Assembly: GCA_025058345.1 (NCBI GenBank)
Contig: JANXEN010000001.1
Location: 196,481 to 260,480, forward strand
Length of the DNA: 64,000 nucleotides
Source: Sulfolobales archaeon
GTDB taxonomy: Archaea > Thermoproteota > Thermoprotei_A > Sulfolobales > NBVN01
Direction of reading: 5' to 3'
The notes below the pieces were generated by a model that saw only the letters and a list, made by a program, of their open reading frames with translations, ran no database searches and had not been told where the DNA came from. Below are positions 1-64,000 of this stretch, piece after piece. The position numbers and the translations under genes are program-made. Numbering within the stretch: position 1 is the first letter of the stretch; every line of letters starts with the position of its first letter.

Positions 1-97
1 TTAAATCATCAGATGCTGTTTTAGGTTAGTGATTTAACTAGGGAGTTAATTAAACTTATGTATAGTTATAAGTAGCTGGAACATATTATGCAAGGAG

Positions 98-550
98 TTA
101 ATGCTGTGATAGTAACCTACGCGTTAAGAGGGATAGATAACCTACTATGGGAATCTTAACTGGGTAGTCGTTCACCTCTAACACCTTCCCAACAATCCTT
201 GAGGCAGGTACACCAACTACTTCGAATTCTTGATAATCAGGTAATGCGTTATTATCTCCCTTAGTCACGTAATATTGTTCGCCCCTAATAATATATACAT
301 CAATAACTCTATGAATTATGAATCCATCTCCAACCTTCTTCTTATATATTATTATGTCCCCAACACCTATTTCTGCAGATTTAACTATTATAACTAAGTC
401 ACCTGTCTGGAAGAGTGGCTCCATGCTAGGGCCTTCAACAGTCCCTAATATAATGACTCCAGAGACGTTAAGCAATACAACCACAAATAATAGTATCGCG
501 ATGGCATTGCCTAATATCGGCAGTAACTTCCACCTCATATGTTGAGTCAC
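98..550 (-). CDS. Archaeal signal peptidase I (S26B family)
   Basis: N-terminal TM, 'GPSMEPLFQTGDLVII' catalytic Ser motif, 'IIHRVIDV', 'TKGDNN' box. Confidence 0.9.
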   Translation of the reverse strand: MTQHMRWKLLPILGNAIAILLFVVVLLNVSGVIILGTVEGPSMEPLFQTGDLVIIVKSAEIGVGDIIIYKKKVGDGFIIHRVIDVYIIRGEQYYVTKGDNNALPDYQEFEVVGVPASRIVGKVLEVNDYPVKIPIVGYLSLLTRRLLSQH

Positions 551-840
551 TCTTCTTCCAAATCACTTAAATCTACTTCTATTATCTGCCCTACACGCCT
601 CTCCTTCTCCGGCTTACTACCCTTAAGAACCTTCTTAGAAGCGCCGCCTTCAACTTCCACATCATCACCACCTGTTTTAATCTTACTTACAACACCCCTC
701 CACCTATACCCGCAGTTACTGCAGTTAAATGATCCCATAATAGTTATGGTTATCCTACCTTCCGAATCAGGTAGAGGTGATATTAACTGCCAAGTCTTTT
801 CAGGCTTTATTTCTGAGTTACATTTAGGGCACTTAACCAC
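547..840 (-). CDS. Zinc-ribbon protein, TFIIS-like/DUF-type small archaeal protein
   Basis: CPKCNSEI...CSNCGYRW double CxxC, acidic C-terminus; overlaps the next gene by 4 nt. Confidence 0.6.
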   Translation of the reverse strand: MVKCPKCNSEIKPEKTWQLISPLPDSEGRITITIMGSFNCSNCGYRWRGVVSKIKTGGDDVEVEGGASKKVLKGSKPEKERRVGQIIEVDLSDLEEE

Positions 841-983
841 TGACTAACACCTGTAAAAAGGTAAACTTTAAAAATTTAAATAATTACTACTAATTTATAC
901 ATCAAGTCCAGCAACTAGGTAAGGTTTATTTCCCTCAACATAGGTTACTGATCACTTACAGGCAGATCTAGGATAAACTCGGA

Positions 984-1538
984 CTACTTAAAAATAAGTT
1001 CCTTAGTAACAGTACTTAAATGTAGGTCAATTATAGCTAGGCTTCGTTCATCAGTATCGAGGAAAGCCAAAGTCGGCGATTCAGTTAAATAGCCTGAGAA
1101 TGCACCTGGATTAAGTACGACGGTGCCATCTATTCTATCAATTCTCGGTGTATGTGTATGCCCATATATTATTAGGTCGTAATACCTACTTAAAGCTAAT
1201 GAATTAACAAACCTATCAGTTAGGTCCTTAGGTCCAAATCCATGTAAAACTAGAACTTTCAAGTAATCTATGTCGGCCTCAGCAGGAGGTTCGAACAGTT
1301 TACCTGAATTACCGAGAGTCTTCAACATCAATACTTTATCACCATCATTATTGCCGAATATGCCTAAGAAATCAACATTGCTTTTCTCTAAAATACTAAG
1401 TAGTTTCCTCAACGTAAATGGAGATACGTAATCACCTAAATGAAATAGGGTTTCGATCCTTAGTCTAGTTATGTACGTATCCAATTTATCAAGAAGTGAA
1501 ATGTTGTCATGCGTATCTGAAATAATTATAACCCTCAA
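984..1538 (-). CDS. YfcE/MJ0936-type metallophosphoesterase
   Basis: SDTHDN, LGDYV, GNND, HGFGPK, GHTHTPR motifs. Confidence 0.9.
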   Translation of the reverse strand: MRVIIISDTHDNISLLDKLDTYITRLRIETLFHLGDYVSPFTLRKLLSILEKSNVDFLGIFGNNDGDKVLMLKTLGNSGKLFEPPAEADIDYLKVLVLHGFGPKDLTDRFVNSLALSRYYDLIIYGHTHTPRIDRIDGTVVLNPGAFSGYLTESPTLAFLDTDERSLAIIDLHLSTVTKELIFK

Positions 1539-1626
1539 TTTAAACCCCTACATAGTGATGTTACGCAGCATTATGAAATAAAAATAGTGTATTATTTTTA
1601 CAGCTGATTGAGGGTTATTCGATACC

Positions 1627-1809
1627 TTAGGCTGGGTAGTCGTCTGGAACCTTAGCTCTGAAATATTTGCCTGACTCCGGGCTCTTGAAGAGACCTATCT
1701 TAACTCCTTTTCTACCCTTAGGTGCTAAAGTCCATACCTTCTCAGGTGCTAGCTGAACTTCTTTACCTGTTGTAGGGTCCTTTACCTTTATAGGCGCCTT
1801 CTTTGACAT
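1627..1809 (-). CDS. creN7: Chromatin protein Cren7
   Basis: 60 aa, '[37 protein letters not shown]' matches the Cren7 signature. Confidence 0.96.
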
Positions 1810-2056
1810 AGCCTACATCACCATGATACTAATAAGTAGCCATTGTTTAAAAGTTACGTCGAACCTTTAAAATATGATAATTATCACAAATAAAATTTTA
1901 CATAAGAATATTTGAAGGAATGCTTTAATAATCCCTTTATGGAATATCTATTAGGTCATTTAGCTATAATCAAAGTTTTAACTGTATGATTAAAATGCTC
2001 AAGATAATTAATCAATGGTAATACCTAATGTAGTAAACCAATTGAAGCCTCAATCA

Positions 2057-2104
2057 TCAGAACCCAGCCATCAATCATCAATCATAGCTTTTAACCATCA
2101 TCAT
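2057..2104 (-). ncRNA. Candidate (degenerate) box C/D sRNA
   Basis: Minus strand: ATGATGA (C) - 12 nt - ATGA (D'-like) - TTGATGA (C'-like) - 14 nt - CTGA (D). Confidence 0.35.
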
Positions 2105-2157
2105 CAATTATTACTACTTATGGCGGTATTTAATTCTATTAACAATCCCTCATGGAT

Positions 2158-2208
2158 TCAGACAAATGCCTTAACATCATTTCATTCAGTTCCGGAAGTA
2201 CTCATCAC
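2158..2208 (-). ncRNA. Box C/D sRNA (two 12-nt guides)
   Basis: Minus strand: GTGATGA-gtacttccggaa-CTGA-atgaa-ATGATGt-taaggcatttgt-CTGA; AT-rich TATA-like stretch upstream. Confidence 0.75.
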
Positions 2209-2339
2209 TGTGATTACATCTAATTTACCTATTACTACCCATATATTTATTTTATAACGTCTGATTTACCGCTATTTAAGGGGTTTAGATGTTATCTATT
2301 CTTTAACTCTTAATGGCTGGGTAACATATGGTGAATTGC

Positions 2340-3371
2340 TTAAGCATTTCGTAGGTGGTGTTGAGTAATGGTAATACGCTTTAAGGCATCTTTAAGTACT
2401 TCTTCTAGCCCTACTCCATGTAGAGCGCTTATGCAGTATATCGGTATTTCACCAAATTCCTTTAAAATTAACTCCTTAATCATCTTTATACGTTCTACGT
2501 CAGCGTTATCTATCTTATTAATGAGGACCATAATGGGTTTATCTCCGAATTCGTTAACTATATTTAAGAGTAGTTTAAGTTGACTACTCAAACTATAATA
2601 TGTTTCTAAGGGATCTACTAAGAACAGGATTAAATCAGCTAAGTGCTTTATTGCTATATACGCTTTTCTCTCAATAGGGTTTAATTCGTCGAGCGGTCTA
2701 TCTAAAATTCCTGGAGTATCAGCTATTTGGATTTTAACTCCATCCATTACTTTATGCCCTAAGATTACATCTTTAGTTGTGAAAGGGAATGGAGATATTT
2801 TAGGCTTAGCCGAGGATACTTTACCCACGAACGTTGACTTTCCTGTCTGAGGCATGCCAGCAACTATAATTGTTGGGGCATCCTCAAAGCAGGGTGTTTT
2901 AGACAGAACTATTAATGCATCTCTCACCTTACTTAACTCTCTATCGGATCTCTTGACTATTGAGAGAATCCTACCAACATATTCTTTAAATAACTTATTT
3001 GCCTCTTTACCATCTAAGGAGGATTTCAGTTTAGCTCTATACAGGTTGTGCAGCCTGTCAATAATCCTTAGCTTCCTACTTAATCTGGTAACACGTTCGT
3101 AGTAGTTATTGATGCCTGCTATGTTGATTACCTCTAGGTAAAATCCCCCTATGGATGTCTTAGCAAGTTCTTCTAAGCTATTTATTAAAGACCTCCTAAC
3201 GTAGCTGTAGATTTTATCGACCTTAACTATGTACGTAAATGCGGACTTCCTCTTTACGCCTTTAGGCACTCCAATACTTAATGAACATATCTTGAGTACA
3301 TGTTCCCGAACATCATTAAAGCTCGGTACGTATATTCCCTTCACTTTCTCTGGAACGCATTCCTCCTCCAA
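2340..3371 (-). CDS. NOG1-family GTPase
   Basis: GMPQTGKSTFVGKVS (G1), DTPGILDRP (G3), NKIDNAD (G4), N-terminal NOG1 helical domain. Confidence 0.92.
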   Translation of the reverse strand: MEEECVPEKVKGIYVPSFNDVREHVLKICSLSIGVPKGVKRKSAFTYIVKVDKIYSYVRRSLINSLEELAKTSIGGFYLEVINIAGINNYYERVTRLSRKLRIIDRLHNLYRAKLKSSLDGKEANKLFKEYVGRILSIVKRSDRELSKVRDALIVLSKTPCFEDAPTIIVAGMPQTGKSTFVGKVSSAKPKISPFPFTTKDVILGHKVMDGVKIQIADTPGILDRPLDELNPIERKAYIAIKHLADLILFLVDPLETYYSLSSQLKLLLNIVNEFGDKPIMVLINKIDNADVERIKMIKELILKEFGEIPIYCISALHGVGLEEVLKDALKRITITQHHLRNA

Positions 3372-3655
3372 ATTACTTCACCATCCTTTAAGATAGCTAC
3401 TATTCTATGGAAAGGTATGACAGCATCTCCAACTATTAACCTATCACTCAGTATCCTAATATCGTCGCTTAGTGGGTACTCCTTAAGGCCGCTGTCGCTC
3501 AACCTATCAATAACTAGTACCCTATACTTACGGCGCTCAGCTACATCCCCCCAGTACGCCTTATTTAACTCATTTCTTATGGTATTGATTTTCAATACTT
3601 CTACATCCAACCTAACTACTTTGCTAAACCTTATATTTCTGAAAAACATAATCAA
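3341..3655 (-). CDS. UPF0248/DUF504 (MJ1316-type RNA end-recognition domain) protein
   Basis: C-terminal '[20 protein letters not shown]'. Confidence 0.65.
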
Positions 3656-3669
3656 TTGGTTGGTATTGT

Positions 3670-4275
3670 ATGGCGTATAGGGAGGTAGGAACTGGTGCCA
3701 CAGCTGTCGGTCTTAGGGTTGATGATGGTGTAGTCCTCGCAGCTGAGAAGAGGATTTCATACGGTGGCTACGTATTAAGCAGGGTCGGTAAGAAAGTTTT
3801 CCTCATCAAGAATAGGTTCGGTTTAGCTTGTGCAGGGTTGTTTGCGGACATCCAAACTATAAGTAGGTTAATGAATGTTGAGATACATAGATATGAGTTA
3901 GAAATGGCTAGAGCTATGAATGTTAGGACTGCCGCTAAATTACTTTCGATCATACTCTACCAGTATAAGTATATGCCATTCCTTTCAGAAATCATATTCG
4001 GCGGTGTAGATGATGGCGGCCCCCATATATTCGTAATGGATCCTCTAGGCTCACTTATAGAGGATAATTACGCAGCCGTAGGTACTGGAGCACCAGTAGC
4101 TATAGGCGTTATAGAGAGTGAATATAAGAAAGGACTTACTTTAGAGGAGACTGAAAAATTAGCCGTTAAGGCTGTTAAAGCAGCCATTTCTAGAGACGCC
4201 GTATCAGGCGATGGTGTTGATGTAGCCGTTATTAGCGTAAATAAGAGCTATGAGAAGTTTTACCAGGTAGTCTAA
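3670..4275 (+). CDS. psmB: Proteasome beta subunit, crenarchaeal beta1-type (catalytic Thr1 replaced)
   Basis: '[29 protein letters not shown]'; Ala at the position of Thr1 of TTTVG. Confidence 0.9.
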
Positions 4276-4915
4276 TACGGTTAATTACTTCAACGTTAAT
4301 AGGGCGAAAGAAGTACAAAAACTACTAGCTAAAAGAGTTGATAGAACTCATGACTTAGGGGAAATAGAGAACGTAGTAGGACTAGACATATCATATTCTA
4401 AAAACGTGGGTATTGCAGTCGCTGTTCTCCTAGACTTCCCAAATCTGAACCTTAAAGAATATGCGGTCGTTAATGGAGTTATTGATATACCGTACATACC
4501 TGGTTTACTGGCGTTTAGGGAGGCACCACTTATGATAAAAGCTTATGAGAGACTCAGATGTGAAGCAGATCTAATTGTTGTAGATGGCCACGGCGTAACT
4601 CACCCAAGGGAGTTTGGAGTAGCCTCCCATGTAGGGCTTATACTTAATCGACCGACTATAGGTGTAGCTAAGGGTTTACTCTACGGCGACATAGTTAAAG
4701 GAGATGATGAGGTAGAATACATCATAGTCAATAATAAAGTTGGGGGCTTAGTTTACCCGCATCAAGGAAAGAAGCTTTACATATCAATAGGTCATAAAAT
4801 TTCTATAAAGTCTTTAAAGGCCATTACACCTAAACTCTTCAAATCCCACTTCCTGCCAGAACCTACATATATAGCTGACGCTATCTCTAAAAATTTCAGG
4901 AGATCTCGATGGTGA
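4271..4915 (+). CDS. nfi: Endonuclease V (deoxyinosine 3' endonuclease); 5' end disrupted or non-canonical start
   Basis: '[11 protein letters not shown]', '[14 protein letters not shown]', '[35 protein letters not shown]'. Catalytic Asp region lies upstream of the tracked GTG start (4406). Confidence 0.88.
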
Positions 4916-5316
4916 AGGTAAAGGGGATAATAACTTCAGGCATCGGTGTTGGGAAAAAATACGTAAGTATGCATATCTATAATGAAATACTTGCCTCAAT
5001 CTTGAAGGCTGAGCCCTTCAAGGGGACTCTTAACATATCGTTAAATGATTTAAGTGTTGATGATTTAATTTCTAACTGCGTTCCGAACGTGGTTAACGAC
5101 GTTTACTTCAATGGTAGCACTTATGGAGGTTTTTACTACTGGTACTGCAGAATAGTTGATACACGTAATAAAACGTCTGAAGATGCCGTCGTCCTCAGAC
5201 CGTTCAGAACTAAAAACCCTAAGAACGTAGTGGAAATTATTTCCAGTAAGTATTTGAGGGAGAGTTTGATGTTAAGGGATGGTGATGAGGTCCTCCTTGA
5301 ATTTACATGCAAGTAA
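4909..5316 (+). CDS. ribK: CTP-dependent riboflavin kinase
   Basis: 'GIGVGKKYV', 'PFKGTLNI', 'AVVLRPFRTK' RibK (DUF120) motifs. Confidence 0.88.
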   Translation: MVKVKGIITSGIGVGKKYVSMHIYNEILASILKAEPFKGTLNISLNDLSVDDLISNCVPNVVNDVYFNGSTYGGFYYWYCRIVDTRNKTSEDAVVLRPFRTKNPKNVVEIISSKYLRESLMLRDGDEVLLEFTCK

Positions 5317-5755
5317 CAATAACTTATTGACAACTAACTTGAGGTTTGAGTGCTATCGCTGTTCTCACTGTTGCTACTTCACTGTCATAGAAGAATCGCC
5401 TATCGTAATTGAAGATGAAGTTATAAATCTTAAGTCAGAGGCAGTTAGGTTAGGTTTAGAACTTAAGTTCGTTGATTTAGGTAATGGACTCTTTAGATGG
5501 GTGATCGAGGGGTACTGCCCATTCTACAGTACAACCAGCAACTTATGTAGTATTCATGAGAAGAAACCTTTATCCTGTAGGATATATCCACTGCTTTTAA
5601 ATATGAGAACAGGTGATATACACTTATCTACGGCATGCGATTGGGTTATCCAAAACTTAAACACCTTATCGAAAGGGAACCTAGATGTGGAGGAAGTATT
5701 TAAAAACGAAGTAAGTTGGATTAAAATACTATATAAGAAGTTACTCAGTACATAA
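5279..5755 (+). CDS. YkgJ-family Fe-S/zinc cysteine cluster protein
   Basis: 'CYRCSHCCYF...CPFYSTTSNLCSIHEKKPLSCRIYPLLL' cysteine pattern; exact start uncertain. Confidence 0.85.
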   Translation: MVMRSSLNLHASNNNLLTTNLRFECYRCSHCCYFTVIEESPIVIEDEVINLKSEAVRLGLELKFVDLGNGLFRWVIEGYCPFYSTTSNLCSIHEKKPLSCRIYPLLLNMRTGDIHLSTACDWVIQNLNTLSKGNLDVEEVFKNEVSWIKILYKKLLST

Positions 5756-5774
5756 ATAAGGAAAGGGTGTTGCG

Positions 5775-6017
5775 ATGCTTCCCGGCCATAAAGGTTACAT
5801 AAAGACCTCAGTGATATACGTGACGTACAACGATGCTGTATCTAATGAGATACTTAACACGCTCTCATTGAAATACAAGGTGTTATCATTCGCTAGGAGT
5901 AAGGTGGTTAAGGAGCTTTACTACGTAGAGGTTGAGGGTAATGTCAAGGAAGACATGGAGGAATTCCTCAGAAATAGAACCATTTGGTATAAAGTCGATG
6001 TATTAGAATTCAAATGA
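5775..6017 (+). CDS. Conserved hypothetical small protein
   Basis: 80-aa ORF within tight co-directional cluster. Confidence 0.5.
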   Translation: MLPGHKGYIKTSVIYVTYNDAVSNEILNTLSLKYKVLSFARSKVVKELYYVEVEGNVKEDMEEFLRNRTIWYKVDVLEFK

Positions 6018-6025
6018 TTTTAACG

Positions 6026-6187
6026 CTAAGTTTCTCTTATAGGGGAATTAAAGATCTTTATAAACCTGATTATTAGCGTCACTATCAGAACTAATGCGGT
6101 TAGGGTTTTAATCACGTAAGATGCTGAGGTCAACACCATCAATGCAGTCCCTAGGATTAGTATTAAATATATCGTTCTTGAGAGCAT
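6026..6187 (-). CDS. Small two-TM protein, CedA2-like (not in ORF track)
   Basis: MLSRTIYLILILGTALMVLTSASYVIKTLTALVLIVTLIIRFIKIFNSPIRET*; begins 9 nt after the cedA-like stop, same strand. Confidence 0.6.
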   Translation of the reverse strand: MLSRTIYLILILGTALMVLTSASYVIKTLTALVLIVTLIIRFIKIFNSPIRET

Positions 6188-6196
6188 AGGAATCAA

Positions 6197-7570
6197 CTAC
6201 TGTAGCTTTATCGGTACCCCTCTACCACCTAAGAACTTAGCTAGAGATGCTGATATCGATAGCAATAGCGTCATATAAAGTGATGGTAGGAAAACAAGTG
6301 AGAAGATTAGTGAGATACCTAGAGATATGCTGTTCGCCAGTATAGTATTCATATTCTCTACAGCTATAATCCTCTTCTCATCAACACTAGGTCTCTCCAC
6401 ATACATGGATTTATAAATGATGCTAACCTGTGCTGCAGCATTCACTACCAGCAACTCACAAACGCTTACCTGAATTCCATACCAATCGAAATCTACGTTT
6501 GAGTAGCACTGACTTACTTCCCCATCAATCAATATAGATTGAATGGTAGTTCCTTTCGGATGTGCGATCAATAACTTAGAACTAACGTTGTCGTAATTAA
6601 CGCTTAAGGTAAAGCTTACCTCGTTACTCCCCACTCTAACCATGTTGACTACAGCATTAGTCGGTTGCAATATTAGTAACCGTCCATGTGCTGCAGTCAA
6701 CATTCCTGGAACAGTTAAGTTTAAACTACAAACAGATTTAGAACACATCTCACTGCTAATGATTTCAGGCATCGTGGTGAATACTATGCCGTAGAGCTCT
6801 AGTTTAACGTCGTAATTAAATTCTTTAGGTAGTAAGTCATATCCGTTACCTAGAGTAAACCTCCCTTGCTCATTTATCAGAATCTTCCCCACTAATTCAT
6901 TATCTCTATAGAGGTTAAGAACAGCGTTAGGAACTACTTCACCAGAAAGGTCTATCACGTAGCCGTAAATGCTGGGGGAATCTAATCCATGATCAGCTAC
7001 CGATGATTGGAAGCTCTCAACAAATACAGGCATCAGCGGCAGCCCCACATACAGAACTAGAGACATTGCTATGAGATACGCCCCTGCGTTCTTACCTAAA
7101 CGCATAGGCAATGAATAAAGTACAATGCCTAACACCACTAAATGCCTATGATAGTTAAGTATGAAGGAACCTAGGAACGTTAGGAGTCTTAAAGCAGAGA
7201 GGGCAGCAGATAAATACCCGGCAACTATGCCAATAGGTGATGAAAGAAGTGAGATGTAGGGGTTTTTTAGAAGTCCCGATACGTATGTTAATGCAGAAAG
7301 CGCTGAGAAAATCATGGCCACTCTACCGCCAATCCATGTGAAGTAAGTGCTCCAATCAGCATTCAGCAAGTTCTGAAGAACATTAGTTAAACTTAACATT
7401 AATGTAAAACATGAAATCAATACAGATGTCGAGATTCCATCAATTATTAAGTTAATACCCCATCTCTTTAAAGATTTTATTGGGATAGGCAGCGAGTACA
7501 GAACTACCCCTAAATCGTAGGTCAGTATAGATAAATTGAACGCCATTAGTAGCAGGTCATCGCCGTTCAT
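6197..7570 (-). CDS. CedA-like polytopic membrane protein (crenarchaeal exogenous DNA import; VirB6/TrbL-type channel)
   Basis: Multiple N-terminal TMs, ~200-aa non-membrane region, two C-terminal TMs; adjacent to a CedA1-like two-TM gene. Confidence 0.65.
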   Translation of the reverse strand: MNGDDLLLMAFNLSILTYDLGVVLYSLPIPIKSLKRWGINLIIDGISTSVLISCFTLMLSLTNVLQNLLNADWSTYFTWIGGRVAMIFSALSALTYVSGLLKNPYISLLSSPIGIVAGYLSAALSALRLLTFLGSFILNYHRHLVVLGIVLYSLPMRLGKNAGAYLIAMSLVLYVGLPLMPVFVESFQSSVADHGLDSPSIYGYVIDLSGEVVPNAVLNLYRDNELVGKILINEQGRFTLGNGYDLLPKEFNYDVKLELYGIVFTTMPEIISSEMCSKSVCSLNLTVPGMLTAAHGRLLILQPTNAVVNMVRVGSNEVSFTLSVNYDNVSSKLLIAHPKGTTIQSILIDGEVSQCYSNVDFDWYGIQVSVCELLVVNAAAQVSIIYKSMYVERPSVDEKRIIAVENMNTILANSISLGISLIFSLVFLPSLYMTLLLSISASLAKFLGGRGVPIKLQ

Positions 7571-7583
7571 CTATGAACTCCAC

Positions 7584-7868
7584 CTATGGTTTAGGCGGAG
7601 GTGGCATAGGTGCTGCGATGTTTGAGGTTATGTACGAGATCAACGAGAATATAGAACTACCTAAGGCTAACCAAAAAGCAGCTATTATAGCATCCTCTAT
7701 CAATGACTGTCCAGTCCTCTTCAACCTATAAAAAGGTATAGGTGAGCCCTTTAATGCCCAGCCAACAAACCAAGCTAGTAGGAAAATAAACCAAGCAACT
7801 GTAACTACCTGAATAGTTATATCCCTCACAAAGTCAGCTATGCTCATCAAACCCCCTAAAACATGCAT
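7584..7868 (-). CDS. CedA1-like two-TM protein (pilin candidate of the Ced system)
   Basis: Two TM segments flanking 'KGSPIPFYRLKRTGQSLIEDAI'; 13 nt upstream of cedA-like ORF. Confidence 0.65.
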   Translation of the reverse strand: MHVLGGLMSIADFVRDITIQVVTVAWFIFLLAWFVGWALKGSPIPFYRLKRTGQSLIEDAIIAAFWLALGSSIFSLISYITSNIAAPMPPPPKP

Positions 7869-8023
7869 AACTTATAAAGTGTTAGTAATTAATTAATACT
7901 GAATCAATGCTTTAGAATCTACTACAGATGGTTAAGAGCTATTTAGTTTTAATAGGCCTGCATTCACCTGGGGGTTAAATTTAAAAGGTTTAAGTCCTTC
8001 ATAACTAGGGGGTTGGAGGGCTA

Positions 8024-8422
8024 ATGATGGGGGTACAAACATTATTAAGATTTGAGGGGGTGCAGACCACCTACAAGGTTATTGGTAAACATGTATACGG
8101 CAACCTATATGAATGTGATTCAAACATTTTATCAAATGCTGAGTACCTAAGCGATGTTGTTATTAAGGCAGCTAGGGAGGGTAACATGACGTTACTAGAT
8201 GTTAAGTACTGGAAAATAGAACCAGGTGTAAGTATTGTCGCTATAATCCTCGAATCCCACATAACCATACATACGTGGCCTGAATACAACTTCGCAACAG
8301 TTGATGTTTATTCATGTGGCTTACATACAGACCCTGAAGCTGCCTTCAAGTATATCGTAAACGCATTAAAAGCGGAGAAATGCGAGTATAAAGTTGTTGA
8401 TAGATCTCTACATCAAACATAA
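8024..8422 (+). CDS. speD: S-adenosylmethionine decarboxylase proenzyme (AdoMetDC fold)
   Basis: '[23 protein letters not shown]' self-cleavage/pyruvoyl motif. Confidence 0.88.
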
Positions 8423-8504
8423 CTAACTATTTTTCATAGCTATTGTTTTAGATGTAATTTATTGATGTAAGAGTTTATTAACCTCAAAATAATCTTCTAG
8501 TTAG

Positions 8505-8586
8505 GGAGGGTCTGCAGAAGAGTGATAGAAGGCCCTCCAACCCCGCGGTGATTGGGGTTTATCCCAACTTACGTCCCCAACACCGC
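8505..8586. other. Intergenic structured element: two strong hairpins, possible ncRNA
   Basis: GGAGGGtct...aggCCCTCC (8505-8538) and GCGGTG(a)TTGGGG...CCCCAACACCGC (8545-8586). Confidence 0.5.
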
Positions 8587-9683
8587 TACATGTTCTTTAA
8601 CTCTTTCCTCACCCTCTTTAGAAATGTCAGAGCTACTTCATTGTTACCGTAAGTAGATATGTAGAATCCGTTGCTCAAACCTTTAACCTCCTCTAAAACC
8701 TCCCTAAACATCAATTCGTTAGCTGTAACGAGGTCGTTAGTTCTTAAAAGATTGATTATACGTTCTTTCTCAGAATTATCTAAGTTAATTCCTAAATTAT
8801 TTAAGGAGTTCAACCTTCCGGCACTATCTACTACCGCGTATGTGGTCACTAACTTAACGTTGGGGTCATACGCTCTTAAAGATCTTGCTAATTGGTTAAA
8901 CCTGCTGATGCTATAGATCGGTTGAGTTACAACGAACTCTGCACCAGCCCGCAACTTCCTTACACATCTTAAAATCTCTAACTCTAAGTAACTGCTGTAT
9001 TGATTTACAGCTACACCAATATGAGCTGGCTTACTCCCAACGTTTACTTTTTTACCGCCGTAATCAACGCATAAATCACTTATTAACCTACATAAATACA
9101 CTGACTGAGTAGAGTCTAGTTCGAAGAAGGCCCCTACTTTATTTCTAGGCCAATCACCGGTTATGAATATGTAGTTACGTATATCACAGTTTAGTGATGT
9201 GACTAGATATGATATTAATTCCTCTACATGTTTATTACGTGATGCTATGTTCATCAACACGTCTGAATCCTTTATATGATTCTTAATCATTAAAGCCAGG
9301 GCAAGTTGGTCGTAGGTTCTTAAACCCATAGGTGAATCTACAATAGCGTAAGCGTCGAGATAAGTTGATAGTTTAGCTAACATATCAAGTAGTTTAGGTA
9401 TGTCTAAGCTGTTAGGTTGGGTGAAAACCTCATACGCTATTGCGTTACCCTTACTAAGCGCGTTCATGAACTTCGAGAGATCTCTCCTGGCAGGCGAGTA
9501 GTAATCCCTCAACTTGAAATAAGGTCTTAAATTAACCTTAGTGAATACTTCATAGCGTTTATCGTGCTGACCTAAAGTATTGTATAGTTTAACCCATACG
9601 CACTCCCCTAAAACCTCGCATCGACTATCTCTGTACCCACCACACGGCCCATTCAGCATGTTCTTAGGACAGCCAGCCAACAC
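8586..9683 (-). CDS. MetF-like methylenetetrahydrofolate reductase with N-terminal MTHFR_C-type Cys domain
   Basis: 'CPKNMLNGPCGGYRDSRCEV' followed by MetF-like TIM barrel ('VTQPIYS'). Confidence 0.82.
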   Translation of the reverse strand: MLAGCPKNMLNGPCGGYRDSRCEVLGECVWVKLYNTLGQHDKRYEVFTKVNLRPYFKLRDYYSPARRDLSKFMNALSKGNAIAYEVFTQPNSLDIPKLLDMLAKLSTYLDAYAIVDSPMGLRTYDQLALALMIKNHIKDSDVLMNIASRNKHVEELISYLVTSLNCDIRNYIFITGDWPRNKVGAFFELDSTQSVYLCRLISDLCVDYGGKKVNVGSKPAHIGVAVNQYSSYLELEILRCVRKLRAGAEFVVTQPIYSISRFNQLARSLRAYDPNVKLVTTYAVVDSAGRLNSLNNLGINLDNSEKERIINLLRTNDLVTANELMFREVLEEVKGLSNGFYISTYGNNEVALTFLKRVRKELKNM

Positions 9684-9738
9684 CTATTCCTACCCGTAGT
9701 AAATGCTTAAAGTATTAAAATATTAGTAACTATCGGTT

Positions 9739-10854
9739 GTGATGAAAGTAGGTATTGTGGGTGGTGGGATTGGAGGTCTACTTACCGGTGTTAAAGTTTC
9801 CGGCTTATGTGATGTAGATGTATTTGAGGAACACCATCTAGTAGGCTACCCAAAACATTGTACAGGACTAATCTCAGGTAAAGTTCTTAACTTCTTAGGC
9901 TGTGGGGCTGGGGAATTTGTTTTAAATACTTTCAATAATTACACCTTAACTCACACATCAATACCCAATAGGGAATTGAGACTAAAGTTTAGAGACACCA
10001 TAAGCTTAGTTGATAGGCCTAATATCGAGAGGTACTTAAGTGATGTTTTTCAATCCCGTGGAGGCTCCTTATACCTTAGTTTAAAGGCCGTAGCAATTGA
10101 TGCTTCTAACACCTGTTTAATCTTTGAAGACGGAACTATCCGTAAATATGACCTTATAGTCGTTGCTGAAGGAGCTAAGGCAGCGCTTACGAAGTCCTTA
10201 GGTATGTGCAGTAATTCAACATACCTAGTAGGTATGCAGTCAATCATCAGAGCCAATAACGATTTAGACAGTCCGCATGTGATTTTTGGATGTGACATCA
10301 GCTACGAATTCTTTGGGTGGGTTGTCCCTATAGACAGTAAGCAAGTATTAGTTGGGTTAGCAGATCGTTATGTAGATTATCCAAAGTTAAATTACCTAAT
10401 AAAATCTTACCTATCTAGGAGACTCGGCATTAATGACCTAGTCGTTAAGGAGGTTTTCGGCGGGTTAATACCTACCTCAACACCGTGTAGGCAAGCTCTA
10501 AGGAACATTATCGGTGTAGGCGATGCTGTCTTCGTTACTAAACCAATAAGCGGTGGAGGTATATACAGCATCACCAACCAGGTAAGGGTATTGGAGGAAT
10601 CCCTAAGGAGGGGTGGGACCGATTATGCATCTAAGATGTACTTAAGGGGATTACTAAACCTCTTAACTACTCTTAAGATACAGCACCTATTAAGAAACCT
10701 CGTAATTAACAAGTTCGGTAGCTTAAGTAATTTTGTTATGAAGCTTATAGAATCAGAGGTCAATGAGGTCACTTTACTGGACTACGATAAATACATACTA
10801 AATCCGCTAGACCTCAATAACTTACTTAAATCACTTAGGGCTCTCCTTACATAA
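9739..10854 (+). CDS. Geranylgeranyl reductase-family FAD-dependent oxidoreductase
   Basis: GGGIGGLLTG dinucleotide-binding motif, 'HCTGLISGK', 'VGDAVFVTKPISGGGI'. Confidence 0.85.
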   Translation: MMKVGIVGGGIGGLLTGVKVSGLCDVDVFEEHHLVGYPKHCTGLISGKVLNFLGCGAGEFVLNTFNNYTLTHTSIPNRELRLKFRDTISLVDRPNIERYLSDVFQSRGGSLYLSLKAVAIDASNTCLIFEDGTIRKYDLIVVAEGAKAALTKSLGMCSNSTYLVGMQSIIRANNDLDSPHVIFGCDISYEFFGWVVPIDSKQVLVGLADRYVDYPKLNYLIKSYLSRRLGINDLVVKEVFGGLIPTSTPCRQALRNIIGVGDAVFVTKPISGGGIYSITNQVRVLEESLRRGGTDYASKMYLRGLLNLLTTLKIQHLLRNLVINKFGSLSNFVMKLIESEVNEVTLLDYDKYILNPLDLNNLLKSLRALLT

Positions 10855-10954
10855 CTCGTAAATCACTTCCTTTCCACTTTTAAATCGTCTTACCTAGTAT
10901 CACTGTGGTGGGCTTGAAATAGCAACATGCGCTAAATGCGGTATTAATGCTGCT

Positions 10955-11866
10955 GTGGTATTTCAGAAGCACAGCAGTAAATTATTATGTAGGGGATGCT
11001 TTGCAGATGATGTTAGACTCCGTATATATAACGAGGTCCATAAATACAGCATGTTTGGTTCCGGTGAGAAGTTGTTACTGGCTATTTCTGGCGGTAAGGA
11101 CAGTTTCGTCCTCTTCGACGTTATTTTAAAGATACATGAACCAAGTAAGTTAGGGGTCATCACCGTATTAGAAGGTATTGAAGGTTATAATAGGGATGAA
11201 GATGTACGTTGGGTGATAGAAAGCAGTAAGGAGTTAGGTATAGACTGTATTAGAACCTCATTTAAGGAGGTAGTAGGTTACAGCCTTAAAGATTTGGTAG
11301 CTAGGTCAGGTAGGTCGGAGTTAAATGTAAGTCCTTGCACTTTCTGCGGTATGATAAGGCGGAAAATAATAAATAAATTTGCCAGGGAATTAGGGTATGA
11401 TAAGGTACTAACGGCTCATAACTTAGATGACGAATCTCAGACAGCATTCATAAATATACTGAGGGGTGATTTAAGCAGACTTCTGCAGTCCCACCCTAAA
11501 GGCCCTAAGTTAAGTGAGTTATTTATTAGGAGGGTAAAACCGCTTAGGAAGGTCTATGAGTGGGAGTGCGCACTATATGCTTATTTAAATGGATTTAAGT
11601 TTCAGGAGGTTGAATGCCCATACATTACTGATAGACCTACCTTAAGGGCTAAAATAAGGGAATACCTATATAAGCTTGAGTCCATCAGACCTGGAACACT
11701 CTTAAAATTCCTTAACTCAGTAGATGACTTAATAATTAAATACTTTAGCACTTCTGATAATCTACCTCATCTCCCTACCTGCAGTTATTGCGGTGAACCT
11801 ACTGCGTATGATAGGACTATCTGTAAAACCTGTGAACTACTCATTAAGGTAGGTGTTGTTTTGTGA
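10955..11866 (+). CDS. NcsA/Ctu1-TtcA-type tRNA 2-thiolation protein; 5' end disrupted (zinc finger continues upstream)
   Basis: SGGKDSF PP-loop, 'CTFCGMIRRK', 'CSYCGEPT...CKTC'; upstream in-frame 'ATCAKCGINAA' lacks a canonical start. Confidence 0.9.
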   Translation: MVFQKHSSKLLCRGCFADDVRLRIYNEVHKYSMFGSGEKLLLAISGGKDSFVLFDVILKIHEPSKLGVITVLEGIEGYNRDEDVRWVIESSKELGIDCIRTSFKEVVGYSLKDLVARSGRSELNVSPCTFCGMIRRKIINKFARELGYDKVLTAHNLDDESQTAFINILRGDLSRLLQSHPKGPKLSELFIRRVKPLRKVYEWECALYAYLNGFKFQEVECPYITDRPTLRAKIREYLYKLESIRPGTLLKFLNSVDDLIIKYFSTSDNLPHLPTCSYCGEPTAYDRTICKTCELLIKVGVVL

Positions 11867-12456
11867 GGGTCGATAAAGATTTATGGACTAAGAAGAAGGA
11901 TGCAATGCGTAAGAGGTTACTGGAAGACCTCCACATAGGTTACTTGGACGAAGATATATCAGACATACTTCTGAAGATATTTGAAAGGGAAGACGCGTTC
12001 TCCATCAGCTCATGCAGCGGTAGAATAATATTCGTTGACGCTCAACTACCGTGGATAAGGAAGTCATCAACAGTTATCTTCAAGAAACATAAACCTATAA
12101 CGGTTGAGGAATACATAGAATCCCTTAACAAACCGTTGTTAAATGCGCTATGGATCATTGTCACAGGCCCTATAATCCACATATCTACAGCGACCTTAAA
12201 GGAGGCGTTTAAGCTGATATCCGCAGGTAGGGCTGCAGGATTTAAACACAGCGGTATTATAAGCTTCAGGAGGGATGGAATAGTATTAGAGTTGAAGAGT
12301 GGTATAGGACTCACATATATGGCTAAGAAAGATAATAATGTGTTGATAGACCTCAACAACATCGGCGAAGTTGTTAACGCTTGTAACGATGTTTTGCTGA
12401 AGGGTAAGGAGAGGCTAAACCGACTTAAGGAAGTGCTTAGTAAGCTTGAAAATTAA
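11863..12456 (+). CDS. taw3: tRNA(Phe) wybutosine methyltransferase Taw3/TYW3
   Basis: 'FSISSCSGRIIF', 'SAGRAAGFKHSGI' TYW3 motifs. Confidence 0.88.
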   Translation: MRVDKDLWTKKKDAMRKRLLEDLHIGYLDEDISDILLKIFEREDAFSISSCSGRIIFVDAQLPWIRKSSTVIFKKHKPITVEEYIESLNKPLLNALWIIVTGPIIHISTATLKEAFKLISAGRAAGFKHSGIISFRRDGIVLELKSGIGLTYMAKKDNNVLIDLNNIGEVVNACNDVLLKGKERLNRLKEVLSKLEN

Positions 12457-12482
12457 GTATATGGGAGGCCTAAAGTCGAGAT

Positions 12483-14309
12483 CTACTCTTCTACTTCTTC
12501 TACTGGTGATTCGTAGAAGTATTCATTGATGGATTTTTGATACCTATCTAAGTAACTATCAGGTTTATTTATCCTAGGTCTTCCTGTCTTTCGGTCCCTT
12601 CTAAAGGTTACATCTAACTCCTTAAGGAATACGTTCATACCTCGCTTAAGGCTTGTTGGACTAAATGCTTTACCGCGAACTCCTGGAACACCGCTAAACA
12701 CTATTATGTTATCAGCTATGTTATCTATTACTGTTAGGTCATGGTCAACGACGAAGGCTACCGCTTTCCTAACCTCCACAACTTTTTTAATTGCTTTACA
12801 AATAGTTAATCTTTCATCAACATCTACGAATGCTGAAGGTTCATCCAAGAGATAGATATCGGCGTCTCTAGCGAGTGTAACAGCTATAGCGAACTTCTGT
12901 AGTTCTCCACCGCTTAACTCGTTAATGTTTCTTAGATAAAGCTTATGGAGGTTTAACCTTTTTATAACATCGTTTTGGAACCAGTCACTGCAGGCTAGTT
13001 GAGAAGACTTACATAACTCCTTGAAAGCTTCCTCAACACTACTCCATTCAAATAATTCAGTCTTGACGTACTGGGGCTTATGACTTATTCTAAGCATCTT
13101 CGTAGTTAAGTAACCCTCATCAGGCTCTAACTCACTAGCGAGTAATTTTATGAACGTCGTTTTACCTATCGCGTTAGGTCCGACAACGCCTAGGACTTCC
13201 CCCTTACTTACATCGCCTGCATCAACACTTAACTCAAAACTGCCTATGGACTTCCGTAAATTCGGCCATGAAATGAACTTCTCCTCAAATCTTTCACTAA
13301 GCCCTCCACCGAACTTATTGAACGTTATCGGTTCAGGCCTTATTTTCATGTTCTCTGATGGTAGGTACCCGATCAGGAAGTTGTTTATTCCAGACCCTAC
13401 AGAGTAAACTTTAGAGAATATGCCGAAGACCCCTGGCTCACCGTAAACTATTGTTACGTAATCAGATACGTAATCAAGGATCGCTAAGTCATGTTCCACA
13501 ACTATTACGTACTTATTCTTAATGAACTCCTTAATAGCTCTAGATATCCTTAATCTCTCATAAACGTCTAAGTAGCTTGAGGGTTCATCGAAGAAAAAGA
13601 CGTCTGCGTCTCGCAGTAACGCTGCAGCTATGGCGAATTTCTGCAACTCACCGCCACTTAAGGTGGATACGCTACTGTCCCAGCAGCTATCTAGATTTAC
13701 ATACTTACGTACATCTCGGGCTATACCTCTCTCATCAATTCTATTGATAACATCCTTAACAACGCCCTTCACGAACTTCCTAATCACGTCTACATGTTGA
13801 ATCTTATGAACCACCCTTAATTCCTTATTAACCAATTTACTCAAATACTGGTACATTTCACTTCCTCTATAGAATTTGAGGACAGGATCCCATGATGGTT
13901 TAGACTCTAAATCACCTAAATTAGGTATAACTTCCCCTGATAGTATTTTAATGGCTGAGGTTTTACCTATACCGTTCTTACCGACTATTCCTAAAACCTT
14001 ACCGCCTATAGGTATTGGAAGTCCGTAGAGTTTGAAGGAATTAATACCGTATCTATGGACTAATTTTTTCTCAAGCTCGTCAGGTAGGTTAATTACAGTT
14101 ATAGCGTTATATGGGCACTTCCTAACGCATATACCGCAACCAACGCAAACCAACTCGTAAATAACCGGCTTACCCTTCCTGGATTCGGAAAGTTCTATAG
14201 CCTTAGAGCCTGACCTATTTATAGGGCAAAATCTAACGCACTCTAGATTACATTTATCCGGCCTACATAGGTCATAATCTATTACTGCAATCCTAACCAT
14301 CGCAACCAC
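12483..14309 (-). CDS. abce1: Ribosome recycling ATPase ABCE1 (Rli1)
   Basis: Two Fe-S cysteine clusters, twin ABC domains with LSGGELQK signatures and Walker motifs. Confidence 0.97.
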   Translation of the reverse strand: MVAMVRIAVIDYDLCRPDKCNLECVRFCPINRSGSKAIELSESRKGKPVIYELVCVGCGICVRKCPYNAITVINLPDELEKKLVHRYGINSFKLYGLPIPIGGKVLGIVGKNGIGKTSAIKILSGEVIPNLGDLESKPSWDPVLKFYRGSEMYQYLSKLVNKELRVVHKIQHVDVIRKFVKGVVKDVINRIDERGIARDVRKYVNLDSCWDSSVSTLSGGELQKFAIAAALLRDADVFFFDEPSSYLDVYERLRISRAIKEFIKNKYVIVVEHDLAILDYVSDYVTIVYGEPGVFGIFSKVYSVGSGINNFLIGYLPSENMKIRPEPITFNKFGGGLSERFEEKFISWPNLRKSIGSFELSVDAGDVSKGEVLGVVGPNAIGKTTFIKLLASELEPDEGYLTTKMLRISHKPQYVKTELFEWSSVEEAFKELCKSSQLACSDWFQNDVIKRLNLHKLYLRNINELSGGELQKFAIAVTLARDADIYLLDEPSAFVDVDERLTICKAIKKVVEVRKAVAFVVDHDLTVIDNIADNIIVFSGVPGVRGKAFSPTSLKRGMNVFLKELDVTFRRDRKTGRPRINKPDSYLDRYQKSINEYFYESPVEEVEE

Positions 14310-14348
14310 TCTAACAACTTATAAGCATTCCTAAATATAATTTAGTAG

Positions 14349-14402
14349 ATGATGAGTGGTGACGGCTTGGACGTAGGATGGCATTAAGTAAATCACTGCT
14401 GA
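14349..14402 (+). ncRNA. Candidate box C/D sRNA
   Basis: ATGATGA - 12 nt (gtggtgacggct) - TGGA - ... - CTGA; C' poorly defined. Confidence 0.35.
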
Positions 14403-14498
14403 TTAACCCCTAACTACGGTCTACCTTAAATTTAGAATCATGAGCAATAATATTTAAAATGATGTTAAAAAGACCTAAGTTTCACAGTTTCACGTAAA

Positions 14499-14585
14499 TT
14501 ACCACTCCTCTTCTTCCCACTCTTCTTCTTCCTCTTCCCACCACTCCTCTTCTTCTTCCTCTTCCCACCACTCTTCCTCAAACAT
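14499..14585 (-). CDS. 28-aa Glu/Trp micropeptide MFEEEWWEEEEEEEWWEEEEEEWEEEEW
   Basis: Direct translation of reverse complement: ATG...TAA, 28 codons; TATA-like 'cttatatatttaag' shortly upstream. Confidence 0.6.
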   Translation of the reverse strand: MFEEEWWEEEEEEEWWEEEEEEWEEEEW

Positions 14586-14756
14586 TTAAATCACTCACAC
14601 CTAACTACAAACTTAAATATATAAGTTTTTACTAGTGAGAAAGCTTGCTGAATACAGGTCACCGAATATTAACTACCTTTAACTCTCGCAGCTTTATTAA
14701 TAAGGTATATAAACCACACTGACGAATGTGATCAGGTAACGATAAGGTGCACGACT

Positions 14757-14924
14757 ATGCCTGTCACAGATCCGTTTAAGAGTAAGATAGTTGAGGAGAG
14801 ATTACTTAATAAGACTGTTTGTAGGAAGTGCGGTGCTACAAACCCGCCAGAGGCTGTTAAATGCCGTAGGTGTAAGAGCAGAAACCTAAGACCTAAGAAA
14901 AGGTTCGGCGGGAAGAAGGGTTAA
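14757..14924 (+). CDS. rpl40e: Ribosomal protein L40e (not in ORF track)
   Basis: [55 protein letters not shown]. Confidence 0.95.
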
Positions 14925-14978
14925 CACCTTCAATTATTCTTTGAAACGCTAATTAAACAGTTGCAACACAATATGAGT

Positions 14979-15548
14979 TCATACCTTAAAACCTACATTC
15001 TTAAGTCTACTTAATAGTAACTTCTCCTCATCTGGGAATTCGTTTCTCACCCGCTCCTTAATAAAGTTAATATCTACCCTTAACCTCCCATTCTTAATTA
15101 AGTCGGCTATTACGCCTAAATCCTCTAAGTCATGGTCCCTACCTGCCCTTGCCTTCAGAACTACGTAATCCTCGATCGTTATACACTTAACTCTAACATC
15201 CATAACCTTTACCTCCTTAGCTGCCCTTATAACGCTCTCAGGTATGTAAAGATCTAATACGTTTTCATGGAGCTCCACAACAACCTCGCTATCGTTGAAA
15301 ATGCAATATAGTGCTGGAGTCCCCCACTCATTTTGAGTTAATTCGCATCCAAGTTTAGCGCTTATGCTCCTAACAGTATCTTCATCAATGTAGGGGCTGA
15401 AGTTAGTGACGAAGAGGTCAATATCATCTTCAAATTCATCGACATTTAAATGAAGTAGGAGTACTGTACTGCCGATTAAAACACCATCAACACCTAAATC
15501 CCTTAATCTAAGAAGAACGTTTCTTAAGACGTTCTTATCGTATCCCAA
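14979..15548 (-). CDS. Nucleotidyltransferase-superfamily protein
   Basis: 'GVLIGSTVLLLHLN..EFEDDIDLFV' and 'ITIEDYVVLKARAGRDHDLEDL'. Confidence 0.7.
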   Translation of the reverse strand: MGYDKNVLRNVLLRLRDLGVDGVLIGSTVLLLHLNVDEFEDDIDLFVTNFSPYIDEDTVRSISAKLGCELTQNEWGTPALYCIFNDSEVVVELHENVLDLYIPESVIRAAKEVKVMDVRVKCITIEDYVVLKARAGRDHDLEDLGVIADLIKNGRLRVDINFIKERVRNEFPDEEKLLLSRLKNVGFKV

Positions 15549-15649
15549 ATAATTATCACCGAACTTAATTAATGTAGGGGATTATAAGCTGCAATTAAGA
15601 TTTAATAACTTTAAAGATTTAAAAGTTTTGCTAACTCTGATATCTTAGG

Positions 15650-15736
15650 GCCGGGGTGGCCGAGCGGCCTAAGGCGGCGGGCTGCAGTGATTGTTGGAAA
15701 CCCGTTTATCCGCGGGTTCGAATCCCGCCCCCGGCT
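15650..15736 (+). tRNA. tRNA-Cys(GCA) with 12-nt canonical intron; CCA encoded
   Basis: GCCGGGG..CCCCGGC acceptor, U73, GCGGG-CTGCAG|tgattgttggaa|A-CCCGT; intron ~15688-15699 at 37/38. Confidence 0.85.
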
Positions 15737-16025
15737 CCACACACGGTTTAGTTAATGTAACGATGCTGAAGAATTTTTAATCTATTTCCTGTTGTTAATA
15801 GATATAGGTTGATGACGTATTTTATATGATTGGTCAACACCGGTAGTGGAAATAACTTAAACGTTAATGCGCATAACTCACCTATTCATTCAGGGTGTGT
15901 TCCCTCATAATTAGAGTGGTAAAGTTAATTCTAATTGACTCTAAGCAAGTTATGAAGTCCTACATCTTGGCGATTTACATATAAAGTTTGGGTAGGAGCG
16001 ACGTATTTATAAACAAAGTTTTTGT

Positions 16026-16277
16026 TTAGGGTATTAAAATAGCTATAGCTATTAATGCAATACCCATAACCGCTAGAGCTATGGTGAATTCCTTAACCTT
16101 TAGGTTAACCAACCACTTCCCTAATGTTAGAACGCCTTTACCGACATAAATGAATGCAACTACCCCCACTAAGGCAAATCCTATGATAGCTAAGATCTCG
16201 GAGCTTGTCCTAAATGCGGCAATCCAGTTAAATAAGCTAGCGATCTTCGAGAGTACCTCAAACCCCACCATCAGCAC
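16026..16277 (-). CDS. Small two-helix membrane protein, possible VirB2/CedA1-like pilin
   Basis: Two hydrophobic helices separated by 'KWLVNLKVKE'; strong TATA-like box just upstream. Confidence 0.4.
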   Translation of the reverse strand: MLMVGFEVLSKIASLFNWIAAFRTSSEILAIIGFALVGVVAFIYVGKGVLTLGKWLVNLKVKEFTIALAVMGIALIAIAILIP

Positions 16278-16397
16278 CGAACATTTAATTATCCCTTATA
16301 TATTTAAAAGAATGTAGCCTAAACAAGCTAATTTATTTTAAGGGTAGGTCCCCAACCTTGTAAATTATTAGCTTCTAACTTTAAGGAGTAAATAATC

Positions 16398-16871
16398 TTA
16401 ACTCCTTGAAGACCTCACCTTCCTAGCGCTTAGATCGGCTTCAGCATCTATCGAACTCGTTTTACTTTTTAATTCATCGACGCCGCTTAGTAATGTATTT
16501 AACTCCTCATTACTTAATCCATACTTCTCTAAGAATTCCACACCATTACTTGTAAGTCTTAGCTTTCTACTTAAGGAGTCAGTCTCTACTAATCCTAGAT
16601 AGAGTAGTATGTTTATGTCATCCCTTAATTGTTTACTGCAGGGAACTCCACCTACGTTAATAAAACTATATTTAAGTTGGATTTTCAACTCATTTTGCAG
16701 GAGATATATTAGGTGTGTAAGGGCCTTTTCCGAAATACTATTTAAATGTTTTATAATATGCAGAAGCTTCAACTTAATTACATCACCCTTAATACTGTCT
16801 ACCGTCACAACAGGCCTTGTAACTATCTTCAGTTCCTTAGACTGCTTCTGCTGCTGACTCAATACCGTCAC
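16398..16871 (-). CDS. Hypothetical protein, winged-helix-like
   Basis: 'DDINILLYLGLVETDSLSRKLRLTSNGVEFLEKYG' wHTH-like segment. Confidence 0.5.
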   Translation of the reverse strand: MTVLSQQQKQSKELKIVTRPVVTVDSIKGDVIKLKLLHIIKHLNSISEKALTHLIYLLQNELKIQLKYSFINVGGVPCSKQLRDDINILLYLGLVETDSLSRKLRLTSNGVEFLEKYGLSNEELNTLLSGVDELKSKTSSIDAEADLSARKVRSSRS

Positions 16872-16964
16872 CTCATAACTACTAGATAAAGAGGTATTAA
16901 GCTTTAATAACTCTAACCACGACTTACGATGTAATACTTATTTTCGAGTAAGTGCAGTATCTAC

Positions 16965-17240
16965 ATGATGGACTTGGAAACTGATCACTCTAAATTTAAG
17001 GAGGTCTTAAACTCTCTAACGAAGGAGGAGTCTATAACCCTTAATTACTTTATAAGGTACAGATCCGTTGGTGAGTTGATAGCGTTGAAGGAGTTGAGGG
17101 CGCTTTACGGCATACAGGAACCTTCAAAGATCATCAATAAGTTATTGTATAAGGGTTTAATAGAGAGGGGTATCGGGTGTTATAATGTTTCATCTAACTT
17201 ACTAAAAACTCTTAAAGAATGTAAAACTACTCTTAAGTGA
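16965..17240 (+). CDS. Small winged-helix-like protein
   Basis: 'IINKLLYKGLIERGIGCYNVSSNLLKTLK'; first ORF of pilus cluster. Confidence 0.5.
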   Translation: MMDLETDHSKFKEVLNSLTKEESITLNYFIRYRSVGELIALKELRALYGIQEPSKIINKLLYKGLIERGIGCYNVSSNLLKTLKECKTTLK

Positions 17241-17261
17241 GAATGTTCAGTTGGTTTCCGG

Positions 17262-17852
17262 GTGTTGAAAATGATGGTAGATCCGCTGACGGGTATAATG
17301 AACCAAATACCTAAATCAGCTCTAATAGCTATTATAGGGAATCCGTTTACTTACTCGTTTCATGTAGGTTTAGAATTAATTCGTAGGGCATACTTGAATT
17401 TTAGTTGGTATATATTCGTCAATGATGTTACACAGCGATATAGTGATACCTTAAAACGGTATGGAATTGTTAAAGATGACGTAACTTTCATAAATGATTT
17501 ATGCAGCGGTGTAGGCTTTTTAGGGAGAGCTTTAGGCAGTGATGGTAATTTAGCTTATATCATTGCCAATAGCGATACCTCCTGCATTGAGGATTACTTT
17601 AGAGCTCTTATGAGTAGGGATTTATCAGTAGATTCTGTTGCCGTTATCCAAGTCGATGAGAATCACCATAAGCCAGTAACTTACATCGCAGATTTAATAA
17701 TTAAGTTAAGCATCATCGAAGACCCTAACTCACTTAAGACGATATCTAGAATAGCGAAGTTCATATTAACTAGGGGTGATGTTACAGAGATATCGATGAG
17801 TTATTCAGTCACTCCATCTGAAGTAGTCTTCAAAGAATTCACTAGATTATAG
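17262..17852 (+). CDS. Divergent KaiC/ArlH-like protein lacking Walker A
   Basis: 'LIAIIGNPFTYSFHVGLELIRRA' aligns with a KaiC P-loop region but lacks GKT/S; pilus operon context. Confidence 0.45.
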   Translation: MLKMMVDPLTGIMNQIPKSALIAIIGNPFTYSFHVGLELIRRAYLNFSWYIFVNDVTQRYSDTLKRYGIVKDDVTFINDLCSGVGFLGRALGSDGNLAYIIANSDTSCIEDYFRALMSRDLSVDSVAVIQVDENHHKPVTYIADLIIKLSIIEDPNSLKTISRIAKFILTRGDVTEISMSYSVTPSEVVFKEFTRL

Positions 17853-17907
17853 TAAAATTATTTTAAGAATTTAAGGATAAAATTATATTACCCGAATACA
17901 GTAATCT

Positions 17908-18327
17908 ATGGTGTGTTTAGTGAGAGGGGTATCACCTCTAGTTGCAACAGTTTTATTAATACTTATCTCTATAGCTACTTCAGTAATTCTTTGGACGTGG
18001 GTCTCGTCAATGGTCTCTCAAACACCTTCTGAAATGCCTTTCTTAACTGAGAGGATAAAGATCGAGGCAGTAAGCGTTAATGGAAACATCGTAAAGATAT
18101 TTGTTAGGAATTTAATGGATAACGAAGTTAGGATAGGCTCATCATACATTGTTAACGGTACTTCCGGTTTAACCATAGCTCAGAACTTAAATAGTTTCCG
18201 TATCAGTGGTGGAGGTGTTATTGAAGTGACTGTTGAATTAAGAACGATACTCCCCAAAGGAGTTTATATAGCTAAAGTAACTACATCTAAGGGATATGAG
18301 GCCTCATACGTATTTGCTGTGACTTAA
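17908..18327 (+). CDS. Type IV pilin/archaellin-like subunit
   Basis: Class III signal 'VRG|VSPLVATVLLILISIATSVILWTW'. Confidence 0.8.
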   Translation: MVCLVRGVSPLVATVLLILISIATSVILWTWVSSMVSQTPSEMPFLTERIKIEAVSVNGNIVKIFVRNLMDNEVRIGSSYIVNGTSGLTIAQNLNSFRISGGGVIEVTVELRTILPKGVYIAKVTTSKGYEASYVFAVT

Positions 18328-18336
18328 GGGAGTACG

Positions 18337-19923
18337 ATGTTTGATCTATTCAGAAAGAAGCTTAAGGATGTTAACACTTCCCCAAGTAGCGATGTCTATC
18401 TACAAGGAAGCGTTGGCAAACCTTTAGTAGCTAACATAATTGATTTCTATCCGATAATTGAGAACTACTCGTACGCTTTTATATATGTTGACCCTTCTAA
18501 TCAAAAAGTATATGAAATCATCGAACCAACCTTAACCGCCCATGAGTCATCAATGGTCGATCTAGTTAAGAGGAGGACATTCGAAAGCGAGTCCGTGGCT
18601 AAGGAATTAAGGAGCATTACTGACGTTAGGTTAGGTTTAGAGGTTATTAAGAAAGCGATAAAGGGAGGTTCTCTAGGTATTAAAGTTAGGGAAATAGATG
18701 ATTCTTCAATAGATAAAATTTCATACTACGTCTCTAGAGATTTAGTTGGGTACTCAGTACTAGATCCGTTAATAAGAGACGCTAGGCTCGAGGACATAGT
18801 TTGTAGCGGAATTAACATACCTATATATGTTTTCCACAACGTGTATGAGTGGTTAAAGACTAACGTCTTATTCAGCGATTTTAAGTCCTTAGATTCAATC
18901 ATCAATCGTTTAGCATTTAAGGCTGGCATAGAAATCAGCATAGCCAAACCAATAGTTGAGGGAGTTTTAACGCCTGAAGGTTTTAGGGTACATGTAGTTA
19001 TTGATGTAGTTGCAAGGAGAGGTTCTACCTTCACCATAAGAAAGTTTAAGTCTGAACCATTCACGCTACCACAACTCGTAAATCTAGGTACTTTAGACCC
19101 CTTAGTTGCGGCTTACCTGTGGATCTTAGTTGAGAATCTGCAAAATGCTCTTATTGTAGGGCCTACAGCCTCAGGTAAAACAACACTCCTCAACGCGATG
19201 TCGCTATTAATCCCTCCGGAAGTCAAGGTAGTTACCGTAGAGGAGAGTCCGGAGTTAAATTTACTTGGCCATGAGAACTGGGTATCACTCGTCACTAGGT
19301 TAAGCTACGAAGCAGGAGTTACTAACGTAAACCTATATGAATTACTGAAGAGTGCTTTAAGACAGAGGCCTGACGTCATAATAGTTGGGGAGATTAGGGG
19401 TGAAGAGGCGTATACGTTCTTCCAGGCTGTTAGTTTAGGTCATGGCGGCCTAGCAACTATTCATGCTGAGAATGTAGAGTCAGTTATACAAAGACTTCTT
19501 GCGGAGCCGTTCAACATACCTAAGAATTTACTGCAGTTGGTTAAGGTTTATATCTGCCTAGGGAGGGTGCAGGTAAGTGAGGGGATTGTAAGTAGGAGGA
19601 TTTTAGAGATACGGGAAGTAGAGGGATTAGACCCCAGAACTGGTGAGTTAATAGTGGGGACACCATTTAAATGGAATCGAAATAAAGATGCCATTATATT
19701 TTCGGGTTATAGCCACCTAATTAAGTTAATAGCTGAGAAGAAGCAGGTTGATTATTATGAGGTTTTTGACGATCTGCTTAGGAGAGCAACAATTATGAAA
19801 TGGGTCGCCAAGCGTAAGGCTGGTATTAAAGAACTGCAGAGCATCATCAGGGAATTCAGAAGTAACTGGTTAACTATCTACTCGATAGCTGAATCTGAGG
19901 TAGGGCGTTATGCAATTACTTGA
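18337..19923 (+). CDS. Type II/IV secretion ATPase (GspE/ArlI family)
   Basis: GPTASGKTTLL Walker A, 'DVIIVGEIRGEEAYTFFQAVSLGHGGLATIHAE'. Confidence 0.95.
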   Translation: MFDLFRKKLKDVNTSPSSDVYLQGSVGKPLVANIIDFYPIIENYSYAFIYVDPSNQKVYEIIEPTLTAHESSMVDLVKRRTFESESVAKELRSITDVRLGLEVIKKAIKGGSLGIKVREIDDSSIDKISYYVSRDLVGYSVLDPLIRDARLEDIVCSGINIPIYVFHNVYEWLKTNVLFSDFKSLDSIINRLAFKAGIEISIAKPIVEGVLTPEGFRVHVVIDVVARRGSTFTIRKFKSEPFTLPQLVNLGTLDPLVAAYLWILVENLQNALIVGPTASGKTTLLNAMSLLIPPEVKVVTVEESPELNLLGHENWVSLVTRLSYEAGVTNVNLYELLKSALRQRPDVIIVGEIRGEEAYTFFQAVSLGHGGLATIHAENVESVIQRLLAEPFNIPKNLLQLVKVYICLGRVQVSEGIVSRRILEIREVEGLDPRTGELIVGTPFKWNRNKDAIIFSGYSHLIKLIAEKKQVDYYEVFDDLLRRATIMKWVAKRKAGIKELQSIIREFRSNWLTIYSIAESEVGRYAIT

Positions 19924-20758
19924 CCAGCTAGCTACTAAACTCTCTACACATTTCAGTGGGTTGGAGAAATACGTAGTGGGGTCGGGAGTTGCCCCCTCAT
20001 TGGTTAGGTATTTCGATACTGTAATTAAGCTGAACTTATTTATTCTGGCTCTAAGTGTTCTGGCTTCATTAGTAGTTGTTACTCAACTATTTCAATTAGA
20101 ACTAGTTAGAGGTGCTGCAGTATTTTTAAGTGCAATTATCATCGTACTCTCCATATCCATATTCATCTCTTTAGTACTTCCAGTAATACTACATGTTAAT
20201 AGGGGATATAAGTTAGAGGCTAAGTACCCAGCGTTCCTATACTTCTTTTCAGCCCTAATTGTCTCAGGTCTCGGTTCCATTAAGGCCTTACTTGAATTAA
20301 ATAATTTTAAGGAATTAAAGGAATTTAAAGTAGAGTTGGAGCAAATTACTAATGGGCTTCACCTCGGTAGGAGTTTAGATGACGTCATAAACTATGTTGC
20401 CACGATAACTCCATGCCGATCCCTAGCGTCACTCCTAACGTATATTGAAGGCATTACGAGAAGCGGTCATGACCCTCTTCCAATAATCAACTACTTAATA
20501 GAGAATTACTTCATAACTATTCGATCTAGGGTTGAAGAAGCTGTTAACTTCATGGGTATGTTGACTGAGGTTTTCACCGCCATTGCGCTCATATTTCCTT
20601 TAGTGGTTTCAGTTCTAGCTTCTACAACATCGTTAATACCTCTAGGTGCTATAAATCCATATCTACTCCTAATCATTACCGTCTTAGTGATCGTTCCAGC
20701 ATCATCCATAACATACTACATATTAGTAGATTATATGATGAGCAGTGTCAGCATATGA
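19910..20758 (+). CDS. TadC/ArlJ-like pilus assembly membrane protein (1)
   Basis: Several TM segments, follows secretion ATPase with overlap. Confidence 0.75.
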   Translation: MQLLDQLATKLSTHFSGLEKYVVGSGVAPSLVRYFDTVIKLNLFILALSVLASLVVVTQLFQLELVRGAAVFLSAIIIVLSISIFISLVLPVILHVNRGYKLEAKYPAFLYFFSALIVSGLGSIKALLELNNFKELKEFKVELEQITNGLHLGRSLDDVINYVATITPCRSLASLLTYIEGITRSGHDPLPIINYLIENYFITIRSRVEEAVNFMGMLTEVFTAIALIFPLVVSVLASTTSLIPLGAINPYLLLIITVLVIVPASSITYYILVDYMMSSVSI

Positions 20759-21615
20759 TTTCATATAGGTTTAAGCTATTTTTAATTATTATTAATTTCT
20801 TAATACTGTTTCAAGCATTTACTCAATACTTATTGGTGAATGGATACGCTAAGCTCTACATCATTTCCTTTCTGCAAATCCCTTACGGATACATATACAC
20901 TAATGCGGTGTCAGCTGCTTTACTATTGCTATATTCGGCGTTGGCTTTAGTGGCGTTACCATACTCTAGTAGGTTTAAATCGGTTGAGTCTCAGATAGGT
21001 AGCTTCATCGGTAATGTTGCGGTATACCTTAAATCTGGTACTACTCTGTATCAATCTATATTGTTAGCAAAGCGAGACCTGAGGGGATATTTTAGAGATG
21101 TGATTGATAGAATGGATACGATGATAAGTCTCGGAGCAAGCTTAGATGATGCGATAGACTATGTGTTGAGGGATTTAGGACATGAATATGGATATACCAT
21201 TAGAATTCTCTCCGTAGCTATGAGGAGTGGGGGTAAGTCAGTAGATGTTGCTGAAAAAGCATCTAACTTACTAAATTACTTCAAATCCTTTAGGGATTAC
21301 AGGAAGAGAGTCTTCAGGCAGTACTTGATCTTACTTCTACTTGTGGTAGTGGTGTTTGACTTCACTGCTGCCTTCATACACTTAATCTTAAATACCTTAA
21401 CTTTATCTGAAATGCTCCTAATCATCAAACCCGATACTGAATTCATATATACACTACTTTACTACACCTCTGTCGTCGTCTCTCTAGTTTCAGGAATATC
21501 ATACGGTAAGAGTATTGAAGGCAGTGCTACTAGGTCATTCCATTACGTCCTCCTCTTCTCAGCACTAAACTTCGCATTAATACATACGCTGCCGAAGTTT
21601 ATTGCTGGTCCATGA
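20755..21615 (+). CDS. TadC/ArlJ-like pilus assembly membrane protein (2)
   Basis: Several TM segments, overlaps previous ORF by 4 nt. Confidence 0.72.
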   Translation: MISYRFKLFLIIINFLILFQAFTQYLLVNGYAKLYIISFLQIPYGYIYTNAVSAALLLLYSALALVALPYSSRFKSVESQIGSFIGNVAVYLKSGTTLYQSILLAKRDLRGYFRDVIDRMDTMISLGASLDDAIDYVLRDLGHEYGYTIRILSVAMRSGGKSVDVAEKASNLLNYFKSFRDYRKRVFRQYLILLLLVVVVFDFTAAFIHLILNTLTLSEMLLIIKPDTEFIYTLLYYTSVVVSLVSGISYGKSIEGSATRSFHYVLLFSALNFALIHTLPKFIAGP

Positions 21616-21639
21616 GGTTATGCTGCTTAGTAATGTGTC

Positions 21640-22209
21640 TCACTCACGTTTAATGATACTTAAACCCTTAACAGTTAACTCGTATGAATACAAAGGTTTT
21701 AATACGGCTTCATCAGGCTTGAAGATGTTGTCGCATTTATGGCACTTATGCACTATACTTGGTGTCGATGTTCTTGAATGACATACCCCACATTCGAAGA
21801 AGGAGGCATAGATCCTTAACCTCCTTTCATCTATCTCCTTACCGCATTTTGGGCATACTAAAACACTACTCTCCTTCTTTGAAAACTTAACTTCACTATC
21901 GGTATACCCGCAATCTACATGTTGAATAAGTCTAGATTTTTCTATATTAATGCTTGAGCATGAAGGACAGGCATATCTAGTGAATATAGATACTGAACCA
22001 CACTTAGGACACGATATAGTTCTATCAAATACCTTCTTCCTCAATAAGCCTAAATTTACAAGCTCATCTAATTTCACTGTATCAGCTGCGCCAATACCTG
22101 GATATTGTAATTCGAGGGAAACCTTGATATCAGGCATTAATACCCCGGCATCAGCCACTTTGTTGAGGAATTCCTTAATATTTTTCATGTCTTTACTTAA
22201 ATCTGACAT
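21640..22209 (-). CDS. Zinc-ribbon protein, TackOD1-like
   Basis: Successive CxxC pairs: CPKCGSVSI..ACPSCSS..HVDCGY..CPKCGKEI..CGVC..CHKCDNIF. Confidence 0.6.
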   Translation of the reverse strand: MSDLSKDMKNIKEFLNKVADAGVLMPDIKVSLELQYPGIGAADTVKLDELVNLGLLRKKVFDRTISCPKCGSVSIFTRYACPSCSSINIEKSRLIQHVDCGYTDSEVKFSKKESSVLVCPKCGKEIDERRLRIYASFFECGVCHSRTSTPSIVHKCHKCDNIFKPDEAVLKPLYSYELTVKGLSIIKRE

Positions 22210-22339
22210 GATTGCATCACATAAAATTAGGTGAATCGGTAATTTTAAATTTCTAGTAAGGGGTGATGTATGACGGCATTGACTTGGTGGGGGTCTTAGG
22301 ATGAGTTTTAAATCATTATGAGGTAGTTTTGTTGTGTGG

Positions 22340-22434
<95 letters not shown>

Positions 22435-22648
22435 CCTACTTATTCAGATACGGCCTGGATTTAAAAATACTAATTTAGTTTTAAGCTCTTCGCTTGAGTT
22501 ATGTCCACTTACTTTGAATTAATTGCTTATTCTCTACTTTAATCCAGGGTATTTGGTATGATGTAAAAATTTTTTATCCTTAAAGCTTAAAATAATTCAG
22601 AACATCTACTACTTATGAATCTAATATTTACGTGGAGATGTATGCAAG

Positions 22649-22906
22649 ATGAGTGGGAAATCTGTAAAGAAGAAGATCAACGTATTAGAGCACGAATTAG
22701 TGCCTAAGCATGAGGCGTTAAAACCTGAGGAGGTGGTTGAGTTGTTGAAGAACCTTGGTATTAGGCCTGAACAACTTCCATGGATTAGAGTTTCAGACCC
22801 AGTTTCTAGGGAGTTAGGAGTTAAGCCAGGTGACATAGTTAGAATTGTTAGGAAGTCACCAACAGCTGGTGAGTCTGTAGCTTATAGATTCGTGGTAAGT
22901 GGGTGA
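22649..22906 (+). CDS. rpoH: DNA-directed RNA polymerase subunit H (Rpo5)
   Basis: '[16 protein letters not shown]', '[32 protein letters not shown]'. Confidence 0.96.
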
Positions 22907-22909
22907 GGG

Positions 22910-25900
22910 GTGGGGGAAATAGCGAACGAAGACCTATGGGTTTTAATGGAAGCCTTTATTAATGAGAAAGGGTTAGTTAGGCAGCATTTAGATTCTTTTA
23001 ATTCATTTATCTTGAAGGGTATTAAGGAAGTAATTAGGGAGAATAGCATCATCCCTACTTCAGACCCTAACGTATACGTAGTTATAAAGGATATAGAGGT
23101 TGGGGAGCCGCAGTTCAGGGAAGTTGAGGGAACCTTAGTTGAAGTCTCACCAACATTATGCAGAGTTCGAAACCTAACATACTCAGCCCCAATGTATTTG
23201 ACCATGAGCTTAATTGAGAACGGTATCGAAGTCTCCGTTCAGAACGTATATATCGGTGAGATACCTATAATGGTTAAGTCTGTTAAGGATCCCCTCTCGA
23301 GGAAGAGTAAGGATGAACTCATCAAGTTAGGTGAGGATTGGAGGGATCCCGGCGGGTATTTCATAATTAACGGTTCGGAAAAAGTAATAGTAACCCAGGA
23401 GGACTTAGCACCAAATAGAGTCTTCGTAGACTTCGCTAAGGAAGGAACCAACATAACTCACACCGCCAAAGTGATATCGTCGGCTTCCGGTTATAGAGTT
23501 CCGATAATATTAGATAGGTTGAAGGACTCAACCTTAGTGCTGAACTTCCCACCAATTCCAGGTAAGATACCATTCATAATAATGATGAGGGCATTAGGGC
23601 TTGAGAGCGATAGGGACATAATGTTTGCAGTTTCTTTAGATCCGGAAATTCAGAAGGAGTTGATACCTTCTATAATTCAGGCATCTGAAGTTACTACAGC
23701 TGAGGATGCTTTAGACTATATTGGTTCTAGAGTCGCAATCGGTCAGGCCAGGGATGCTAGGGTAGAGAGAGCCAGGCAGATAATAGATATGTACTTCCTA
23801 CGTCATTTAGGTAGTTCAACACCGGATTCAAGATTAAAGAAAGCCCTCTATCTGGGATATATGGCTAATAAGTTGCTGGAGTTGGTTTTAGGTAGGAGGG
23901 AGCCTGACGACAAGGACCACTACTCCAATAGGAGGTTGAGGTTAGCAGGTGATTTACTAGCTCAGTTATTTAGGGTTGCATTTAGGCAGTTCATTAAAGA
24001 CTTCAAGTATCAATTAGAGAAGGCAAGGGTTAAGGGTAGGAGGATTAATCTAGCAGCTCTTGTTAGGCCGGACTTAGTTACAGAGAGGATTAAGCAAGCT
24101 TTAGCTACTGGTAATTGGGTTGGTGGGAGGACAGGTGTTAGTCAAATAATCGATAGGACGAACTGGATATCACTACACAGCCATCTAAGAAGGGTTGTAG
24201 CCCCCCTAAGTAGAGGTCAACCTCACTTCGAGGCTAGGGATTTACACCCAACTCAATGGGGTAGGATGTGTCCCTTCGAGACTCCTGAAGGCCCTAACTG
24301 CGGGCTCGTTAAGAACTTAGCCTTAAGCTCCTACATATCCGTCGGCATTGATGAGGCGGAAGTGGAGAGACTACTTTATAGCTTGGGTGTAATACCGGTG
24401 ACTAAGGTCTATGAAGAGTTGGTAAGTGGTAATCAAGAACTATCGCAGGAAGTATTAGGTTACGCTAAGGTATTCTTAAATGGTACTTTGATAGGTTACT
24501 ATCCATACAGTGATGCAAGCGAGTTCGTAAATGAAATAAGGAGGAGGAGAAGGGCTGGATTAGTACATCACGAAGTTAACATTGCATATAAACGCAGTGA
24601 TTACATTAATGAGGTATACGTTAATTGCGATTCCGGGAGGGTTAGGAGACCTTTACTAGTTGTTGAGAATGGGAGGATTAAGTTAGACTCTGAGACAATT
24701 AATAAGGTCAGGAAGGAGAAATTCACGTTCTCAGACCTAGTTAGGTTGGGTTACGTTGAGTACTTAGATGCTGAGGAGGAGGGTGATACATACATAGCGT
24801 TAAGCGTTGATAAGTTAACAGTCGAACATACGCACTTAGAGCTATGGACTCCCTCAATGCTTGGAATGACTGCAGCAATCATACCGTATCCGGAACATAA
24901 TCAATCACCTAGGAATTCATATCAGTCAGCTATGGCTAAACAAGCAGTAGGTATATACGCAACTAATTTCCAGTTAAGATTTGATAGTAGGGGGCACTTC
25001 CTACACTATCCTCAGAAACCTTTAGTTCAAACGAAGTTTATGGATGTTTTAGGTTATAATGATAGACCGTCAGGACAGAACTTCGTGGTTGCCGTACTTT
25101 CCTACACAGGCTACAACATGGAGGATGCATTAATAATTAATAAATCCTCAATAGAGAGAGGTTTAGCTAGATCAACCTTCTTCAGAGAGTACTCCACGGA
25201 GGAGAGGAAGTATCTGGGCGGGCAGGAAGACCGTATCGAAGTTCCTGACTCAAACGTCAGAGGATATAGAGGTAGGGACAACTACTCATTGCTTGACGAA
25301 GACGGTATCGTGGCTCCTGAGGTTGAGGTATCAGGAGGCCATGCATTGGTAGGTAAGACATCACCTCCTAGATTCCTAGAAGAATATAAGGAATTCGGTA
25401 TAGCAGGAGGTTCTAGGAGAGATACGTCGCTAACCTTAAGATATGGTGAGAAAGGCATAGTTGATTCTGTAGTCATAACTGTCAGCAGTGAGGGTAATAA
25501 GTTAGTTAGGGTTAGGGTAAGGGATCTCAGAATCCCTGAGATAGGTGATAAGTTCGCATCAAGGCATGGGCAGAAAGGCGTTATAGGATTAACGGTCCCT
25601 CAGTACGACATGCCGTATACGTTCGAAGGTATAACGCCGGACTTAATTGTTAATCCTCACGCATTACCATCTAGAATGACTATTGGTCAATTAATAGAGT
25701 CTATAGCCGGTAAGGTAGCTGCATTAAGCGGTAGATTCGTTGATGGAACCCCGTTCTATGGTGAGAAGGTTGAGGAGCTCAATAACGAATTAGTGATTCG
25801 TGGTTACCCGATGGATGGTACAGAACCAATGTACGATGGTAGAACAGGTGAGCTTATTCAAACTCCAGTGTTTATAGGTCTTATCTACTATCAGAGACTA

Positions 25901-26290
25901 CATCATATGGTTGCCGATAAAATACATGCAAGGCCTAGAGGGCCTGTTCAGATTTTAACGAGGCAGCCTACTGAGGGTAGGGCTAGGGAAGGAGGTCTCA
26001 GATTTGGAGAAATGGAAAGAGACTGCATCATAGGTCATGGGGCTGCAGCCCTACTTAGAGAAAGACTTACTGAGAGTTCTGATAGGGCGGTTGTTTACGT
26101 ATGTGAGGAGTGCGGTCTTATAGGGTGGTACGATAGGAGGAAAGGTAGGTATATGTGCCCAATTCATGGTGAGAAGGGTAAGTTATATCCAGTAAATATA
26201 TCTTACGCGTTTAAGCTCTTACTTCAGGAGTTAATGAGCATGTTGATCTATCCTAAGGTAATTCTAGGAAGTAGGTATGAGGTGAAGTAG
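22910..26290 (+). CDS. rpoB: DNA-directed RNA polymerase subunit B (Rpo2), unsplit
   Basis: Full-length 1126-aa RpoB with C-terminal Zn ribbon. Confidence 0.98.
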
Positions 26291-26291
26291 G

Positions 26292-28937
26292 ATGAGTGAG
26301 GAGAAAATTATTAAAGGTATTAAATTCGGGGTTCTTTCCCCCGAAATTATTAGGAAGGTATCCGTCACCGCAGTTGTGACTGCCGACGTATACGATGAAG
26401 ATGGTTTACCTTTCGAAGGAGGTATAATGGACCCACGTTTAGGTGTTATTGAGCCAGGTCAGAAATGCGTTACTTGCGGTAACTCAATAATTGCGTGTCC
26501 TGGACACTTCGGACATTTAGAGTTGGCTAAACCAGTAATCCACGCTGGATTCGTCAAACATATATATGATGTATTAAGGGCTACGTGCAGGCATTGCGGT
26601 AGGTTGAAAATCTCCGACGATGAATTAAGTAAGTACTTGGACCTTCTTAAAAGGCTTGAAGTTAGGTGGCCTTTACTCGCTAGAGGTCTTACGGACTACG
26701 TTAGGAGGAAAGCAATGAAGGTTATGGAATGCCCTCACTGCGGTAGTAGGCAATTCAAAATTAAGTTAGAGAAACCTACATCATTTATAGAGGAGGGACT
26801 TGAAGGACCTAGGAGGCTTTGGCCTACTGATATCCGCGCTAGGTTAGAGATGGTTGTCGATAGGGACTTAAGGCTTATCGGGTATAACCCTGAGTTAGCT
26901 AGACCTGAGTGGATGGTCATCACAGTACTACCGATCCCACCAATAAGTGTTAGACCTTCAATACTTCTAGAGACGGGCATTAGGTCTGAGGATGACTTAA
27001 CCCATAAACTCGTAGATATCATTAGAACTAACGATAGGTTAAGGGAAAGCATAAATGCAGGAGCTCCTGAAGTGATTGTAGAGGATTTATGGGACCTACT
27101 TCAGTACCATGTCACGACGTACTTCGATAATGAGGTTCCAGGGGTGCCGCCAGCTAAGCATAGGTCTGGGAGAGCTCTGAGGACTTTAGCTCAAAGACTT
27201 AGAGGGAAGGAAGGGAGGTTTAGAGGCAATCTCTCTGGGAAGCGTGTTGACTTTTCAGCTAGGACTGTAGTGAGTCCTGACCCCAACTTAAGCATTAACG
27301 AGGTCGGCGTTCCTGAGGAGGTGGCTAAAGTATTGACTGTGCCTGAACGTGTCACACGTTGGAATATAGATGAATTAAGGATGCATGTCCTCAACGGCCC
27401 GTACAGGCATCCAGGAGCAAATTACGTGATAGATCCGGCAGGGAGGAGGATAGACCTAAGGTACATTAAAGACTTGAAGGCGGTGGCTGAGAATCTAAAG
27501 CCTGGATACATAGTTGAGAGACACTTAAAGAACGGGGATGTAGTACTGTTTAACAGACAACCGTCGCTGCATAGAATGTCAATAATGGCCCACATAGTTA
27601 AGGTATTGCCTGGGAGGACTTTCAGGCTTCACCTAGCTGTTTGCCCACCATATAATGCTGACTTCGACGGTGATGAGATGAACCTCCACGTACCTCAAAG
27701 TGAGGAGGCTAGGGCTGAAGCTAGGGTACTTCTACTCGTTCAGGAGCATATACTATCTCCTAGATATGGAGGGCCTATAATAGGCGGTATTCAAGACTAT
27801 ATAAGTGGTGCTTACCTACTCTCATCTAAAACTACTTTACTCACTAAGGAGCAGGTATCAGATCTTCTTGCGGGTTCAGGTTATGAAGGACCTATACCTG
27901 AACCTGCAATCCTATCGCCGAAGGTTTTGTGGAGTGGGAAGCAAATTATAAGCTTGTTATTACCTGCGGACTTCAACCTAAGAGGTAAGGCTAATATATC
28001 TGCAGGACCCCTAAGGTGTGAGGACTACGAATGTTTCTGGGATTCTTATGTGGTTGTTAAGATGGGTAAGTTGCTGATGGGTGTTTTAGATAAGAAAACT
28101 TTAGGGTCTCAGCAGTCTGAAAGCCTCCTTCATTGGATAACTAAGGAATACGGCAATAACTTTGGTAGGAAATTCATGGACAACATATTTAAGATGTTTT
28201 TAAGGTTTATTGAAATGCGTGGATTTACGATGACTTTAAGTGATGTAGCCCCTCCAAGTAAGGCTGTAGAGGAGATCAACAACATCGTTGAGGAGGCTAA
28301 GAAGAGAGTGTTTGAGCTCATAGAGCAGTATAGGGAAGGTAAGTTAGAACCCATTCCGGGTAGGACTTTAGAGGAGTCCCTCGAGATTAGGATTATGGAG
28401 GTGTTGGCTGACGCCAGAGATAACGCTGGTGAGATCGCTACCCAGTATTTAGATCCATTCAATAACGTATTCATTATGGCTAGAACTGGAGCTAGGGGCA
28501 ACATACTGAACATCACGCAGATGGCAGCAATGTTAGGGCAGCAGTCCGTCAGGGGTGAGAGAATAAGGAGAGGGTATGATGTAAGGACATTACCGCACTT
28601 CAAACCAGGAGATATAGGCCCTGAAGCCAGGGGATTTGTGAAGAACTCGTTCGTCAATGGCCTAACACCTATTGAGGTCTTCTTCCATGCGGCAGGAGGT
28701 CGTGAAGGGCTTGTAGATACTGCTGTCAGAACATCTCAGAGTGGTTACATGCAGAGAAGGTTAATCAACGCACTTCAGGACCTTAGGATAGATTACGACT
28801 TAACTGTGAGAACACCTAATAACTCTGTAGTCCAATTCCTATACGGTGATGATGGAGTAGATCCGAGTAAGTCTTCCTACGGGAGTGCAATTAATATTGA
28901 TAGGATTATCGAGAGAGTGATTGGTTGGAGGTTGTAG
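26292..28937 (+). CDS. rpoA1: DNA-directed RNA polymerase subunit A' (Rpo1N)
   Basis: '[16 protein letters not shown]' catalytic motif. Confidence 0.98.
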
Positions 28938-28939
28938 GT

Positions 28940-30121
28940 ATGGGTATTAGTGAGAGTGAACTGCTTGAGATGCTAGAGCCCGCCAAACAAGTGCTACCGC
29001 CTAAGATTTTTGATGAACTTCTAGAGAAGTTAAAGGGGTTAACACTAACTAAGGATGAATTAAGTAAGATAGTTGAACTAACTATTAATGAGTACTTAAA
29101 CGTCTTAGTTGAGCCTGGAGAACCTATAGGTACTGTAGCAGCTCAATCTGTTGGGGAGCCTGGAACTCAGATGACTTTACGTACATTCCACTACGCAGGT
29201 GTTAGGGAGTTAAACGTTACTTTAGGGCTGCCTAGATTAATCGAGTTAGTAGATGCTAGGAAACTGCCTGAGACTCCAATAATGGTTATATATCTAGATG
29301 AGGAGCATAGGTATGATAGGGATAAGGCTTTAGAAGTCGCTAGAAGGATTGAAGCAACAAGGCTTGAAAACGTAATTGCTAAAGTTGATATAGACTTAGT
29401 ATCTTCTTCTATGGTTATAGATCTAGATCCTGAGATGATGATTGATAAGGGTGTTGAAACAGATGATGTCGTTAAGGCTTTAAGTAAGGTCAAAGCAGTT
29501 TCCCAGAACGTAAGTGTTGATGAAAATGATAGCAATAGGATCTACGTGCAGGTGCCACCTAACTACGACTTCATGAAGATCCAGAAGCTGCGGGACAGAA
29601 TACTAAAGATTAAGCTGAAAGGTATTAAAGGGATAAATAGGGTTATAGTTCAGCGGAGGGGTAATGAATACGTGCTAATAACAGATGGGACTAACTTAGA
29701 AGCAGTCCTCAAAGTTGATGGCGTAGATGTGAGGAGGGTCTTCACTAATAGTGTTTACGAAGTTGAAAACGTACTCGGCATTGAGGCAGCTAGACAGGCG
29801 TTGGTCAATGAAATACATAACGTCCTTGAGGAGCAGGGATTAGACGTCGACATGAGGCACGTTATGTTAATTGCGGATATGATGACTTTAACGGGTTCTG
29901 TGAAGCAGATCGGTAGGCATGGAATAGCTGGTGAGAAGACAAGCGTCTTAGCTAGGGCATCATTTGAGGTAACTGTTAAGCATTTATTTGATGCGTCGGC
30001 TAGAGGAGAATTAGATGAGCTTAAAGGTGTTGCAGAGAATGTTATAATAGGGCAGCTAGTCCCTGTAGGTACAAACCTAGTCAACCTAGCAATGAATCCA
30101 ACACTAGCTAGGCCTAAATGA
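28940..30121 (+). CDS. rpoA2: DNA-directed RNA polymerase subunit A'' (Rpo1C)
   Basis: 'EPIGTVAAQSVGEPGTQMTLRTFHYAG'; ATG at 28940 preferred over TTG at 28925. Confidence 0.97.
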   Translation: MGISESELLEMLEPAKQVLPPKIFDELLEKLKGLTLTKDELSKIVELTINEYLNVLVEPGEPIGTVAAQSVGEPGTQMTLRTFHYAGVRELNVTLGLPRLIELVDARKLPETPIMVIYLDEEHRYDRDKALEVARRIEATRLENVIAKVDIDLVSSSMVIDLDPEMMIDKGVETDDVVKALSKVKAVSQNVSVDENDSNRIYVQVPPNYDFMKIQKLRDRILKIKLKGIKGINRVIVQRRGNEYVLITDGTNLEAVLKVDGVDVRRVFTNSVYEVENVLGIEAARQALVNEIHNVLEEQGLDVDMRHVMLIADMMTLTGSVKQIGRHGIAGEKTSVLARASFEVTVKHLFDASARGELDELKGVAENVIIGQLVPVGTNLVNLAMNPTLARPK

Positions 30122-30450
30122 GGTGGGTGGAGATGTCATCTGTTTCAAGAGATCTGGAAAACGAGATAAAAAACGTATTAAAATCAGGTAAGGCTGTATT
30201 AGGGATAAATAGGTCTTTGAAGGCTGTAATGCTAGGTAGGGCTAAAGCAGTTATAGTAGCTAGTAAGATACCGAAGAATTACGATGATGATATTAGAAGG
30301 TACGCTAACCTAAGCGGTATACCTGTCATAAACTTCTCAGGAAGTAGTAGGGACTTAGGCTTAGTGTGCGGTAAGCCATTCCCCGTATCAGCTATCGCCA
30401 TATTAGACTTAGGGGGTAGTAAGTTATTAGAACTTTCTCAGTCTGGGTGA
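30118..30450 (+). CDS. rpl30e: Ribosomal protein L30e
   Basis: 'SGKAVLGINRSLKAVMLGRAKAVIVASKIP', RNAP operon position. Confidence 0.93.
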   Translation: MRWVEMSSVSRDLENEIKNVLKSGKAVLGINRSLKAVMLGRAKAVIVASKIPKNYDDDIRRYANLSGIPVINFSGSSRDLGLVCGKPFPVSAIAILDLGGSKLLELSQSG

Positions 30451-30453
30451 TGA

Positions 30454-30891
30454 TTGATGCCTGAAGTTAAGATAACTTCTGAGGAGTTAAGGTATATAGC
30501 GTTGCTCCAAGACCTAACAGGTGTTTCAGTAAATGACTGCATAGTTGATGAGGAAGGTAATTCAATAATATACATCGTCTCACCGGGACATGCTGGGTTA
30601 GCAGTAGGTAAGGGAGGAGTTAACGTTAAAAGGCTTTCCAAGATCTTAGGTAAGAGAATAGAAATAGTTGAGTATGCTGACAATCTGGAGGACTTAGTTC
30701 GTAACGTCTTCCTACCTGCTAGGGTTTTAAGCACTAGATTAGTAACATCTCTAAACGGTAAGAAGATCTTATACGTTACTGTAGACCCTAAGGATAAAGG
30801 TGTTGCGATCGGTAAGGACGGGAGAAACGTGATTAAAGCTAAATTAGTTTTGAAGAGGTACTACGATATTGAATCCGTCAGCATTGTTTAA
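30454..30891 (+). CDS. nusA: Archaeal NusA-like KH-domain factor
   Basis: Two KH domains ('GKGGVNVKRLSKILGKRIEIVEY', 'GKDGRNVIKAKLVLKRYY'). Confidence 0.94.
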   Translation: MMPEVKITSEELRYIALLQDLTGVSVNDCIVDEEGNSIIYIVSPGHAGLAVGKGGVNVKRLSKILGKRIEIVEYADNLEDLVRNVFLPARVLSTRLVTSLNGKKILYVTVDPKDKGVAIGKDGRNVIKAKLVLKRYYDIESVSIV

Positions 30892-30937
30892 TAATCTTTT
30901 TAAAGTAAGTAGTAAGAACTCCTAAAGGTAGTTTGGA

Positions 30938-31381
30938 ATGCCAGGTAAGAAAGCACCAAGCGGTCTGTACGCAGCTAGGAAGCTGTCTATAAAGAGGCTT
31001 AAATTTAGGTGGAGTCAGAGGGAGTTTAGGGTTAGGATGATGAAGATTAAGGAAAAGTACGATCCTTTAGAAGGTTCCCCTATGGCTAGAGGTATAGTGT
31101 TAGAGAAAGTGGGTGTAGAATCACGTCAGCCGAATTCAGCACTGAGGAAATGCGTTAGAGTTCAGTTAGTTAAGAATGGTAAAGTAGTGACTGCATTCGT
31201 ACCTTACGATGGTGGTATAACGTTTATTGACGAACATGATGAGGTTTTAATTGCCGGCATAGGCGGTACTAGAGGTAAGTCTATGGGTGATTTACCTGGA
31301 GTTAGGTATAAGGTGGTTGCTGTTAATGGTGTTTCCCTCACTGAGTTACTGAAAGGGAAGAAACAGAAACCTGTTAGGTAG
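30938..31381 (+). CDS. rps12: Ribosomal protein S12
   Basis: '[19 protein letters not shown]', '[19 protein letters not shown]'. Confidence 0.98.
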
Positions 31382-31396
31382 TTGAGATGATCAGTC

Positions 31397-31996
31397 ATGA
31401 GTAAACAAGTAGATACAACTACTTCACCACCAAACCTCCCAGTAGTGTTTAGTAAGTGGCCTTACGAAGGAATAATAGTTAGAGATCCAAGCCTTAAGAA
31501 ATACATATCGTTAAGACCTGCGTACTTACCGCATACAGGAGGAAGGCACGAGCACCGGAGATTCGGTAAAGCTGAAGCACCTATTGTTGAGAGGTTGATC
31601 AATAAGCTCATGAGACCTGGAAGAAATACTGGTAAGAAGCACCTTGCCTACAACATCGTAAAGACCGCCTTCGAATTAGTGAATTTAAAAACTGGTGAGA
31701 ACCCTATTCAGATCCTTGTGAGGGCTATTGAAAACGTAGCGCCGCGTGAGGAGACAACTAGAATTATGTACGGTGGCATAATCTACCACGTAGCTGTTGA
31801 TGTAGCACCGCAGAGGAGGGTTGATATAGCTTTAAAGAACTTAGTTGATGGAGCGAAGTCAGCATCTTTCCGAAGTCAAAAATCTATTGAGGAATGTCTA
31901 GCTGACGAGTTAATAGCGGCAGCTAGTAATGACCCGAAGAGTTACGCGGTTGCTAAGAAGGAAGAAGTGGAGAGAATAGCTCTTAGTTCGAGGTAG
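31397..31996 (+). CDS. rps7: Ribosomal protein S7
   Basis: '[25 protein letters not shown]', '[13 protein letters not shown]'. Confidence 0.98.
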
Positions 31997-32038
31997 TAGA
32001 TCTAAACAACTCTCAGCTTTATTCGTTGGTAGTACATA

Positions 32039-32422
32039 ATGGATAGCATCAAGGCAATAGTTAAAATAGACAGTAAGGGTAGGGTTACAATACCCCAGCA
32101 TATAAGGGAACCACTAGGTATAGGTCTCGGTACTTATTTTGAAGTGGTTGCTGATTTAGAAAAAAAGCAGTTAGTGATGAAACCGTTGTTTAAAGGTAGG
32201 GCTGAGGGACTCATTGTTGAGGTTAAGGTCAGGTTAGAAGAGCTTAAGGATTTAGAGGCAGTAATTAACTCATGTATAGGCAGTGGTTATGACATCATAT
32301 CTCTAAACTGCTTACATGGGGGAACGTATGAATGCGTCTTAAATGTGTATGCTATAGATTACGTGCAGGTAAATAAATTAAGAGAATTGCTGGGTAGATA
32401 CGTTATATCCATCAATCCTTAA
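32039..32422 (+). CDS. AbrB/SpoVT-domain DNA-binding protein
   Basis: 'KIDSKGRVTIPQHIREPLGIGLGTYFEV'. Confidence 0.85.
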   Translation: MDSIKAIVKIDSKGRVTIPQHIREPLGIGLGTYFEVVADLEKKQLVMKPLFKGRAEGLIVEVKVRLEELKDLEAVINSCIGSGYDIISLNCLHGGTYECVLNVYAIDYVQVNKLRELLGRYVISINP

Positions 32423-32553
32423 GCATGTCTTAGATAAAAGTAATTAATCAATGTTGGCCGCCTCATACCATCTAACTTATATAGGTTGTGTGAGTAACTT
32501 TCATAGACATTTATATTTTTTATCTAGTACCTTATAATTCGGGGTTTAAGTCC

Positions 32554-33762
32554 ATGTACTCCATACATAAGTTAACTTCAACTCCTACGTACTTCTTTAT
32601 GCCTAAGAGGATAGTGTTTGAAGTTAATGGAGCTTTAAAGTTAGGTAATGAGCTTCAACTCCTGGGTGTTGAGAAGGGTTCTAAGGTCTTCTTAGTTTTA
32701 GATCCAGCTATTAAGGGGTTAGAACACCCTCTCAAGACAGTTAAGAGTTTGGAGGAAAGCGGTTATGTAGTTGATGTATATACTGATGTTGAGTACGAGC
32801 CCACTATAGAATGTTTGAAGAGAGCTGTCAGTTACGTAAGAAATGATGATTTTAAGGCCGTCGTAGGTATTGGCGGAGGATCTACGTTAGATATAGCTAA
32901 GGTTAGTGCTGCAGCTAAGGATAACCCCAACCGAAATGTTGAGGAGTTCATCGGAATGGATAAAATACCTAAGAGAGTGACCCCTATAATTGCCTTACCA
33001 ACTACGGCAGGTACCGCATCTGAAGTGAGTAGATTTACAGTGTTTACGAGAGGTGTAGGTAAGGTAGGAATTAACGGCTATAACGTCCTTCCAGACATCG
33101 CTGTTGTTGACCCCGTATTCACCTACACGTTACCACCTAAGGTTACTGCAGGCACTGGTCTTGATGCCTTAAGCCATGCAGTAGAGGGTATGATATCTTT
33201 AGACGCAACCCCTATGTCAGATGCCTTAGGATTTATTGCAGTGGAGTTAGTGTTCAAGTATTTGAGGAGGGCGTATTATAGAGGAAGCGACGTTGAAGCA
33301 AGGTACTTTATGTCATTAGCTGCAACTTCAGCAGGTGCGCCATTAAACATTGGAAGGGCTATACTTGGACACAGCATCTCGCAGACGTTCGGACCTCAAT
33401 TTAAGGTACATCACGGAACAGCATGCGGTATGGTACTACCCTATATAATGGAGTTCTACTTGCCGGCAGTTCCTGAGAAGTTAGCGGCAATAGCTAAGGC
33501 TGCAGGTGTAGATACGTCTGGTATGAAGATAAAGGACGCAGCTGAGGAAGCTGTCAAAGCTACTTGGAAGTTAGTTGAGGATTTGGATGTACCGCTAAGT
33601 CTTAGAGATGTAGGGATTTCTAAATCAGATTTAGAGACACTAGCGGAGAGGAGTGTTAAGGAGTGGCCTAGGCCTAACAGTCCAATAGAGTTAACTAAGG
33701 AAAGAGTGTTAAAAGTAGTTGAAGCAATGTATGAAGGAAGATTAATGAAAATCAAGACTTAA
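32554..33762 (+). CDS. Iron-containing alcohol dehydrogenase
   Basis: 'GIGGGSTLDIAKVSA', 'ALPTTAGTASEVSRF', 'GHSISQTFGPQFKVHHGTACG'. Confidence 0.94.
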   Translation: MYSIHKLTSTPTYFFMPKRIVFEVNGALKLGNELQLLGVEKGSKVFLVLDPAIKGLEHPLKTVKSLEESGYVVDVYTDVEYEPTIECLKRAVSYVRNDDFKAVVGIGGGSTLDIAKVSAAAKDNPNRNVEEFIGMDKIPKRVTPIIALPTTAGTASEVSRFTVFTRGVGKVGINGYNVLPDIAVVDPVFTYTLPPKVTAGTGLDALSHAVEGMISLDATPMSDALGFIAVELVFKYLRRAYYRGSDVEARYFMSLAATSAGAPLNIGRAILGHSISQTFGPQFKVHHGTACGMVLPYIMEFYLPAVPEKLAAIAKAAGVDTSGMKIKDAAEEAVKATWKLVEDLDVPLSLRDVGISKSDLETLAERSVKEWPRPNSPIELTKERVLKVVEAMYEGRLMKIKT

Positions 33763-33968
33763 GCACCTTTAAGGAAATAATAACAGTACTACTTCAATAT
33801 ATCAGTATAATTAAATCAATTTTATTGTAGTCGACTCTTCCTTCAGTATATTTTGCAGCTGAAGTACTTTCAAAAATCCTTCCTTAAATTTAAGTTCCCT
33901 AATCACTGAGATGGTTAGGGATTTAAAGATAAAAACCTTTATTTTCTTCTAAAAGGTATTTACCTTAA

Positions 33969-34193
33969 TTACGTTGATATCGAGAAAGTTGGACATGAAT
34001 TCTTAGCAGTTTCTACACAATCCTTCAGCGATTCATCTACTTCCCCTTCAGTGGCCTTACCCCCTACTCTGTATTGGCTCACTATTTGAGTCTTCCCATC
34101 CCCCGCTGCCTCAAACACCTGTGGACATAATGAATAACAAACACCGCAAGCTATACATGTATCCTGATTTACGCTGATCTTTAAGCCTGCCAT
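33969..34193 (-). CDS. Ferredoxin
   Basis: 'CIACGVCYSLCP' cluster and C-terminal Cys. Confidence 0.93.
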   Translation of the reverse strand: MAGLKISVNQDTCIACGVCYSLCPQVFEAAGDGKTQIVSQYRVGGKATEGEVDESLKDCVETAKNSCPTFSIST

Positions 34194-34298
34194 ACTTACT
34201 ACCTCAAATTACTAGATGAGTTAGGTAAAATAAATTTTATCTCTATTCAGCTTTAACACTCTAAAATTTAAAAAGTGTATTAAATAAATACTAATTTA

Positions 34299-34372
34299 GG
34301 GCCCGTAGCTCAGCCAGGTAGAGCGCCGGGCTCATAACCCGGTGGTCCGGGGTTCGAATCCCCGCGGGCCCA
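34299..34372 (+). tRNA. tRNA with CAT anticodon (Met or Ile2); CCA encoded
   Basis: GGGCCCG..CGGGCCC acceptor, CCGGG-CTCATAA-CCCGG, T-arm CGGGGTTCGAATCCCCG. Confidence 0.95.
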
Positions 34373-34377
34373 CCACC

Positions 34378-35292
34378 CTAGATAGTTGATACTATAAGTC
34401 TGAACTTCTCAAGCAGTTTTAGTGAATCTTCAGCAAATAAGTAAATTAGGTGCTCAAATCCCGGAGGGCCTAAGTCAATCACAGCATCTGGGCTGGATTT
34501 CAACTTCCTTAATTCTTTAGAAACCAATTCAACTATGGTTTCTAAGGTTCTGTATTCGTAAGGACCTATCCTCACAACATTCATCTTAAGTTTATTTAGC
34601 GAATTCTCTAACTCCTTAGAATATTTTATGTTTGCTGCACTTCTAATGTTTGGGAAGTACTTCATCACCTCTAGGAGTATCGTCGCCATGAACCTGCTGC
34701 TACCGTATGTTGGCTGGGATACAGCCTTAACGGTGTTAAACACCTTAACTATACGTCCCGGTATTCCAACCACTTCGAAAATAGTTTTTGCGTTAGGTCT
34801 AGCCTCCACTATGTTCATCCCAACTTCAGGAACTAATACCATGACGTCTCTCATGGTCTCTAAGTTTTCTAGAGCGTACTTAACCCTCTGGACGACTTCA
34901 TCACTAACACCTGGAGTTAAGTAGTAGCATATGTTGCAGTTCTCTAATCCACGAACCAGCCTCCTATGCGCGTTACATAGCTTACCATCCTTAAGTTTAG
35001 TAAGTAGGAATATCGTTAGGTATGATGTAGCATCACCTAACCTCCTACCAATGATGTAATTACTGACAACCTCAATCACATCCTTTACTTCAGCTTCGTC
35101 AAGACCTAATTCCTTAAGCTTTGACATATAGTAATGTTGTTCCTTAGATAGGTATTTAGATATTAATGCTTGTGATACGCATAGTGCTTTAGCTACTTGC
35201 CTCTGGCTCAGTCCTTTATTACTTAAGCTCCACGCAAATAGTGCTTTAATGTAAGGTAACACACTATTTACGACATCAAAGGGGGTAGACAA
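34378..35292 (-). CDS. HTH regulator fused to ThiN-type domain (ThiR-like)
   Basis: N-terminal HTH 'GLSQRQVAKALCVSQALISKYLS' plus 'DLGPPGFEHLIYLFAED' ThiN-like C-terminus. Confidence 0.8.
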   Translation of the reverse strand: MSTPFDVVNSVLPYIKALFAWSLSNKGLSQRQVAKALCVSQALISKYLSKEQHYYMSKLKELGLDEAEVKDVIEVVSNYIIGRRLGDATSYLTIFLLTKLKDGKLCNAHRRLVRGLENCNICYYLTPGVSDEVVQRVKYALENLETMRDVMVLVPEVGMNIVEARPNAKTIFEVVGIPGRIVKVFNTVKAVSQPTYGSSRFMATILLEVMKYFPNIRSAANIKYSKELENSLNKLKMNVVRIGPYEYRTLETIVELVSKELRKLKSSPDAVIDLGPPGFEHLIYLFAEDSLKLLEKFRLIVSTI

Positions 35293-35318
35293 TTAAGGCA
35301 CCAGGTAATTAGTAGTTG

Positions 35319-36239
35319 TTATTGAGGGACATCGATCTTTAAGTAAGTGGTTAATTCTTTATATCTATTCCTGACGGTTACTTCGGTGACTCCCGCTACT
35401 TGTGCTACATCTTTTTGTGTTCTCCTCTCATCAAGCATCTGAGCTGCGATGTAGACTGCTGCAGCTGCTAAGCCTGCAGGGTCCTTACCTGCGGTTAAGC
35501 CTGACTCCTTAGCTTCTTCAATTAAGTCTATAGCCTTCTTAACAACGCTTCCGCTTAATCCTAATGCTGAGGCAATCCTAGGAACGAAGTCGGAAGGGTC
35601 GGATATAGGTATCTTAATACCTAATTCCCTAACTAGAAGTCGATAGCATCGAGCAACCTCCTTCTTACTAGTTTTAGTGTACTGAGATATCTCATCTAAT
35701 GTCCTAGGTATCTTGTAAACCCTACAAGCAACGTATAGAGCTGCAGCAACGATTGACTCAATAGCTCTACCCCTCACAGCCCCCTTCTCAACAGCCTTCC
35801 TATATATAGATGCCGCATGTTCTTTAACAGCCCTAGGTAAACCTAACTGATCGGCTATTCTTTCCAACTCAGCAGCTGCCTGAGTTATATTTCTATCAAT
35901 ACTGTCCTGTATCCTAGTCCTGATCTGCCACTTCCTCCACCTCATAACCTCTAACCTCCTCTTCAACTCTAACCTCTTACCCATAGCATCTCTATCTCTC
36001 CAATCAATAACCGTTGACAACCCTCCATCATGGATTGTAGGAGATAATGGAGAACCAGTTCTACTACGTTTATCTCTTTCCTCAGGGGTAAAAGCCCTCC
36101 ACTCAGGGCCCTGATCTATTACTCTCTCCTCAATAACCTCACCGGTATTTAGGCAGATATACTCACCCCTACTTTCATCATAAATTATTTTATCGGGCGG
36201 ACATTTAGAGTCTACAACCTTCTCGGGCATGAACATCAC
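35319..36239 (-). CDS. tfb: Transcription initiation factor IIB (TFB)
   Basis: Zn ribbon-like N-terminus, 'DQGPEWRAF', two cyclin repeats. Confidence 0.97.
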
Positions 36240-36358
36240 CTCATATAAGTAACATATTTAAACCTTACTACCTTTTTAAACTTTACGTTATACTACTTAT
36301 AAATCTTAATGAAAATAAGAAATACTTAAAAACACCCAACACCAAGAAATTACTGAAA

Positions 36359-36432
36359 GCCGCCGTAGCTCAGCCTGGTAGAGCGCCGGCCTTGTAAGCC
36401 GGAAGTCGCGGGTTCGAATCCCGCCGGCGGCT
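36359..36432 (+). tRNA. tRNA-Thr(TGT)
   Basis: GCCGCCG..CGGCGGC acceptor, CCGGC-CTTGTAA-GCCGG. Confidence 0.95.
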
Positions 36433-36458
36433 CTAATACAAGTCATTAATTAAATTTC

Positions 36459-36845
36459 CTACGTTGTTGAGGTCTTTCTACCAACTACATTACTTAGAAA
36501 TCTGTAGACGTATTCATCAACTATTATATCGCTATTACTTACTATTATTTTAAGTCCTTCGAATGGGTTTATAGGAGGTTCTGGTAGGCTTGGATCGGGT
36601 TTCTCTCTCCCCACGTAGATCCACTTAATTTTATTGTGTGGTCCTTTAGCTATTCTATACCAATACCTCCCGAAGTAGAGGTACTTAAGATTCAGCTCTT
36701 TTTTAACTACAAAGTGTAGAGGTTTTAAGTAGTAGCCTGTGTCCTTTATTAGTGAGTTGTATTCGTAGATCCTTCGACGGTACGGGAGGAATAACTCCAT
36801 AATTAGTTGGTAACCATCTTTAAGAGTCACATATCCCTTATTCAT
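36459..36845 (-). CDS. Conserved hypothetical protein
   Basis: 128-aa ORF, codon usage as neighbours. Confidence 0.6.
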   Translation of the reverse strand: MNKGYVTLKDGYQLIMELFLPYRRRIYEYNSLIKDTGYYLKPLHFVVKKELNLKYLYFGRYWYRIAKGPHNKIKWIYVGREKPDPSLPEPPINPFEGLKIIVSNSDIIVDEYVYRFLSNVVGRKTSTT

Positions 36846-36898
36846 GTACAGCTTACCTCAGAAGCTCGTTAATTGGTGTTATTAATGAAGTCACGCCC

Positions 36899-37336
36899 CT
36901 ACGCTTTAGACAATGATAGAGATTTTAAACTATTTAAGACCTCCTCTATAATCCAATTAACGTAGGTTTCATCAATTCCCTTACTTTTAAGGGATTCCTT
37001 CACATATTTCTCAACTGTTGAGTAGTTCTTGAGTTCCTGATTTATCTTACGCCAGTTAATACCTTTTAAGGCGTTAGCTACTTTATCGTCGTAAGGCAGT
37101 ACACCCTTAATCATTAGAAACGATATTACTGGATAGCCGACGTAGTTCCTGTATAGTGTCCCGTTATCGTTGCTGGAAACCTTACGGGCTTTTAAGTCAA
37201 CCATAACTTTATATACCCTATCACCCACTGATGACGTAACCTCGGCTTCGTAATCGCTTAAAACCCTTACCCTACCATCAGCTACACATCCCAAGGCTTC
37301 TAAGACCTTAACCCTCGGCGGTAGCTTCAGCAACAT
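36899..37336 (-). CDS. Conserved hypothetical protein, gcv-cluster associated
   Basis: Abuts gcvH on the same strand. Confidence 0.55.
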   Translation of the reverse strand: MLLKLPPRVKVLEALGCVADGRVRVLSDYEAEVTSSVGDRVYKVMVDLKARKVSSNDNGTLYRNYVGYPVISFLMIKGVLPYDDKVANALKGINWRKINQELKNYSTVEKYVKESLKSKGIDETYVNWIIEEVLNSLKSLSLSKA

Positions 37337-37774
37337 CTACTTCTCACTACTCATAATCTTATTCACATATTCTTCAGGATCCAGTAACTCACTTAGTTCA
37401 TCAGGCTTCAATATCTCGATTTTAAATAACCACCCATCATCGTAGGGATGTGTGTTTACTAGTTCTGGGTGTAGGGTTAAAGCGTTATTAACTTCTACGA
37501 CCTTACCACTTAGAGGTGAGTAAACGTCGCTTACAGCTTTGACGGACTCGATTATAGCTACGCTCTCACCTTTATTGACGTACTTACCTACTTCAGGTAA
37601 CTCAACGTTTACTACCTGTCTTAACTTCTTCTGAGCGTAGTCACTTACGCCGACTACTGCTATGTTTCCGGAGACGCTAATCCATTCATCGCTTTCACTA
37701 TACTTAACGTTTGAGCTTTTCCTAACTAAGTACTCCCCCATAGATGTCTTAACTATTAAGTAGTTATCGCTCAT
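37337..37774 (-). CDS. gcvH: Glycine cleavage system H protein
   Basis: 'VAIIESVKAVSDVYSPLSGKVVEVN' lipoyl-lysine motif. Confidence 0.95.
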   Translation of the reverse strand: MSDNYLIVKTSMGEYLVRKSSNVKYSESDEWISVSGNIAVVGVSDYAQKKLRQVVNVELPEVGKYVNKGESVAIIESVKAVSDVYSPLSGKVVEVNNALTLHPELVNTHPYDDGWLFKIEILKPDELSELLDPEEYVNKIMSSEK

Positions 37775-37786
37775 GGCTAAACACCT

Positions 37787-38893
37787 CTAAATAAGTGGGA
37801 AGTCAGAGATTTTAACTTCATATCTCTTATCTCTAATGAGAATATCTAAGCTAAAGCCCAGATACGCATGTGAGGTGTTGATGTATCCCATCCCAACACA
37901 TCTCTCTAAGGTAGGTGAGTAAGCACCGCTAGTTACCTCACCAACGACTTCATCACCTGCTAAGATCCTATACCCATGCCTAGGTATTGCCTTAACGTCT
38001 TTCTTCATCTTAAACCCAAACCTAAACCTCTTAACACCTTCCTTATACCTACTCCAAACTTCTTGACAGCCGATGCAGTCCTCCTTACCTCTTGTAAGGG
38101 CGATCCAGTACCGAGCCTCAATTGGGTTTACGTCCTCATCGATATCACTCCCGTAGAGGACGTAGCCCATCTCCGTCCTTAGGATATCGCGGGCCACTAG
38201 ACCTGACGGCCTAACCCCAGCCTCAAGTAACTCACGATAGATCTTAATCCCGTTGGGTATATCAGACAGTATTTCAAATCCGTAGGACCTCACCTCCTCA
38301 CCTGTCCAACCACTACGACTTACTAAGAAGGTTTCTGAGTCACGTAACTTAAGCTTAGGAATGAAATTTAATAACTTCATCGTCTTAACTTCCTCAATAC
38401 CTAACGATTCAAGGACCTCAGGTGATTTAGGTCCTTGAAGAGCTAACAAAACCGTTCTATCGGTTATGTCCTCAATAACTACATCAGATTCAGACATCTT
38501 TAATTCCTCTCTAATCTCCTTCATCCACTGAAGGTTTTTCTCAGTATTAGCTGCATTACACACCATAAGCCATTCATGATCACTTAACTTATAAAGCATT
38601 ACATCATCTTTAATGCCTCCCCTCTTATTGAGTATCAATGCAGGGCCGCTCATCTCTCCCTGTCTTAGCTTGCTTAAGTCTTTAGTGGCGAGTTTTTGAA
38701 GAAATTCATAGGACTTAAACCCCTTTATGACTAATCTACCCATATGGCTAATATCGAAGAGTCCGGCCCTTAACCTAACCTCCTTACACTCGTTGATCGG
38801 GTCTCCAAAGTCCATGGTTATTAACCAACCTGCGAATTGGCCTAAATTAGCGCCATAAGCTTTCTCAACGTCTATTAAGGGTGAACTTCTCAT
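37787..38893 (-). CDS. gcvT: Glycine cleavage T protein (aminomethyltransferase)
   Basis: 'AGLFDISHMGRLVIKG', 'GGIKDDVMLYKL', 'LRTEMGYVLYG'. Confidence 0.95.
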   Translation of the reverse strand: MRSSPLIDVEKAYGANLGQFAGWLITMDFGDPINECKEVRLRAGLFDISHMGRLVIKGFKSYEFLQKLATKDLSKLRQGEMSGPALILNKRGGIKDDVMLYKLSDHEWLMVCNAANTEKNLQWMKEIREELKMSESDVVIEDITDRTVLLALQGPKSPEVLESLGIEEVKTMKLLNFIPKLKLRDSETFLVSRSGWTGEEVRSYGFEILSDIPNGIKIYRELLEAGVRPSGLVARDILRTEMGYVLYGSDIDEDVNPIEARYWIALTRGKEDCIGCQEVWSRYKEGVKRFRFGFKMKKDVKAIPRHGYRILAGDEVVGEVTSGAYSPTLERCVGMGYINTSHAYLGFSLDILIRDKRYEVKISDFPLI

Positions 38894-38961
38894 TTAAACC
38901 ACAAATGATGTTTTCTTAGAAAATTATTAAGTCCTACTAATTTAGTTAATGGGATTTAAGG

Positions 38962-40350
38962 TTGCCCCACCAATGGATACCTAACTCCTCACCATTTATT
39001 AAGAAATTGTTAATTAACGCTATAGGTATTAAGGAAGTTTCGGATCTCTTCAACGATATTCCGGAGGATTTAATAATAAATAGAGAGTTGAATGTAGGGT
39101 TAGGGAAACCTTTAAGTGAATTCGAGGTTAAACGCCACTTCAAGCAGATAATTTCGAAAAATAAGGTGTTTTCTGAACCACCACCATTTACTGGGGGAGG
39201 TATTTGCGCTCACTACGTTCCATCAGCAGTTAAAAGCATTATAAGTAGGGGTGAATTCTACAGCGCCTACACTCCATATCAGCCTGAAATTTCGCAGGGG
39301 ATTCTGCAGGCACTCTTCGAGTATCAGAGCTTAATCTCTGAGTTATATGGCGTTGATGTAGTTAATGCTTCTATGTATAATGGTAGCACAGCTGCAGCGG
39401 AGGCTATTAGGATGGCTTTAAGAGTTAATAAGCGGAAGAGGGTTTTAATCCCTCTGAACGTGAACCCGGAAGTTTATGATGTAATTAATACTTGGTCTTT
39501 GGGGATGGAAGTCAGTATTGAGAGGGTGGGCTATGACCCACAAACAGGTGAGGTAAGCATTACTGACCTAGAATCTAAGCTTAAGGAAGGGGCAGTGAGC
39601 TCAGTCTATATAGAGTCACCTAATTACTTCGGCTGTATTGAGGTACGTTTAAGGGAGATGATAGACTTAATCCACAGGTACGGTGCGTTAGCTATAGTAA
39701 ACGCGTTACCAATATCTTTAGGTGTTTTAGAAAGTCCTGGTAAATTAGGTGCTGATATAGTTGTTGGTGATGCTCAATCATTAGGTCTTGGCATGAACTT
39801 CGGAGGACCTTCAGCTGGAATTCTAGGGGTTAGGGATGAGAAGTTAGTAAGTCAATTACCTGGAAGGTTGATTGGAGCTACGTCAGATAAGAACGGTAAA
39901 CTAGGTTATGCTATGATCCTTCAGACGAGGGAGCAGCATATAAGGAGGGAGAGAGCAACTTCAAACATCACAACAAATAGTTCCTTAATGGCTATAGCGT
40001 CTGCAGTGTACTTAAGCCTCCTCGGTGCTGAGGGAATTAAAAAAATAGGCGAGTCAATTCTCCTAAGGACTTACTACGCGATTAAGAAGCTATCAGTAAT
40101 TAATGATGTTAAAGCACCTTTATTTCCTGAAGGTAAGTACTTTAGGGAGGTCGCTATAGCGGTTGAAAGAGGTAGTTACAGCGACTTACACCGCAAGATG
40201 CTTGAGAGGGGCTTATTAGGGGGTAAGTATATAGGTAGGGAATTCCCGGAGCTCGGTGAAGCATGTATAATGTGCTTCACAGAATTACACAGTAAGTCAG
40301 ATATAGATCTACTCGCATCACACATTGCAACCTTATTAGGTGGTCATTGA
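38962..40350 (+). CDS. gcvPA: Glycine dehydrogenase (decarboxylating) subunit 1
   Basis: 'FTGGGICAHYVPSAVKSI', 'YTPYQPEISQGILQALFEYQS'. Confidence 0.95.
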   Translation: MPHQWIPNSSPFIKKLLINAIGIKEVSDLFNDIPEDLIINRELNVGLGKPLSEFEVKRHFKQIISKNKVFSEPPPFTGGGICAHYVPSAVKSIISRGEFYSAYTPYQPEISQGILQALFEYQSLISELYGVDVVNASMYNGSTAAAEAIRMALRVNKRKRVLIPLNVNPEVYDVINTWSLGMEVSIERVGYDPQTGEVSITDLESKLKEGAVSSVYIESPNYFGCIEVRLREMIDLIHRYGALAIVNALPISLGVLESPGKLGADIVVGDAQSLGLGMNFGGPSAGILGVRDEKLVSQLPGRLIGATSDKNGKLGYAMILQTREQHIRRERATSNITTNSSLMAIASAVYLSLLGAEGIKKIGESILLRTYYAIKKLSVINDVKAPLFPEGKYFREVAIAVERGSYSDLHRKMLERGLLGGKYIGREFPELGEACIMCFTELHSKSDIDLLASHIATLLGGH

Positions 40351-41879
40351 TGTGGAGGCAAGCCAATTGGGATGAGAAACCTATATTTAAGTTAAGCTCT
40401 TACGGGAAGCCAACTTTCCTCTTCAGCGATACAGCTGAATTCGAGAAGGAGGTAGGCAGCGCCGATAACTTAATACCTAAAGTGATTGCTAGGTCTGAAG
40501 CCCCTAAAATTCCAAACATATCGGAAGTTGAGGTCATCAGACATTTCACGAGGTTAAGCCAGATGAGTTACGGAGTGGATTTAGGTCCTGTCCCACTAGG
40601 TTCATGCACCATGAAATACAACCCTAAAGTATGTGAGGAGTTGGCTAACGATGAAGGTATAACTGACCTCCACCCCTACCAAGATGAAAGCACTGTTCAA
40701 GGTATTTTAGAGATCCTATACCTACTTCAGAAATGGTTGGCTGAGATCACCGGTATGGATGAGTGTTGCCTCCAACCGCCGGCAGGAGCCTCCGGAGAGT
40801 TTACCGGCGCTTTAATGATTAGGAAATACCACCTAGATAGAGGGGAAGGATTTAGAAACGAGATGATAATCCCTGACAACGCCCATGGAAGTAATCCAGC
40901 AAGTGCCGCTATGGCGGGATTTAAAGTCGTTAGAATACCTACATCGAACTCAGGTGAGGTAGATCTAGATGCGCTTAAGGCCGTATTGGGTGACAGGACT
41001 GCAGGGATAATGTTAACTAATCCTAACACTTTAGGGATTTTCGAGAGTAGAATAGTTGAGATAGCTAGTGAGGTACATAAGGTTGGAGGCATTCTATACT
41101 ACGATGGTGCAAATCTTAACGGCATACTCGGCATTGCGCGACCTGGTGATATGGGTTTTGACTTAGTCCATCTCAACGTTCATAAAACTTTTAGCGCTCC
41201 GCACGGTGGCGGTGGCCCGGGTGCTGGAGTGATATGCGCTAAGGGAGAATTAACTGATTATCTTCCAGTGCCTAATGTAGGCTTCGACGGCACCAAATAT
41301 TTCCTAAATTACAGTAAGAGAAAATCGATCGGTAAGATTTCTCAGTTCTATGGCAACGTGATACCGTTAGTGAAGGCATTCATATACCTGCTGTCTTTAG
41401 GTCCGAATATAAGGGAGGTTTGTGAAGTAGCTGTCTTAAACACTAACTACTTCATTAAGTTGATTGACGGAGTAAGAGGTGTTTCAATTCCATACGGTAA
41501 GGGTAGATTCAGGAAGCATGAGGTCGTAATAAGTTTTGAAGACCTACTTAAGGATACTGGAATCAACGCTGAGGAGGTCGCTAAAGCCTTAATAGATAAG
41601 GGAGTATACGCCCCAACCATATACTTTCCGTTAATAGTTAATGAGGCACATATGATAGAATTCACCGAAAGCGAAACTATGGAGAACATAGAACTATATG
41701 CTAAGGTATATAGGGAGATAGTTGAAGAGGCGTATAAGGATCCAGCAAAGCTAAGGAATTGCCCTGAGAACACCTCCATCACTAGGTTAGACCTAGGATT
41801 AGCTAACCACCCACTAACTAGGTCACCAGACTTCAAGTTCTTGGGTAGGTTGAAAGGAGCTGTGCGATCAGACATTTAA
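40347..41879 (+). CDS. gcvPB: Glycine dehydrogenase (decarboxylating) subunit 2
   Basis: 'GSCTMKYNPK', 'NVHKTFSAPHGGGGPGAG' PLP-lysine motif. Confidence 0.96.
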   Translation: MMWRQANWDEKPIFKLSSYGKPTFLFSDTAEFEKEVGSADNLIPKVIARSEAPKIPNISEVEVIRHFTRLSQMSYGVDLGPVPLGSCTMKYNPKVCEELANDEGITDLHPYQDESTVQGILEILYLLQKWLAEITGMDECCLQPPAGASGEFTGALMIRKYHLDRGEGFRNEMIIPDNAHGSNPASAAMAGFKVVRIPTSNSGEVDLDALKAVLGDRTAGIMLTNPNTLGIFESRIVEIASEVHKVGGILYYDGANLNGILGIARPGDMGFDLVHLNVHKTFSAPHGGGGPGAGVICAKGELTDYLPVPNVGFDGTKYFLNYSKRKSIGKISQFYGNVIPLVKAFIYLLSLGPNIREVCEVAVLNTNYFIKLIDGVRGVSIPYGKGRFRKHEVVISFEDLLKDTGINAEEVAKALIDKGVYAPTIYFPLIVNEAHMIEFTESETMENIELYAKVYREIVEEAYKDPAKLRNCPENTSITRLDLGLANHPLTRSPDFKFLGRLKGAVRSDI

Positions 41880-43006
41880 GTAAAACTTAACACCCTAATT
41901 ACCATCTCCTCATTACTACCGACTATCACTCTTATGTAACCCTCTAGCTCTTTATCAATTTCCGGATCACCTGTATCAACCCTAAGATACTTCAACTCAA
42001 GTAACTTATTTCGGGTAGCCACAATAATTAAACTATGCTTCCCGACAATCCTTATAACTTCTGGTGATATTTGCTGATTGCCCCTACCAAGTATGAAGCC
42101 TTGCCTACCTATAGGTGTTAAAAGTATTTTAACATCTCTGTAATCCTTAAGTAGCTCTAATATCCGCCTCTCACTTAAATCCTTACCAACTAAGTTTCCA
42201 TTAAATACAGCATCAACACCTAATAACGTCTTAGGTACGCCTAACCTATCAGCAATGGCCTTAATTGTTGTTCCAGGACCTAAGAGGTATAGAGTATTAG
42301 ACTTCATGACATGCTCGACAACATACTCAGCTACTTCATCCTTATCCGCATCAGAACTTCTGAAGTCCTTAGAGGGGGTAAGTAATTCCTTAGCTTGCGG
42401 TACTTTAGCTATGCCGTAAACCCTAACTTTGATAACGTCATCCTTCAGACTCCTTTCGTCGACATCAGCTACCTCACCTAATTCCATAGATGTTGCGTTA
42501 TTGATGTATGCGGAAACTATTTCCGCAGCCGCTTCAGGACTCATAGCAAATACACCGGAATACATCTTAACACCTGAGGGTACACCGAGTATCGGGATGG
42601 AGCTACCTACAACATCATATACATCTTTAGCGGTGCCATCACCACCTACAAAAACCACTAAATCAACTCCTTCATTAACCATTAACTCACATGAACGTAT
42701 AGTATCGGCCTTCGTGGTTTCACTCCCTATGTCAAGGGTCAATACCTTTACGGATTTAAAGAAATCCTTCGCATAATTCCAACCCATCTGTTTTGGGGGA
42801 ACTATAAGACTTAATTCACCTACACGCTCGCTCAACTTTTTAAGGAATCTAAAAGCTCTGACGGGAGCTACCGGCTTACTTCCCCTCTTTATAGACTCTA
42901 AATAGAGATCACCGTCAGTACCCTTCAAGCCGACGCTACCTCCCATACCGGCTATCGGATTCACTAAGAAGCCTATAGTGAAGTTACTTTCGCCCAACTC
43001 ACACAC
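41876..43006 (-). CDS. ATP-NAD kinase family protein
   Basis: 'FLVNPIAGMGGSVGLKGTDG', 'VFVGGDGTAKDVYDV'. Confidence 0.88.
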   Translation of the reverse strand: MCELGESNFTIGFLVNPIAGMGGSVGLKGTDGDLYLESIKRGSKPVAPVRAFRFLKKLSERVGELSLIVPPKQMGWNYAKDFFKSVKVLTLDIGSETTKADTIRSCELMVNEGVDLVVFVGGDGTAKDVYDVVGSSIPILGVPSGVKMYSGVFAMSPEAAAEIVSAYINNATSMELGEVADVDERSLKDDVIKVRVYGIAKVPQAKELLTPSKDFRSSDADKDEVAEYVVEHVMKSNTLYLLGPGTTIKAIADRLGVPKTLLGVDAVFNGNLVGKDLSERRILELLKDYRDVKILLTPIGRQGFILGRGNQQISPEVIRIVGKHSLIIVATRNKLLELKYLRVDTGDPEIDKELEGYIRVIVGSNEEMVIRVLSFT

Positions 43007-43071
43007 CCACAGGTATAATACTACAGCTACGTTATTAAGAAATCTTAATCGTTTGCCACAATGGTGGTCTT

Positions 43072-43677
43072 ATGCGATGCACTTACTGCCACTCGGTGAA
43101 CGTGATGTGGGATTACGGGAGGGGATGCGTAATATGCGGTGATTGCGGCACCGTATTAGATGTCATATATTACTTTCATCCTACGATAAACCTTCAGGAA
43201 GAACAACCTACTAGGAATTCAAAGTACGCTAGTAATAAACCATCGATAAGCAAACATACGAGAACTTATCTAAGGTTGATGAGGAAAGCTTCTGAGTACG
43301 GCTTAGAGGTGGATAACGAGGTATTTAAGAAGTACTCTTCAGGGGTTTCCCCGTTGATTAAGGTGTTTAAAAAGCCTAATGTAGACCTTAGTAGATTGAC
43401 TGCTGAAGAGCCTGTGAAGATCGTGTTAGATGTTATTAGGAAGTATCCTAGGTTAGCGTCGAGGACAGATAGGGCTAAGGTAGCCTTAGCTAAAATCGCA
43501 TTAAGTATCGTTTCAGAAAGCGATATAGATATTAAGAAGTTAAGTCATGAATTGGGCATCAGTGAAGTACATATACGTAGGTTGCATAGAGTCATTACCG
43601 ATGAGTTCGGATTTTTAAGTGATGTTAGAAGAATAATTATAAATAATGGAGAGGTAAAGTACTTAAACACTACATAA
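43072..43677 (+). CDS. Truncated TFB-like protein (Zn ribbon plus helical domain)
   Basis: 'CTYCHSVNVMWDYGRGCVICGDCGTVLD' TFIIB-like ribbon; 201 aa versus ~306 aa TFB. Confidence 0.7.
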   Translation: MRCTYCHSVNVMWDYGRGCVICGDCGTVLDVIYYFHPTINLQEEQPTRNSKYASNKPSISKHTRTYLRLMRKASEYGLEVDNEVFKKYSSGVSPLIKVFKKPNVDLSRLTAEEPVKIVLDVIRKYPRLASRTDRAKVALAKIALSIVSESDIDIKKLSHELGISEVHIRRLHRVITDEFGFLSDVRRIIINNGEVKYLNTT

Positions 43678-43837
43678 TTAGGAGTAATCCCTTACCGTAA
43701 TACCGGCTGGCATGGTTACTTAAACTGAAGCCCGCTGATGCACTAAGTTCAAGGTGTTGAGATATACATCTTGATATACGATAAGCTTATAAACTCAAGT
43801 GCTCACAATGCATTGATTAGGAGGACTAAATAGAAAG

Positions 43838-44251
43838 ATGGCTCAAACCCAGACCATAGGATCAAGTGACCAAGCGTTAAACCTAGAAGGGATTATCGGA
43901 AAGCATATATTCGCAAACCTCTACGACGCTGATCCAAACATTATCAATGATGAAGACTTCCTTAGGAACTTAATAAAAGATGCCGCACGCTTAGCTAATA
44001 TGACCTTAATCGAGGTAAAGTCGTGGAAGGTTGAGGGTACTAAAGGCGGTGTTTCAGTTCTAGCCCTAATCACCGAATCTCACATAGCACTACATACGTG
44101 GGTTGAATACCGTTTCGCGACGTTAGATATCTACACATGTGGTGAGAAAAGCGATCCATGGACAGCTTTCGAGTACTTAGTCTCCATGTTAAAACCCAAA
44201 ACATTTAGAGTCAATTACTCAGACAGGTCGTCAACCCCACCCATAAAGTGA
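43838..44251 (+). CDS. Pyruvoyl-dependent AdoMetDC-fold enzyme; likely crenarchaeal arginine decarboxylase
   Basis: 'TESHIALHTWVEYRFATLDIYTCGEKSDPW', paralogue of ORF 8024; agmatinase nearby. Confidence 0.78.
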   Translation: MAQTQTIGSSDQALNLEGIIGKHIFANLYDADPNIINDEDFLRNLIKDAARLANMTLIEVKSWKVEGTKGGVSVLALITESHIALHTWVEYRFATLDIYTCGEKSDPWTAFEYLVSMLKPKTFRVNYSDRSSTPPIK

Positions 44252-44378
44252 TACCTAACTACCACCCTATTTTTATTTTTTAATACCTATTTTACAGTGA
44301 GGAACCTTAAATTGAAGGTTTAATCTTTCAGGAATTTACTTCACAGTACTTGAATGATAGTACATAAGATGATTATGG

Positions 44379-44476
44379 AGCCGCCGCCGGGATTTGAACC
44401 CGGGACCTCCGCCTTACCAGGGCGGCGCCTAGTGCCTCATCAATGCTTGAGGCTCCACCCGCTGAGCTACGGCGGC
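44379..44476 (-). tRNA. tRNA-Thr(GGT) with ~25-nt non-canonical intron near position 25/26
   Basis: GCCGCCG..CGGCGGC acceptor, CCGCC-CTGGTAA-GGCGG; insertion ~44427-44451 after the D-stem. Confidence 0.85.
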
Positions 44477-44623
44477 ATCTAACAATACCTCTACCCCTAT
44501 CTTTTAAACTTTTCATGGCGTCATTAACGGTAGTGATGCAGTTGATGAAATTCTCAACATCTTTAAGACTTTCAAACAGGGTGAATTTATAAAAAGTAGT
44601 AATTATTTTTTAAAAAAAGATGG

Positions 44624-45388
44624 TTACTTAAGGACTCCTAGCAATTTAAATGCGTCTGTATATCCTTTTATCATATAAGCTATGTCATGCCTAAGTGAGA
44701 TGAAGTTAAATCCTCTCTTAACCTTATCTAGGGCGTCCTGCGGGTCTGAAGTCATTATACCTGCTATTTTGCCAGCAGCTTTAGCTGCGTTTAAAACCTT
44801 ATCGACTGCAGCTATATACTTTGGATTGTTGAATTCCTGGAATATCCCTAGTGAGGCTGATAGGTCGTTAGGGCCTACAAAGACACCATCTATACCGTTG
44901 ACTGAAAGTATTTCTTCGACGTTGTTGACGGCGTTTTCAGACTCTATCTGAACTATGACTAACGTATCATCATTAGCTGTTCTGAAGTATTCCTTAGCGC
45001 TCTTAAAGCCATACATGATACATCTTCTAGGGCCTACACCCCTAATACCTTGTGGTGGGTATTTAGCAGCTTTGACTGCCTGTATAGCTTCATCTTTGTT
45101 CTCCACCTGCGGTACTAGAATTCCTTGAGCACCGGTGTCTAAGACTCTCTTAATGATTACGAAGTCATTCCAAGGAACTCTAACTATAGGTACAACGTTA
45201 GTGAATCTTAAAGGCATCATTAAGAACTCAACATCCTTAACGTCAAGCGGTGTGTGTTCCATATCGATGACGAACCAATCGAAGGGTAAATGTGAGAGTG
45301 CCTCAGTAATTTCCGGGTATCCCATAGTGATCCAGGTACCGTAGGTGACTTCACCCTTAGAGACCTTCTCCTTAACCCTGTTGACCAT
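44624..45388 (-). CDS. HpcH/HpaI-family aldolase
   Basis: 'GTWITMGYPEITEALSHLPFDWFVIDMEHTP', 'VFVGPNDLSASLG'. Confidence 0.92.
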   Translation of the reverse strand: MVNRVKEKVSKGEVTYGTWITMGYPEITEALSHLPFDWFVIDMEHTPLDVKDVEFLMMPLRFTNVVPIVRVPWNDFVIIKRVLDTGAQGILVPQVENKDEAIQAVKAAKYPPQGIRGVGPRRCIMYGFKSAKEYFRTANDDTLVIVQIESENAVNNVEEILSVNGIDGVFVGPNDLSASLGIFQEFNNPKYIAAVDKVLNAAKAAGKIAGIMTSDPQDALDKVKRGFNFISLRHDIAYMIKGYTDAFKLLGVLK

Positions 45389-45516
45389 TTAACCACCACG
45401 ACACTATTACTTCTGATAATAAAAAGTTTGATGGCTGTCATTAGATAAATTCCTCCACGTAACACCCGATAACCTTCAATAACCTTAATTAATAGTGTTT
45501 GAATGTTGATTACTTC

Positions 45517-46488
45517 TCAGGCTGTGTGGGTTTTACCTTTAGATGATGTTTGAGTGCTGGTGTAGATCAGCCCAATAGCTTCATTAATGACTTTAGCCGC
45601 AACCGCAGATGATGTGATTGAGTGGTCGTAGTGTGGGGTTAGCTCAACAACATCTAAACCAACGACCCTATCATCAATCAATATCTGCAGTATATCCAGA
45701 AGTTCTGTAGGTGTGATTCCTTCAGGTTCAGGCGTAGTCACACCAGGAGCGTATGCTGGGTCAATCACATCTAGGTCTATGCTTATATATGTTTTAGAAC
45801 AGTTTTCCAGCAACTTAGCTACACTCCTACCTACCTCTCTAAATCCTAAGGTTCTTACTTGAGCTGATGTAAAGTACTTAATATTCAATGATTTTAAGTC
45901 TCTGTACTCATCATACGACACTGCCCTAACACCTATTAAGCTTATTCTGTTACCTCCCAGTAACTCATATATCCTTCTATTAACGCATGCGTGGCTGTAC
46001 TTACTTCCTAAGTATTCGTACCTAAAATCGCTGTGTGAGTCAAAGCATACGTAACATAGGTCGCTTCCTAAAGCCTTAATCACCCCTTTAACTACTCCTA
46101 ACGTAGATGTATGCTCACCACCTATGGCAATTACTTTCAAACCCTCACCAATTAATTCCGATAAAACGCTTTCAATGATGTTTAAAGTCCTAGTTAAGTC
46201 GCCGTGAGGTATTACAATATCCCCCACATCAACTAGTGGGACTTCCTCAATATTTACTAAGGTCCGCAACGAGAATAACTCCAATGATTGTGATGCTAAT
46301 CTCACGTAAAGCGGTGCGAATCTACATCCAGGTCTAAAACTTGAGGTAGAGTCTAGAGGAACTCCTACGATAGCGAATTGCGGTTTATTGACTGCAGCGT
46401 TAATACCGTTAAATATGTAGGGGCTTCTTACTAAGTACAACTCCTTCATGTAAGCACTTTCACCAACTACAAAGAGAAATCGAGTCAC
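45517..46488 (-). CDS. speB: Agmatinase (ureohydrolase)
   Basis: 'GGEHTSTLG', 'CFDSHSDFR', 'SIDLDVIDPAYAPGVTTPEPEG'. Confidence 0.93.
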   Translation of the reverse strand: MTRFLFVVGESAYMKELYLVRSPYIFNGINAAVNKPQFAIVGVPLDSTSSFRPGCRFAPLYVRLASQSLELFSLRTLVNIEEVPLVDVGDIVIPHGDLTRTLNIIESVLSELIGEGLKVIAIGGEHTSTLGVVKGVIKALGSDLCYVCFDSHSDFRYEYLGSKYSHACVNRRIYELLGGNRISLIGVRAVSYDEYRDLKSLNIKYFTSAQVRTLGFREVGRSVAKLLENCSKTYISIDLDVIDPAYAPGVTTPEPEGITPTELLDILQILIDDRVVGLDVVELTPHYDHSITSSAVAAKVINEAIGLIYTSTQTSSKGKTHTA

Positions 46489-46569
46489 TAAATATTTTGC
46501 TATTTTACGTAATTAGCATGTTTTCGAATTCGTTTTTATAAGACCGCCATCCTACTTACTTAATGGTCT

Positions 46570-48306
46570 GTGAAGATGGATGTGGCAGACAAATATGATA
46601 AAGTAGTTGAATTAGCTAAGAGGAGAGGGTTTTTCTGGCCGTCCTATGAAGTCTACGGTGGTGTAGCTGGTCTTTATGATTTAGGGCCTCTCGGAGCAGT
46701 ACTCAAGAACAGAATCGTCGATAAGTGGAGAGAATGGTTTGTGGGGAAGCATCAAGACATTGTTGTCGAGATCGAGACACCAGTCATTACTCCCTATAAG
46801 GTTCTGGAAGCAAGCGGTCATGTAAGGCATTTCACTGACCCAATAGTTGAGTGTATGAAATGCGGAAGGAAGTTTAGAGCGGATCAACTTGTTGAGGAAC
46901 ATGCAGGTATTAAGGTTGAAGGAATGAGTATTGATGAGATAAACAAGGTTATAGGTGAGAAGGGAGTTAGATGCCCTACGTGTGGCGGAGGCCTTAGCGA
47001 TGTTCGACTATTCAACCTACTCTTCACCACCACTATCGGCCCTTACTCCCAGGATGTGGGGTATTTAAGACCGGAATCGGCTCAAGGTATATTCACTGCC
47101 TTTAAACGAGTTTATGAGGCATTCAGGGAACGGCTACCGCTAGGTATTGCCCAGATCGGTAAGGTAGCAAGAAACGAGATATCACCTAGGCAGGGTATGG
47201 TAAGACTTAGGGAGTTTACTATAATGGAGGTCGAATTCTTCTTCGACCCGGAGAACCCATCATGCGACCTCCTAGATAGGTGTGACGGTAAGTTAAGGTT
47301 ACTTACATCTGATTTGAGGGTTAAGGGGGTTGATAAGCCTGTAGAGCTCAGCGCTAAAGAAGCTGTTGAGAGTGAAGTGATTAAGACTCCTTGGATGGCG
47401 TATTGGATGTGGGTGGCGAAGAACTTCATTAAAAGTTTAGGCATTCCTGAAGACCACACCTACTTCGAGGAGAAGCTACCTCATGAAAAAGCTCATTACT
47501 CAGCTCAAACGTTCGACCAGTTAGTAAGGATTAGCAGGTGGGGATGGATTGAAGTATCTGGCCACGCATACAGGACTGATTACGACCTATCGATGCATAT
47601 GAAACATAGTGGGCAGGACTTCAGAGTATTCAAGAAGTACGATCAACCAACCATAGCTAGAGTTGAGAAGGTACTAATCAATAAGGCGTTAATAGGTAAG
47701 GTCTTTAAAGAAAGGTCAACAGACGTTATAAACGCTGTATCTTCAGTTGGTGCCGATGTTTTAAAGACTTTACTTAAAACTGATGATGAATATATAAGAA
47801 TTGGTGAGTATTTAATACCTAAGAACGCAGTAACCGTTCAGGAAGTTATAGAGAAGGTGAGTGGAAAGCATATAGTACCGCATGTAGTTGAACCATCTTT
47901 CGGTGCTGAAAGGCTATTGCTGATAGTTCTAGATAACTCGTATAGTGAGGAAGACGGTAGGGTGGTCATGAAGCTGCCTAGGGATTTGGCACCGATTCAA
48001 GTCGCGGTATATCCATTAGTAAGCGACGATGTTTTAGAGCAGAAGGCTAAGCAGATATATGAAGAATTGAAGAGCTGCGGTCTATACGTGGTTTACGATG
48101 ATTCAGGTTCTATCGGTAGGAGGTATGCAAGAGCTGATGAGGTAGGGGTGCCAATAGCGGTAACGGTAGATCATCAAACACTAGATGACTCCACAGTAAC
48201 GTTACGTGATAGAGACTCTAAAGCACAGATACGGGTCAGGGAGGAAGAGATAGTTCAGAAGGTGTTGATGTTCTTAAGAAGTTCTGTCGCTATAACCCAA
48301 CTCTAG
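46570..48306 (+). CDS. glyS: Glycyl-tRNA synthetase (alpha2 type)
   Basis: 'RPESAQGIFTAFKRV', 'QIGKVARNEISPRQGMVRLREFT', 'EPSFGAERLLL'. Confidence 0.97.
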   Translation: MKMDVADKYDKVVELAKRRGFFWPSYEVYGGVAGLYDLGPLGAVLKNRIVDKWREWFVGKHQDIVVEIETPVITPYKVLEASGHVRHFTDPIVECMKCGRKFRADQLVEEHAGIKVEGMSIDEINKVIGEKGVRCPTCGGGLSDVRLFNLLFTTTIGPYSQDVGYLRPESAQGIFTAFKRVYEAFRERLPLGIAQIGKVARNEISPRQGMVRLREFTIMEVEFFFDPENPSCDLLDRCDGKLRLLTSDLRVKGVDKPVELSAKEAVESEVIKTPWMAYWMWVAKNFIKSLGIPEDHTYFEEKLPHEKAHYSAQTFDQLVRISRWGWIEVSGHAYRTDYDLSMHMKHSGQDFRVFKKYDQPTIARVEKVLINKALIGKVFKERSTDVINAVSSVGADVLKTLLKTDDEYIRIGEYLIPKNAVTVQEVIEKVSGKHIVPHVVEPSFGAERLLLIVLDNSYSEEDGRVVMKLPRDLAPIQVAVYPLVSDDVLEQKAKQIYEELKSCGLYVVYDDSGSIGRRYARADEVGVPIAVTVDHQTLDDSTVTLRDRDSKAQIRVREEEIVQKVLMFLRSSVAITQL

Positions 48307-48388
48307 CGACCTACCATAATTCGCTTAACTTTACCTAAGCTTAAAGTATATTTAATCCTTAAATAATCCTCAGGTTAAGTCTAATACG

Positions 48389-48751
48389 GTGAACGTACTG
48401 TCTGAGACTCAGGGAGATAGCAAATCAGCCAAGAGAGATATTAAGTCATTAATTGCTATTATACCTCCTCCCCAGTCACTCACAGCTAAACAACCAAAAA
48501 TTAAGGAAAGGAGGATTAGATTAAGATATAGCGGATTGGTAAAGCCTGACGAGTTACGCTTATCTAAGTCCCTGGCTGAAGAACTTGAGATTAAGGATGT
48601 TGTGCAGATCGTGGTTGGCGGTAAGAAGAGTGTAGACTTGAAGGCAGTAATTGATGATAAGTTACCTCCGAACGAGGTGTTAGGAAATCCGGAGGCGATG
48701 AAGTCTAAGGGGATCGCCGATAATAGTATAGTAACCATTAGAGGTAAGTAG
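48389..48751 (+). CDS. Conserved crenarchaeal hypothetical protein
   Basis: 'LRYSGLVKPDELRLSKSLAEELEIKDVVQIVVGGKK'. Confidence 0.6.
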   Translation: MNVLSETQGDSKSAKRDIKSLIAIIPPPQSLTAKQPKIKERRIRLRYSGLVKPDELRLSKSLAEELEIKDVVQIVVGGKKSVDLKAVIDDKLPPNEVLGNPEAMKSKGIADNSIVTIRGK

Positions 48752-48760
48752 ATGGTATAG

Positions 48761-49189
48761 ATGGCATGTTTAGAGGTTCTTAAAGAACTTCAAGAAACAA
48801 CATTAATTCGTGAGAGGTTGCTAAATAGGTTAAGGAATGAATTAAGTAAATTTGTTAGAGGTTCCGGCGACGAAGAGGTTGTTAAGGATTTAATAGAGGA
48901 CTTAAGGTTTAATAGAAGGAACTACATCAAGTTAAGTGCCGAGATCTCTAAGAAGGGGGTATTAACTAACGAATTAAGTAATGATCTCTCAACATTAATA
49001 GAATATAATGTATTAATAGCCCTCAATAACGAGTTAGAGTTGCTTTCTAGGGTATATAAGTACGTTCAGGAAGGTAGGATAAAGCTCCTTATGCTTGAAG
49101 ATATACATAGTGATATCGAATTAATCAACGACATTATGTATAGGTTCTCAACCATCCTCCCATCATTCAAAGATGTGCATCAATCCTAA
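48761..49189 (+). CDS. Hypothetical protein
   Basis: Coding-like codon usage, operonic position. Confidence 0.5.
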   Translation: MACLEVLKELQETTLIRERLLNRLRNELSKFVRGSGDEEVVKDLIEDLRFNRRNYIKLSAEISKKGVLTNELSNDLSTLIEYNVLIALNNELELLSRVYKYVQEGRIKLLMLEDIHSDIELINDIMYRFSTILPSFKDVHQS

Positions 49190-49310
49190 ATGTTTGTTAA
49201 GTAAAGTGTCTTAGGTACTTACAACATTAGCTACTGGTCAGAGATACTTCAAAAGTTAGGCAATACACATATATATCTGGTTTATACCATCATTATGTGG
49301 TAGACTCATA

Positions 49311-50003
49311 ATGAGTGAGGATGCTCTGCGGCTTGAGTTAAGCATTGGAAGTAACGAAAGTATAGCTGAGTCTAATATAGTTGAGAGGGTGAAAGCGCTG
49401 CTTAGGGACGTCCTTCAGGAATTTAAGGAGGTGTTGAATCAGGTTAAAGACCTAAGTGATGGTAAGTTAGAACTAGTTAAGGTTAGACATGAAAGGATAA
49501 GGAGCGTTAAGAATAATGTTGAGAATAACACCATCATCGTTATGGAGTACATTGTTAGGGTCTCACCGGCATTAATACATAAGGACATATATATCTCAAT
49601 AGTTAATGGGATATTGAAATCGGCTGAGAGTTGTGAAGCTACATCTTACAGGGCTTTAGCACTTTCAACTAGGGGATCAGCTAAGATAAGTGATATGTTG
49701 TATTTACTGTTAGAATCTATGATTAGAAATAGTATCGGTATGATAGAAAATCTTGATAATATGCTTACTTTGATTTCGTTGAATCCTAAGAAAGTTGGTG
49801 AAGTATATAATAACTTAGTGAAGTTGGAGGATAGTATTGATGATTACTATAGGCATGCATTAGTTGAGGTTGTTAAGACTAAGGACCTTGATGCTGGTGG
49901 TTTAGTCCTTACTAAAGAGTTGATCGATAAGTTAGAGGATGCTGCAGATCACTTAAAGGATATAGGCACTAACATCAGGTATATATCTCTTCATAGGATT
50001 TAA
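49311..50003 (+). CDS. PhoU/DUF47-like helical protein
   Basis: 'LVKLEDSIDDYYRHALVEV...LIDKLEDAADHLKDIG'. Confidence 0.6.
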   Translation: MSEDALRLELSIGSNESIAESNIVERVKALLRDVLQEFKEVLNQVKDLSDGKLELVKVRHERIRSVKNNVENNTIIVMEYIVRVSPALIHKDIYISIVNGILKSAESCEATSYRALALSTRGSAKISDMLYLLLESMIRNSIGMIENLDNMLTLISLNPKKVGEVYNNLVKLEDSIDDYYRHALVEVVKTKDLDAGGLVLTKELIDKLEDAADHLKDIGTNIRYISLHRI

Positions 50004-50005
50004 CG

Positions 50006-50545
50006 ATGATTAAGGCGCAACTAGTTGGATCTAAGTTAATAGTGTTTGAAGTAAGTGATGCTAAGGCTATATTCTCGAACGGATTTTTCGGTAAGCCAGT
50101 AGGTGTTAAGAAACCTAAGACTACAGAAATAGATTCACCGCTCGAACTATCTCTTGTTGAGGGTATGTATCTTTTTGAGAGTGGTGTGATTTCAGTTGAA
50201 TATATGGGTAAGGTGCTGAGTTTAGAGGAATTCCGCTCTATAGGTAGTACTAGAATAGTGAATTTCGAAGACCTCTATCACGTGTATAAGGAGTTAAGGA
50301 AGGAGGGCTTCGTAGTTCGCTCGGGGCTTAAATACGGTGCTGATTTCGCAGTATATAGGTTAAGGCCTGGTTTAGAGCATGCTCCATACCTTGTTAAGGT
50401 AGTGAGATTTGATAGTAACGTAGATCCGGGTGACTTAGTTGGGTGGGGGAGATTATCACATAGTGTTAGGAAGAAGCTGCTAATAGCCGTTATATATCCT
50501 AATAAAGAGATAAACTACATAATGTTTAAATGGTTCAAACCGTAA
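50006..50545 (+). CDS. endA: tRNA-splicing endonuclease catalytic subunit
   Basis: Catalytic triad motifs 'GLKYGADFAVY', 'EHAPYLV', 'VRKKLLIAV'. Confidence 0.92.
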   Translation: MIKAQLVGSKLIVFEVSDAKAIFSNGFFGKPVGVKKPKTTEIDSPLELSLVEGMYLFESGVISVEYMGKVLSLEEFRSIGSTRIVNFEDLYHVYKELRKEGFVVRSGLKYGADFAVYRLRPGLEHAPYLVKVVRFDSNVDPGDLVGWGRLSHSVRKKLLIAVIYPNKEINYIMFKWFKP

Positions 50546-50583
50546 GTATAAAGTGGAAGCCAGCACAGTATTAGGTGAGTTAG

Positions 50584-50979
50584 GTGGAGATGACTGATAA
50601 GCAACAGAGGGTAGGGAGATATCAAGAAAGTGGTAGAGAATTGAAACCGCTCCCAATAGGTAAGAATTGCAATCAGTTATGTCCGTTCTTCAAATGTTCT
50701 AAGGCTGCAATAGTATACACTAACAAAGTAATTAAGGGTCATGTACAGAAGTCAGCTATGTGTAGGTGGATTGGAGACCAGTGCTTAGGCTATAAATGCC
50801 AATTTAGCTACTGTGAACGTAGGGCATTACTACCTAGTGGTGTATGTACCTTAGCGGTAAAGTTCAGTGAGGGTAGTGAGGAGTTCTTCAAGGAAGTCGA
50901 GAAGGCTGACATAGGTGGAGGTAAAGTTAAAGACATTCTTGGCCGAAGAACTGGTCGCAAAGACGCATTCCTTGAGTAG
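50584..50979 (+). CDS. Cysteine-rich conserved hypothetical protein
   Basis: CNQLCPFFKCSK...CRWIGDQCLGYKCQFSYC. Confidence 0.6.
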   Translation: MEMTDKQQRVGRYQESGRELKPLPIGKNCNQLCPFFKCSKAAIVYTNKVIKGHVQKSAMCRWIGDQCLGYKCQFSYCERRALLPSGVCTLAVKFSEGSEEFFKEVEKADIGGGKVKDILGRRTGRKDAFLE

Positions 50980-51562
50980 GTCTTAAATCACCGCTCCAGC
51001 GGGGATATAGGTTATTTTCAATACCTACCACATCTAAGACCTTGCCAACCACGTAATCTACAAAATCTTTTACGTCCTTAGGAATTGTGTAAAACGCTGG
51101 TGCTGCTGGCACTATTATTGAGCCTGCTACTGAAGCCCTAAGCATGTTAATAATGTCGATGGTGCTTAGAGGGGTTTCTCTAATAAGAAGTACTAAAGGT
51201 TTTCTCAATCTGAGGAAGTTAGAGGCGGTTCTCGTTAATAAATCGCTTTGATATGAATTAGCTATAGACGCAAGTGTTTTTAATGAGCATGGTGCTATAA
51301 CCATCGAGTTAAAGTTATAGATCGCTGAGGAACTCGCCAAAGGAGAATCAAGTTCTTCCTCCCTGTAAACACTACTACACCTAGATCTAACTATTTTTAA
51401 GAATGCTTCACTTCTGCAGCACTCATGTTCAGCTACATTAATGGCGTTCTTAGTTATTATTGCATAAATCTCGAAGTCTTTAAGTTTGCTTAGATAATCA
51501 ATAAGCCTTAATCCATATATAACTCCGCTAGCACCAGTTATACCAACTACTAACTTCTTCAT
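50927..51562 (-). CDS. ubiX: UbiX-type flavin prenyltransferase
   Basis: 'VGITGASGVIYGLRLIDYL', 'MVIAPCSLKTLASIANSYQSDLLTRTA', 'RETPLS'. Confidence 0.94.
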   Translation of the reverse strand: MKKLVVGITGASGVIYGLRLIDYLSKLKDFEIYAIITKNAINVAEHECCRSEAFLKIVRSRCSSVYREEELDSPLASSSAIYNFNSMVIAPCSLKTLASIANSYQSDLLTRTASNFLRLRKPLVLLIRETPLSTIDIINMLRASVAGSIIVPAAPAFYTIPKDVKDFVDYVVGKVLDVVGIENNLYPRWSGDLRPTQGMRLCDQFFGQECL

Positions 51563-51603
51563 TTTAAATCACCTTTTTAAAGGCGGTAACATGATTTAAA
51601 TAT

Positions 51604-51652
51604 GTGATGAGGCTCGAAAGGTCGGATTAGTGAAGAGCCCGTGCAGGGCTGA
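51604..51652 (+). ncRNA. Box C/D sRNA (two 12-nt guides)
   Basis: GTGATGA-ggctcgaaaggt-CGGA-tta-GTGAAGA-gcccgtgcaggg-CTGA. Confidence 0.8.
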
Positions 51653-51698
51653 ATCCCTATACTTAATTTCTCTGTTGTAACTACTCATACGGTTAGTT

Positions 51699-52619
51699 AT
51701 GATGGATGAGGAGGTAGTTAAGAAGTACTTAAGGGCAGGGGAAATTGCGTTTAGGGTTAAGCAAAACGTAATTACATACTTTAGGGCTGGTTTAAAGCTA
51801 CTTGAATTAGGGAGTTTTATAGAGGGTATGATTAAGGATTTTGGGGCTCAACCAGCGTTCCCCGTCAACATATCTATTAACTCCATAGCAGCACATAAGA
51901 CACCTCTTCCTGATGAGGTAGTACCTCAGATCATGGAGGGTGATGTAGTTAAGATTGATGTAGGTGTTCATGTAGATGGATATATTGCCGATACCGCTAT
52001 AACTCTATGTATTGATGATAGGTTCGCTCTATTAGTTGATGCTGCTAAGGAAGCATTAGAGAAATCATTAAGCAGCATTCGGGAAGGTGTTAGGTTTTCA
52101 AGCATTGGAGGTGTTATTGAAGAAACGGCTAAGAAGTACGGACTTAAGTCTATAAGGAATTTAGGGGGTCACAGCGTAGGTAGGTACTTAATTCATGCAG
52201 GTGATGTAATACCCAACTACAATGACATAACTCTATTCGGAAAATTCAGACGCGGTGAAGCATACGCTATTGAACCCTTCGTATCTAATGGTAAGGGTTA
52301 TGTGGTTGAGTTAGATGAAGCTAACATATACGCGTTAACTAAGACAAAGTTCAAAAACCTAACATCGCAGGAACTGCAATTAGCCAGTTACGTGATGGAG
52401 AGGTTTAAGACCTTACCGTTCTGTGAGAGGTGGTTATTACGTGAGATTAACTTGCCTATAGATGCTTTAAGGACTGTCTTAAACTCTCTAATATCTAAGA
52501 ACATAGTTAAGAAGTATCCAATACTTCAGGAAGCTCTGAGTACGGCATACGTTGCACAATTTGAAGAGACCGTTTTAATAAGTGATGATGTATTAGTTAT
52601 TACGAATCCTAAGTTTTAG
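51699..52619 (+). CDS. map: Type II methionine aminopeptidase
   Basis: 'FPVNISINSIAAHKTPLPDE', 'DVGVHVDGYIADTA', 'GHSVGRYLIHAG', 'YAIEPFVSNG'. Confidence 0.95.
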   Translation: MMDEEVVKKYLRAGEIAFRVKQNVITYFRAGLKLLELGSFIEGMIKDFGAQPAFPVNISINSIAAHKTPLPDEVVPQIMEGDVVKIDVGVHVDGYIADTAITLCIDDRFALLVDAAKEALEKSLSSIREGVRFSSIGGVIEETAKKYGLKSIRNLGGHSVGRYLIHAGDVIPNYNDITLFGKFRRGEAYAIEPFVSNGKGYVVELDEANIYALTKTKFKNLTSQELQLASYVMERFKTLPFCERWLLREINLPIDALRTVLNSLISKNIVKKYPILQEALSTAYVAQFEETVLISDDVLVITNPKF

Positions 52620-52706
52620 AAACTCTTCTTAGAGTTTTACTGGACTTCGGTTAGTTGATAAAAATATATATTGAGGTATAGCTATGGCTTTTAGGAGGAT
52701 GGGTAA

Positions 52707-53804
52707 ATGGACGCTGGAAGTTCAAGTGATACTTGGTATTTGATACTGCTATTGATGTTTGCGATTTCATTTATACTTAACTTCACCGACATACCTCAGA
52801 GGATTCAGTTATGGAGGTTTGCATCATACATTAGGCGTAGGTTGATTCAGATGGATGAGATCGAGAGCGATGTTAGGCGTAGATTAATTAACTATCTCGG
52901 TAAGTTAAACATCAACTCACCTAAGGATGTTGTGGATAACTTCATGAACAATTACTTCCTAATAGAGCCAGTTGACATAGAACCTATAGACATCATTAAG
53001 AGACTTTCACATCTAATTAACGTTAGGGACACTAACGTTAAGACCTACGCGGAAAGGTACATGCCTGGGATACAGAAATCTGAGAGATATAATGCGATCG
53101 TAGCTTTAGAGATAGCTTCCGCCATTAACTTAGTTAATAAGGTCCTAAAGCATTACTTCAAACTGGGATTGAAGAATAATAATTGGGTATTACTTATGCA
53201 GTTAGCTCTTGAGATGCCTAACATAATCAGGATAGTTAACTCCTACAGCAAGGCATTAGACGCTTTCTTCTCAGGTACTCCCATAGGGGATGGTGCAGGA
53301 CCTCTACTGGTGAGGTACTTAGTTGGTAATTCCGAACCTAAACGTATAGCTGAGGACACGGTATATTATGAGACATTGATTAACGGTAGGAGGGTCTATG
53401 CTATTAAGGCTGAAGGTCCTGGGGCAAACGTAGGTAAACCCGGCGAAGCCGTTGAGAAGTTAGTTGATATGCTAGGCGGTAATGTTTCAAGAATAGTTAC
53501 AGTTGATGCAGCACTTAAGTTAGAGATAGAAGATACTGGTGAAGTAGCTGAAGGTGTTGGAGCTGCTATAGGTGATATCGGACCTGAGAAAATAGGTATT
53601 GAGAGGGCAGCGACTAAGTACGGGATACCGTTAGATGCGGTAGTTATTAAAATGTCACTTGAAGAAGCGATAAACACTATGACTAAAGAAGTTTACGACG
53701 GTGTTTTAAAGGCTTTTGAAAGAGTTAAAAATACGATAAATAGTGTAGGGGAGGGAGGTTCCATAATAGTAATTGGTGTAGGGAATACCGTGGGGGTGCT
53801 TTAG
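52707..53804 (+). CDS. DUF1512-family membrane-anchored protein
   Basis: N-terminal TM, 'IKAEGPGANVGKPGEAVEKLV', 'VGAAIGDIGPEKIGIE'. Confidence 0.7.
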   Translation: MDAGSSSDTWYLILLLMFAISFILNFTDIPQRIQLWRFASYIRRRLIQMDEIESDVRRRLINYLGKLNINSPKDVVDNFMNNYFLIEPVDIEPIDIIKRLSHLINVRDTNVKTYAERYMPGIQKSERYNAIVALEIASAINLVNKVLKHYFKLGLKNNNWVLLMQLALEMPNIIRIVNSYSKALDAFFSGTPIGDGAGPLLVRYLVGNSEPKRIAEDTVYYETLINGRRVYAIKAEGPGANVGKPGEAVEKLVDMLGGNVSRIVTVDAALKLEIEDTGEVAEGVGAAIGDIGPEKIGIERAATKYGIPLDAVVIKMSLEEAINTMTKEVYDGVLKAFERVKNTINSVGEGGSIIVIGVGNTVGVL

Positions 53805-54107
53805 ATGATACAGCTACGTAATGCGTTAGATGTGTTTACGTTGGTCATGCTTATCGTAACGATAGTGCTCCTCATATACACCATGTCCGTAATGCTTATG
53901 CAGAGGGGTAAAGGGAAGACCCCTACGAATCCTAAGGTCGTTACTAAGGTGAGATGCGTTCAAAACGACTATAGTGCCGAGAGAGACTTCAGTAAGGGGG
54001 ACTACGTAGGGTTAGAGATAGGGAAGTGCCCGAAATGTGGCGATACACTAAAGGTCGAGGCAATTTACGCTGTTGGCGGCCCTAAGGAGAAGGATCAGCC
54101 GCTGTAA
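53805..54107 (+). CDS. Single-TM protein with C-terminal zinc ribbon half
   Basis: TM plus 'GKCPKCGDTLKVE'; start abuts the DUF1512 stop. Confidence 0.6.
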   Translation: MIQLRNALDVFTLVMLIVTIVLLIYTMSVMLMQRGKGKTPTNPKVVTKVRCVQNDYSAERDFSKGDYVGLEIGKCPKCGDTLKVEAIYAVGGPKEKDQPL

Positions 54108-54187
54108 ATCTAACATACAATGCTTAGCGCTTAATGCGTTTTAAACCTAATTTAACTTTAAATCCGTATTAAACAGTAGGGGATTGA

Positions 54188-55039
54188 TTGATGAAGGTTC
54201 TTCAGTATCTGGTAGAGGCGATAGACCTAAGTGTGTATTCGTATATTAAACCAGCAGCGATTCATAGATATTCACTACAGGATCAAGATCTACATAAGTA
54301 TGTGAAGACATTATCAGTTGCATTGAATTACTACCTACAGGCATACAGTCTCGGTGAGTCAATAGCTAAGGGCGGCCTTGGGGTATCGTCTGCGAATTTA
54401 GGTAAGCTTATATCGCAGACAATTGCAGCATCATTCAGTAAGTTATCTGCTAAGACTGTCGTGGAACTACATCTAATGCTAATACCTACAGTCATGTCCA
54501 TTTCTTACGTATTATCTGTTGAACGTACCATGAACTTAAACACTTTCAGGAAGGCATCTGCTTTAATGCTCACGCATTCAGATGTTAAGGATGCTTTAGA
54601 GGTTTACGCAGTTCTTAAAAAGTTTGATAAGTATGAACGGATTCTAGCGGAGGTAGGAATTAGTGAAGGAATTATAAGGACAAACTCTATGAACTTACGC
54701 ACTCTATACCTAGCACTGGGCAAGCGGGTGTCACTGCTTAACACGTTAGTTGATAGGCTGGAAGTGATAATAGGTATGTCGAATAGATTCATTAAAACCT
54801 ATGACGAGACGTACGACTACAACATAGCTACGGTGTCCTCATACATTTATGGGTTAGAGTCGCTGTACGGTATTTCTCTAAAGCCGGACATCCTTAAAGA
54901 GCGTAACTTCATGAATGAATTATATAGACTTGATAAAGAGCTTAGGAGTAAGGGCTATAACTTTAACGATTTAATACCTGTTCTAACTGCATCGACGTTA
55001 TTGTCTCTATTCACGCTTGAGCATTCCGTTAGGAGCTAG
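54188..55039 (+). CDS. Divergent CitG-like (triphosphoribosyl-dephospho-CoA synthase-like) protein
   Basis: 'IKPAAIHRYSLQDQDLHKYV' resembles CitG 'KPGNVHRY' region. Confidence 0.4.
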   Translation: MMKVLQYLVEAIDLSVYSYIKPAAIHRYSLQDQDLHKYVKTLSVALNYYLQAYSLGESIAKGGLGVSSANLGKLISQTIAASFSKLSAKTVVELHLMLIPTVMSISYVLSVERTMNLNTFRKASALMLTHSDVKDALEVYAVLKKFDKYERILAEVGISEGIIRTNSMNLRTLYLALGKRVSLLNTLVDRLEVIIGMSNRFIKTYDETYDYNIATVSSYIYGLESLYGISLKPDILKERNFMNELYRLDKELRSKGYNFNDLIPVLTASTLLSLFTLEHSVRS

Positions 55040-55090
55040 TTTGGCGCCATTAACTGACTCACAAACACGTATAAATTCACTACGTGGAGT

Positions 55091-55861
55091 TTAATAGTTG
55101 ATTGATTCCTTAGGCGGTGTAGCGTTAATGACGGTTATCGCTTTTCTAGCGGGTAATGATACGTTATAGATTTTAACACCATCTAGGTCGGCCTCCAAAA
55201 TCCTGGAGTTATGTGCGTGGGCATGTATAGCTATAGTTGGCTTGACGTCTTTAAGGACATCCTCTATATATCTAGACCCCATGAAGGGTAGGACTTTTTC
55301 AGGTTCACCCTTTACAGTTGTGAATGTAGGTGCGTAATGCGATACATATATGGTTATATCCGCAACTTTCTTCGAATCGCTCAGTAATTTCTTTATCACA
55401 GCCGGTCTCTCCCTATATACTCGCTCAAGAATTGGTTTGTTCTTCCTCTGCCAGTAGGTGAGCTTCTCAAGAGCTCCTCTACTGCCTACTATCCCCACCT
55501 TCAAGTCATTGATATATACTATAGATAGAGAATCACTAAGCCACACAACCTCCGGATATTCGTTAATGAACTTCTCCTCAACTTCATGGTACTCCTCGTT
55601 ACCGAAGACAGCTATTATCGGTATACCTCTGAATTTAGACTTAATGCTATCCACTATCATCTTAAGTTCCTTAGCATTACCCTCATCAACCATATCTCCT
55701 GCAAAAATTATGAGGTCAGGTTTTGAGTTAATTAAGGATTTTAGGGATGCTAAGAATAAGTTGAAGTACCTACTACCATGTACGTCGCCGACAGCATACA
55801 TTCTAACTAACGACATCACAATCCTATAATATATCCAGCAATTAAAGTTTAATAGAATCAA
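55091..55861 (-). CDS. Metallophosphoesterase
   Basis: 'GDVHGSRY', 'AGDMVDEG', 'GNEEYHEVE', 'HAHAHNS'. Confidence 0.88.
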   Translation of the reverse strand: MILLNFNCWIYYRIVMSLVRMYAVGDVHGSRYFNLFLASLKSLINSKPDLIIFAGDMVDEGNAKELKMIVDSIKSKFRGIPIIAVFGNEEYHEVEEKFINEYPEVVWLSDSLSIVYINDLKVGIVGSRGALEKLTYWQRKNKPILERVYRERPAVIKKLLSDSKKVADITIYVSHYAPTFTTVKGEPEKVLPFMGSRYIEDVLKDVKPTIAIHAHAHNSRILEADLDGVKIYNVSLPARKAITVINATPPKESINY

Positions 55862-55940
55862 TGGAAGGTTCAGCTCTACATCATTAGTTTATTAAGTGCT
55901 ATAATTATTTATAAGGTACTCACGCATAGTATGATGGGGT

Positions 55941-56162
55941 ATGAATGCTATGGTTAAGCTGGTTGGTACGAACTCGGCTGGACATCTCGGTTGGGTAGTT
56001 AAATACTGCAGCATATGTAATAGGAAGTTAGTTGTAGGGAATGACGCAATATATTCCTGCCCTAAGTGTAGTTCAGTGAGTAATCTTCATTACTGCTTAG
56101 CTGATTACAAAAGACTTCATGGGAAGTGCCCACACTGCAAAAGCGACTTAGTACCAATCTAG
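55941..56162 (+). CDS. Small RING-like/zinc-ribbon protein
   Basis: CSIC..CPKC..HYC..KCPHC spacing. Confidence 0.6.
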   Translation: MNAMVKLVGTNSAGHLGWVVKYCSICNRKLVVGNDAIYSCPKCSSVSNLHYCLADYKRLHGKCPHCKSDLVPI

Positions 56163-56180
56163 TGTTAAAGGTAAAGGTCT

Positions 56181-56531
56181 TTGAGATCGTTTAAGGGTGT
56201 TAAGGAAGTATTTATAGATGACCAACTTAAACTCAACATAGTTGATTTCGGTAGTGAAGTGTTTGTCAGTGCTGACGTCGCAAGCATTCCTTGGTGTTAT
56301 AGCGTTGATCATGAAATCTCCATAGATAACGTGAAGGTTGTTTACTCTCATCTAGAAGTCCCTGACGTAGGGAAAGTTGAGGTAGTTGGCTCTAACGTCG
56401 CTGGAGACGTTAAGGTAATTAACGTCAAGTATAAGGTCAAAGATGTTAATTCATCAATTCATGCATATCATCAAATAATTAAGTACATCTCAGGCAGGTG
56501 TAACGAAGCCACATATAAAGCACCATCTTAA
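56181..56531 (+). CDS. Hypothetical protein
   Basis: 116-aa ORF following zinc protein on same strand. Confidence 0.5.
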   Translation: MRSFKGVKEVFIDDQLKLNIVDFGSEVFVSADVASIPWCYSVDHEISIDNVKVVYSHLEVPDVGKVEVVGSNVAGDVKVINVKYKVKDVNSSIHAYHQIIKYISGRCNEATYKAPS

Positions 56532-56744
56532 GACCCACTGCTTACGTATAATAGGAAGTGTTTTACAGGTAATGATTCTACCCTAAATCTACTAGCAAAT
56601 AAATTCTTCGCTCTTAATACGTAACAATACGTAAATGATTTTATTCAGCAGTTATGGATTTACTCTCGATGATTCATCTCCAGGTCATATCGGTCTCAAT
56701 GTTTTAAAGGATTTTAAGTATTTAGAGCGTAGTTGGGGTAAATC

Positions 56745-57254
56745 TTGAGTGATGTAGAGTTACATTCATCGGAGTACATAGTATCTGAGCAAACATACCT
56801 CGTCGACTCCCTCGCCGACGATTTAGTTAGGGTGGCCTCTGTTATAGGCATTCTTAAAAGCATTGATGAAGGGTATGAGGAGTTAATACCTCTTCTTAAG
56901 ACTTTGACGTCAGAGTTAGTGATGGAACTTCACACAACTTCCTATGTGGAAGGCATAGTAGATGAGTTATGCGGAGTTATTTCTAAACGCCTCTGGGAGA
57001 TCGATGATGAGTTTAAACTATCAATACTTATAAATGATGTAGTATTCCTGGGTAAAATGATTAAGGAGGGTGTTAAGGACTCAGAATACGCTTCAGAAGT
57101 GCTAAACGAATTTATAGAGACGTTCTCTATAGACCTAACTAAATGTAAGACTCTACAGAGTGTTTTAAGTAGTGGGGACCCACATCTCATCCTTCAGACG
57201 GTGCTGATAGGGCTTGTGCTATCTGTTGGTGGGCTCAGCTATGATGGTGGTTAG
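56745..57254 (+). CDS. Hypothetical acidic helical protein
   Basis: 169-aa ORF, overlaps next gene. Confidence 0.5.
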   Translation: MSDVELHSSEYIVSEQTYLVDSLADDLVRVASVIGILKSIDEGYEELIPLLKTLTSELVMELHTTSYVEGIVDELCGVISKRLWEIDDEFKLSILINDVVFLGKMIKEGVKDSEYASEVLNEFIETFSIDLTKCKTLQSVLSSGDPHLILQTVLIGLVLSVGGLSYDGG

Positions 57255-57570
57255 TTTGTCTAGAGTTGATGTGCTGTCGGAGAGACTTATAGAGTTTGTC
57301 GCTAGGGTTGCATCAAAGATAAGTTACGATCAGCGGAAGTTAGTTGCTATCTCAGGTACCTCTATCCATAAGATAGTGGTTAACGTTGTTAATAGGGTAG
57401 CTGATTGGGTATCGGAGGATAGAGGAGGGCTTCTATGGTGTAGGTTATGTAATAGAGGTTCGTTTACTAAGAGAGGGCTTTACCTACATTTAGTTAGAGT
57501 CCATAATTTCGAGATAAAAAACATAGTTGAGGATGAATTACGTAGGGAACTAAGAACTTCAACTAATTAA
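57214..57570 (+). CDS. C2H2 zinc-finger protein
   Basis: 'CRLCNRGSFTKRGLYLHLVRVH' (C-x2-C-x12-H-x4-H); true start probably GTG/ATG near 57240. Confidence 0.65.
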   Translation: MCYLLVGSAMMVVSLSRVDVLSERLIEFVARVASKISYDQRKLVAISGTSIHKIVVNVVNRVADWVSEDRGGLLWCRLCNRGSFTKRGLYLHLVRVHNFEIKNIVEDELRRELRTSTN

Positions 57571-57768
57571 ATAATCTAAAACTTAAAGTAATTATTGGTT
57601 TATAAGAGATTATCTCTGAGAATACTTACACTAACCCGCGACTAACAAATGAGGCTTTACTATAATCAGCGGTCATTTAGGGATGGAGGAGCTCACCAAC
57701 TCACTTTTGGAGTCACTAATCATCCCTTAGATTAATTACATCCTTTAATTATAAACCTATACAGTAAG

Positions 57769-57856
57769 TGCCGCCGCGGGGATTCGAACCCCGGACCTCC
57801 GGATCTCCCAGCGACCGTATGAGTCCGGCGCTCTCACCAGACTAAGCTACGGCGGC
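57769..57856 (-). tRNA. tRNA-Met(CAT) with 13-nt canonical intron
   Basis: GCCGCCG..CGGCGGC acceptor, CCGGA-CTCATA|cggtcgctgggag|A-TCCGG; intron ~57805-57817. Confidence 0.85.
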
Positions 57857-58100
57857 ACCACTTTAGAATAGCTGAACAGCAGATTTAAGTTTTATGAGTT
57901 TAGTTTTGGGCATATTTTACGATTATACTACTTCATTACTTATTGGGGGGTATGAAGTAATTACTTCAATGCACAGCCTACATTGTTTGCAGTAATTTAA
58001 TGTAAAAGCTTAGTGACTGAGTAGGTAGAAATAATCTACTTTCAATTTTTAGCTCTTACTTGAAGATTATTGGGTTATTATGCGGAGACTGTAAGGAAGG

Positions 58101-58224
58101 GCGTGACCCCGACTTGGAGGGGCTGCAAGACCTCTCGGATCTCACAGCCTCCTCCAACGTGGCTAGCTTAACTTCCGGGATCTGACGAGTCCGGGTGTTT
58201 CCTAGCCACTATGGTCGGGGCCGC
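58101..58224 (-). rRNA. 5S ribosomal RNA
   Basis: Minus strand 'CACCCGGACTCGTCAGATCCCGGAAGTTAAGCTAGCC' and complementary CCCCGAC/GTCGGGG termini. Confidence 0.92.
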
Positions 58225-58304
58225 CATTTTTTGATATACTTAAGGGTTTTTAAGCATTAATTACGTCAATGGATGTCGTGAGACTTTAGGCTACATATTC
58301 TGGA

Positions 58305-58321
58305 GTAGGTGTGACACCTAC
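58305..58321. repeat. Near-perfect palindrome GTAGGTGT-G-ACACCTAC
   Basis: 8-bp arms, 1-nt centre, between tRNA-Gln and 5S rRNA. Confidence 0.8.
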
Positions 58322-58349
58322 CTTAAAACTCTAACTTATCGTCTTGTGG

Positions 58350-58460
58350 TAGCCGGGCGGGGATTCGAACCCCGGTCACGGGGGACCTCCCCAGAGGGCC
58401 AGAGTCGGGGGTTTATATTAACTACCTGCCCCGCATCCTTGACCGCTAGACGACCCGGCT
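58350..58460 (-). tRNA. tRNA-Gln(CTG) with two putative introns (24 nt and 14 nt)
   Basis: AGCCGGG..CCCGGCT acceptor, TCGTCTAGCGGTCAAGGAT D-arm; removing ~58405-58428 and ~58385-58398 gives CGGGG-CTCTGGC-CCCCG. Confidence 0.75.
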
Positions 58461-58520
58461 TCAATAATTCATATTTTAACTTAATTTATTAAGTTTTAAT
58501 GTCAATTAGCTCTGGGGCTA

Positions 58521-60011
58521 GTGATGTCATGGGTAGATGACTACGTTAAATCACTTTTTACTCTAAGAGATAGTGAGGTCTACGTAGTTGCTTCAGGCCT
58601 AACCACTTCAGGTCCTGCACATATGGGTACAGTTATGGAGGTCTTAATACCGTATACCATATCTAAAACCATTAGGTCTTATGGACGTAAGTCGCATTTC
58701 GTCTTTATCGCAGACACTATGGATTCCTTAGATAGTATACCTGCTCAACTCACCTCCTTTAAAGAGTTGAAGGACTACTTAGGTATGCCTTTGTATAAGG
58801 TTTTAGATCCTTACGGATGTCATAATAGTTTCGGATATCATTTCCTTGATGAGGTATTGCTTCTGATGAGTAAGTTATCTGTTGAGTGCGATGAGATATT
58901 AACCGCGGATGAATTGTATTCTGAAGGTTGGTACGACGATTATGCAAGATTATTTTTCAGTAGATTAGATGACGTTAGGAGTGTCCTAGAGAACACTTCC
59001 TTCAGGAAATTACCTCCTGACTGGAAAGGTATCATTAAGCCTATATGCAGTAGATGCGGTAGGAACGACACTACGTCAGTAACCTCCTTCAACAATGACA
59101 TAATAACGTATGTATGCAGTAGCTGCGGCTTTAAGGGGGATATGATTTTAGGAGATCACCGTTGGAAGCTTTTGTGGAGACTAGATTGGCCGTCAAGGCA
59201 GGACTTCCTAGGTGTTGATATAGAGGGGGGCGGTGTAGATCACTTCACTAGAGGGGGTTCCTGGGATACGGCAACAGAGATACATAGGAAGATCTTCGGT
59301 AAGGAACCACCCATCGGCTTCAAGTTTGGCTTCGTCCTCATAGATGGTAAGAAAATGAGTAAGAGTAAGGGGTTAGGGTCGCTATCCGATATTATGAAGT
59401 TCATACACCCATCAATTGTGAAGTACTTCCTACTCAAACATGACTTAGAGGAAAATAGAAACTTACGAATGGATCCTAGATACGTCCTCACACTTTATGA
59501 GGAATATAAGTTAGTGAGCGATGGTAAGTACCAAGATATTAAGCAGCTTAGAGCTTGGGAATTGAGTGGCGGTGTTAGATGGTCTACATCATTCGGTGAG
59601 CTATTGATATACTATCAAATATATAAGGATTGGGATTTAATCTCAAAGTTAATTAAGGATTACAAAACAGTCAACGATTTGAAGCAATATGTAGAGGAGT
59701 GGGTTAAGAATAACTTACTGCCTGATGAATACGATGTACAGCTTAAACCATCACAGCCGCCAAACTCTGCAGTGGACCTAATACTAGAATTCGTTGAATC
59801 AATTAACGAGTCGATGAGTGATGTTGACATACATAATAAGGTTTACGAGTTGGCTAGAGGTAGGGGGAGAGACCCATCAGAACTTTTCAGCGCCATCTAT
59901 ACACTGCTTTTCAGTAAGCCTAAAGGACCCAGGCTAGGTAAGTTTATTAAAGTGTTAGGCGTTGAGCAATTTAAAGCCATAGTTAATGAAGTCCTTAAGA
60001 CCTCGAAATAG
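58521..60011 (+). CDS. lysK: Class I lysyl-tRNA synthetase
   Basis: 'GPAHMGT' (HIGH-like), 'GKKMSKSKG' (KMSKS), Zn site CSRCGRN..CSSCGF. Confidence 0.94.
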   Translation: MMSWVDDYVKSLFTLRDSEVYVVASGLTTSGPAHMGTVMEVLIPYTISKTIRSYGRKSHFVFIADTMDSLDSIPAQLTSFKELKDYLGMPLYKVLDPYGCHNSFGYHFLDEVLLLMSKLSVECDEILTADELYSEGWYDDYARLFFSRLDDVRSVLENTSFRKLPPDWKGIIKPICSRCGRNDTTSVTSFNNDIITYVCSSCGFKGDMILGDHRWKLLWRLDWPSRQDFLGVDIEGGGVDHFTRGGSWDTATEIHRKIFGKEPPIGFKFGFVLIDGKKMSKSKGLGSLSDIMKFIHPSIVKYFLLKHDLEENRNLRMDPRYVLTLYEEYKLVSDGKYQDIKQLRAWELSGGVRWSTSFGELLIYYQIYKDWDLISKLIKDYKTVNDLKQYVEEWVKNNLLPDEYDVQLKPSQPPNSAVDLILEFVESINESMSDVDIHNKVYELARGRGRDPSELFSAIYTLLFSKPKGPRLGKFIKVLGVEQFKAIVNEVLKTSK

Positions 60012-60092
60012 GTTTTAGTGACCTACACTTCATATAGGTTTAAAAACGCTAAAACCATCTACACTTGTATCGTATTGGAGTTGAAATACGTG

Positions 60093-60527
60093 ATGGAAAG
60101 CAGTAAGGTAAACGTAATAGATCTAAAACCCGGGATGGAAGACGTGCACGTTGTTGTGCGCGTTCTCAACGTGGGTAACCCTAAAGTCATTAGAACTAAG
60201 GCAGGAGAGAGGACGATTAGTGAAGCATTGGTAGGAGATGGTACTGGTAAGGTAAAGCTAACATTATGGGGACGGGTTGCAGGAACTATCACTGAAGGCG
60301 ACGTCATAGAAGTTGTAGGTGGTTGGACATCGGTTTTCAGGAATGAGGTGCAGTTAAACGTTGGAGGACGCGGTAAGGTTAATAAGGTTGACGCATCGTT
60401 AGCCCCCGAAAGTAGTGAAATACCTGACGCGATGCCTAAAGCACCTGAACAGGGTGGTCAGAGCGGAGGATTTAGAAGACCACCTCCGAGAGGCGGTGGT
60501 AGAGGTAGGTCTAGGGGTTGGAGATGA
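60093..60527 (+). CDS. ssb: Crenarchaeal single-stranded DNA-binding protein (single OB fold)
   Basis: OB fold 'DVHVVVRVLNVGNPKVI..ISEALVGDGTGKVKLTLWG' and Gly/Arg-rich C-terminal tail. Confidence 0.93.
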   Translation: MESSKVNVIDLKPGMEDVHVVVRVLNVGNPKVIRTKAGERTISEALVGDGTGKVKLTLWGRVAGTITEGDVIEVVGGWTSVFRNEVQLNVGGRGKVNKVDASLAPESSEIPDAMPKAPEQGGQSGGFRRPPPRGGGRGRSRGWR

Positions 60528-60841
60528 GTCAAAAAGCTGAAACTTACGAAAGGGTTAAAGAGCTCAAACCACTAAAAGCTGGGAATGAGCTCGGTTTCGA
60601 CGGCCAAAACTACTTAGTCGCACTAAGTGAAAACGACGTATATGCTTTAGCTGCAGGAGCTTACTACGTTTGGAGTCTATGCAGCGGTGAGAAAACCGTA
60701 GAGCAATTAGTTAAGGACATAACTGTAGAGCTCTCCACGGCCTCAGAAAGTAAGGAGAAGGTTGAGGAAGAGGAGTTAAAAGAACCTGTTGCCATGATAT
60801 TAGAGCAACTCGCCAAAGTAGGCTTAGTCTCCTATAAATAA
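60518..60841 (+). CDS. PqqD-like/winged-helix small protein next to SSB
   Basis: 'YLVALSENDVYALAAGAYYVWSLCSGEKTVEQLVKDI...ILEQLAKVGLV'. Confidence 0.5.
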   Translation: MEMSQKAETYERVKELKPLKAGNELGFDGQNYLVALSENDVYALAAGAYYVWSLCSGEKTVEQLVKDITVELSTASESKEKVEEEELKEPVAMILEQLAKVGLVSYK

Positions 60842-60910
60842 CTCTATTAAAACTAATACTGTCGATTTTTAATCACTCATCCCTTATTAATTGTCATTTA
60901 ATTCGGAATT

Positions 60911-61381
60911 TTAGCTCTTAAGGCAGTTTTGATCTATGAGAATAACGTCATTCATAGGTACTCCAGCATCCATCAACTTCCTAACTAAATGATTAACAAC
61001 TCCATGTTCACAGATAAACATGTAGAGATGGGTGGAGTCACTCCTAATATCGCTGCATCCAAAACCTTTCACAGCAGGTTTAAAGCACCTATCCCCCATC
61101 AATAATTTAGATAGAAACGACTCATTCAATGTTTTATTAATTACTGCGACTGCACCTATCACTTGTGTTTGTGAGTTAGTGGTTAAGTAATCGATATGCC
61201 AGAACGATTTCTTATTTCTTAAGAAGTGCCTATATATACGTCTATAGATACCTCCTAAGCCTTTTCCAGACCCTACATATACGTAGATGCCTTTATTGAG
61301 GGTTATGCGGCCTAAACCGCCTACATCGATAACTAAGTCCTGAAGCAGATTAATTACTAAATAGTATACTCCACCAGTCAT
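60911..61381 (-). CDS. DUF123 GIY-YIG-like nuclease
   Basis: 'GVYYLVI', 'GIYVYVGSGKG', 'HIDYL'. Confidence 0.85.
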   Translation of the reverse strand: MTGGVYYLVINLLQDLVIDVGGLGRITLNKGIYVYVGSGKGLGGIYRRIYRHFLRNKKSFWHIDYLTTNSQTQVIGAVAVINKTLNESFLSKLLMGDRCFKPAVKGFGCSDIRSDSTHLYMFICEHGVVNHLVRKLMDAGVPMNDVILIDQNCLKS

Positions 61382-61472
61382 GTAATTTAGCCGACCAACT
61401 AATATTAAAACGCCAAGGTTTAATTTATAATGTGTTTCCCCTCAAAGGATTTGATAAAGCTTTTAAGTCATC

Positions 61473-61778
61473 CTAAGATGCAGACTCTACAACCTGTTTC
61501 TCTATATCTGAATCATTAATTTTTATTAAGGCTTCTTCCTCCTTCTCTAAAGCGTTTAATAATTTATAACCTAACCCACTCAGTCTATAAACCCTGTAAT
61601 TACCTTTAGAATTCACTAGTTCCACTAAGCTGAGGGCTTCTAGAATGTGGAATGTTGCTAGTACCTCATATCTAGGTAGTCCAGTAGCGGCTACGACGTC
61701 GCCAGGAGTTACAACCCTATCCTTCATGCTTGAAAGTATGTGCTTAAGTCTAAGTCTGAATTCACTCAGCCTAACCAC
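61473..61778 (-). CDS. Winged-helix transcriptional regulator
   Basis: 'TPGDVVAATGLPRYEVLATFHILEALSLVELVNSKGNYRVYRL'. Confidence 0.75.
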   Translation of the reverse strand: MVRLSEFRLRLKHILSSMKDRVVTPGDVVAATGLPRYEVLATFHILEALSLVELVNSKGNYRVYRLSGLGYKLLNALEKEEEALIKINDSDIEKQVVESAS

Positions 61779-61883
61779 CGTTAATAAAGGTTATCATCAC
61801 ACATACCTAAAAAGGTTACACCTAATCAGCGATGCGGTTACAACACTTTATAAGTTGAGTAAAAGTAATGGGTGAGTTATTAA

Positions 61884-62345
61884 GTGGTAAGTAAGTATTA
61901 TAGGTCCTACATAAAGCGTGGTGTAAGTGATTTAATAATAGTTCTAGCGTTGATATCTGTAGCAATTCCCGTAACTCTCGCAGTTCAGCATTGGCTAACT
62001 TCCCAAGTAGGTAGGACCACCACATACTCAGTCACACCTAAAATCACCGCTAACCTAATATCAGCTAACTATAGAAATGGGAGCTTCACCGCCGTCATAG
62101 AAGTCATTAATAAAGGGGTCAACGACTTAAGCTTAAGTAACGTAAGTGCTACTGCCTTATTCGCGGATGGTTCTAATACAACAACTACTTTATCTCTAAT
62201 CTTCGGTGAACAAGTGCTTAAACCTAATGAGGAAGCAACAATGCTCTTAACGATTCCTAACGTTAAATCTAAGGCTATCCTGATAGTGATGGAGTTTAAG
62301 GATGTGACAGGTAGTAAATTACCGGTAGAGCTAGTTTTGAATTAG
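61884..62345 (+). CDS. Type IV pilin-like protein
   Basis: 'IKRG|VSDLIIVLALISVAIPVTLAVQHWL' class III signal. Confidence 0.75.
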   Translation: MVSKYYRSYIKRGVSDLIIVLALISVAIPVTLAVQHWLTSQVGRTTTYSVTPKITANLISANYRNGSFTAVIEVINKGVNDLSLSNVSATALFADGSNTTTTLSLIFGEQVLKPNEEATMLLTIPNVKSKAILIVMEFKDVTGSKLPVELVLN

Positions 62346-62376
62346 TGATTCCTAAACCATAAACTAATTTTTTGAG

Positions 62377-63705
62377 GTGATGTTTTTGAACGATTTTGAA
62401 ATCATTGACGAGTATAACGTTGGTATAGCTAACGTTAAAATAGTTAGATACTCCAGTAATTCCTATCAGTACTTAATAGAGGAGATCTTAGGTAAAGATG
62501 TTGAGGGAATGATCTCAAGAAACGTTGACTTTATATTAAATTCAATACCGCCCGGAAGCGACTTAGACGAACTTACGTTATCTAGAATCATCTCAGATGT
62601 TTTAAAAGTAAGTGGCGACGACTCCGTCAAATTCATATATGCCTTGAGGAAGGAACTAAAATATAAGAAGTTTCAGGTATTGATAGATGATCCGTACATA
62701 GAAGACATATCGGTCGCGGGAGTAGGCCCTGTATGGGTTAGGCATAGTAAGGTTTTGAAGATAGACCCTGACGCTGACTACATACCGACGAATGTGGTAT
62801 TAAGTGACTTCGACGAAGTTCTGAAGTACATCAACTTATTCGCTGAGAAGGCAAATAAAATAATATCTAAGTCTCTACCGATATTAGACGCAAATCTACC
62901 GGATGCTGATGGCGGACATAGAATTCATCTAGTGCTTCATGAAGTAAGCTTAGGGAGGCCTGAAATAACCATTAGGAAGAAGAGAGGTTACAGTACGTTA
63001 AGTATTAAATCTCTAATCGATGATGAAGTCTTACCGGATTCAGTAGCTAAATATTTAAACATGGTTATTAAGTCTAGGGGGAGTATAGTTATTGTCGGTC
63101 CCCCAGGGTCAGGTAAAACGACTCTTCTAAGGGCATTGCTCTACGAATTCATCCCCCCCACTTGGAAGATAGTGATAATAGAGGATACTCCTGAGATAGA
63201 TCCTCTCCCTCAAAGTAATTGGATTAGATACATAGTCCCTACAACTTTAGCGGCTGCGAACCACTTAGATCAGTTCGCCTTATCTAAAGCCGCGTTAAGA
63301 TCCTCAGTTAATAAGTACATAGTGGTTGGTGAAACTAGGGGTGCTGAAGCTCAAGTATTAGTGCAGGCTATGAACATGGGTTTAGGAGGTTTAACTACCT
63401 TCCATGGAGGGAACGTAAAGGAGGCAATAATAAGGCTTTCAGGACCTCCTATAGGTCTAAGCAACCATCAAATCAGCATGTTCTGGTCGTTCGTCACCGT
63501 TAATTTCGTATTTAGCGGTAAATCCGTCAAAAGAGCTGTGGTAAGTGTTGACGAACCAATATACGATGCTGAGACAGACAACATAATACTCAATAACATA
63601 TATTCCTTCGGGGACTGTTCCTCATTCGATGAATTAATTAAGAGAAGCATCAGGCTTAGAGGTGTTAGCTACGTACTTCAACATCAGTTAAGTTACACCG
63701 AGTAG
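62377..63705 (+). CDS. Type II/IV secretion ATPase (second pilus locus)
   Basis: GPPGSGKTTLLRALLYE, 'YIVVGETRGAEAQVLVQAMNMGLGGLTTFHGGN'. Confidence 0.94.
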   Translation: MMFLNDFEIIDEYNVGIANVKIVRYSSNSYQYLIEEILGKDVEGMISRNVDFILNSIPPGSDLDELTLSRIISDVLKVSGDDSVKFIYALRKELKYKKFQVLIDDPYIEDISVAGVGPVWVRHSKVLKIDPDADYIPTNVVLSDFDEVLKYINLFAEKANKIISKSLPILDANLPDADGGHRIHLVLHEVSLGRPEITIRKKRGYSTLSIKSLIDDEVLPDSVAKYLNMVIKSRGSIVIVGPPGSGKTTLLRALLYEFIPPTWKIVIIEDTPEIDPLPQSNWIRYIVPTTLAAANHLDQFALSKAALRSSVNKYIVVGETRGAEAQVLVQAMNMGLGGLTTFHGGNVKEAIIRLSGPPIGLSNHQISMFWSFVTVNFVFSGKSVKRAVVSVDEPIYDAETDNIILNNIYSFGDCSSFDELIKRSIRLRGVSYVLQHQLSYTE

Positions 63706-63713
63706 ATGTTTTT

Positions 63714-64000
63714 ATGATTTCGCTTTTACATAGATATGTAGATGAGTTACAAGTACTTAGGGTTAAGGCAGGCCTTACTGCAGTAGGTAGGGATGAATTA
63801 ATTAAGTTGATAGTGAAGGATTCCTTAATAGTGCTGACTTTAATTGCAGTCGTATTTCTAGGTGTCAGTGCTTTCAATTACCATAATCATCAATTAACTT
63901 ATTGGTTTATTACAGCGTTAACCATAATGCCGATCCTAATACCCTACTTAAGGTATAAGCTGTTGATAAGACGTCGAAGTAAGATGCTTGAAAATGAGTT
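63714..64000 (+). CDS. TadC/ArlJ-like membrane protein, truncated by window end
   Basis: MISLLHRYVDELQVLRVKAG...IVLTLIAVVFLGVSAF..., open to the window edge, follows secretion ATPase. Confidence 0.65.
   Translation, partial: MISLLHRYVDELQVLRVKAGLTAVGRDELIKLIVKDSLIVLTLIAVVFLGVSAFNYHNHQLTYWFITALTIMPILIPYLRYKLLIRRRSKMLENE

What the first reader, a model, noticed from the sequence alone, without database searches (positions are those of the whole stretch)
14499..14585. 28-residue micropeptide made almost entirely of Glu and Trp
The minus strand reads ATG TTT GAG GAA GAG TGG TGG ... TGG TAA, giving MFEEEWWEEEEEEEWWEEEEEEWEEEEW: 19 Glu, 7 Trp, one Met, one Phe. The DNA is an imperfect ~26-bp tandem repeat, yet all 28 codons stay in frame and both GAA and GAG are used. 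A TATA-like 'cttatatatttaag' lies a short distance upstream, consistent with a short-leader transcript. It sits alone between abce1 and the divergent L40e gene, so it is not the tail of a larger ORF. A Trp-Trp/poly-Glu periodic peptide could bind cations or basic protein/RNA surfaces (e.g. Cren7 or ribosomal proteins), act as a leader/attenuator sensing Trp or Glu charging, or be an acidic antitoxin-like peptide. I do not recall a named family.
Basis: partly seen in the sequence, partly recalled or inferred. Interest (0 to 1): 0.8.

Follow-up and report, generated by a model that had tools for sequence, protein, structure and literature searches.

The report
Conserved Glu/Trp-only archaeal micropeptide
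A 28-residue peptide made almost only of glutamate and tryptophan is a real, apparently undescribed gene kept across a whole archaeal phylum, most often next to the gene for the ribosome-recycling factor ABCE1, and probably acts as a tiny disordered docking peptide.

Summary
It is not a simple repeat. The strict pattern EEWWEEEE hits 89 of 214 genomes of the order; its reversed control hits none. Relaxed patterns recover homologous-looking ORFs (median 30 aa, acidic with about 6 aromatics) in 160 loci from 41 families of the phylum, Sulfolobaceae included, plus a few Asgard genomes. Of 4,077 core codons, 3,150 are Glu (GAA/GAG about 1:1), 740 Trp, 0 Lys: selection acts on the peptide. Most copies have an SD-like signal before the start and an oligo-T tract just after the stop. 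ABCE1 lies within 6 kb in 24 of 41 families, directly downstream on the same strand in 21. A leader/uORF role is disfavoured as the general function: elsewhere the next gene is convergent in 62 of 83 loci. No Pfam, NCBIfam or literature match was found. Best mechanism (inferred, about 0.4): a trans-acting, disordered acidic-aromatic docking or nucleic-acid-mimic peptide serving the translation/recycling machinery, working like Dss1/Sem1 or eIF3j's acidic-Trp segment, without belonging to either family.

The parts
14499..14585 (-). E/W micropeptide ORF, 28 aa, MFEEEWWEEEEEEEWWEEEEEEWEEEEW, ATG...TAA
   Evidence: homologous-looking ORFs in 160 loci of 41 families
14520..14573 (.). perfect 27-bp (9-codon, in-frame) tandem duplication inside the ORF
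14612..14625 (-). TATA-like promoter box CTTATATATTTAAG; related boxes sit at the same place in two other loci of the family (L092, L096)
   Evidence: TATA-like hexamers peak at -45..-36 over 160 loci
14590..14602 (-). SD-like AGGTG (14602-14598) and GTGAT (14594-14590) just before the ATG; GAGTGAT(TTAA) is kept in L092, L096, L103
   Evidence: SD-like motif in 110/160 loci against 42.8 in shuffled sequence
14467..14471 (-). oligo-T (TTTTT) 27 nt after the stop codon, terminator-like
   Evidence: T5 within 70 nt downstream in 129/160 loci against 33.7 in shuffled sequence
12483..14309 (-). ABCE1 (ribosome splitting/recycling ATPase), downstream on the same strand; own TATA-like box at about 14317-14326, ATG at 14300
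   Evidence: (PDB 6tmf, E = 1.6e-220); linkage

Best explanation
The ORF is a genuine trans-acting micropeptide gene (about 0.97). It belongs to a family kept across Thermoproteota: short, strongly acidic chains in which Trp (or Phe) 'stickers' are spaced by runs of Glu. The peptide is most likely intrinsically disordered and works by multivalent acidic-aromatic docking: Glu runs pair with a basic surface while Trp/Phe side chains insert into hydrophobic grooves, so that it imitates nucleic acid or occupies a protein-binding site. The most likely place of action is the translation/ribosome-recycling machinery, with the ABCE1-30S complex the best candidate. Shown here: the gene, its conservation, protein-level selection, expression signals, genomic linkage. 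Inferred: disorder, binding mode, partner.
For: Family: strict pattern in 89/214 genomes of the order, one locus each, control 0; relaxed patterns add the rest of the order, other classes of the phylum and Sulfolobaceae. Protein-level selection: 3150 Glu (GAA 1637, GAG 1513), 740 Trp, 0 AAR, 8 GGR among 4077 core codons; identical peptides with up to 14 nt differences. Expression signals: oligo-T after the stop, SD-like motif, TATA peak. Acting in trans: the next gene is convergent in 62/83 loci not upstream of ABCE1. Linkage: ABCE1 within 6 kb in 24/41 families, directly downstream same strand in 21/41, in 10/11 Sulfolobaceae loci. Mode of binding: Dss1 binds ubiquitin through X{W}XXX{W}X with acidic X and a preference for Trp (PMC9381478), and DNA mimicry towards RPA has been proposed for it (PMC6954417); 139/160 peptides contain aromatic-[ED]2-4-aromatic. 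eIF3j, whose N-terminus is acidic with Trp, is reported to bind ABCE1 directly in yeast (PMC5737393) and shares PDB entry 6zvj with ABCE1.
Against: No binding, expression or phenotype data. The gene is not near ABCE1 in 17 of 41 families (f4, f5, f22, f35, f37 and others; a few of these sampled only on short contigs), so ABCE1 may be a long-kept neighbour and not a partner. The neighbourhood also keeps TFS, a Urm1-like gene, the thermosome, FBPase and TPI. No E/W ORF was found near ABCE1 in sampled Nitrososphaeria-like families f15 and f51, so ABCE1 can probably work without it. W spacing varies (E-runs mostly 3-8), which argues against one precise interface.
Confidence: 0.4

Rival explanations
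1. Polycation sponge: the peptide binds polyamines, Mg2+ or basic proteins (chromatin proteins such as Alba/Cren7, free ribosomal proteins) through Glu carboxylates and Trp cation-pi contacts, as a buffer or chaperone rather than a specific adaptor.
For: Near two-letter composition with loose spacing suits non-specific multivalent binding; the f22 loci have an AdoMet-decarboxylase-like (polyamine) gene downstream (assigned by reading, not by a profile search).
Against: The strong preference for Trp, kept C-terminal Trp (112/145) and linkage to ABCE1 look more specific than a charge sponge needs; Sulfolobaceae use Glu and Asp freely but keep the aromatics.
Confidence: 0.2
2. Cis-acting leader: translation of the acidic run (ribosome destabilisation) or termination at the oligo-T tract sets expression of the downstream ABCE1 (or TFS-ABCE1) gene.
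For: In 74 loci the ORF lies <600 bp upstream of ABCE1 on the same strand; among 53 close pairs the spacer has T5 in 52 and no enrichment of an ABCE1 TATA box (12 against 14 in shuffled), which suggests co-transcription through a partial terminator. Consecutive acidic residues are reported to destabilise ribosomes (PMC9718836 abstract).
Against: In 62 of 83 other loci the next gene is convergent; a second copy lies far from ABCE1 in G190 (L304); composition stays the same away from ABCE1; in the window itself ABCE1 has its own TATA-like box and a divergent sRNA-like element lies between.
Confidence: 0.15
3. Receptor or shuttle for a ubiquitin-fold modifier (Urm1/SAMP-like): arrays of W-(acidic)3-W act as disordered ubiquitin-binding motifs.
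For: Motif match to the Dss1 DisUBM definition (90/160 peptides hold aromatic-[ED]2-3-aromatic); a Urm1-like gene (Pfam Urm1, E = 0.001, below gathering cut-off) lies within 6 kb in 47 loci of 14 families, often directly upstream.
Against: The Pfam match is sub-threshold; linkage is weaker than for ABCE1 and absent in the window; the published motif affinity is low (mM range in the passages read).
Confidence: 0.1
4. Simple-sequence repeat with a chance open frame.
For: Perfect 27-bp duplication in the window.
Against: Conserved over a phylum with start, frame and stop; GAA/GAG exchange freely while Lys (0) and GGR (8) are almost absent among 4077 codons; reversed control pattern 0.
Confidence: 0.01

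Closest known systems
Dss1/SEM1 (eukaryotic, about 70 aa, acidic-aromatic disordered adaptor)
   Same: Small, very acidic, Trp/Phe stickers in Glu/Asp runs; the Sulfolobaceae form EEDWEEEFEEFEEEEDWEEEEDW looks like it by eye
   Different: No C-terminal helix, no Pfam match, half the length or less, nearly two-letter composition, linked to ABCE1 rather than to a proteasome gene in the loci read
eIF3j/Hcr1 N-terminal acidic-Trp segment
   Same: Acidic segment with isolated Trp (GDRWEGEDEDEDVKDNWDDDDDEKKEE); works with ABCE1 in recycling (PMC5737393)
   Different: Part of a 258-residue protein with folded and basic parts; no sequence homology testable
LysW (amino-group carrier protein)
   Same: Small acidic protein; one E/W tail is fused to a LysW-type zinc ribbon (L208; Pfam Zn_ribbon_LysW 27.1 bits, cut-off 27)
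   Different: The micropeptide lacks the zinc ribbon and mostly ends in Trp, not Glu
Attenuator/leader peptides (TrpL, MgtL type)
   Same: Short ORF, T-tract downstream, often upstream of one gene (ABCE1)
   Different: Often not upstream of any same-strand gene

Membership tests
Dss1/SEM1 | match to a curated profile of the family | tested here: not met
   No Pfam family at E <= 10 for five family members including the window peptide and at E <= 1 for two Sulfolobaceae members
Dss1/SEM1 | acidic stretches with Trp/Phe pairs 2-4 residues apart | tested here: met
   139/160 peptides have aromatic-[ED]2-4-aromatic; motif definition from PMC9381478
Dss1/SEM1 | C-terminal amphipathic helix | tested here: not met
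   Peptides end within the E/W array, 112/145 in Trp; helix feature from memory
Dss1/SEM1 | part of proteasome lid / PCI complexes | not testable with these tools
   needs biochemistry
eIF3j | acidic-Trp N-terminal motif | tested here: inconclusive
   similar composition but low-complexity, homology cannot be scored
eIF3j | full-length protein with folded/basic C-terminal part | tested here: not met
   28-aa ORF, ends at TAA in frame
Leader/attenuator peptide | always in cis upstream of the regulated gene | tested here: not met
   next gene convergent in 62 of 83 loci not upstream of ABCE1
Leader/attenuator peptide | terminator-like element between peptide ORF and gene | tested here: met
   T5 in 52/53 spacers of close pairs
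LysW carrier protein | zinc ribbon plus C-terminal Glu | tested here: not met
   no Cys in the window peptide; C-terminal Trp

The most novel reading that the evidence does not exclude
The E/W micropeptide is a previously unseen, near-universal component of the Thermoproteota translation cycle: an obligate disordered cofactor of ABCE1-driven ribosome recycling, and an archaeal counterpart (by function, perhaps by ancestry) of the acidic-aromatic adaptors Dss1/Sem1 and eIF3j of eukaryotes.
Probability: 0.15. Interest if true: 0.95.

Novelty: categorically new. Interest (0 to 1): 0.86.

Why it matters
A protein family written in essentially two amino acids, kept by selection across an archaeal phylum, yet without a match in Pfam or NCBIfam and not found in the searched literature, is probably missed because it is short and low-complexity. 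It gives a direct test of whether disordered acidic-aromatic adaptors, known from eukaryotes (Dss1, eIF3j), also serve archaeal information processing, and it has a counterpart next to ABCE1 in what appears, from contig length, to be the genetically tractable Sulfolobus acidocaldarius.

Tried and rejected
Simple repeat: rejected by codon counts and control pattern. Leader/attenuator as general role: rejected by orientation, kept as a local possibility. Lokiarchaeota: no hits in five genomes reached through loci; 119 genomes of that phylum gave only three clear E/W-rich ORFs (L282, L296 and a tail on a longer protein, L287) and many unrelated hits inside long proteins. Viral origin: one viral contig hit, inside a 457-residue frame, judged chance. 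'Absent from Sulfolobaceae' was my first reading and was wrong: they carry an Asp-containing form. Apparent members dropped: L271 (tail on a long protein), L311, L312, L321, and truncated or doubtful L126, L182, L317, L318. Structure prediction was not run: the peptide is below the tool's 30-residue limit and likely disordered. Literature searches for the sequence motif gave nothing relevant. The ABCE1-eIF3j structural paper I wanted was not held.

Full report
1. Observation. The minus strand at 14585-14499 reads ATG TTT GAG GAA GAG TGG TGG ... TGG TAA and gives MFEEEWWEEEEEEEWWEEEEEEWEEEEW. The DNA contains a perfect 27-bp, in-frame duplication at 14520-14573. Upstream lie a TATA-like box (14625-14612) and SD-like AGGTG/GTGAT; 27 nt after the stop lies TTTTT (14471-14467).

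2. It is a conserved gene. An L40e search of relatives already showed MFEEEWWEEEEEEWWEEEEEEWEEEW in another genus of the same family, with the same upstream box and GAGTGATTTAAATG start context. The back-translated pattern EEWWEEEE then hit 89 of 214 genomes of the order, at one locus each, and its reversed control hit none. The relaxed pattern EEWEEE reached further genera, and in the phylum sample 230 of 398 genomes; this looser pattern does have background (its control also hits some genomes), so I rely on the ORFs read out: short E/W arrays in most of the loci fetched from some 30 further families. Sulfolobaceae, first judged empty, carry an Asp-containing form such as [M]VFEEDWEEEFEEFEEEEDWEEEEDWEEEW. 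In total 160 loci from 41 families were kept, and one more family (f28) shows one beside ABCE1. Homology across such low-complexity sequence cannot be scored by alignment; the claim of one family rests on composition, size, shared start/stop architecture and shared position by ABCE1.

3. Selection acts on the peptide. Over 145 peptides and 4077 core codons there are 3150 Glu (1637 GAA, 1513 GAG), 740 Trp, 35 Asp, no Lys and 8 GGR codons. A purine-rich RNA or DNA element free of coding constraint would show G/A exchange at codon positions 1 and 2 as well. Caveat: the search pattern fixes six to eight codons per ORF, not the rest. Identical peptides occur with 1-14 nucleotide differences. The last residue is Trp in 112 of 145.

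4. Expression signals. Within 70 nt after the stop, T5 occurs in 129/160 loci (33.7 expected from shuffles; 28 in an equal upstream stretch); SD-like GGTG/GAGG occurs before the start in 110/160 (42.8 expected); TATA-like hexamers peak at -45 to -36. These are sequence signals; no transcript was measured.

5. Neighbourhood. ABCE1 (identified by PDB hits 6tmf and others) lies within 6 kb in 24 of 41 families and directly downstream on the same strand (<600 bp) in 21, among them f1, f2, f7, f11 and many other-class families. In ten of eleven Sulfolobaceae loci the gap is about 35-53 bp. TFS lies between in several loci; FBPase, TPI, the thermosome and a Urm1-like gene are further recurrent neighbours (TFS, FBPase, TPI and thermosome named by reading the sequence, TFS with a weak Pfam RPB9-ribbon match). 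ABCE1 is the most frequent neighbour, but the whole block is old, so linkage alone does not prove partnership.

6. Cis or trans? In 53 loci with the stop 25-260 nt before ABCE1, the spacer has T5 in 52, and TATA-like boxes for ABCE1 are not enriched (12 against 14.0 shuffled). That leaves room for co-transcription through a partial terminator, or attenuation, in those lineages. But among 83 loci where the gene is not just upstream of ABCE1, the next gene is on the opposite strand in 62, and the composition is the same there. A second copy in G190 lies far from ABCE1 (L304). The peptide therefore most likely works in trans, with any cis effect secondary.

7. Mechanism. What is inferred: a disordered chain (about 70% acidic residues at the median, six aromatics, no basic residue at the median) that docks by charge plus aromatic insertion. 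The literature supplies a precedent: Dss1 binds ubiquitin through X{W}XXX{W}X with acidic X and a preference for Trp (PMC9381478), is thought to bind RAD52 through acidic and aromatic residues, and has been proposed to mimic DNA towards RPA (PMC6954417). eIF3j, with an acidic-Trp N-terminus, is described as binding ABCE1 directly and aiding termination/recycling (PMC5737393), and appears with ABCE1 in PDB entry 6zvj. These are analogies of working mode. Membership in Dss1, eIF3j or LysW is not met.

8. Limits. Absence claims are limited to the patterns used; near ABCE1, no acidic-aromatic ORF was seen in 15 of 16 loci from families f4, f5, f6, f15, f22, f28, f41, f51 and f64 (the exception is f28), although f4, f5, f22 and f41 carry the gene elsewhere or in other members. 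Euryarchaeota, DPANN and bacteria were not searched.

Noticed in passing
window 14345-14404 (+): C/D-box-sRNA-like element (ATGATGA ... CTGCTGA) between the micropeptide and ABCE1; Rfam sR28 16.9 bits, E = 0.048, below gathering 39. The stretch ATGATGAGTGGTGACGGC recurs, sometimes with changes, in L092, L103, L106, L116, L118, L122, L130, L170, L171.
   Followed up: partly
L098, about 60 bp upstream of the E/W ORF; 47 loci of 14 families: Urm1-like ubiquitin-fold gene (Pfam Urm1, E = 0.001, sub-threshold) recurrent near the micropeptide.
   Followed up: partly
L208 and L214: E/W tails fused to small zinc-binding domains: a LysW-type ribbon in L208 (27.1 bits, cut-off 27) and a Cys-rich domain without a confident match in L214.
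   Followed up: partly
f9 loci, e.g. L132-L151, L178-L190: A convergent gene of about 160-175 codons follows the micropeptide in nearly all f9 loci; not identified.
   Followed up: no
window 15650-15739 (+): ARAGORN reports a tRNA-like gene with an unusual 4-base anticodon call (gcag); possibly an intron or a misfit.
   Followed up: no
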